Below, piece by piece: positions 1-32,700 of a stretch of DNA of 32,700 bases. Below the pieces are notes generated by a model that was given only the letters and a program-made list of their open reading frames with translations, did not search any database and was not told the DNA's origin. A program made the position numbers and the translations under genes. The DNA lies in NCBI GenBank assembly GCA_025363475.1, contig JANYDS010000060.1, positions 1 to 32,700 of the forward strand, in the 5' to 3' direction. The stretch is from Terriglobia bacterium (GTDB lineage: Bacteria; Acidobacteriota; Terriglobia; Bryobacterales; Bryobacteraceae). Position 1 is the stretch's first letter; each line of letters starts with the position of its first letter.

Positions 1-250
1 GTTTACGGCCACGCGCCTTAATGCGGCCCGACAGTTCATTTATGTTGCTGGCGTCGTACTCGGTAAACTCTCCGCGCTCGACCGCTTCGAACCCGGCACG
101 AACATCCCGGCGGAGTGCTTCAAGGCGCTGGTCGCGTTCACGAAGCAGCCGGAGGCCTTCGCGGATTACTTCACTGGCGGTTTGGTACATGCCGGTTTTC
201 ACCTTGTCATCGACGAGTTGTTCCAGTTCGGCGGTTAAGGAAATATTCAT
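1..250 (-). CDS. parD: ParD-type (CopG/RHH) antitoxin, partial at window edge
   Basis: The minus strand from ATG at 250 is open to the window edge for 83 codons. It begins MNISLTAELEQLVDDKV, followed by GMYQTASEVIREGLRLL, the layout of the ribbon-helix-helix antitoxins that neutralise ParE toxins: a short N-terminal beta strand, then a helix carrying SEVIREGLRLL. A charged toxin-binding tail follows (RRDVRAGFEAVERGEF). Family members are usually 80-95 residues, so only a few C-terminal residues are missing. The toxin would be expected just downstream, outside the window, often overlapping. Such antitoxins bind their own promoter, but no clear operator was identified upstream of 250. A toxin-antitoxin gene fits the mobile character of this edge. 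Confidence 0.85.
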   Translation of the reverse strand, partial: MNISLTAELEQLVDDKVKTGMYQTASEVIREGLRLLRERDQRLEALRRDVRAGFEAVERGEFTEYDASNINELSGRIKARGRK

Positions 251-799
251 ATGAGCCTGCGGATTGGTCTAACCCGAGAATACAGGGAGGCGCATAAAAT
301 ATCAAATTCTGTTATTGGAGCGGATGTCATCTCAGATTGCGCCATAAGTCCCGTGTCCATACTGCCGAAGTCTACGATCTCCCCTATGAGCCCCATGGTG
401 CGACTTGGAACAGTCAGCCGGAACATCGTGGCGTTCACCTCGACATTCCTGAATCCGTGGCAAGCAGCCGTCGGCTGCCTGTGCCGAAGGTTGAGCCGCG
501 CTTGCGGACCGAACTGGGGATTGCGGTCATTGCTCTTCCGTTCGGCAAGGACTGCGAACTGGCCGGGTCGTTCCAGATTTACCTTCGCCGAAACGGATGA
601 CGAGTCGCACTATTCCGTGTCTTTTGAGATCGCACATTGGCCTCGGCCAAACTCGTCTAAAAAGTGGCTTTGCGGTTAGCTTTGCGGTTAGATGCTGATT
701 GTTTGGTTATTGCCCTGCGAAGCAGCGACAATACGCTGTACAATTCAAGAACTTCCCCCGAAATACTTATAAAGCGGGAAACAATAACAGCAGGTACCG
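251..799. other. Gene-poor accessory stretch, no supportable CDS
   Basis: About 550 bases separate the antitoxin start from the OLD-family stump. Open frames exist on both strands (for example 337-600 and 251-679 on plus, 247-438 on minus), but none has a recognisable motif or convincing start, and they contradict one another. A perfect 12-base tandem duplication (GCTTTGCGGTTA twice) lies at 667-690. A TATAAA at 768-773 could be the -10 of the following gene, with no good -35. It most likely holds the antitoxin promoter and decayed mobile DNA. Confidence 0.4.
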
Positions 800-1210
800 A
801 TGTATCTCGCCAAAATATTCATTAGCGGCTTCAGAAACCTCAACGACTTCACGATCTGCCTGCACCCCGGATGCAATGTCATTCTCGGCGAAAACAACAT
901 TGGGAAAACGAATCTTCTCGACGCAATCCGTCTTGCACTAACCACGACATACGGCAGCGAAGGGATACGGCTTCTTCCCGACGATATCGGCCGCCAAAAC
1001 GCGACAAACACGATCGCCGTCAGCCTCTGGTTTGAGCAGTTGAGCCAAGATGAAGAGGCCGAGTTCCTCGACCTGTTGAACTTCCACCCACCCATGACGA
1101 CGGCCAGCATCCACTACACGGCGACATACGATCAACAAACCGAACGATGGAGCACAAACCGCTGGGGCGGCGACCGGCCTCAAGGCGATGGCGGTATCCC
1201 CTACGTATGA
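800..1210 (+). pseudogene. OLD-family ATPase/nuclease, truncated N-terminal stump
   Basis: The 136-residue product opens with MYLAKIFISGFRNLNDF and carries a Walker A loop GENNIGKTN at residues 30-38 followed by LLDAIRLAL. This is the start of the ABC-type ATPase domain of OLD-family (overcoming lysogenisation defect) proteins and relatives. Intact members run to about 550-700 residues with ABC signature, Walker B and a C-terminal Toprim nuclease; all of that is missing. The frame stops at 1208-1210, only 8 bases from the 3' end of the tRNA-Gly gene, so the body appears to have been lost at a recombination junction. OLD proteins act in phage defence and plasmid or DNA processing. ATPase activity of this stump is unlikely. 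A TATAAA at 768-773 and AGG near 795 could have driven it. Confidence 0.75.
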
Positions 1211-1218
1211 AGGTTTAT

Positions 1219-1293
<75 letters not shown>

Positions 1294-1314
1294 CCAGTGG
1301 GGTGTGACAGTGCC

Positions 1315-1344
1315 AGTATAGCGCAGCGAATCCACTCCTGACAT
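1315..1344 (-). promoter_or_regulatory. Possible promoter of tRNA-Gly
   Basis: On minus, TATACT (plus 1315-1320) matches the sigma-70 -10 at 5 of 6 positions and lies 21 bases upstream of the mature tRNA 5' end. ATGTCA at plus 1339-1344 (4 of 6 to the -35 consensus) sits 18 bases further upstream. Confidence 0.4.
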
Positions 1345-1409
1345 CCTCCCGCAGCAGCTTTTCCCCTCTCGCTGGTAAACTGAAATTCGCCCGGCGCCTC
1401 TCGCGCCTG

Positions 1410-4241
1410 GTGCCAGCCTTACCCGGTCAAAATCCCTTGTCAACCGACTCCAGTTACGGTGAAATCCTCGTTCGCGGGGCGCGCCTCCACAACCTCAAGA
1501 ACCTCACCGTCTCCATCCCTCACAACAAACTCACCGTCATCACCGGCGTCTCCGGGTCCGGGAAATCTTCCCTCGCTTTTGACACCATTTACGCCGAAGG
1601 CCAGCGCCGCTATGTGGAATCGCTTTCCGCCTATGCGCGCCAGTTTCTCGAACGCATGGAGAAGCCCGCCGTCGATGAAATCGAAGGCATCGCGCCGGCC
1701 ATCGCCATCCGTCAGAAGAACTCCACCCGCAACCCGCGCTCCACCGTCGCCACCACCACCGAAATCTACGATTTCATGCGCCTTCTCTGGGCGCGCGCCG
1801 GTCGCACTTTCTGTCCCCAGTGCGGTCGCCGCATCAGTAAAGACACCGTGGATCAGGTGGCTGAAGCCATGCTGGCCCAGCCCGAAGGCACCCGTTATTA
1901 CGTGCTTTTCCCCGTGAAACACGAGTCGGGCGATGTGCCCGGAATCCGCCTCGCGGAACTGCGGGGCCGTGGTTTTAACCGCCTCTGGCAGGGTGGCAAA
2001 ATGTTCGAATTTTCCACGCCCGAATCGCTGCTCGATCTGGACTGGACCCGGCCCGTTCACATCCTCGCCGACCGCATCGCCATCACGCCCGATCTGCACC
2101 AGCGTCTGGTCGATACCGTGGAAGTCTGCTACCGCGAATCGGGTGACGTGATTTTCGAGGACGCCAAAACCGGCGCACACCTGCTCTTCAGCGAACGCTT
2201 CATCTGTAAATATGACCATCTGGAATTTCAGGAACCGGAGCCGGTGTTGTTCAGTTTTAACAGTCCGGCGGGTGCCTGTCCGCGCTGCCAGGGTTTCGGC
2301 AATACGATTGATTTTTCCCCGGATCTGATTGTTCCCAACCGTGGCCTCTCTCTCAATGAAGGCGCGGTCGATCCGTGGACCAAACCCAGCGGCAAAGACT
2401 GGTATCGCGATTTTAAGAAGCAGGCCGCAGTGCTCATTCGCTTCGACGTCCCGTTTGCTGACCTCACGGAAGAAGAACAAAACCTGATTCTCGAAGGCGG
2501 CAAGAAGGTTGACGGCATTCGCCAATTCTTCAGCTACCTTGATACGAAAAAATACAAAATGCACGTGCGCGTTTTCCTGAGCCGTTACCGGGGCTACGCG
2601 AAGTGTCCCGATTGCGGTGGCTCACGTTTGCGCAAGGAAGCGCTCTATGCGCGGGTGGGCGGCAAGACGATTGGTGAAGCGGTCCGGCTGAACATTTCCG
2701 GAGCCTCGGAATTCTTCGCGACTCTGGATCTGACGCCGGAAGAAACCGGAATCGCGGGCAAGATTCTGGTTGAGATTGAACAACGGCTGAAGTTCCTCAA
2801 CGATGTAGGCCTCGAATACCTTACGCTTGACCGCCTGTCGTCCACACTGTCTGGCGGCGAAGCGCAGCGCATCCAGCTGGCCACGTGTCTGGGCTCGCGT
2901 CTGGTGGGTGCCTGCTACGTGCTGGATGAGCCATCCATCGGCCTGCACAGCCGCGATACGGCGCGCCTGATTCGCATTCTTTTTGAATTGCGCGATCTGG
3001 GTAATACGATCATCGTGGTGGAACATGATCCCGACGTGATGAAGGCTGCTGACCATGTGATCGACCTCGGCCCGGGCGCCGGCGAACACGGCGGCAGCAT
3101 CGTTTTTGAAGGTAACTTTAAGGCGATGATTGCGAAGAGCAATCAGGCTTTGACGGGGCGCTATCTGCGCGGTGAACTCAAGGTTTCGCGCCGTAAGCAG
3201 AAGCGTCAAGTGAACCCGCGCAAGCTGCTGAAGTTTTTCGGCGCGCGCCTGCACAACCTGAAGGGTGTGGATGTCACGGTGCCGCTGGGCCTGTTGACGG
3301 TAGTCACGGGTGTCTCCGGCTCCGGCAAATCAACCCTGGTGCATGACGTGATTTACAAATCGCTCCAGGCACGGTTTCAGCATGTCGCAGGCGGCGTGAA
3401 TGAACCGGAAGATTTCGAAGATGATTCGCCCCGCCTGATGTGCTCCCGCATGGAAGGCGCGGATGCGGTGCATGAAGTGGTCATGATTGACCAGACGCCC
3501 ATTGGTCGCACGCCGCGTTCGAATCCGGTCACTTATATCAAAGGTTTCGATGTGATCCGCAGCCTGTTTGCGTCGACTCCAACGGCGGAAAAGCGCGGCT
3601 ATACGGCCGGACATTTTTCATTTAACGTGCCGGGAGGCCGCTGCGAGACGTGTCAGGGGGATGGCACCGTCACTGTGGAAATGCAGTTCCTGGCAGACGT
3701 GGAACTGATATGCGATGAATGCAAAGGGACTCGCTTCAAGAGCAGCATTCTTGAGATTAAATATAAAGACCTCAATATCCACGAAGTGCTGCAATTGACG
3801 GTTAAGGAGTCGATTGGCTTCTTCCGCGACACGCCGCGGCTGGTAACGCGCCTCGCGTTACTGGACGAAGTGGGGCTCGGTTACCTTCACCTGGGGCAGT
3901 CGGCGACTACGCTGTCGGGCGGGGAAGCGCAACGGGTGAAACTGGCGGCGCATCTGGCGCAATCGAGCAACAACGGTACGCTGTTCATCTGCGACGAACC
4001 CACTACAGGCCTGCATTTCGATGATATTCAGAAGCTGTTACTGGCGTTTGAGCGGCTCATCGACAATGGCGGCACGCTGCTGGTGATTGAGCACAATTTG
4101 GACGTGATTCTGGCAGCAGACTGGATTCTGGATTTGGGTCCGGAGGGCGGGGAAGGCGGCGGTCGTCTGGTGGGCGAAGGGACGCCGGAACAGATTGCGA
4201 AACTGAAGAATTCTCACACGGCCCGTTTTATCAGCAAATAA
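1410..4241 (+). CDS. uvrA: Excinuclease ABC subunit A
   Basis: UvrA is the damage-sensing ATPase of nucleotide excision repair; a dimer loads UvrB on distorted DNA. The 943-residue product has the normal length. Two ABC cassettes are visible: Walker A GVSGSGKSS at 46-54 and again near 634 (GVSGSGKST), with signature LSGGEAQR near 480 and near 836, each followed by DEP and a switch His region (VVEHD, VIEHN). The C-terminal zinc module is intact (CETCQGDG near 745, CDEC near 770). The N-terminal module reads CKYD...CPRC, so one zinc Cys is replaced by Asp. The start is a GTG; an in-frame TTG at 1437 is an alternative, since conserved sequence begins only at GEILVRGARLHNLKN. The hydrolase gene follows after 3 bases, suggesting co-transcription. 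Confidence 0.97.
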   Translation: MPALPGQNPLSTDSSYGEILVRGARLHNLKNLTVSIPHNKLTVITGVSGSGKSSLAFDTIYAEGQRRYVESLSAYARQFLERMEKPAVDEIEGIAPAIAIRQKNSTRNPRSTVATTTEIYDFMRLLWARAGRTFCPQCGRRISKDTVDQVAEAMLAQPEGTRYYVLFPVKHESGDVPGIRLAELRGRGFNRLWQGGKMFEFSTPESLLDLDWTRPVHILADRIAITPDLHQRLVDTVEVCYRESGDVIFEDAKTGAHLLFSERFICKYDHLEFQEPEPVLFSFNSPAGACPRCQGFGNTIDFSPDLIVPNRGLSLNEGAVDPWTKPSGKDWYRDFKKQAAVLIRFDVPFADLTEEEQNLILEGGKKVDGIRQFFSYLDTKKYKMHVRVFLSRYRGYAKCPDCGGSRLRKEALYARVGGKTIGEAVRLNISGASEFFATLDLTPEETGIAGKILVEIEQRLKFLNDVGLEYLTLDRLSSTLSGGEAQRIQLATCLGSRLVGACYVLDEPSIGLHSRDTARLIRILFELRDLGNTIIVVEHDPDVMKAADHVIDLGPGAGEHGGSIVFEGNFKAMIAKSNQALTGRYLRGELKVSRRKQKRQVNPRKLLKFFGARLHNLKGVDVTVPLGLLTVVTGVSGSGKSTLVHDVIYKSLQARFQHVAGGVNEPEDFEDDSPRLMCSRMEGADAVHEVVMIDQTPIGRTPRSNPVTYIKGFDVIRSLFASTPTAEKRGYTAGHFSFNVPGGRCETCQGDGTVTVEMQFLADVELICDECKGTRFKSSILEIKYKDLNIHEVLQLTVKESIGFFRDTPRLVTRLALLDEVGLGYLHLGQSATTLSGGEAQRVKLAAHLAQSSNNGTLFICDEPTTGLHFDDIQKLLLAFERLIDNGGTLLVIEHNLDVILAADWILDLGPEGGEGGGRLVGEGTPEQIAKLKNSHTARFISK

Positions 4242-4244
4242 ATT

Positions 4245-5428
4245 ATGCGGAAGTGTTTTGTTCTCGCGGCATTACTTGTGCCGCCCGCTTTTGCGCAGCA
4301 GGTGGGTCAGCCGTTGCCGCCCTGGACGCCCGGAACGCTCGATATACACCAAATCAATACCGGGCGCGGCAATGCCGGGCTGCTGATTTTTCCCGATGGA
4401 ACATCGATGCTGCTGGACGCGGGCGCTGGCGGCAGAGTGCCTCCGCGCGGCACGGTTCCGAAGCCCGATGCGTCGCGTACGCCGGGTGAATGGATCGCCC
4501 GCTATGCGCGTCACATGCTGGCACATGACGCGGCACATGGGACACTCGCCATCGACTACGCGTATCTGACGCATTTTCACGATGATCACATGGGTTCCAT
4601 GGTGGGAGTCGGCAGACAGATTCCGTTTCACACCATGATTGACCGGGGCTCGCCAAGTTATAACTACCCCGCGCCGCTCGACAATGCGATGGTGAAAACC
4701 TATAAGGCTTTTCTGGAAACGCAGCAAAAGGAAAACGGCTTGAAAGTGGAACGGCTGCGGCCCGGCAGGAACGACCAAATCGTTCTGCTGCGCGAACCCG
4801 CCAAATACCCGAATTTCGAAATCCGCAACATCGCTGCCAACGGCGACATCTGGACCGGCGTCGGCATCAATACGCGCGAACAATTTCCTCTGCTGAAAGA
4901 CCTGCCGCCTGCCGAATACCCGGACGAGAACATGTGCTCGCTGGCGATTCGCATCAGTTACGGCAAGTTCGATTACTTCAGCGGCGGCGATAGACCGGGC
5001 AGGGCATCTGACGGCGCACCGCTCTGGAACGACATGGAAACACCAGTGGCGAAGGCCGTTGGGCCCGTGGATGCGGCGATTCTGAATCACCACGGGAACC
5101 GCAATTCGCAGAACGTATTTTATGTCGGAACGCTGCGACCGCGGGTTTTCATCATCCCGGTCTGGTCCTTAGATCACCCGGTCACGATGTTCTGGACCGG
5201 CTGTTTTCGACGAAGATCTATCCGGGTCCGCGCGATGGTTTTGCCACCAATATGATTGAGGCCAACCGAATCGTGATTGGCGATCTGGTTGACCGGCTGA
5301 AGAGCACACAAGGCCATATCGTGTTGCGGGTTGCGCCCGGCGGCGATACATTTCAGGTCATTATTCTCGACGATTCCGCCGAAACCTACCGCGTGAAAGC
5401 GGTCTTCGGCCCCTATCAGTCGAAATAG
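4245..5428 (+). CDS. Secreted metallo-beta-lactamase-fold hydrolase, frameshifted near 5180
   Basis: An ATG 3 bases after uvrA opens a signal peptide (MRKCFVLAALLVPPAFA) and an MBL-fold domain of the ComEC/Rec2 extracellular type: LLDAG near 57-61, metal motif THFHDDHMG with H110, H112, D114 and H115, then GGD and NHHGN. The first frame runs to a stop at 5253-5255 (336 residues), but family-like sequence continues in another frame from about 5182 (HDVLDRLFS, YPGPRDGFATNM) to the TAG at 5426-5428. One missing base around 5178-5183, where HPGHDVLD is expected, explains this; the repaired protein would be about 394 residues. The metal site is upstream of the break. The substrate is unknown; a periplasmic hydrolase is inferred. 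Sequencing error or a recent mutation are both possible. Confidence 0.8.
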
Positions 5429-5429
5429 A

Positions 5430-6383
5430 TCAGGCGCTGAGTTCCGCAGCCACTTCCGCAGCGATCTTGCGGGCTTCATCGACTTGCCCCGGTTCCAAAC
5501 TAATGGCACCCACGCGGGCATGTCCGCCACCGCCATACCGTTCGCAAATGGTCGCCAGGTTGTGAGTTGGCTCCACCGGAGCCCACGGATTTGACCCCAC
5601 GGAAATCTTCGTCCGGAAAGTAGACGGACTCACGGCCACCGTGTAAACACCCTGCGGAAACAGGAAATACGGCACGAACTTGTTATAGCCTTCCAGATCG
5701 AAACCCGTCAGATCAAACGTGATCACACCACCCGCTTCACTGGCATGTTCCCGAATGACATCCACTGATTTCAAATGGCGCTCATAAAGCGGCTTGAAAA
5801 CTTCCTGAATATCCGGCTGTTCGATGATTTCAGCCAGAGGCATTCGCTGCATATACTGGATGATCTTTTGCACGATATCTGAACCCTTGGAGCTTTCAAT
5901 CACAAGGGTCAGTTTCATGGCAGGCGCACCCAAATCGACCGCAGTCTTGGCGTCGGGGTATTGCGCGCCGTCGATGATATCCGCCCAGTAAACCAGGTCG
6001 TCCAGATCGGGCGCACTGAAGCCCCATTTCTGCTTCACCATGGTGGAGATGTAGCGGGTACACGATTTATAAGTCGTGTCGAACATCTTCCGCTCGGTTT
6101 TGGTGGCTTCGTAGAGGCGTGCGTCTTCCGGGGTGAGAAACGCGCTCTGATGATGGTCAAACCACCAGGTGAGGCGCGGATTGTTGGAAAACTTGAAATC
6201 CACGATGGCGTTTTCGTCGCCATCGAAGAGGCTGTCTTCAAAAATCTGCGATGCCCGATGCGCCATTCCCGTGTATTTGAACTGCGCTTCCGGGTGAACG
6301 GAGCCCCGGATGAAACGGCTGAAAAAGGCTGCCGAGGCTGCGCCGTCGAAGCAATGGTCGTGATAGAGGACTCGTACTTGCAT
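5430..6383 (-). CDS. DHH/DHHA1-family phosphoesterase
   Basis: The DHH superfamily contains RecJ exonucleases, NrnA nano-RNases and cyclic-dinucleotide phosphodiesterases using two Mn ions. Visible motifs: YHDHCFDGAASAA near the N-terminus, VDFKFSNN, WWFDHHQSAF (the DHH box), and a C-terminal GGGGHARVGA typical of the DHHA1 substrate-binding domain. At about 317 residues it matches the short NrnA-like class rather than RecJ, so a nucleotide or short-oligonucleotide phosphodiesterase is likely; exact substrate is unknown. I chose ATG 6383 because the first motif begins within eight residues; ATG 6416 or TTG 6443 would add 11 or 20 residues without homology. Its stop lies one base from the convergent hydrolase stop. 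The MFS gene diverges from 6466. Confidence 0.85.
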   Translation of the reverse strand: MQVRVLYHDHCFDGAASAAFFSRFIRGSVHPEAQFKYTGMAHRASQIFEDSLFDGDENAIVDFKFSNNPRLTWWFDHHQSAFLTPEDARLYEATKTERKMFDTTYKSCTRYISTMVKQKWGFSAPDLDDLVYWADIIDGAQYPDAKTAVDLGAPAMKLTLVIESSKGSDIVQKIIQYMQRMPLAEIIEQPDIQEVFKPLYERHLKSVDVIREHASEAGGVITFDLTGFDLEGYNKFVPYFLFPQGVYTVAVSPSTFRTKISVGSNPWAPVEPTHNLATICERYGGGGHARVGAISLEPGQVDEARKIAAEVAAELSA

Positions 6384-6465
6384 GCGCTGTATAAGAAAGG
6401 GGTGAAAACTTTCCATCGTGCCTGAATGTTGGAAGAAAAGCAACTGATACGATCAGATTTATCCA

Positions 6466-7755
6466 ATGACGCGCCTCGTGACACCCTCGACACTGCGTGC
6501 ACTTCGTCACCGGAATTTCCGTATTTTCTTCGCCGGACAGCTGATTTCATTGATCGGGACGTGGATGCAGGTGGTGGCTCAGTCCTGGCTGATATACCGT
6601 TTGAGCGGGTCGTCCACTTTGCTGGGGATGGTGAACTTCGCGGGGCAGATTCCGGTTTTCGTACTTTCTCCCCTCGGTGGATATGTGGCTGACCGGTGGG
6701 ACCGGCGCTCGGTCATTATCGCCACCCAGACCGCTTCCATGATCCTGGCTTTGACCCTGGGAATCCTGACGCTGACCGGGGAAATCAGAATTTGGGAGGT
6801 TTTCGTCCTTTCCGCGCTGCTGGGTATGGTAAATTCGTTCGATATTCCGGCGCGGCAGGCGTTTCTGGGTGAGATGGTGGGTCGGCAGGACATGATCAAC
6901 GCCATCGCGCTGAATTCCTCAATTTTCAATGGGGCGCGCATTGTGGGTCCGGCGATTGCCGGGATTTTGGTGGCGCGGATCGGCGAAGGCTGGTGTTTCT
7001 TCGGCAATGGAGTCAGTTATATTGCGGTTTTGGGTGGTTTGCTGGCGATGAAACTCCCAAAGTTCCAGGCCCCGCCGACGAAGCAATCGGCCTGGCACAC
7101 CATTCGGGAAGGTTTTGTTTATGTGGGGCGCACGGCCCCGGTGCGGGGGCTTTTGATCCTGGTGGGCGTGCTCAGTTTCGCGGGCTTGCCGTACTTTGTA
7201 CTGATGCCGATCTTTGCGGATAGAATCCTCCACGCGGGCGCGTCGGGCCTGGGGGTGCTCATGGGTATCGGCGGCACCGGCGCGCTCGTTGGGGCGCTGC
7301 TGCTGGCCTCGCGGACGGGCCTCAAGGGACTCACGCGGTGGGCCGTTTGGGGCATGGCGATCTTTGCTGTTGCCATGGCGACGTTTTCCCTTTCCGGCCA
7401 GATATGGCTCTCTGCTTCTGCCCTCTTTGTGATGGGCTTCTCCGGCATGATTCAGATGGGAGCTGCCAACACCTTAGTTCAGACCATGGCTCCCGACCAT
7501 TTCCGCGGGCGTGTGATGAGCGTTTATTCCATGATGTATATGGGCGTGGGGCCGGTGGGCGGGATGCTGGCGGGTTTGGCGGCAGACCAGATTGGCGCGC
7601 CCTTCACACTGCTGACCGGGGCGTTGATCTGCCTGATCGCAAGTGCGGCGTTTATCTGGAGACTGCCGCAGCTGCGCGAAGGTACGCGGGCTTTGCTTCA
7701 GGCCGAGCGGGAAGCTTTAACCCAAAACGACTCCCGCCAGACCTCGCCGGCCTGA
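6466..7755 (+). CDS. MFS transporter, EntS-like exporter class
   Basis: A 429-residue inner-membrane protein with about 12 hydrophobic helices. The N-terminus LRHRNFRIFFAGQLISLIGTW and the cytoplasmic loop GYVADRWDRRSV between helices 2 and 3 are hallmarks of the MFS_3/EntS-type exporters. FDIPARQAFL and the second-half DHFRGRVMSVY loop are also typical. These proteins export siderophores, drugs or metabolites with proton influx; the substrate cannot be told from sequence. Its last 58 bases overlap antisense with the 3' end of the epimerase gene, so the two are convergent and share a terminus. Confidence 0.9.
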   Translation: MTRLVTPSTLRALRHRNFRIFFAGQLISLIGTWMQVVAQSWLIYRLSGSSTLLGMVNFAGQIPVFVLSPLGGYVADRWDRRSVIIATQTASMILALTLGILTLTGEIRIWEVFVLSALLGMVNSFDIPARQAFLGEMVGRQDMINAIALNSSIFNGARIVGPAIAGILVARIGEGWCFFGNGVSYIAVLGGLLAMKLPKFQAPPTKQSAWHTIREGFVYVGRTAPVRGLLILVGVLSFAGLPYFVLMPIFADRILHAGASGLGVLMGIGGTGALVGALLLASRTGLKGLTRWAVWGMAIFAVAMATFSLSGQIWLSASALFVMGFSGMIQMGAANTLVQTMAPDHFRGRVMSVYSMMYMGVGPVGGMLAGLAADQIGAPFTLLTGALICLIASAAFIWRLPQLREGTRALLQAEREALTQNDSRQTSPA

Positions 7756-8663
7756 ACCCATTGCAGTTGAGGATACTTGCCTGCCGCGGCAAGATTGACT
7801 CCGTTTGTCACCGCCGTCATGGGTTCGAAACAGATGTAGTTGTGGCCGGGCGGCGCGTAAATCACTGCCACGGGATAGCGGGGGCCGAAAGTAACGTCGA
7901 TTCGTTTACCGCCGCCTTCCACGGAAAAGCGCACGTTGACGTCCGGGTCGTGGATCAAGTCAGTAAAGCCGTCATCGAAGCGGTGATCGCGCAGGCTGAC
8001 CCGGTCTGGCAGTGTGACGGGTTCGAACTCTCCGGTGGCCACCAGCTGTGCGTCCATCAATACCCGCTGGCGGGCTGGAACATGGGCAAATGCGTCATCC
8101 CGCGAGACACCCGGCAGTTCGAAATAGGGATGAAAGCCGATGGAAACCGGCATGGCCTGGTCACCTTCGTTGAAGATGGCGAGGTGAACTTCAAGCACTC
8201 CTTTTGACAAACGGTATGTCATCTCATACGAATGCGGAAAGGGCCAGTTGGACAGCAACTCGGGGTGTCTGGAAAAGGGCAGAACGCTGGTCGCGAAAGC
8301 ACTTTCGTCGTCGGCACCGGTTTCGGCAACTTCCCAGAGGCGGGATGCGGTGAGCAGGCCGTGGATAGGAAGGCCGTTGCCGTCCCGGCGAAGTTGCGGA
8401 CTGGCGTTGAACTCATATCTGTGCCCGTTCGCTTCAAAGCCGCCACCGGCCATTCGGTTTGCCCACGGGGCCAGGAAGGGGATTCCGTTCATGCCGGTGG
8501 GGACGGCAGACGGCCAGTAGAGGAAATTCTGGCCATGGACTGCGAGCCTGATGGCACGGTTGCCCAGCGACGGGGCAATCGCAGCCTCCACCTCGACCGT
8601 CTGGTCTTTCAGGAGCAGCACAGGCACGCCTGCGATTACTGATTTCTCAACGGAGTATCTCAA
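7698..8663 (-). CDS. Aldose 1-epimerase (mutarotase) family protein
   Basis: Galactose mutarotase-fold enzymes interconvert alpha and beta anomers of sugars. The 321-residue product keeps the expected elements: PFLAPWANRM (substrate-binding Asn/Arg near 69-70), the catalytic acid His at 101 (NGLPIHGLL), a second His at 178 (IGFHPYF), and the catalytic base Glu at 280 (YICFEPMTA). No signal peptide, so cytoplasmic. The start is a TTG at 8663-8661; no earlier or better ATG keeps the N-terminal strand. The gene converges with and overlaps the MFS gene by 58 bases, and diverges from the TPR gene with a 36-base gap that must hold both promoters. The exact sugar is unknown. Confidence 0.9.
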   Translation of the reverse strand: MRYSVEKSVIAGVPVLLLKDQTVEVEAAIAPSLGNRAIRLAVHGQNFLYWPSAVPTGMNGIPFLAPWANRMAGGGFEANGHRYEFNASPQLRRDGNGLPIHGLLTASRLWEVAETGADDESAFATSVLPFSRHPELLSNWPFPHSYEMTYRLSKGVLEVHLAIFNEGDQAMPVSIGFHPYFELPGVSRDDAFAHVPARQRVLMDAQLVATGEFEPVTLPDRVSLRDHRFDDGFTDLIHDPDVNVRFSVEGGGKRIDVTFGPRYPVAVIYAPPGHNYICFEPMTAVTNGVNLAAAGKYPQLQWVQAGEVWRESFWVKASRSA

Positions 8664-8699
8664 ACCACCAGTCTAAGCCGTAGACTGAAGGCGGAACGT

Positions 8700-9896
8700 A
8701 TGAAAGCTTTTGTATACCTGCTTCTGGGGGTGAGCGCGATATTTGCCGCTGACCAGAGTCAGGAAGAATTGATTCGGACAGGCAATAACGCGTTCTACAA
8801 CCTGGACTACGACCTGTCACTTGCCAGCTATGAGAAAGCGATGGCGGCCGATCCCGGGAATCCCATCCTGCATAACCATGTAGCTCACGCGCTGCTCTAC
8901 CGCGAACTGTTTCGCAATGGCGCTCTTGAAAGTGAACTGGTCAGTGGCAATAATTCTTTCATTCGCCGGGCAAAGATGGAACCACCTGCGGATATCGAAA
9001 AGCGTTTCTTCACGGAGATTGAACGCACCCTGCAGTTGTGCAACGCGCGCATTTTGATTGCACCCAATGACACAGTTGCACTCCACTCCCTGAGCGTTGC
9101 TTTCGCCTTGCGCGCCAACTACGGTTTTCTGGTACGGAAGAGCTGGACGGCTTCGCTTTCGGACTCAAATCAGGCGCGAAAATACGATAACCGCGTCACT
9201 GAAATTACTCCAGGCGATTACGATGCGAAGTTGCTGCAGGGCGGGTACGACTATATAGTGGGCAACCTCTCCTGGAGTATGAAGATATTAGGGTTTGTGG
9301 CCGGTTATCGCGGCGATAAACAACGCGGCATCCGGACCATCGAAGAGGTCGCGCTGAAGGGCACGGAAAACCGGGTTGACGCCGAACTTATCCTCTGTGC
9401 GCTTTACCGCCGCGAAGGCCAGCCCAAGCGCGCGATCCCGCTGGTGTCCGGCCTGATCATGCGCTACCCTCGCAACTATCTGTTGCGCTTTGAGCTGGCG
9501 CAAATGCAGGCTTCACTGGGTCAGAGGAAAGAGGCGCTGGAGACCCTGCACGAGATTTCCCGCATGAAGGTGGACAAAATTCCAGGGTTTGAACGCATCG
9601 TCTGGGAGAAGATTTATTACGAGACGGGCAATTTGCAGTTCTGGTTCAACAGCCTTGATGACGCGCTCGACAGCCTGCGCAAAGCAACTGCTTCCATGGA
9701 TAAGCTGCAACAACTGGATCTGAATACCGGTGCGCTGGCACTTATGAGGCAGGGGCAGATTTACGATCTGCAAAAGCAGCACAGTCTGGCGATACGGGCT
9801 TACCAGCAGGCCATCAAGTTTGCGCCGGATGCTGATGCGGCCCATGAATCGCAGCGCTACATCACTTCACCCTACTCACGGGCTCAGCGAACCTGA
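8700..9896 (+). CDS. Secreted tetratricopeptide-repeat protein
   Basis: The 398-residue product starts with a signal peptide (MKAFVYLLLGVSAIFA, cleavage likely before ADQ). TPR-like helices are visible at about 30-62 (NAFYNLDYDLSLASYEKAMA, DPGNPILHNHVAHALL), around 235-290 (AELILCALYRREGQPKRA, LLRFELAQMQASLGQ) and at the C-terminus (GQIYDLQKQHSLAIRAYQQ). No catalytic motif is seen, so it is probably a periplasmic scaffold of unknown partner. It runs into the CDF gene, whose start codon must lie within or just after its last 80 bases, so translation is probably coupled. Confidence 0.75.
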   Translation: MKAFVYLLLGVSAIFAADQSQEELIRTGNNAFYNLDYDLSLASYEKAMAADPGNPILHNHVAHALLYRELFRNGALESELVSGNNSFIRRAKMEPPADIEKRFFTEIERTLQLCNARILIAPNDTVALHSLSVAFALRANYGFLVRKSWTASLSDSNQARKYDNRVTEITPGDYDAKLLQGGYDYIVGNLSWSMKILGFVAGYRGDKQRGIRTIEEVALKGTENRVDAELILCALYRREGQPKRAIPLVSGLIMRYPRNYLLRFELAQMQASLGQRKEALETLHEISRMKVDKIPGFERIVWEKIYYETGNLQFWFNSLDDALDSLRKATASMDKLQQLDLNTGALALMRQGQIYDLQKQHSLAIRAYQQAIKFAPDADAAHESQRYITSPYSRAQRT

Positions 9897-10782
9897 CCGG
9901 CTAAACTTACCCAGAGTGGACCGCGCACGCCGCATTGCCATTTTCGGAATGATTGTCAGCGCACTGCTGGCAGCCCTCAAGATTACTGTGGGCTGGTATT
10001 CGCGGTCAGCTTCGTTGAGTGCGGACGGCTTTGAATCGGCAGCGGATGTGTTCGCATCCGGGCTGGTGCTGGTGGGTTTGATCCTTTCTTCCCGGCCCGC
10101 CGATAAGAATCATCCGTATGGCCACGGACGCCTCGAAATCCTGACAGGGCTGCTGCTGGGTTTTTTGCTGCTCGCTGCAGGAGCCGTGATCGCATGGCAT
10201 GCCTTGTGGGCCACGGATGAAATCCACGTCCCTGCGTTTTACGCCGTATGGCCGCTGATGATTTCGATTGTTGCCAAGCTCGGTCTGGTGTATATCAAAT
10301 ATAATCACGGTCGCAGCATCGGCAGTTCTTCGCTGATTGCCGATGCCACCAATGACGGCATCGACATGCTCTCTGGTACGGTTGCTCTCATTGCGCTCTC
10401 GCTCACACTTTGGGACCCGCTGCGCTTCCAGCGTGCTGATCACTACGGGGCGTTCTGTGTAGGCCTCATCGTGATCGGCACCGCCCTGCGGGTAATGCAC
10501 GATACGTCCCTTCACCTGATGGACACCATGCCGGATGATGGCCAGATGACTGAAGTGCGCGAAGTCGCGATGGCCGTTCCCGATGTCGTCGGTGTGGAAA
10601 AGTGCTTTGCGCGCAAAACGGGCTTGAAGTACCACGTCGATCTGCACCTTGAAGTGGACCCTGACATTACGGTGCGCGAATCGCACGCGATTGCTAAAAC
10701 GGTGCGGGATCAGGTGCGTCATACGCTGCCCTGGGTGGAAGACGTCTTAATTCACGTGGAACCGGCCCGCAGGCCGGATTAA
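9844..10782 (+). CDS. Cation diffusion facilitator (CDF) family transporter
   Basis: CDF proteins are dimeric antiporters that export divalent metals (Zn, Fe, Mn, Co). The product has six hydrophobic segments, the loop HPYGHGRLEIL after TM2 and a C-terminal cytoplasmic domain (YHVDLHLEVDPDITV, ending VEDVLIHVEP), all family hallmarks. The residues aligned with the TM2 and TM5 metal site are E and D in DGFESAAD and N and D in ADATNDGID, instead of the common H/D-D and H/D-D, so selectivity is uncertain. Start: in-frame TTG 9820 and ATGs 9829, 9835 and 9844 all lie inside the TPR gene; I use 9844, but GTG 9916, which avoids overlap, is possible. Its TAA overlaps the stop of the convergent glcD-like gene in a shared TTAA. 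Confidence 0.88.
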   Translation: MNRSATSLHPTHGLSEPDRLNLPRVDRARRIAIFGMIVSALLAALKITVGWYSRSASLSADGFESAADVFASGLVLVGLILSSRPADKNHPYGHGRLEILTGLLLGFLLLAAGAVIAWHALWATDEIHVPAFYAVWPLMISIVAKLGLVYIKYNHGRSIGSSSLIADATNDGIDMLSGTVALIALSLTLWDPLRFQRADHYGAFCVGLIVIGTALRVMHDTSLHLMDTMPDDGQMTEVREVAMAVPDVVGVEKCFARKTGLKYHVDLHLEVDPDITVRESHAIAKTVRDQVRHTLPWVEDVLIHVEPARRPD

Positions 10783-12233
10783 ACGGTGTTTCGACTGTTC
10801 AGCGGGGACTGGCGGATCTCAAGACACCCCCGACCGGTGGGGAGAACTTTCCCCGGATTCAACCGCAGTGCCGGATCAAACAAAAGTTTGAACTTGCGGA
10901 TGTAATCGAGCGAATCGGCATTGAACAGCTTATCCATCATCTCGTTCTTTTCCATCCCCACGCCGTGTTCACCGGTGATTGACCCGCCCACTTTAATGCA
11001 ATAAGCAAGAATATCCTCACCCGCCGCCTTCGCCCGTTCCAGCTCTCCCGGAACCCGCGAATTGAACAGAATGATGGGGTGCATGTTGCCGTCCCCGGCA
11101 TGGAAAATATTACTGATGCGCACCTGATGCCGCTCAGCGACCTCTGCAATAAATCGCAGCGTAGGAGCGATCTGCGTGCGTGGCACCACGCCATCCTGCA
11201 CGTAATACGAAGGACTAACCCGGCCCGCCGCCCCAAACGCATTCTTGCGGCCTTTCCACAGCAGATCACGTTCCTCCGCCGTCTTCGCCACGCGGAATTC
11301 CCTGGCATTGCAGCGCTGGCAAACCTCGCGAATCTGCTCGGCCTGCTCCTCCACCGCTTCCACCAGACCTTCCAGTTCAATCAGCAAAACGGCAGCTGCA
11401 TCCATTGGGTATCCGGCATGCGTTGCCTCTTCCACCATACGCAGCATATCGCCGTCCAGCATTTCCACGGCAACAGGAGTGATGGCGCACGCAGTGATCT
11501 CAGCTACTGTATCCGCAGCGTCTGAAGCCGAGTTGTAGACAGCCAGGATGGTCTTGATTTTCTCGGGCTGGCGCATCAGGCGAACGGTGATTTTCGTCAC
11601 CAGCGCCATGGTGCCTTCGGAACCGGTCAACAAACCCGTCAGATCGTAACCGCAGGATTCGCCGGTGTTGTGGATGGTGCCATCGGGCAGCACAAATTCG
11701 AGCGCCAGGACGTGATTGGTGGTTACGCCATAGGCCAGCGTGTGAGGACCACCCGAGTTTTCCGCCACATTGCCGCCGATGGTGCAGGCTTTCTGGCTCG
11801 AAGGGTCCGGGGCGTAAAAATACCCGTCCGCCTGCACGGCCAGCGTGATGTCAAGATTCACAACTCCGGGCTGCAGCGCCGCGCGCTCATTGAGCAGATC
11901 AATTTCAAGGATCTTGTTCATGCGCGAAAAGCCGATCGTAACGCCGCCGGCCCGTGGAATAGCGCCTCCGCTAAGCCCCGTTCCCGCGCCCCGGCCCACA
12001 ATCGGCACCTGGTGCAAGGCGGTAATCCTGACGATCTCTGCGACCTCTTCCGTCGTTCGGGGAAACACTACCAGTTCAGGAGCGGCCTTGTCGACGCTGC
12101 CATCGTATTCGTAAAGCGTCAGATCTTCGGGGCGATCCAGATAGCCGCGCGGCCCCAGCAATTCAATGAGCGCCGCCTTTACCTCAACCGGGAGAGGTTT
12201 TCGTTCAAACGTCTCAAAGCAGGGACTTGACAT
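10779..12233 (-). CDS. glcD: FAD-linked oxidase, glycolate oxidase GlcD / D-lactate dehydrogenase type
   Basis: The 484-residue flavoprotein has the PCMH-type FAD domain: the pyrophosphate loop VGRGAGTGLSGGA at 79-91, NVAENSGGPH, and GLLTGSEGTMALVT. The C-terminal FAD-oxidase domain contains FHAGDGNMHPI near 378 and GGSITGEHGVGM near 416, carrying the conserved metal/substrate His residues of GlcD/DLD enzymes. The enzyme oxidises an alpha-hydroxy acid such as glycolate or D-lactate; GlcE and GlcF partners are not in this window, so D-lactate oxidation by a single subunit is equally possible. The ATG at 12233 lies 20 bases inside the upstream thioredoxin-like gene, with GGTGAAG before it, indicating translational coupling. 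Confidence 0.9.
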   Translation of the reverse strand: MSSPCFETFERKPLPVEVKAALIELLGPRGYLDRPEDLTLYEYDGSVDKAAPELVVFPRTTEEVAEIVRITALHQVPIVGRGAGTGLSGGAIPRAGGVTIGFSRMNKILEIDLLNERAALQPGVVNLDITLAVQADGYFYAPDPSSQKACTIGGNVAENSGGPHTLAYGVTTNHVLALEFVLPDGTIHNTGESCGYDLTGLLTGSEGTMALVTKITVRLMRQPEKIKTILAVYNSASDAADTVAEITACAITPVAVEMLDGDMLRMVEEATHAGYPMDAAAVLLIELEGLVEAVEEQAEQIREVCQRCNAREFRVAKTAEERDLLWKGRKNAFGAAGRVSPSYYVQDGVVPRTQIAPTLRFIAEVAERHQVRISNIFHAGDGNMHPIILFNSRVPGELERAKAAGEDILAYCIKVGGSITGEHGVGMEKNEMMDKLFNADSLDYIRKFKLLFDPALRLNPGKVLPTGRGCLEIRQSPLNSRNTV

Positions 12234-12726
12234 GCTTCACCATCTGCCCGGCAGACCAGTTCTCCTGCCCGACAATTTTCTCGACCACCTTGCCGGACCG
12301 GTCAATGAGATAGCTCTCCGGATATTGCAGCGTGCCGTATTTGCCATTGATCACCTGTTCCGGATCGCGCGCTGTGAGGAACGAAATACCAAAGCGCTTG
12401 ATGAATTCGGTGTAAGCTTTCTGGTCCTTATCGACACTCACGCCCAGCACCACCAAGCCCTTCGGCCCCAGTTCTTTCTGCAGGGCATCGAGCGAAGGAA
12501 TTTCCTGCACGCAGGGCTGGCACCATGTGGCCCAGAAGTTGAGCAGCAGCAGCTTGCCGCCGAATTCGCGCGCGGTCACGGTCTTGCCGTTTTCCGCGCG
12601 AATGCTGAAATCGGGTGCGCTGTCGCCCGCTTTTACGACGTTGTCGTGCAGCGAAAGATAAAGCACACCGACGAACGCTAGCAGCATCACAAGGATGCTG
12701 GTCTGGAGAATACGATCAGCTTTCAT
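12214..12726 (-). CDS. Membrane-anchored TlpA/ResA-like thiol-disulfide oxidoreductase
   Basis: The 170-residue protein has one N-terminal hydrophobic anchor (residues 8-26, TSILVMLLAFVGVLYLSL) and an extracytoplasmic thioredoxin domain with WATWCQPC (redox Cys 69 and 72) and a cis-Pro at 136 (LQYPESYLID). The AhpC/TSA-type opening GDSAPDFSI and the insert before the cis-Pro place it with ResA/TlpA/CcmG reductases, which reduce periplasmic disulfides, for example apocytochrome c. No cytochrome biogenesis gene is adjacent. Its 3' end overlaps the glcD start by 20 bases, so the two form an operon. The 29-base gap to the PTPS gene on plus is a divergent promoter region. Confidence 0.92.
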   Translation of the reverse strand: MKADRILQTSILVMLLAFVGVLYLSLHDNVVKAGDSAPDFSIRAENGKTVTAREFGGKLLLLNFWATWCQPCVQEIPSLDALQKELGPKGLVVLGVSVDKDQKAYTEFIKRFGISFLTARDPEQVINGKYGTLQYPESYLIDRSGKVVEKIVGQENWSAGQMVKHVKSLL

Positions 12727-12737
12727 GTTTGATTACT

Positions 12738-12743
12738 TATAAT
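12738..12743 (+). promoter_or_regulatory. Possible -10 box of the pterin operon
   Basis: TATAAT, a perfect sigma-70 -10, lies 12 bases before the proposed GTG start at 12756, which would give a very short leader. No good -35 is seen 16-18 bases upstream, so an alternative mode of recognition or chance is possible. Confidence 0.35.
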
Positions 12744-12755
12744 TCTAGTGGACAC

Positions 12756-13166
12756 GTGCTCATATCAAAAAAAGTTGAATTCTCGGCCTCACATATCTGC
12801 CGTTCGCCGTTGCTTTCAGATTCTGAAAACGAAAGGGTCTATGGCCTGGCCTGTAATCCGATGGGACACGGCCATAACTATATCGTTGATGTCGCCATCG
12901 AAGGCGAACCGGACCCCGTTACGGGCATGGTGCTGGATTTGAAACGTCTTAAGGAAATCCTTGAAGAGAAGGTGCTGAGCGTTTACGATCATCGGTTGCT
13001 GAACCGGGAAGTGAAGCCGTTCGATGAAATCGTGCCCACGGTAGAAAATATTTCCATCGATATCTGGAACCGCCTGGCACCCAGTATCGAGGGGGGCGCG
13101 AAGCTGTTCAGCGTCCGCGTGTATGAAACCAGCGACTTGTTTGTGGATTATCGGGGTCCGGAATGA
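12756..13166 (+). CDS. 6-pyruvoyl-tetrahydropterin synthase family protein, paralogue 1 (lacks catalytic Cys)
   Basis: COG0720 enzymes convert 7,8-dihydroneopterin triphosphate (the FolE product) to 6-pyruvoyl-tetrahydropterin or related pterins. Zinc ligands are present: His13 (FSASH) and His38/His40 (GHGHNY). Asp78-His79 of the triad (VYDHRLLN), the pterin-anchoring Glu97 (PTVENISIDIW) and Glu124 (VYETSDL) are kept. The catalytic Cys position (Cys42 of the rat enzyme; ungapped alignment from memory) is Ala32, with a Cys one residue later (GLACNPMGHGH), giving CxxxxHGH instead of CxxxxxHGH. GTG 12756 is chosen since the first strand begins LISKKVEFSASH; upstream codons lie before the -10 box. 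It overlaps paralogue 2 by ATGA. It resembles eukaryotic-type PTPS more than QueD. Confidence 0.92.
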   Translation: MLISKKVEFSASHICRSPLLSDSENERVYGLACNPMGHGHNYIVDVAIEGEPDPVTGMVLDLKRLKEILEEKVLSVYDHRLLNREVKPFDEIVPTVENISIDIWNRLAPSIEGGAKLFSVRVYETSDLFVDYRGPE

Positions 13167-13594
13167 CCGTCCGCCTGACCAGACGCTATTATTTCGCGGC
13201 ATCGCACCGGCTGCATTCCCCGGCTTTGACCGACGCCGAAAATCGGGAAACCTTCGGCAAATGCAATAACCCCTACGGCCACGGGCACGATTATGAGGTG
13301 GAACTCACGGTCAGGGGCGAGGTGGATGCGATCACAGGACGAATGGTCGATGTCCCCACCCTTGACCGGCTGACCGAAGACCAGATTCTGACTCCGTTTC
13401 GCTGGCGTAATCTGAATGAAGAAGTGGAGGTGTTCCGCACAGAAGTACCGACCACCGAAAACCTGGCACGGGAAGTGGACCGCCGATTGCGAGTAGTATG
13501 GAGAACGGCGTTTCCGCAGGATGAGCCCCGCCTTGAAAAGGTTCGCATCCGGGAGACGGACCGCAACATCTGTGAAGTTACGGGATGTCCATGA
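13163..13594 (+). CDS. 6-pyruvoyl-tetrahydropterin synthase family protein, paralogue 2 (lacks catalytic Asp-His)
   Basis: The 143-residue product carries zinc ligands His15 (FAASHRLHS), His40 and His42, and a canonical catalytic Cys34 in [14 protein letters not shown] with the CxxxxxHGH spacing of mammalian PTPS. The pterin-anchoring Glu99 ([10 protein letters not shown]) and Glu131 (RIRETDRN) are also present. The conserved LDHxNLN motif that supplies the Asp-His part of the triad reads FRWRNLN, with Arg80-Trp81. Alone it should therefore lack the proton relay, the mirror image of paralogue 1. The ATG overlaps the preceding TGA and its own TGA overlaps the folE ATG, so the three proteins are translationally coupled, consistent with a hetero-oligomer fed by FolE. 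Confidence 0.92.
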
Positions 13595-14199
13595 ATAAAA
13601 AGCGCGCTGAAGTTAAGATATTTGCTCCGAAGAAAACGCCTGCTCCCATCGCGCCGTTCATTCACGGCATGCTTGAAGCCATCGGCGAGGATCCGTCGCG
13701 TGACGGCCTGCTTCGTACCCCCGAGCGGGTGGAAAAGGCAATGCGATTTCTGACGAGCGGCTATACTGCTGACCTTTCAAAAATCGTCAATGACGCTATT
13801 TTCGATGTGAAATACGACGACTTGGTGATCGTGAAGGATATCGAATTCTTCAGCATGTGCGAACACCACATGCTCCCGTTTTACGGTAAAATGCACATCG
13901 CCTACATCGCCCGGAACAAGGTGATGGGCCTCAGCAAACTGCCGCGCATTGTAGATGTTTTCGCCCGCCGTCTTCAGATTCAGGAGCGGCTGACTCAGCA
14001 GGTGGCTGAGTGTGTGCAGGAGTTGCTGGACCCGGTTGGCGTGGGAGTGGTGGCTGAAGCGCAGCATTTTTGCATGATGATGCGGGGCGTGGAAAAACAG
14101 AATTCGTCCACTGTCACGAGTGCGATGCTCGGGGCTTTTAGGGAAAATAAGGAAACCCGGGATGAGTTTCTGTCGCTGATTCAATCGCGGCGCAGCTAA
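13591..14199 (+). CDS. folE: GTP cyclohydrolase I
   Basis: FolE converts GTP to 7,8-dihydroneopterin triphosphate, the first step toward folate, tetrahydrobiopterin and, through QueD, queuosine. The roughly 202-residue product has zinc ligands Cys and His in [15 protein letters not shown] (Cys92, His95 counted from ATG 13585) and Cys163 in [14 protein letters not shown], plus [17 protein letters not shown] and the C-terminal SAMLGAF. I chose ATG 13591, overlapping the PTPS stop as ATGA with GGGA five bases upstream; ATG 13585 adds only two residues. It is the type I, metal-dependent enzyme. It supplies the substrate of the two preceding PTPS paralogues, which makes the operon a pterin module. 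Confidence 0.96.
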
Positions 14200-14578
14200 T
14201 CTGTCTCCTGACTCAGGCCCTTCCACCGTCCGAGATCATCCAGCACCGTTAGCAGGAAACACAGCGCCTTATTCACCGGCGGGCAGCCAGCCGTAGACCT
14301 TGCGAACCATATCCCAGCCCAAGCGCCTTGCAAGCCGCCCGCAAAAAAATCTACCGCTAGCTGGCTTCGGGATGGCACTGGCGTTCCTGGGAAACATAGG
14401 TCGCCACCACAGATTCGTACATTTAGAAAATCGTGGCTAGTTTCTGCGACGCCGACATCCGGTAATTCAGGTCAAGGTACACACACAACGCACCAGGCTC
14501 TGTATCCGCCATCCAGCCATGACTGAACTTTATGGGACTCGACATCATCAAATCCACCATACCGCTATAGTTGAATCA
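14200..14578. other. Intergenic stretch, no gene seen
   Basis: About 380 bases between folE and the next secreted-protein gene. Short open frames on both strands carry no recognisable motif. No convincing hairpin terminator or sigma-70 promoter pair was found, though a promoter for the downstream gene must lie here or nearby. Confidence 0.5.
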
Positions 14579-15391
14579 ATGAGGTTTTTCCCTGCCGCAG
14601 CGTGGCTTCTCTGCGCTATTTCCTGCCAAACCCTGTCGGCGGCGGTCATGCCGATCCTTCATCTGGACCCCAAAACTCTGCAGGCGTTCGATTCTTACGT
14701 CGCCAAATTTGGGCGGGAAGTGGTCAAGCCCTATACCGACTCGGGGAAGCTGTCCATAGATACCTCATCCTGTTGCGCCCGCAATTCCGCATATAAAACA
14801 GGCAAGGCCTTCCTCGAAGCGCATGAAAACGGGGACGTGGCTTCCGGAAGCATTCACCATTTCACGGGCATGATGCACATTGATCACGGCACCATTGAAG
14901 ACGTCCGCCACCTGATGGAAGACTATCCCAACTACCCAAGATACTTCAAACCGGATGTGACGAAAGCTTCAGGCACGCTGGAGCCCGACAGTATTCCCAG
15001 CGACGATCACTTCATGGCGAAAATGACGCTCGATCAATCCACGCTCTGGTTCGGGGTTCGCTACGAATGCGTCTATGACACCCATTACCGGCGCATCGAT
15101 GAAAACCGCTGGATGTCTAAATCAACTACTGCCAGTGTCAGGGAAATGCAGGACGTGAAAGACCCGGGCCGCGGCTATTTTCCGGAAGGCGACGATCATG
15201 GCTTCGTTTGGCGCACCAATACTTATTGGTTCGTACGCCAGTCCGGCGGCGGTATCGACGTTGAAGTGAACAGCGTGACTTTATCGCGGCCCAACATTAC
15301 CGGTTTCGGCTGGTTTGGCAGCAAACGCAGCCACGATGCCGTGGAAAAAATGCTGCGCGACACCCGTACGGCCGTCAACGCCCTGCATTAG
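14579..15391 (+). CDS. Secreted protein of unknown function
   Basis: From ATG 14579 the 270-residue product has a clear signal peptide (MRFFPAAAWLLCAISCQTLSA). Upstream in-frame ATG 14519 would add 20 polar residues before it, so 14579 is preferred. The mature part has regularly spaced aromatic and acidic residues: HHFTGMMHIDHGTIEDVRHL, MEDYPNYPRYFKPDV, YWFVRQSGGGIDVEVNSVTL. The layout (ligand-fold strand, then a YPNYPRYF segment, then late strands and a C-terminal amphipathic helix) recalls START/SRPBCC lipid-binding proteins, but this is only a resemblance. No catalytic motif is recognised. It is convergent with the DUF5666 gene, 7 bases apart. Confidence 0.75.
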   Translation: MRFFPAAAWLLCAISCQTLSAAVMPILHLDPKTLQAFDSYVAKFGREVVKPYTDSGKLSIDTSSCCARNSAYKTGKAFLEAHENGDVASGSIHHFTGMMHIDHGTIEDVRHLMEDYPNYPRYFKPDVTKASGTLEPDSIPSDDHFMAKMTLDQSTLWFGVRYECVYDTHYRRIDENRWMSKSTTASVREMQDVKDPGRGYFPEGDDHGFVWRTNTYWFVRQSGGGIDVEVNSVTLSRPNITGFGWFGSKRSHDAVEKMLRDTRTAVNALH

Positions 15392-15398
15392 AAATTGC

Positions 15399-16553
15399 TT
15401 ACTGGGGCGGGCCGCCGTCACCGAGATTCCAGCTGCCACCCAGCGGATCGGGGCCATTCTGCGGGGCAGCCCGCAAAATCGGCTCAACTCCCGCAACCAG
15501 TGACATTGCAGCCAGCCTGGTCATATCGCTGGTCGCAGCGCCGGTAATCACAATCGGGTCGCCCGGCTTCAGATCTGACAATTGGATCGCAGGCTGCTGG
15601 TCAAGCAGTTTGGCAGGGTCCATCGCCCGGCCACCACCGCCGCCGCCGCGTCCGCCGCCTGCACCTGCCGGCGCAGCACCGCTTGTTCCGCCGCCAGCAC
15701 CACGGCCACCGGCCGCCTGCGCGGCCGGATTCAGCCGACGCGCCATCATGGTGGCGGTCGCTTCATCCAGCTTCTTCATAACGGTATCGGCGCGCACCAG
15801 AATCGTGATCGGCTTCTTGCTGGCCAGATCCGTAGCCTGAATCTGCCCGCTGGCAGCATCAATCGACTTGATTTGCACCGGCAAAGTCTTAAACGAACCG
15901 GACATGATCGCCTCTGCCTTGATCTCCGTCTGGTCGGCATTCTTTTTGCCCAGCACGCGAAGTTGGTCACCGGCCTTGACGGAATCCATCGCGCCGCCTT
16001 CATACTTCCCGCTTTCCGGGCTGTAGCGCTGGTAGTTCACGGTGCCCGTGGCATCGAGCGTGACGTCCTTCGGCGGACCAAACCCGCCGCGCACCGAAAT
16101 CACGATCTGTTTCGCCGAGGCATCAACGGATTTCACGGTGCCGGCGACACCCTGCGTCTGCCATTCCGCCAGAGTCTTTTCCTGACGCTGGGTGATCTCG
16201 GCATGCTTAGTGATATAGAACGTGATGGCTGGAGTCCCGGTGGGGTTTTCAGTGCGGACGCGGGCCAGTATCCGGTCTCCGGGGCCTACCTCATCGGACT
16301 TCGAAGGCGTGGCTTTTTTCGTATCCGTCTCGCCCGCTGGAATTCGCAGAAAAGATGTCTTTTCGTCAAATTTGACCGTCGTGTCGCCAGTCTTGTCCGT
16401 CTTGATTGTGAAGACCTTCGCAGCGGTATCCACCTTGTCGACGGTGCCGATGACACTCGCATAGCGGGAAGGGGCGGCGGCCGGCGCCTGGGCCAACAGC
16501 ATCGAAACGCATGCCACGGGGGCGAGCAGGCCGGCAAAAGCTGTAAATCGCAT
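15399..16553 (-). CDS. Secreted DUF5666-like repeat protein with Gly-rich linker
   Basis: The 384-residue product begins with a signal peptide (MRFTAFAGLLAPVACVSMLLAQA). Three similar beta-rich modules follow: about 32-115 (ASVIGTVDKVDTAAKVFTIK), 135-220 (AGTVKSVDASAKQIVISVRG) and 225-275 (VQIKSIDAASGQIQATDL). Each has an x-G-x-V-x-x-V-D opening and a later PGDRILARV / AGDQLRVLG type turn, as in DUF5666. A low-complexity Gly/Ala/Arg linker lies at about 285-325, then a last strand pair (LKPGDPIVITG) and a Gly/Pro-rich tail. No catalytic residues are visible; a cell-envelope structural or binding role is a guess. It lies on the same strand as the heparinase-like gene, 66 bases downstream of the latter in sequence order of transcription reversed, so they are probably separate units or a loose operon. 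Confidence 0.8.
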   Translation of the reverse strand: MRFTAFAGLLAPVACVSMLLAQAPAAAPSRYASVIGTVDKVDTAAKVFTIKTDKTGDTTVKFDEKTSFLRIPAGETDTKKATPSKSDEVGPGDRILARVRTENPTGTPAITFYITKHAEITQRQEKTLAEWQTQGVAGTVKSVDASAKQIVISVRGGFGPPKDVTLDATGTVNYQRYSPESGKYEGGAMDSVKAGDQLRVLGKKNADQTEIKAEAIMSGSFKTLPVQIKSIDAASGQIQATDLASKKPITILVRADTVMKKLDEATATMMARRLNPAAQAAGGRGAGGGTSGAAPAGAGGGRGGGGGGRAMDPAKLLDQQPAIQLSDLKPGDPIVITGAATSDMTRLAAMSLVAGVEPILRAAPQNGPDPLGGSWNLGDGGPPQ

Positions 16554-16619
16554 GTCCTTATTATGACGGCTGTTAACCCGGAAGTATCCCAGACTTTTGT
16601 AAATTGCCTTTGCTCAGAC

Positions 16620-18488
16620 TCAGACGGGGAACTGAACCGCTGTCTTCGGCTTCGGCTGCCCGTCCCGATAGGGTGTCAACGTGATATTCAAATCCAGATC
16701 GGTGACTTTTTCACCCAGTCGCACAATCAATTTGTGATAGCCGGCATTCGCGGCCTGAGGTGGTGCCGGGTGAACGGAAGCGACGTCAAAAACAGCATGG
16801 CGGGGTGTGTGGATTTCAGCGGCCAGATTCCAGCCGTTTTTACGTAACGTAGCGGTTTGCCCGCTTAACGTGATTTCGGCATCGGTCATCAGGCCCCAGA
16901 TCACTTCGCGCGGCTGATCACAGCGCAAAACATCATTCATCAGCACCACCTGCCGCTGCGCCAGACCGACACGGCGGGTCCATTGCCTGACCCTGCCCAG
17001 ATTGGCGCGGTTCAGATCAGCCTGTACCCAAGTGAGATCCGGCAGAATATCCTGCCGGGTTATCCGCGCTTCGCCGCGCTGGTCCTGGTTTTCATTGTCA
17101 ATCAGCAGTGTATTGTGGGCCTCCGTGCGCACTCTGTAATAGCCGCTGCGCTGCCTTCCAAAGTAGCCGGGAAGGTCGTAGTCCTCAGCGCCCAGGTCCA
17201 CCGCCCAGCGAACCCCGCCGGCGTCCAGAACAAAACTTCCCAGGTCGAGATGCGCGTGCGGAGCCTTGTTGTCTCCGCCTTTTACCGCAATGAAGATTGC
17301 GTTCGGGTCATCCCACGCGCTGCGCATCACGGCCACGTCAACCCCGCGAAAAATGGTGTCGAGGGGCCAGGCTGGCGGCTGTAGCGGTGACTTCGCATCC
17401 CTGGTAAACCACGCCAGGTCATACGCATCCGGATGACTGGTGTGGTCCAGCACTCTGTTCTCTGACCAGGCAAACGCCGGAGTAGCGAACCGTCGCGCCA
17501 GCCAGTACATTTCCGGCGCCACATCCGCGTCGTCATCAGAATCGCCAAAATTGAAGACCTTGCCGAACGGCCCGGTGGCGTGGACCCGGAAACGGCCTGC
17601 GCGATCCACGCCGTGAGAAGAACTCAAGCCGAAATCGTTATTCAGCGCTGTCTGCAACCCGCTGAACAGAACACACGCCGCCTTCGTCACCGCGTTCCAG
17701 TAATCCGCACCCTCGGGCCAGGAGCCTTCAACGCCATACGCAGCGAGTCCGCGGGGCAGGGAATCCAGCACTCCCCTGAGCACTGCGGAGCACTTGTCAT
17801 TGACCGCCTTGTTTTCCTCAACCGCAGGGTCTCCGGCTACAGCCAGCGCACCCAGCCCCATGCCCGAATTGCAGACCACATTGGCATTAAAACGGTCATT
17901 CGGCCAGCCACCTTCTTTATGATAAATCGGCAGCGCAAGGTCGAGACCCTTCGTCACAATGGCATTTCGGATCCAGACCCGTTCTTCGACACTGAGCGCG
18001 GCATAAAGCCAGTCATATCCGATGGCAAAGGCGTGCGTAATGGTTGCAGTCTCCGTGAAGCGAGCCGGATTCCAGTCCTTAAACGCAGCCGCTGATTTCA
18101 ATTCCGCAACCGCTCGCCGCAGATAGGTTTCCTTGCCGCTGATTCGAAAAATCAGCGCGAGTGTGGTGACCCGGTCCTGAATATGGTCAGCCTGAAGCAC
18201 CTGGCGGGGTCCGGTCAGACGGTATTCAACGGGGGGCACGTTGAGCAACTTGTCGCAATCACGCTCCAGATCGTTATAGGTACGATGGGCGACAGCGTTT
18301 TCCCGGATTTGAGTCCGCAGCCGGTCCAGGGCTGCTTCAGGAAGGATCAAGCGGGGGTGCGGCAGGCGCAACCCGCGCAGAGGATCGTCGTCAGCAACAG
18401 CAACCGGTGCGGCCGGAACCTGGGCGAAGGCTGTCAGGGCAGCCAGCTGGCCAAGCAAAAGCCTGCGGGTGATGGAATCCCCGTTCAC
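16620..18488 (-). CDS. Heparinase II/III-like polysaccharide lyase, Tat-exported
   Basis: The product, about 622 residues, has an alpha/alpha toroid followed by an antiparallel beta-sheet domain typical of heparinase II/III and oligo-alginate lyase families, which cleave uronic-acid polysaccharides by beta-elimination. Supporting motifs: HPRLILPE near the start, WLYAALSVEER, GGWPNDRFNANVVCNSGMGLGA, YGVEGSWPEGADYWN, and the lyase C-terminal core HAHLDLGSFVLDAGG near residue 409, with RTEAHNTLLIDNENQ after it. The N-terminus SITRRLLLGQLAALTAFA is a twin-arginine signal. I chose GTG 18488 because it places the RR motif at residues 6-7; the longer frame to 18614 would overlap the divergent methyltransferase. 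No partner lyase or sugar transporter is adjacent, so the substrate is open. Confidence 0.85.
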   Translation of the reverse strand: MNGDSITRRLLLGQLAALTAFAQVPAAPVAVADDDPLRGLRLPHPRLILPEAALDRLRTQIRENAVAHRTYNDLERDCDKLLNVPPVEYRLTGPRQVLQADHIQDRVTTLALIFRISGKETYLRRAVAELKSAAAFKDWNPARFTETATITHAFAIGYDWLYAALSVEERVWIRNAIVTKGLDLALPIYHKEGGWPNDRFNANVVCNSGMGLGALAVAGDPAVEENKAVNDKCSAVLRGVLDSLPRGLAAYGVEGSWPEGADYWNAVTKAACVLFSGLQTALNNDFGLSSSHGVDRAGRFRVHATGPFGKVFNFGDSDDDADVAPEMYWLARRFATPAFAWSENRVLDHTSHPDAYDLAWFTRDAKSPLQPPAWPLDTIFRGVDVAVMRSAWDDPNAIFIAVKGGDNKAPHAHLDLGSFVLDAGGVRWAVDLGAEDYDLPGYFGRQRSGYYRVRTEAHNTLLIDNENQDQRGEARITRQDILPDLTWVQADLNRANLGRVRQWTRRVGLAQRQVVLMNDVLRCDQPREVIWGLMTDAEITLSGQTATLRKNGWNLAAEIHTPRHAVFDVASVHPAPPQAANAGYHKLIVRLGEKVTDLDLNITLTPYRDGQPKPKTAVQFPV

Positions 18489-18516
18489 TGGAGCTAGTTT
18501 GGCATACCTGCGTAAG

Positions 18517-19326
18517 ATGGTTGCTATGCGCCGAATTCGTTCGTACGTGAAAGCGGCACTGATCCGGGTGATGGAACCCGTCGCCGCCCGCGCGGGGCTC
18601 GAACTGAAGTCCACCCGCAGAGACTATCGACAGTTCCGATACGCGCAGGACGGTATATTTACCCTGCACAACGATAACTTCAGGAACGAACCAGCCTTTC
18701 GCGCCGCATACGCGCGGGGAATTAAGGCCAGCCTCGGGTTCGACCCGCAGTTCGAGTGGCGGGTTCATGTTGCCATTTGGGCCGCGCGGACAGCTCTCCA
18801 GGTGGATGGGGCTTTCGTCGAATGCGGCGTGAATGCGGGTTTCATGAGTTCGGCGGTTATGCAGGCGCTCGATTGGAACGCGACCAGCCGCAGGTTCTTT
18901 CTGGTTGATACGTTCACCGGCCCTGTCCTCCCGCAGTACTCTGCGGAAGAGGTGAGCACAGGGCGCAGGATAATCGCGGAACAGACGCTGATGGATGGAG
19001 GGTACGTAACTGACCTTGATCGCATCCGCGCGAATTTCGCGGAATGGCCAGGAGCGGTGGTGGTTCCAGGCTCAGTCCCGGAGATTCTCCCATCGATTGA
19101 ATCAAGTACGATTGCCTTCCTGCACATCGACATGAACTGCGCGCTTCCGGAGCAAAAAGCGCTGGAGTTTTTCTGGGATCGCTTGTCCCCGGGTGCCGTC
19201 GTGCTTTTTGACGACTTTGCCTACACGGGTTACGAACATCAGCGCCGTACGCTTGCGGAGGCAGCGGCGGCCCGCGGGCGCGAAATCCTTTCACTGCCGA
19301 CCGGGCAGGGTTTGTTAATCCGGTAG
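18517..19326 (+). CDS. TylF/MycF-like class I SAM-dependent methyltransferase
   Basis: The product, about 269 residues, resembles macrocin O-methyltransferase (TylF) enzymes that methylate sugar hydroxyls in a metal-dependent manner. Seen: a Rossmann motif with AFVECGVNAGFMSSAVMQAL, the acidic strand end FFLVDTFTGP, the metal-site region FLHIDMNCALPEQKALEFFW, and the late motif LSPGAVVLFDDFAYTGYEHQR. The position after HID is MN rather than the usual LY of TylF. ATG 18517 is used; ATG 18526 is nearly as likely and ATG 18469 would run into the divergent lyase. Promoters of both genes must share about 30-60 bases. The acceptor is unknown; envelope sugar or lipid methylation is a reasonable inference. 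Confidence 0.8.
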   Translation: MVAMRRIRSYVKAALIRVMEPVAARAGLELKSTRRDYRQFRYAQDGIFTLHNDNFRNEPAFRAAYARGIKASLGFDPQFEWRVHVAIWAARTALQVDGAFVECGVNAGFMSSAVMQALDWNATSRRFFLVDTFTGPVLPQYSAEEVSTGRRIIAEQTLMDGGYVTDLDRIRANFAEWPGAVVVPGSVPEILPSIESSTIAFLHIDMNCALPEQKALEFFWDRLSPGAVVLFDDFAYTGYEHQRRTLAEAAAARGREILSLPTGQGLLIR

Positions 19327-19713
19327 CTGCTCGTCTCACGAGCACCTGCGATTAACTTCGGCACGCTTTCGCGAGAGAGTCCCTGCCGGCTAGCCAGAAG
19401 ACGATCCCACAGTCACACCCGGGGCAATGTTTTTTGCCGCGATTAGAATATCGAGCAGTATCGTGCAGACGCGGAATCACGATTCTACTGTTTCAAAGCC
19501 CGGCGACAAAACTAAGACCGTCCGAAATCCTCCCGGCGTCGGCAAAGGCTGCGTGGGTGAACTCTGGAAAGCCCGCGCACTCGCCGCGGTGAACACACAG
19601 GCAAATGTGCCAGCTCTCTAAGTCGAAGTAACCGGTTTTTGTAACGGTTTAGGAAGCCTGGTGTTCCCAAGTAACAGGGCGGATTCGCTACAAATTATTG
19701 ATGCCTTCGACGC
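19327..19713. other. Intergenic stretch upstream of the receptor promoter
   Basis: About 390 bases with no supportable CDS. A 64-codon frame at 19427-19621 has no motif, and there is no clear terminator for the methyltransferase gene. Confidence 0.5.
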
Positions 19714-19742
19714 TTGACTCTGAACAATTCGAAAAATATAAT
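19714..19742 (+). promoter_or_regulatory. Sigma-70 promoter of the TonB receptor gene
   Basis: TTGACT (19714-19719), exactly 17 bases, then TATAAT (19737-19742): 11 of 12 matches to consensus at ideal spacing. Transcription would start near 19749, leaving an 80-base leader before ATG 19831. Confidence 0.8.
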
Positions 19743-19809
19743 CGCAACGCTCTATGTTGACGTGGCATGCTTGCGGTTCAACACGGGTGGGTTGTCCCGA
19801 TGCTGGGAA

Positions 19810-19815
19810 AAGGAG
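19810..19815 (+). promoter_or_regulatory. Ribosome binding site of the receptor gene
   Basis: AAGGAG, a strong Shine-Dalgarno match, 15 bases before ATG 19831. The spacing is longer than optimal, but no closer alternative start exists that preserves the signal peptide. Confidence 0.6.
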
Positions 19816-19830
19816 TAACTACAAAGAGTT

Positions 19831-22800
19831 ATGAAGAATCAATCCAGATGGCTTGCTTTCTCGGTTCTCGCTCTGATACTGCCAACGCTGGCGCTGGCGC
19901 AGAGCACAATCTCCGGTGTAATCAGAGATGACAGTGGTGCCGTCGTAGTCGGTGCAAAAGTCGTAGCGGCCAGCGACGCTCTCATCGAAAAATCCAAGAC
20001 TGCCACAACCAATAGCGAAGGGCGTTACGCTATTGTCGATCTGCGCCCCGGGACCTATCTTATAACTGCTACTTCGTCTGGTTTTACGCCCGCCAAGCTG
20101 TCCATTGACGTGCTGGCGAATATATCTGTTCCCGTGGATGCCGTTCTTAAAGTCGGCACAGTGGGCGAATCGGTAAGTGTTGAGGCCAGAGTTGCCACCG
20201 TTGACATTGAAAATGTTGCTCACCCCGAAACGCTGTCCCGGGCTGAAATGGATGCGCTACCCACTGCCCGCTATATGCAGGCGATGGCCTATCAGATTCC
20301 CGGAGCTCATATTGATCGTCCTGACGTCGGCGGATCCTACCAGATCGAGCAGAATTATCCCACTGTTCATGGCAGTAACGCCCAGGGAAATACTTACATG
20401 CTCGATGGTCTGCTAATCAACACGACTTACGCTGACGGTGCAATTCAGCAGTATATCGATAATGCGGCAATCCAGGAAACCACGTTCCAGACCAGCAATG
20501 TGACCGCTCAATCGTCCGGCGGAGGTTTATACACAAACCTGGTTCCCCGCGAAGGGGGTAATCAGGTTCATCTTGACGTCTTCGGCGCCGGATCGGGCGG
20601 CAACGGCTTCTTTCAGGGAAACAACTATACCGAACTGCTCAAGGCCCGCGGCGTCTCGGGGCCGAGTAAATCAGTGAAGATTGAAGACTTCGACGGTTCC
20701 CTGGGAGGGCCGCTTCGTAAAGACAAACTCTGGTTTGTACTGACCGGCCGCAAGCAGCTCACGAACACACAGGCCGGCGGTTCTTTTTATCCAAATGGAG
20801 CACCTGGCATTCAGGAAGGCGGTATCTATGCCGGTACCATCCGTTTGACCTATCAGATTAACGCAAAGAACAAGGTGAGCGCCTTCTGGCTTCGGAATTG
20901 GAAATACAAGGAACATCAGATTGTGGATGGTGGCGTCTCCGGCCTTCCCTTCGACCCGTCAACCGCTTCAGACCAGCGCACACGCTGGCCCATGTACTAT
21001 ATTCTGCAGTTCAAGTACACAGGTACACCTACTGCCAAGCTGGTGACCGAATTCGGCATGAACCTGAACCATCTCGACTACAACGAACTGTATCAGGACG
21101 GAGTAGGTCAGGCTGCGGGCTCGCCTGGCTGGTACAAGAACACATCTCAGTACGATGCAGCGCGCAATTACCGGTACGTTAGTGGCACTTATCCACAGTA
21201 TTGGCAAACGACGAGAAACTTTTTCAGCGGAAATGCAACGTATGTAACCGGCTCTCACCAGATCAGGGGAGGCGTGTCGTATAGTTTTGGACCGAACCGT
21301 CAGTCAGTGGTTATGAACGGCGATGGCTATTCGTATTTCAGTCAGGCTGTACCTACCGTATTCATCGCATTTGACACTCCTGTTTACCGCAGAGCCTACC
21401 TGAACGCGGACAGCGCCGCCTTTCTGATGGACACATGGCATGTGAAGCGGGTTACCGTTACAGCGGGACTGCGACTGGAATACCTCTCGGCGCAAGTGGA
21501 TCCTGAAAATGCACCGGCGGGTCGTTTCGTCGGGCTCCGGTCCATCGATAAGATCGACTGCAAAAACAACAAGGGCATGGGTTGCTGGCTGAACTTTGCC
21601 CCGCGTCTGGGCATTGTCTATGACGTTTTCGGCAACCACAAGACCGCAATTAAGGCGGGCTTTGGCAAGTTCAACACCCAATATGGAGTGGGTCATACGC
21701 AGAACTTCAACCCAATGACCATCCAGACGCAGACATTGAACTGGAACGCGCCGACAGACGGCAGTTGCGCCCCGGTTGCCGTCGTATCCAATAACATTCC
21801 CACGACCACGCCGAACCCCAACTGTTACCCCACGGACACCTACGCCCCGCAGGGAACGTCGGCTGCGAACCTGCCCGTGAACGGTCTGGGACCCAGCCTC
21901 AATCCCTCATTCGGGACTGCAACCAATATTCCGAAACTGGATCCGAACTTCCAACGTGAATATAACCTGCAATACGACATTGGCATTCAGCAGGAACTGT
22001 TCAAGAAACTGACCCTGAACCTTACCTGGTACCGTCGTTCCAACTACCAGACAGTTCAGATCAACAACCTGGGCTTCGGCAACTCGCTGTTTACACCGTA
22101 TACGATCACCAATCCGCTGGACGGCACTCCGATCACCGTCTTCAATCAGATCAAGGCAGCCGGCCCTTTGCAGCTTTACCAGACGAATACGCCGCAGAGT
22201 CTGGTACGCAACGTATACACCGGCTTCGAGACTTCAGTGACCGCGCGTCTCGGCAAGGGCCAGTTCTGGGTTTTCGGCTGGACACGTGACCGTGACCGTG
22301 ACCGCACCTGCTCAGAGAACACCGGACTTGGTGGGAGGAACGACCCGAACTCGCTTCGTTTCTGCGATCAGTTTGGAGACGAGAGTCTGACTGTCCAGGG
22401 GATCAGTGTTGTCAGTCTCGGCAAAGTCCCTGCGTTGCCCTACCACAACGAATTCAAGCTCCATGGCTCGATTCCCGTTAAGTGGGGTATTGTCGGCAGC
22501 ATGGCCCTCTCCAGCGTACGTCTTCCAGGGTATGGCTTCCCCACAGCAGGTAACTCCGCGAATTCCAATAACGGATATCTTGCGCGCAGCTGGTCGATCA
22601 CGCCCACAACCGTATACCCGACGGACTGCAACTGCGCGCTTGCAGGCCAGAAAGTTGACCCGAACCTGGGCTCGGCTTTTGGCCAGTCGTCACTGAATGT
22701 GCAACTCGCTTCTCCGGGTACGGTTCTAACCGACAGGCTCAATCAGGTCGACATCGGTATCCGCAAGGTGTTCAAGTTTAAGGAGAAGTACCGCATTGAA

Positions 22801-22980
22801 CCGGAAATTCAATGGTTCAATCTCACGAACAGCAACGCGGCAATTACGCAGGTCGAGTCGGTTCCGGCCTCAGGGGCTGCCTACTCAGTCGCTCCGTTCC
22901 TCACGGGCGGTCGGGGTGGAAACATATCGTTCTACACCCCACCCCGGACCACACGTCTGGCAGTGCAGTTCCATTTCTAG
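19831..22980 (+). CDS. TonB-dependent receptor, Oar-like, with carboxypeptidase regulatory-like domain
   Basis: The 1049-residue outer-membrane protein begins with a signal peptide (MKNQSRWLAFSVLALILPTLALAQ). Residues about 25-110 are a CarboxypepD_reg beta-sandwich (ISGVIRDDSGAVVVGAKV, GRYAIVDLRPGTYLITATS). A plug domain follows (YPTVHGSNAQGNTYMLDGL, NVTAQSSGGGLYTNLVPREG), then a large beta barrel ending in the outer-membrane terminal residue Phe (RLAVQFHF). Such receptors import large ligands, often oligosaccharides or peptides, powered by TonB/ExbBD, which is not encoded here. No SusD partner is present. A hexamer repeat encodes an RDRDRDR loop near residue 820. It stands alone between its own promoter and terminator. 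Confidence 0.93.
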   Translation: MKNQSRWLAFSVLALILPTLALAQSTISGVIRDDSGAVVVGAKVVAASDALIEKSKTATTNSEGRYAIVDLRPGTYLITATSSGFTPAKLSIDVLANISVPVDAVLKVGTVGESVSVEARVATVDIENVAHPETLSRAEMDALPTARYMQAMAYQIPGAHIDRPDVGGSYQIEQNYPTVHGSNAQGNTYMLDGLLINTTYADGAIQQYIDNAAIQETTFQTSNVTAQSSGGGLYTNLVPREGGNQVHLDVFGAGSGGNGFFQGNNYTELLKARGVSGPSKSVKIEDFDGSLGGPLRKDKLWFVLTGRKQLTNTQAGGSFYPNGAPGIQEGGIYAGTIRLTYQINAKNKVSAFWLRNWKYKEHQIVDGGVSGLPFDPSTASDQRTRWPMYYILQFKYTGTPTAKLVTEFGMNLNHLDYNELYQDGVGQAAGSPGWYKNTSQYDAARNYRYVSGTYPQYWQTTRNFFSGNATYVTGSHQIRGGVSYSFGPNRQSVVMNGDGYSYFSQAVPTVFIAFDTPVYRRAYLNADSAAFLMDTWHVKRVTVTAGLRLEYLSAQVDPENAPAGRFVGLRSIDKIDCKNNKGMGCWLNFAPRLGIVYDVFGNHKTAIKAGFGKFNTQYGVGHTQNFNPMTIQTQTLNWNAPTDGSCAPVAVVSNNIPTTTPNPNCYPTDTYAPQGTSAANLPVNGLGPSLNPSFGTATNIPKLDPNFQREYNLQYDIGIQQELFKKLTLNLTWYRRSNYQTVQINNLGFGNSLFTPYTITNPLDGTPITVFNQIKAAGPLQLYQTNTPQSLVRNVYTGFETSVTARLGKGQFWVFGWTRDRDRDRTCSENTGLGGRNDPNSLRFCDQFGDESLTVQGISVVSLGKVPALPYHNEFKLHGSIPVKWGIVGSMALSSVRLPGYGFPTAGNSANSNNGYLARSWSITPTTVYPTDCNCALAGQKVDPNLGSAFGQSSLNVQLASPGTVLTDRLNQVDIGIRKVFKFKEKYRIEPEIQWFNLTNSNAAITQVESVPASGAAYSVAPFLTGGRGGNISFYTPPRTTRLAVQFHF

Positions 22981-23006
22981 ACCACTTTCTTTTTACAACA
23001 CAAGAG

Positions 23007-23036
23007 GCCCTCTGGAGCAATCCGGGGGGCTTTTTT
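23007..23036 (+). terminator. Rho-independent terminator of the receptor gene
   Basis: Stem GCCCTCTGG (23007-23015) pairs with CCGGGGGGC (23022-23030) over a 6-base loop, with two G-U pairs, followed by six T residues. It lies 26 bases after the receptor stop. Confidence 0.85.
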
Positions 23037-23111
23037 GTTGGATGTGCGGCGGCTCCCGTTCATTTTTTTTCATGGCGTTGGTTTGCCCGGGCCGCACAAC
23101 CGGGTGCCTGA

Positions 23112-23468
23112 GGCTTTCGAAGTCGTCTGGCGGGTATCCCAACTGAACTGGCGCAATATGAACGTTACGATGAAGCCGCCTGGGCATTGTCTGGCGACGT
23201 TGCCGCAACACCAGTCAGTACATCGCTGACATTACTGGAATGCCTTCATCATCGGTGCGTAATCCTGCTGCGCGGGATCGCCGATGAATAGTGGATACGG
23301 GCAATCGTTCACCCTGAAATGGGGCAGCGCAGTCTGGATTCGATTCTGGCCATCTATGCGTGGCACGGGAAGCATCACACCGATCATGTCACTGAATTGC
23401 GTAAGAAAATGAGACCGGGTGACGGTGCAGGGGCCTCCAAGCCTCGACTGCGAAACCCGCAAGTGTGA
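23112..23468 (+). pseudogene. DinB/YfiT-like metalloenzyme relic
   Basis: One plus frame reads PTELAQYERYDEAAWALSGD, then SLTLLECLHHRCVILLRGIA, a TAG at 23289-23291, then IVHPEMGQRSLDSILAIYAW and HGKHHTDHVTELRKKM, stopping at 23466-23468. This is the C-terminal half of a DinB_2/YfiT-type four-helix protein, including the metal-binding pattern HGKHHTDH. The N-terminal half, including the first metal His, is not found: an in-frame stop lies just upstream of 23112. The frame is the same before and after the TAG, so this is a nonsense mutation. The family contains thiol transferases and metal-dependent hydrolases. It should be non-functional. The minus-strand frame at 23232-23495 is its shadow. 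Confidence 0.7.
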
Positions 23469-23550
23469 TAACCCTGCCAGATTTACAGAATCCACGTCCG
23501 CCGCAACGGCCAGTTGCTGCCGAAGTGGTACTTAGTTTTTCAGCACCCTG

Positions 23551-24099
23551 CTAATGAACCCGGCCGATTTTGTTCGGGGGCCAGTAGATAAAGACAGCCT
23601 TGCCATAGATTTCACTGCGGTCCACAAACCCCCAAACCCGGCTGTCATTCGATGAACTCCGGTGATCGCCCATCACGAAATAGTGTCCATCCGGCACCAT
23701 TTCCTTTGGCACAGACCGGCGGTCACGGTATTCCTCCGGCACATACGGCTCATCCAGTTTCGTGCCATTCAAATAAACCGTGCCTTCCTCAATCATGATG
23801 GAATCGCCCGGCAAACCGATGATCCGCTTGATGTAAGACTGGCTGTGGTCGTACGGGTAATTGAAAACCACCGGATCAAAACGGGAAATGGTCTTCGCCC
23901 CAATCTTATAGGTGTATTTATTGATAAAAATACGTTCCTGATCCGTCAGGCCAGGCATCATACTGGTGCCTTCCACCTTAACCGGCTGGTAAACAAACAC
24001 GATCATTATCACCGCCAGCACCACCGAAATAGCAATATCGCGTAGCAGCGCAAGTGCACCTATCACTGGCAATACAGGCTGTTGCGTTTCAGGTTCCAT
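23551..24099 (-). CDS. lepB: Signal peptidase I
   Basis: LepB removes signal peptides from Sec and Tat exported proteins at the outer face of the inner membrane. The 182-residue product has one N-terminal anchor (about 19-37, LRDIAISVVLAVIMIVFVY), the nucleophile Ser46 in VEGTSMMPGL, the general base Lys91 in YIKRIIGLPGD, and the conserved box VMGDHRSSSNDSR. It is the short Gram-positive-like form with a single anchor, common in many phyla. It lies 35 bases after the DUF885 gene on the same strand and is probably co-transcribed with it. Many genes in this window encode proteins that would be its substrates. Confidence 0.96.
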   Translation of the reverse strand: MEPETQQPVLPVIGALALLRDIAISVVLAVIMIVFVYQPVKVEGTSMMPGLTDQERIFINKYTYKIGAKTISRFDPVVFNYPYDHSQSYIKRIIGLPGDSIMIEEGTVYLNGTKLDEPYVPEEYRDRRSVPKEMVPDGHYFVMGDHRSSSNDSRVWGFVDRSEIYGKAVFIYWPPNKIGRVH

Positions 24100-24134
24100 C
24101 TAGCCAGCAGTATAACCGGTTATTCTAGGCCTCA

Positions 24135-25958
24135 TCACTGCAGGTCTTTGCCGGTCAGCAGTCGCGCCAGCACGGAAAGCGGTACGGCCCCTTCTTTCAG
24201 AGCCTTGTCGTGGAACGCCTGGAGGCTCGAACCGGAATCGAGCGCACGCACCCGCAGCCAGTCCCGCCAACCCAGAAAATACATCGGCAATTGTGTGGAC
24301 GAAAGCTTCACGCGCTGCAGCTTCGCCACCGCCTCTTCGTGCTCCTGGAACGTATTGGTTTCCATAAGCGTCATCGCTTCCGCGTCAGTCATGCGATTAG
24401 TCTGCATGCGGATATCGATGATCGCGTTCGCATCCACACGCAATTCCTGTTTCAGTAGCGTCAGCCGCAATTCCGGAGAGTTGTTGAGGTAACCCTGATC
24501 CAGCATCACCTGTGTAATGTACTGCGCCCAGCCTTCCACATAAGGTCCGTTGCCAAAGATCGCACGCAACACACGGCGTGACTGCGGCTGCACACCATTG
24601 GCAAATTCTCCCTGAACATAGTGGCCGGGCATGGCCTCATGAATCGTCAACAACTGCAGATTGAAAACGTTATACTCTCGCAGTTTCGATTCCACCCGTG
24701 CCTTCGGCCAGTCGACGGCAATCGGCGTGATCCAGAAAAACGCGCCCAGCTTCGGCTCCAGCACCGGGGCAGGATTGAAGCCACCCACCCCATAAATGCC
24801 GCGCATGAACTCGGGCGTTGGAATAACCGCCAGATTGCTGTTCACCGGCAGCGTGAGCAGATTTTTGTCAGCCGCGAACTGGCGCGCCTGGTCCAAATCC
24901 TTGCGCGCATCGTCCAGGTAACTGGTCGGCGTGGAATGGTTTTCCGCGATATGGTCAAGGACTTCACGAACTACCCGGTTCTCCCGCTCCCCACCTTTCA
25001 GATCATCATGCGTTCCATGCGCGGCGAACCAAACCGCGTGCAGAGGCAGGGAAAGCTCCAGCATTTGCGCACGTACCGCCGCCAGACGCTTTTCCGCATC
25101 GGCGAGAACCTGATCGGGCGTACTGTTGGTTGCCAAAGCCAGCTTGAACTTGATCCCATAATGGACGGCACCCAGCCGCCAGTCCGGCTCAGGGTTCTGC
25201 TTTCCGTCCTCTCGCCGCCGGGTACTGCGTTCTGGCAGTTCTTCTTTCAGGAAACGGCCAAATGTTCGCAGGGAATCAAGCGCACGGCTGCTAGCTTCGT
25301 CAAAAGCCGCTTTCTTCTCGGCCGGAACCGCCGGTGCCAGAGTCTTCGTGATCAGTTCGATATTGCCGTCGTTCTCCCCCTTGGCCACCTCGGCCCAGAC
25401 TGCCGGCACGGAGAATAGCCGCCGCTGGGCGACCTCTACAAAATCCGGGATCTTATTGAGTCGGGCGATGATATGGTCGAATCTCTCTGCCTTGGGCGCG
25501 TATTCCAGAACAAAAGGGTTGAACAAGGCCGAACCAATCAGTTCGACATACGTCTGAGGACTATGGCGGGTACTTTCGGCTATATCTATATCGAACAGGG
25601 CGAGTCCGATCTGCGTATCCATGATGTCGTAATCGGCCCGGTCCTCAGGTGACAGGCTCGTTTTGTCGAAACTTTCCAGCTTTTTATGGAAGTCGGCATA
25701 GAACTGGCGCTGGTTCTGGATTCCGGAATTGGAAAGATCGTCGAGTTCAAGGTCAAAATCATGGCCCCTAAATTTATGCAAGCCCTGACCGGAAGCGCCC
25801 ACGGGCGAGAAAGAGAGTGACTTGTTGACGAACTCATTTTCAAGGGCAGGGAACTGGCTGAGGGGTGTGCTCCGTGTGCAGGAATTTGTACCGAGTGCCG
25901 CCAGTAAAACGGCGGTGGTACAGAGTGTAGGAACAGAAAACCTCGGCGCGGGTCGCAT
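24135..25958 (-). CDS. DUF885-family putative lipoprotein metallopeptidase
   Basis: From ATG 25958 the product is about 607 residues. It starts with a hydrophobic signal (VPTLCTTAVLLAALG) ending at a Cys (TNSC), suggesting a lipoprotein. DUF885 proteins are predicted zinc peptidases of the gluzincin type; the expected motif is seen as TIHEAMPGHYVQGEFANG near residue 437, with a downstream acidic helix EGWAQYITQVMLDQG, while the C-terminus has QELRVDANAIIDIRMQT. The longer frame to 26021 would overlap the divergent M13 gene, so the Met just before RPAPRFSVP is preferred. The divergent neighbour is also a secreted metallopeptidase, so the 61-base gap between them may co-regulate the two enzymes. 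Confidence 0.85.
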   Translation of the reverse strand: MRPAPRFSVPTLCTTAVLLAALGTNSCTRSTPLSQFPALENEFVNKSLSFSPVGASGQGLHKFRGHDFDLELDDLSNSGIQNQRQFYADFHKKLESFDKTSLSPEDRADYDIMDTQIGLALFDIDIAESTRHSPQTYVELIGSALFNPFVLEYAPKAERFDHIIARLNKIPDFVEVAQRRLFSVPAVWAEVAKGENDGNIELITKTLAPAVPAEKKAAFDEASSRALDSLRTFGRFLKEELPERSTRRREDGKQNPEPDWRLGAVHYGIKFKLALATNSTPDQVLADAEKRLAAVRAQMLELSLPLHAVWFAAHGTHDDLKGGERENRVVREVLDHIAENHSTPTSYLDDARKDLDQARQFAADKNLLTLPVNSNLAVIPTPEFMRGIYGVGGFNPAPVLEPKLGAFFWITPIAVDWPKARVESKLREYNVFNLQLLTIHEAMPGHYVQGEFANGVQPQSRRVLRAIFGNGPYVEGWAQYITQVMLDQGYLNNSPELRLTLLKQELRVDANAIIDIRMQTNRMTDAEAMTLMETNTFQEHEEAVAKLQRVKLSSTQLPMYFLGWRDWLRVRALDSGSSLQAFHDKALKEGAVPLSVLARLLTGKDLQ

Positions 25959-26019
25959 GTGGTCCATTATGCGGCAGCGAACCTCTTTATCCACAAGAAA
26001 CGTGGCAGAATGGAAAAAC

Positions 26020-28062
26020 ATGTCCTTTATACGTGCTTCGGTGGCTGGCCTTATTCTCAGCGCCGCAATTATTGCGCCGTCACTCGCGGCTCAGACTACA
26101 GGGAGCCTCAAAACCACACCCGGTTTCGATCTCTCTGCCATCGACCGGAAAACCAATCCTTGCAACGATTTCTATCAGTACGCCTGCGGAACCTGGCTGC
26201 AGAACAACCCGATACCCGCTGACCAGGCGTCTTGGGGCCGCTTCAGTGAACTGAACGAACGGAACCGGGTTATTCTGCGCGACATTCTGGAAAGCGCAGC
26301 CAAAGCGACTAATCGCGACGCGAACGTGCAGAAAATCGGCGACTATTACGCCACCTGCCTCGACGAAAACACCCTCAACACCAAAGGCCTCGGCACTCTG
26401 CAACCGTACCTTGACCGCATTAAAGCCCTGACCAACACTCGCGACCTGGCCGCTGAAATCGGACGCCTCCATCACGTCGGACTTGATGTACTTTTTAACT
26501 TCAGTTCCGGCCAGGATTTTAAAGACTCCTCCGCAGTGATCGGTCAGGCGGATCAGGGTGGCCTCGGGCTTCCCGAAAAAGACTATTACTTCCGCGATGA
26601 CCCCAAGGCCGCCGATACCCGGAAAGAATATGTTGCCCACGTGGCCCGCATGCTTCAGCTCATGGGTACCTCAACCGCCGACGCGCAGAAGCAGGCCGAA
26701 ACTATCCTGAAGCTGGAGACGGCCATCGCGAAGATCTCACTCGACATCACCTCCCGCAGAGAACCCGCCAACGTCTATCACAAAATGACCATGGCGCAGT
26801 TGCGCGGTCTGGCCGATTCCTTTGACTGGACTGCCTACTTCAAAGAGCTCGGAGCCCCGCCCATGGCTGAGCTGAACGTCGCGTCTCCTGATTTCTTTAA
26901 GGGTGAGGAAGCGCTGCTCAAGGCAACTTCCATTGATGACTGGAAGACTTACCTCACCTTCCACCTGATCCATGGCCAGGCCAACGCCCTGCCGCTGAAG
27001 TATTCGGAAGAGAATTTCGCGTTCTACGGCAAGTATCTGACCGGTGCGAAAGAGCAACGTGCCCGCTGGAAACGCTGTGTTGCCATGACGGATGGCGACC
27101 TCGGCGAAGCCCTCGGCAAAGCCTATGTGGACCTTACTTTTAGTGCGGAGGGCAAACAGCGAACGCTTGCTCTTGTGAATGAGATTGAAAAGGCGATGGG
27201 CCAGGATCTCGACAAACTGACCTGGATGACTCCGGCCACCAAAAAACGTGCTTTCGAAAAACTCCACGCCGTCACCAACAAGATCGGTTATCCCGACCAG
27301 TGGCGTGACTATTCCGCCCTCAACATCATCCGCGGTGACTCCATCGGTAACTCCCTGCGCGCCAATGAATTTGAAATCGCCCGCCAACTGGCGAAAATCG
27401 GCAAGCCGGTGGATCGCCTGGAATGGCAGATGACCCCGCCCACCATCAACGCCTATTACGACCCGCAGATGAACAACATCAATTTCCCTGCGGGGATTCT
27501 ACAGCCGCCGTTCTATGACCAGAAAAGCAGCCCCGCCACCAATTTCGGTGCCATCGGCTCAGTCATTGGCCACGAATTGACCCACGGGTTTGATGATCAG
27601 GGCCGTCAGTTCGACCAGAAAGGCAACTTCGAAGACTGGTGGACCGTCGCTGACAACAAGGCTTTTGATTCGCGCGCCGAGTGCATCGTGAATCAGTATT
27701 CCGCCTATGAACTCCCCGGCGGAGTTCACATGAATGGTAAGTTGACTCTCGGAGAAAATACTGCCGACAACGGCGGACTGCGCCTTGCCTGGATTGCCCT
27801 CATGAACAGTCTGGCGGGCAAGACCCTGCCGAAACTGAAGGGTTTCAACGAAGCCCAGCAGTTCTTCCTTGGCTTCGGCCAGATCTGGTGTACCAATGAC
27901 ACCGTGGAATTACAACGGCTTCAGGCACAGACCGATCCGCATGCCATTGACCGCTACCGCGTGAACGGGACGGTTTCCAATATGCCGGAATTCCAAAAGG
28001 CCTTCGGCTGCAAGACCGGCCTGCCTATGGTTCGCGGGGGGGCTTCTTGCAAGGTTTGGTAA
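26020..28062 (+). CDS. M13 (neprilysin) family metallopeptidase, secreted
   Basis: The 680-residue product has a signal peptide (SFIRASVAGLILSAAIIAPSLAA). M13 enzymes are zinc endopeptidases cutting short peptides. The zinc motif HELTH is at 518-522, the third ligand Glu579 in GENTADNGG, the substrate-binding NAYYDPQMNNINFPAGILQP precedes it, and the protein ends in the family terminus CKVW. Cys residues in PCNDFYQYACGTW match the disulfide of M13 proteins. The open frame extends upstream to 25822, but the signal peptide at ATG 26020 fixes the start. Its last 16 bases overlap the start of a MacB-like permease, so translation is coupled. Confidence 0.95.
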   Translation: MSFIRASVAGLILSAAIIAPSLAAQTTGSLKTTPGFDLSAIDRKTNPCNDFYQYACGTWLQNNPIPADQASWGRFSELNERNRVILRDILESAAKATNRDANVQKIGDYYATCLDENTLNTKGLGTLQPYLDRIKALTNTRDLAAEIGRLHHVGLDVLFNFSSGQDFKDSSAVIGQADQGGLGLPEKDYYFRDDPKAADTRKEYVAHVARMLQLMGTSTADAQKQAETILKLETAIAKISLDITSRREPANVYHKMTMAQLRGLADSFDWTAYFKELGAPPMAELNVASPDFFKGEEALLKATSIDDWKTYLTFHLIHGQANALPLKYSEENFAFYGKYLTGAKEQRARWKRCVAMTDGDLGEALGKAYVDLTFSAEGKQRTLALVNEIEKAMGQDLDKLTWMTPATKKRAFEKLHAVTNKIGYPDQWRDYSALNIIRGDSIGNSLRANEFEIARQLAKIGKPVDRLEWQMTPPTINAYYDPQMNNINFPAGILQPPFYDQKSSPATNFGAIGSVIGHELTHGFDDQGRQFDQKGNFEDWWTVADNKAFDSRAECIVNQYSAYELPGGVHMNGKLTLGENTADNGGLRLAWIALMNSLAGKTLPKLKGFNEAQQFFLGFGQIWCTNDTVELQRLQAQTDPHAIDRYRVNGTVSNMPEFQKAFGCKTGLPMVRGGASCKVW

Positions 28063-29333
28063 GCGACCAGCGCGATAGCGGGGCGGACTTCCGCTATCAA
28101 TTACGCAGCGCCATCGCGCTCGCCTGGGATTCTATTTTTGCCCATAAGCTCCGCAGTTTCCTCACGCTGCTGGGCGTAACGATCGGCGTTGCCAGCGTCA
28201 TCATCGTCGGCGCGGCAATTGATGGCCTGGGAACCTACGCTAAAACAACGACGGCCAAGGCTTTCGGAAGCGAGTCTTACGTTCTGGCGCAGATTGCGCA
28301 GGTCGGCGGTCAGACCCGCAAGCAGTTCCTCGAAAAGCTTAAACGCAACCGCCAGCTCAAACTGGTTGACGAGCGGTATCTGCAGAACGTCAATGGTGCC
28401 ACCACAATCTACAGCCCGTACCGCCAATCAGCGACCGATATCAAGCGCAACGGCCAGACTCTGGAAGACACTTCGATTCTGGGTGCATCGGCCAACCTCG
28501 CGGATATCCGGGACCTCGGTATTGTAGATGGCCGCTTCTTCAGTGCCACCGAAGAGCAATCGGGTGCCTACGTGGCGACGATCGGGGACGATGTTAAATT
28601 GAACCTTTTCCCCGGTTCCGGGTCACCCCTCGGCAAGATCTTCACCGTTCGGGGTTATGACTTTGTCGTGGTCGGCGTGCAGGAACGGCTGGGTGCGGCG
28701 TTCGGTCGCAGTCAGGACAATGCAGCCTACATTCCCATTTCTACCTTTACTCGCATCTTTGGCCCAGCCCAGTCGGTTCAGATCTTTGGCCGTCCCCGCG
28801 CTGGTTCCGGTGTCACGCTGCAGGAATCGCTGGACCTGAGCCGGGTCGCGCTGCGCACCCGTTTTCATCAGAAACCGGGCGAGGCAGACCGCTTTGAATT
28901 CCTCACTCCCGATGCCATTCAGGGCTTTATCGACAGTATCCTCTCGCTGGTGGCTGCCGTCGTTGTGCCTATCACCCTGATTTCACTGGTGGTTGGTGGC
29001 ATCGTGATCATGAACATCATGCTGGTGAGTGTCACCGAACGAACCCGTGAGATTGGCATCCGCAAATCGCTGGGCGCGCGGCGTTCAGACATCATGATGC
29101 AGATTCTGACTGAAGCCATCATCATGGCGGGTTCCGGCGGAGCTATTGGCGTAGCTTTGGGGGCGGCCACAGCGGCTGTTGCCAGCGCTCTGGTAGGTGC
29201 GGAGTTACGCATCTCGCCCGGCTACGTTTTGTTATCTGTCTTTGTATCAGGAGCCGTGGGTGTCATCAGCGGCTGGTATCCGGCTTCACGTGCATCGAAA
29301 CTGGACCCGATTGTGGCACTTAGGGCTGACTAA
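28047..29333 (+). CDS. MacB/FtsX-type ABC transporter permease 1
   Basis: The 428-residue product has an N-terminal helix (HKLRSFLTLLGVTIGVASVI), a periplasmic MacB_PCD-like domain (about 55-290) and three C-terminal helices with the FtsX signature IMNIMLVSVTERTREIGIRK and a terminal PASRASKLDPIVALR. MacB-type systems act as mechanotransmission machines exporting peptides, lipoproteins or antibiotics together with an ATPase and often a periplasmic adaptor, both absent nearby. The start is a TTG at 28047 (another TTG at 28056) inside the M13 gene, just after a run of seven G. It overlaps the second permease by one base (TAATG). Confidence 0.9.
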   Translation: MQGLVSDQRDSGADFRYQLRSAIALAWDSIFAHKLRSFLTLLGVTIGVASVIIVGAAIDGLGTYAKTTTAKAFGSESYVLAQIAQVGGQTRKQFLEKLKRNRQLKLVDERYLQNVNGATTIYSPYRQSATDIKRNGQTLEDTSILGASANLADIRDLGIVDGRFFSATEEQSGAYVATIGDDVKLNLFPGSGSPLGKIFTVRGYDFVVVGVQERLGAAFGRSQDNAAYIPISTFTRIFGPAQSVQIFGRPRAGSGVTLQESLDLSRVALRTRFHQKPGEADRFEFLTPDAIQGFIDSILSLVAAVVVPITLISLVVGGIVIMNIMLVSVTERTREIGIRKSLGARRSDIMMQILTEAIIMAGSGGAIGVALGAATAAVASALVGAELRISPGYVLLSVFVSGAVGVISGWYPASRASKLDPIVALRAD

Positions 29334-30586
29334 TGAATATTTCTATTCGCGAAAATATCGGCATGGCGTTCTCCGCAGTCTGGGTAAACCGGTTCCGGTC
29401 TATGCTCACTATCCTCGGTATCGTGATCGGTATCACGACCGTCGTCACAGTGGCGTCGCTGCTGACCGGTTTGCGTGCAGGAATTGTCACGTTCTTCGAT
29501 GAACTGGGACCCGATAACGTTTTTGTGTTCAAGACCAGCGGCAATCCCGGTATGACTTTTGAATCGCCCAAGGAGCGAAAACGCCGGCCCATCAAGCCTG
29601 AATATGCCGACTCCGTGCGGCGCTTTGCCAGTACCGTGGCTGACGTGGGCGTTTCTCTTTACGTCCCCTCCGCGCCCGGCGGCGTGGTGATCAGTGCAAA
29701 AGTGCCCGGCTACGAGACAGATTCGCTTTCCATCATGGGGGTTTCTCCCAATGAGATGAACCTGTCTCCCCGGGGTTTCGATCAGGGGCGCTTCTTCACG
29801 GAACAGGAGAGTACCAGCGGCGCGCACGTCGCTGTAGTCGGCTTCAACCTGGCGAAAGCCTTGTTTCCGCAAGGCAATGCCCTCAACCGCAGCTTCATGC
29901 TGGGTGGTGCGGAATTCCGCATTGTGGGCGTCTTTGAAAAAGCCAAAGGCGGTTTCTTTGGCGAAAATGGCCAGGATACCGTGGTGGATCTGCCCCTGAA
30001 AACGGCCCAATTGCGTTTTCCTCAGGTTGACCGCTACATGATCACCGCTAAAGCCAAGCCCGGTATGCGCAAAGACGCTGTCGATGATGTGCAGGCAATT
30101 ATGCGACGCATCCGCCGCGTGCCTACCGCGCTGCCCGATGATTTTTCGCTCTCCACGCCCGACCAGATCGTGAAACAATTCGATCAGATTACAGGTCTTA
30201 TCGGCCTGGTCGCCATCGCCATCTCAGCTCTGGGTCTGCTGGTGGGCGGTATCGGCGTGATGAACATTATGCTGGTCAGCGTCACCGAACGTACGCGCGA
30301 AATCGGTATCCGCAAAGCTCTTGGTGCCCGGCGCTTTGACATCATTGGCCAGTTTCTTATGGAGGCCATGGCACTCACCAGCGTCGGCGGTCTGCTGGGG
30401 ATACTGGTGGCCGTGTTGATTACCATGCTGCTCGGTGCTGTTGTCCCTGCCTTGCCGAGCACCGTTCCCGGCTGGGCGGTGCTTTCGGCGCTCAGCGTTT
30501 CCATGGCTGTCGGCCTGTTCTTTGGCGTCTGGCCCGCCGTTAAGGCTGCGCGACTCGACCCTGTCGAGGCCCTGCGATACGAATAA
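29333..30586 (+). CDS. MacB/FtsX-type ABC transporter permease 2
   Basis: The 417-residue paralogue of the preceding gene begins MNISIRENIGMAFSAVWVNR with a helix FRSMLTILGIVIGITTVVTVA, has a periplasmic domain of about 230 residues, and ends with helices holding GVMNIMLVSVTERTREIGIR and AARLDPVEALRYE. Together the two permeases probably form a heterodimer served by a separately encoded MacB/LolD-type ATPase. Its ATG overlaps the stop of permease 1. The last 47 bases overlap antisense with the ABA4-like gene. Cargo is unknown; linkage to an M13 peptidase suggests peptide handling, as inference only. Confidence 0.9.
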   Translation: MNISIRENIGMAFSAVWVNRFRSMLTILGIVIGITTVVTVASLLTGLRAGIVTFFDELGPDNVFVFKTSGNPGMTFESPKERKRRPIKPEYADSVRRFASTVADVGVSLYVPSAPGGVVISAKVPGYETDSLSIMGVSPNEMNLSPRGFDQGRFFTEQESTSGAHVAVVGFNLAKALFPQGNALNRSFMLGGAEFRIVGVFEKAKGGFFGENGQDTVVDLPLKTAQLRFPQVDRYMITAKAKPGMRKDAVDDVQAIMRRIRRVPTALPDDFSLSTPDQIVKQFDQITGLIGLVAIAISALGLLVGGIGVMNIMLVSVTERTREIGIRKALGARRFDIIGQFLMEAMALTSVGGLLGILVAVLITMLLGAVVPALPSTVPGWAVLSALSVSMAVGLFFGVWPAVKAARLDPVEALRYE

Positions 30587-30989
30587 AGGCCGTCCTCGTA
30601 ATGAAGTAGAGCACCAAGCCCGCCGGGCCGAACATAAACGTCAGGCCGAGTGATGGGATCACCAGCCAGTGGGGAACGCCCTTTTCCTGTGCGTCCCGAA
30701 CTTCCCAACTACCTGCAAAGAGGTCGAACGCGAGGTAGTGAATCCAGCCCGCCAACAGCATCCAGCGGTTGCTGAAGAGTGAGGCGACGCCTGAGAGGGT
30801 ACCGAATCCGCCTGGCGTTTCACCCCAGTGGGTTGCGGCGAGCCAGGCGTAAAGCACTCCTAAGCTCAGCGGAATTACGAACCCAGTGACCAGACCCGAC
30901 GCCCAGCGCCGGGGACCCGCTACCACCAGAATGATCCAGCCGATGAGGGCAGCGCTGTTGCAAATAGAAAAGACCTGATCGGCACTCAT
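30540..30989 (-). CDS. ABA4-like (DUF4281) membrane protein
   Basis: The 149-residue product shows four hydrophobic segments: FSICNSAALIGWIILVVAG, GFVIPLSLGVLYAWLAATHW, RWMLLAGWIHYLAFDLFAGS and WLVIPSLGLTFMFGPAGLVL. The box WIHYLAFDLFAGSWEVRDA followed by PHWLVIP and a late FGPAGLVLY is the hallmark of plant ABA4 and its bacterial relatives. ABA4 is needed for neoxanthin formation in plants; bacterial members have no firm function and no carotenoid gene is seen here. Its ATG overlaps the stop of the upstream membrane-protein gene (ATGA), so they are co-translated, likely under the TetR regulator. Confidence 0.85.
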   Translation of the reverse strand: MSADQVFSICNSAALIGWIILVVAGPRRWASGLVTGFVIPLSLGVLYAWLAATHWGETPGGFGTLSGVASLFSNRWMLLAGWIHYLAFDLFAGSWEVRDAQEKGVPHWLVIPSLGLTFMFGPAGLVLYFITRTAFIRIAGPRQGRVAQP

Positions 30990-31873
30990 GCGGTCACCAC
31001 CGTTGCGCCGGCGGTGCTCAAAAACCAGATTCCGAGTGCCGCCAGCGCTGCTGTTCCCGGGTGAATGACCGATTCGCCCGCCAGTGCCTGCGCCGCAAAG
31101 ATCGCGATGAAAACGAAGTAGCTAACCGCTACAGTAACAGCGAAGGCCGTCCGATCTTTCCTCTTGCCTGCCAGCCAGAAGAAGAGAGGCACGATCTGAA
31201 TGGCGTGCAAGCCCAGGAAATGGGGGATCCGAAGGTCCCCGTGCTCCTCGCTCCAGCCCACACCGGGAATCCCGGCCCCTCCATCCGGTGCGCCCACCGT
31301 ATGCCCGCCGATTGCCGTTATTTTCTGGTGTGCCTGAAGCTGCACGGATTGTTCAGCCGTAGCCCGCAGCATCAGGCCGCCGCCTGCTGAGCCGATGACC
31401 GTAATCAGCATGGCCAGCCGCAGTGCCCAGCCCCACGCCGGGTCGCTGAAGTTCTGCCGGAACATCTGGACCATAATCGCCACGCTGGCCAGCCACAGGA
31501 TTAGAATCCCAAGGCCCATTGTTGAGAAGAGAATTCCATCCATCACCGTCCTGAGGTTGTAGTGGCTGATGGTTCCGCGAAAGGCCTGAATGTTTATGAT
31601 AATGACTTCCAAAATCAGGACCGTCGCCAGTATGTCTCCCAGGCGGGCCAGTGTTTTAGACGGCGTGAGGTAACTGTAGATCCAGGCGACTGTTATGGAG
31701 TAGATCCCCGTCGAGATGGCGAATTTCGCCGGTTTGAGCCACGCGGGAGCGCCGCTGATGATTCGGGCATCAACCAACAGTCCCACTACATTAAAGAGGA
31801 AAAGGGCCAGCATGAAGAGGAAGGTCCCGGTGAGGGAAGGGGATTGCTGCCAGAGTTTTCGCAGAGTCGACAT
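30986..31873 (-). CDS. Polytopic membrane protein of unknown function
   Basis: From ATG 31873 the 295-residue product has about seven to eight hydrophobic segments, including GTFLFMLALFLFNVVGLLVD, ISTGIYSITVAWIYSYL, LGILILWLASVAIMVQMF and FAVTVAVSYFVFIAIFAAQA. Polar conserved-looking motifs lie between them: WLKPAKFAIS, AHQKITAIGGHTVG and RIPHFLGLHAIQIVPLFFWL. Several His within or next to helices could bind a metal or cofactor, but none is a recognised signature. The longer frame to 31912 would begin inside the operator palindromes, so 31873 is preferred; its start codon itself lies in the first palindrome. It forms an operon with the ABA4-like gene and diverges from the TetR gene. Confidence 0.75.
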   Translation of the reverse strand: MSTLRKLWQQSPSLTGTFLFMLALFLFNVVGLLVDARIISGAPAWLKPAKFAISTGIYSITVAWIYSYLTPSKTLARLGDILATVLILEVIIINIQAFRGTISHYNLRTVMDGILFSTMGLGILILWLASVAIMVQMFRQNFSDPAWGWALRLAMLITVIGSAGGGLMLRATAEQSVQLQAHQKITAIGGHTVGAPDGGAGIPGVGWSEEHGDLRIPHFLGLHAIQIVPLFFWLAGKRKDRTAFAVTVAVSYFVFIAIFAAQALAGESVIHPGTAALAALGIWFLSTAGATVVTA

Positions 31874-31912
31874 GTAGACAGTGTCAACATAACATGTAGA
31901 CGTTGTCAACAT
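31871..31912. promoter_or_regulatory. Two tandem palindromic operators for the TetR regulator
   Basis: CATGTAGACAGTGTCAACAT (31871-31890) and CATGTAGACGTTGTCAACAT (31893-31912) are identical at 18 of 20 positions and start exactly 22 bases apart. Each is a near-perfect inverted repeat around TGTnGACnnnGTCnACA. On minus, each contains TTGACA. On plus, TAGACG (31897-31902), 17 bases, then GATAAT (31920-31925) could be the regulator promoter. The positions overlap the start codon of the membrane operon and the regulator promoter, as for a TetR autorepressor. Confidence 0.75.
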
Positions 31913-31934
31913 GTTATGCGATAATTATTTTCAG

Positions 31935-32510
31935 GTGTCTTCATATCATCACGGAAATCTTCGCCAAGTCCTTATAGATGAGAGTGTTAAGCTCATTGAG
32001 GAAAAGGGTGTTGCAGGACTTACGTTGCGAGAGATCGGCGTTCGTGCGGGCGTTTCCCGCACCGCAGCCTACCGGCATTTTTCGGATAAAGCGAAACTGC
32101 TGCGGGCGATCAGCGAGGCAGGATTTGAGGAATTCGCCTCGACTTTGGAAGCTGCGCTAGCCGGTGGCGGCACATTTTCGGCCCGGTTAAACGCGATGGG
32201 TCTGGCCTATCTGCGGTTCGCGGAAACACGCAGGCCTTACTATGAGGTGATGTTTGGAGTAGGCTGCGATCTGGGAAATCGCGAACCCAGCGAGGCTGGC
32301 GACCGGGCGTTTGCGGTTCTGGTTAAGCTCATTACGGACGGGCAGCAGAATGGTGAAGTCCGGCCGGGGGATGCGAACACACTGGCGAACATCGCATGGT
32401 CATTGACTCACGGGATGGCGATGTTGCGCCTCGAAACCGATTACAGCGATGACGGGCCCGGCACCCGGTTTTTGAAGACTGCTAACGAGGTGCTGCGAAC
32501 CGGGCTCTAA
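31935..32510 (+). CDS. TetR/AcrR-family transcriptional regulator
   Basis: TetR proteins are dimeric repressors released by a ligand. The N-terminal helix-turn-helix is clear: SYHHGNLRQVLIDESVKLIE, then GLTLREIGVRAGVSRTAAYR and HFSDKAKLLRAIS. The C-terminal ligand-binding part (AYLRFAETRRPYYEVMFG, SLTHGMAMLRLE) matches the WHG-type TetR C-terminal domain. I chose GTG 31935, giving 191 residues and the usual family start (V/M)SSYHHGNL; ATG 31911 lies within the second operator and upstream of the predicted transcription start. It very likely represses itself and the divergent membrane operon through the two palindromes. Confidence 0.93.
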   Translation: MSSYHHGNLRQVLIDESVKLIEEKGVAGLTLREIGVRAGVSRTAAYRHFSDKAKLLRAISEAGFEEFASTLEAALAGGGTFSARLNAMGLAYLRFAETRRPYYEVMFGVGCDLGNREPSEAGDRAFAVLVKLITDGQQNGEVRPGDANTLANIAWSLTHGMAMLRLETDYSDDGPGTRFLKTANEVLRTGL

Positions 32511-32532
32511 TTGATTTGCCGCTGCTGCAGCT

Positions 32533-32700
32533 TCAATGGCGTGACTCTTGCGCCGCTTCCAGTTTTGTTACCCGTCCTGCGATGGCTTCTATTTTCAGAT
32601 CGAGGACCGAAGAGCCTCCCGGTGGGTACGGGCTTCTGGTCGTTGGGACTGGCCCACTTGTGGAATTCAGTGAGGAGCGCAGTTTCCACGCGTTCTAGTT
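32533..32700 (-). pseudogene. C-terminal part of a conserved small protein, frame broken twice, partial
   Basis: The minus strand enters from the window edge reading LERVETALLTEFHKWASPND, then the sense continues in a second frame as ARTHREALRS and in a third as LDLKIEAIAGRVTKLEAAQE, stopping at TGA 32535-32533. Joined, these give one coherent helical, coiled-coil-like sequence with hydrophobic residues in heptad spacing. Each junction (near 32644 and near 32612) corresponds to one missing base. The function is unknown. Either the gene is decayed or the assembly has dropped bases. The single-frame reading to 32507 loses the heptad pattern and is less likely. Confidence 0.4.

Follow-up and report, generated by a model that had tools for sequence, protein, structure and literature searches.

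Two overlapping genes of a soil acidobacterium, here called A and B, very probably encode the two subunits of a single 6-pyruvoyltetrahydropterin-synthase-type (PTPS-type) enzyme whose catalytic triad is composite, the cysteine coming from B and the aspartate-histidine pair from A. Judged from their residues, the two sister proteins probably work only together. For the lineage that carries them the best reading is an obligate heteromer, and for relatives in which both proteins keep a full triad (32 of 155 pairs) a facultative one. The division of the triad appears to have been reached repeatedly across Acidobacteriota.

The genes lie in a stretch of 32,700 nucleotides, all of which was analysed and is called the window below. 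A sequence-only reading of this DNA had described two PTPS open reading frames coupled by an ATGA overlap, and both the frames and their coupling were confirmed (Table 1). The product of the folE gene that follows, GTP cyclohydrolase I, makes the substrate expected for A and B. A divergent thioredoxin-like gene is present upstream of A, and the short gap between the two contains TATAAT (window 12738-12743), a possible -10 element. The genome has a third family member, the QueD-like gene L088 (C-E-N-V-HGH), on another contig (G000 contig C58).

Table 1. Genes and residues of the A/B locus (12,756-14,199), in window positions
Feature	Position	Strand	Remark
Paralogue A	12756..13166	+	PTPS-fold protein, 136 aa, GTG start, TGA stop; Asp-His kept, catalytic Cys missing
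His13 of A, zinc ligand	12792..12794	+	all three zinc His in 147/155 A copies
Ala32 codon of A, at rat Cys42 position	12849..12851	+	Cys here in 45/155 A copies
Cys33 codon of A, next to Ala32	12852-12854	+	alignment
His38 of A, zinc ligand	12867-12869	+	
His40 of A, zinc ligand	12873-12875	+	
Asp78-His79 of A (rat Asp88-His89)	12987..12992	+	conserved in 155/155 A copies
Glu124 of A (rat Glu133)	13125..13127	+	present in 145/155 A copies
ATGA overlap, A stop/B start	13163..13166	+	same -4 spacing in 65/144 adjacent pairs
Paralogue B	13163..13594	+	PTPS-fold protein, 143 aa, ATG start, TGA stop; Cys and zinc site kept, Asp-His missing
His15 of B, zinc ligand	13205..13207	+	all three zinc His read in 154/155 B copies (N-terminal part of the remaining copy, L158, unread)
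Cys34 of B (rat Cys42)	13262..13264	+	conserved in 155/155 B copies
His40 of B, zinc ligand	13280-13282	+	
His42 of B, zinc ligand	13286-13288	+	
Arg80-Trp81 of B, at Asp-His position	13400..13405	+	Asp-His kept in 86/155 B copies
Glu131 of B (rat Glu133)	13553..13555	+	155/155 B copies
folE, GTP cyclohydrolase I	13585..14199	+	269.8 bits, cut-off 174; overlaps B end

Membership of both proteins in the PTPS family is supported by profiles and by structure models. The Pfam model PTPS (PF01242) is matched by A with 110.3 bits and by B with 87.4 bits at a cut-off of 22.4, and a profile built from copies of both proteins aligns with nearly the whole of rat PTPS (1b66, E 1.4e-49). The AlphaFold2 models have pLDDT values of 95.2 (A) and 95.0 (B). 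As single chains, their best PDB matches are human PTPS 3i2b for A (TM 0.94) and rat PTPS 1gtq for B (TM 0.90). TIGR00039 (6PTHBS) is the best NCBIfam model for both, but its scores of 90.5 bits (A) and 58.4 bits (B) stay below the cut-off of 125.5 bits. The NCBIfam QueD model (PTPS-I) gives 61.9 and 45.1 bits for A and B against a cut-off of 89.25, the C-x3-HGH spacing of that subfamily is absent from both, and neither protein has Glu in place of the catalytic Cys, the mark of PTPS-III, the residues there being Ala32 in A and Cys34 in B. The residues of PTPS-II are present in the two proteins jointly and in neither singly. The C-x5-HGH spacing with a catalytic Cys is found in B and not in A, whereas the Asp-His of the triad is A's alone. 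Judged from sequence, part of the triad would be missing from a homohexamer built only of the window's A or only of its B.

The alignment bears out the earlier description of a split triad, in which A has Ala at the Cys position and keeps Asp-His, and B keeps Cys and has Arg-Trp for Asp-His. It also agrees that the zinc histidines and the pterin-anchoring Glu are kept in both window proteins. In all 19 genomes of the window's genus that were read (18 relatives and the window's own), A has Ala at the Cys position, and B reads RY (13), RH (4), RW (1) or HH (1) at Asp-His; in five of the 19 B copies the His stays and the Asp alone is changed. Since the same split recurs in all 19, it is not an effect of assembly or chance. 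The displaced Cys33 of A, which had been raised as a caveat, was considered as a relocated nucleophile and rejected. It is found in two of 110 Cys-less A copies (the window's and that of L036), and this lack of conservation makes a relocated catalytic residue unlikely.

The wider comparison used a sample of 155 A/B pairs from Acidobacteriota, comprising 144 adjacent, six naturally fused and five unlinked pairs. A first set of 61 genomes (the window's own and 60 relatives) gave adjacent pairs from 54 relatives, or 55 with the window. No family match was found in G023, G039 and G055 (84, 64 and 87% complete), one match each was found in G027 and G058, and a second family match of G036 lies outside the sample. 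To this set were added 80 named loci, the best 80 of 570 confirmed relatives, and 67 regions taken from among the matches listed in a search of 396 Acidobacteriota genomes, of which at least 215 matched, many weakly. Sampling was not by the residues tested, but the 80 named loci had been selected in order of how closely they resemble the A of the window. Removal of duplicates left 189 loci with 345 domains. Where the two genes are linked, A is the one that lies upstream; the five unlinked pairs were named by their residues, and the tree agrees with the naming for those that it includes. Outside the 155 pairs stand L104, L201, the triple fusions L228 and L229, the QueD-like L087 and L088, and 15 duplicate loci. 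L104 is a metagenome-assembled contig in which B is broken across frames, with its Cys motif readable in another frame, and the A beside it is intact. In L201 (G124) a complete PTPS and a copy that has the zinc histidines but neither Cys nor Asp-His lie about 1.1 kb apart.

A simple residue rule emerges from these pairs. The claim that only B Cys with A Asp-His completes a site holds throughout, since none of the 155 pairs has lost this mixed site, while each of the alternative combinations fails in a large number of them: the reciprocal mixed site (A Cys with B Asp-His) is intact in 32, the all-A site in 45 and the all-B site in 86. Both proteins are complete in 32 pairs (L149 of Granulicella is an example), only A is impaired in 54, only B in 13, and in the other 56 both are impaired in a complementary manner, leaving a full triad in neither protein alone. 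The exchanges at Cys and at Asp-His, whose co-occurrence had been proposed as a check, are not strictly coupled: they coincide in the 56 complementary pairs and not in the other three states. The word obligate suits these 56, among them every one of the 19 pairs from the window's genus, but not the remainder; against obligacy everywhere stand the 32 pairs with both triads and 67 more with one complete homomeric triad. Pairs in which both copies keep the whole triad had been named as a refuting case. We read the 32 that were seen as the state before the losses, because none of the 155 counted pairs has both copies Cys-less or both without Asp-His. By family, complementary pairs account for 26 of 35 pairs in f1 and one of 17 in f3; they are also present in families f13, f20, f40, f59, f72 and f84, in named Bryobacterales and Solibacteraceae, and in one record titled Acidobacteriaceae. 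Family f8 has none among 18 pairs. Where B lacks Asp-His (69 copies), both residues are gone in 34, the His only in 20 and the Asp only in 15. In the complementary pairs the His itself is missing from B in 45 of 56 and kept in 11, with the Asp alone changed (to Glu in L100 and L103). As the His is still present in these 11, some of them may keep weak activity alone.

Gene arrangement provides a further view of the two half-sites. The five unlinked pairs (G115, G158, G236, G252 and G338) give the clearest double dissociation. All five A copies keep Asp-His and are without Cys, without Glu and without at least one zinc His, and all five B copies keep Cys, zinc ligands and Glu and read DR, DR, DC, ER and DR at Asp-His. 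Natural A-B fusions, each a single open reading frame of 287-328 aa, occur at L190, L192, L208, L216, L217 and L220 (families f13 and f20), and all six show the same split of the triad. In the five f20 fusions domain 1 lacks Cys and Glu, and domain 2 has QG or SG. The triple fusions L228 and L229, also single frames, carry Asp-His without Cys in domains 1 and 2, and Cys without Asp-His in domain 3.

Unpaired PTPS genes behave differently, keeping both Cys and Asp-His in 21 of 23 cases. Fifteen of the 21 fall on the B side of the tree, three (L225, L226, L232) form its outgroup, and three were omitted as near-duplicates. The genomes with unpaired genes were searched again at E 1e-5, and 22 further matches were read, together with one in G409. 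These 23 comprise 14 of the form C-x3-HGH (QueD-like), five of the form E-P-x-HGH and four that are unassignable (L287, L296, L298, L299); no A type was recognisable among these matches in the genomes with unpaired genes or in G409. Every A-side copy in the sample had a B in the same genome. Of the two exceptions among the unpaired genes, L230 lacks Asp-His; it runs to the end of its contig and is similar to the fused type. The other, L227 (G409 contig C12), is B-type with Asp-Cys, and neither query found an A partner in G409 (96% complete), which is a real exception unless A sits in the missing few percent of the genome. A Fisher test of 0/21 against 69/155 gives p 1.7e-5, but it leaves out L227 and L230, ignores kinship and is not relied upon.

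These arrangements bear on whether A contributes residues or only influences B. A could be a non-catalytic activator (prozyme) or an assembly subunit that switches B on allosterically, the Asp-His of B being dispensable. Such activation has a precedent in trypanosome deoxyhypusine synthase and AdoMetDC, where dead paralogues boost activity 1000-3000-fold (PMC3663545), and the zinc site kept in 147 of 155 A copies would suit it. However, an activator does not need Asp-His, yet the pair is present in every A copy, even those without Cys, zinc His and Glu, and partnerless PTPS genes keep it as well (21 of 23), which makes an activator role unlikely. The zinc ligands, together with the Glu kept in 145 of 155 A copies, also argue against A being purely a donor, as they are more than a donor needs.

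The Cys position of A is occupied by Cys in 45 copies, Ala in 60, Glu in 17, Asn in 9, Ser in 8, Gly in 7, Arg in 3, His in 2, Lys in 1 and Leu in 1, with a gap in 2. The 17 Glu-type copies would suit two separate homomeric enzymes acting on different reactions, for example A as a PTPS-III-like aldolase and B as a lyase without an Asp-His relay. Glu for Cys yields 6-hydroxymethyl-dihydropterin in Plasmodium (PMC2229834), and an aldolase A would fit G029, which has the Glu-type copy L059 and lacks both FolB and a QueD-like copy of the C-E-x-x form. But 12 of the 17 come from genomes of family f3 in which FolB is present, Ala stands at this position in the window's A, and the spread of residues resembles drift rather than a new catalytic residue. 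Separate enzymes, which also leave the fusions, the operon and the partner-dependent loss unexplained, are very unlikely.

A tree built from 266 domains (146 loci), for which the three trait columns of the alignment were masked, places A-type and B-type copies mostly on two sides; the A side is weakly supported at its base (50), and long-branch members are uncertain, such as domain 1 of L190, which falls on the B side. Parsimony gives at least 21 changes at Asp-His in paired B (18 with branches under SH-aLRT 80 collapsed, nine with those under 95, and 22 events when losses only are allowed) and three changes at Cys in A (three with weak branches collapsed, one with SH-aLRT of at least 95 only), and by itself does not distinguish loss from regain. 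Since this is a weak single-gene tree of 135 columns, the changes are best described as having occurred many times, not by an exact number; a sign test counts them as independent and is not relied upon. Asp-His is lost in none of 155 A copies and Cys in none of 155 B copies. Neighbouring columns also differ in conservation (139 pairs, alignment numbering). Near Asp-His, the values for A and B are 1.00/0.37 at Asp62, 1.00/0.17 at Trp105 and 0.99/0.37 at Arg81. Near the Cys pocket, Lys32 has 0.97 in B and 0.31 in A, and the Arg15 column has 0.99 in B and no residue above 0.35 in A. That A or B is a decaying duplicate under relaxed selection, its complementarity a coincidence, is hardly credible: canonical residues are lost in each copy and relaxed duplicates are common, but B Cys and A Asp-His have each been kept without exception against frequent change of the other element, the structure models of both proteins show a PTPS fold with high confidence, and the folE neighbour persists.

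In the composite enzyme that we favour, the nucleophilic Cys would come from B, along with the zinc site and the pterin-binding Glu, and the Asp-His pair from A, with Asp78-His79 as the proposed donor half in the window. The triad of rat PTPS is known to form between subunits (the title of Burgisser 1995 has 'Intersubunit catalytic triad'), and Nar in 1994 reportedly found that the triad His comes from the other trimer. With a triad formed between subunits and split over A and B, only A-B interfaces of one orientation would be catalytic. If the His does come from the other trimer, an A3 ring on a B3 ring would have three complete and three dead sites, and mixed rings would not be needed. Known PTPS is built of six identical subunits (PMC10767420), arranged as two trimers placed head to head, with each site between three adjacent monomers (PMC7546909). 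A would form a complex with B, perhaps an A3B3 hexamer of two rings set head to head, in which three sites are live and three dead; both half-of-sites activity and this stoichiometry are plausible. The A and B domain spans of the L217 fusion are 3 bases apart, a short junction that would be easier within one ring, and the triple fusions fit a one-chain ring, so the stoichiometry may differ between lineages. Plasmodium PTPS from which the nucleophile is removed (Glu38Leu) gives no product (PMC2229834), and this supports A alone being dead.

The FolE protein would feed the complex with dihydroneopterin triphosphate, and the product would be 6-pyruvoyl-tetrahydropterin, as in PTPS-II. A folE homologue on the same strand within 6 kb accompanies 137 of 144 adjacent pairs and five of six fusions. 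FolB is absent from 19 of 19 genomes of the window's genus. The motif C-E-x-x-HGH, which we take to be a dual PTPS-I/III motif, is present in 29 of 30 QueD-like copies from the window's genus, family and class (loci L001-L032, one per genome). Either such copies or FolB probably provide the folate, with G029 as an exception, which makes a PTPS-II-type product the likeliest for the pair, a view we hold with moderate confidence. The pair was also considered as a FolB replacement; this is unlikely for the window, as the QueD-like copies of its genus read C-E-x-x-HGH. Across family f1 (QueD-like copies L001-L032, L266-L274 and L088), FolB absence goes with C-E-x-x-HGH or T-E-P-x. In the three f1 genomes whose FolB match exceeds the cut-off (G025, G030, G033) the QueD-like copies have C-A-x-x, the motif is T-E-P-x in G022 and G031, and a second QueD-like copy in G006 reads C-G-R-L. 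G029, with QueD-like C-A-T-P and no FolB, is a misfit to this pattern. Its A copy (L059) has Glu at the Cys position, and a folate role of A is possible in this genome.

Other pterin-related genes were also surveyed. Pterin-4a-carbinolamine dehydratase is present in 57 of 61 genomes, and the window's own is one of them. Phenylalanine hydroxylase is present in 13 of 61 and not in the window's genome; a link of the pair to this enzyme is unsupported, given this count and a genome (G058) that has the hydroxylase without the pair. Sepiapterin reductase was found in none of ten genomes by TIGR01500, a model that is weak for bacteria. A reading frame that looks glycosyltransferase-like from its sequence lies just upstream of the pair, on the same strand, at L174 and 36 other loci. 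Searches for viral and for plasmid relatives found none.

The pair most likely arose when a homomeric PTPS was duplicated and its copies then underwent complementary losses that were first tolerated and later hard to reverse. The system is a natural replicated experiment on the passage from a homo-oligomer whose active sites lie between subunits to a heteromer that is obligate. One phylum still holds pairs that represent the time before the losses, the stages in between and the outcome, so that a neutral ratchet and an advantage can be tested against each other with extant genes. More tentatively, one duplicated PTPS may have turned, repeatedly and irreversibly, into a heteromer with a two-gene triad, the end states being unlinked pairs and fusions of two or three domains of which one is catalytic. 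In most pairs, and also in that of the window, the A sites still have their zinc ligands and Glu although many of these sites are dead, and on the same tentative view they might be pterin-binding regulators that set FolE flux. For annotation there is a warning, since both genes match the PTPS family, yet neither should work alone in the window's genus. The rule for finding such pairs by sequence is Asp-His in A and Cys in B.

No paper on a heteromeric PTPS was among the literature matches listed, in which subscription journals are sparsely covered, so that one may still exist. Compared with known systems, the pair is like PTPS-II (rat 1b66/1gtq, human 3i2b) in fold (TM 0.90-0.94), in the C-x5-HGH of B, in zinc histidines and Glu, and in folE context. 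It is unlike PTPS-II in having two paralogues, each without part of the triad, where the known enzyme has identical subunits. QueD/PTPS-I, PTPS-III and the dual I/III forms of COG0720 share the superfamily and the substrate with the pair, but they are known as single-gene enzymes, and the window's genome has L088 as a separate QueD-like gene. Metformin hydrolase, a heteromeric ureohydrolase, is likewise encoded by an operon of two same-family genes and is called 'heteromeric' in the title of PMC11399263, but it belongs to an unrelated family. In the trypanosomatid DHSc/DHSp and AdoMetDC/prozyme systems, as described in PMC3663545, a duplicated homo-oligomer became an obligate heteromer of an impaired and a dead paralogue, an outcome that is predicted here from residues. 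These systems differ in fold and reaction, and their dead paralogue activates by a cooperative structural change, whereas A is predicted to supply two catalytic residues. In its predicted working the pair is nearest to a PTPS-II with a divided triad, and in principle to heteromers of the prozyme type.
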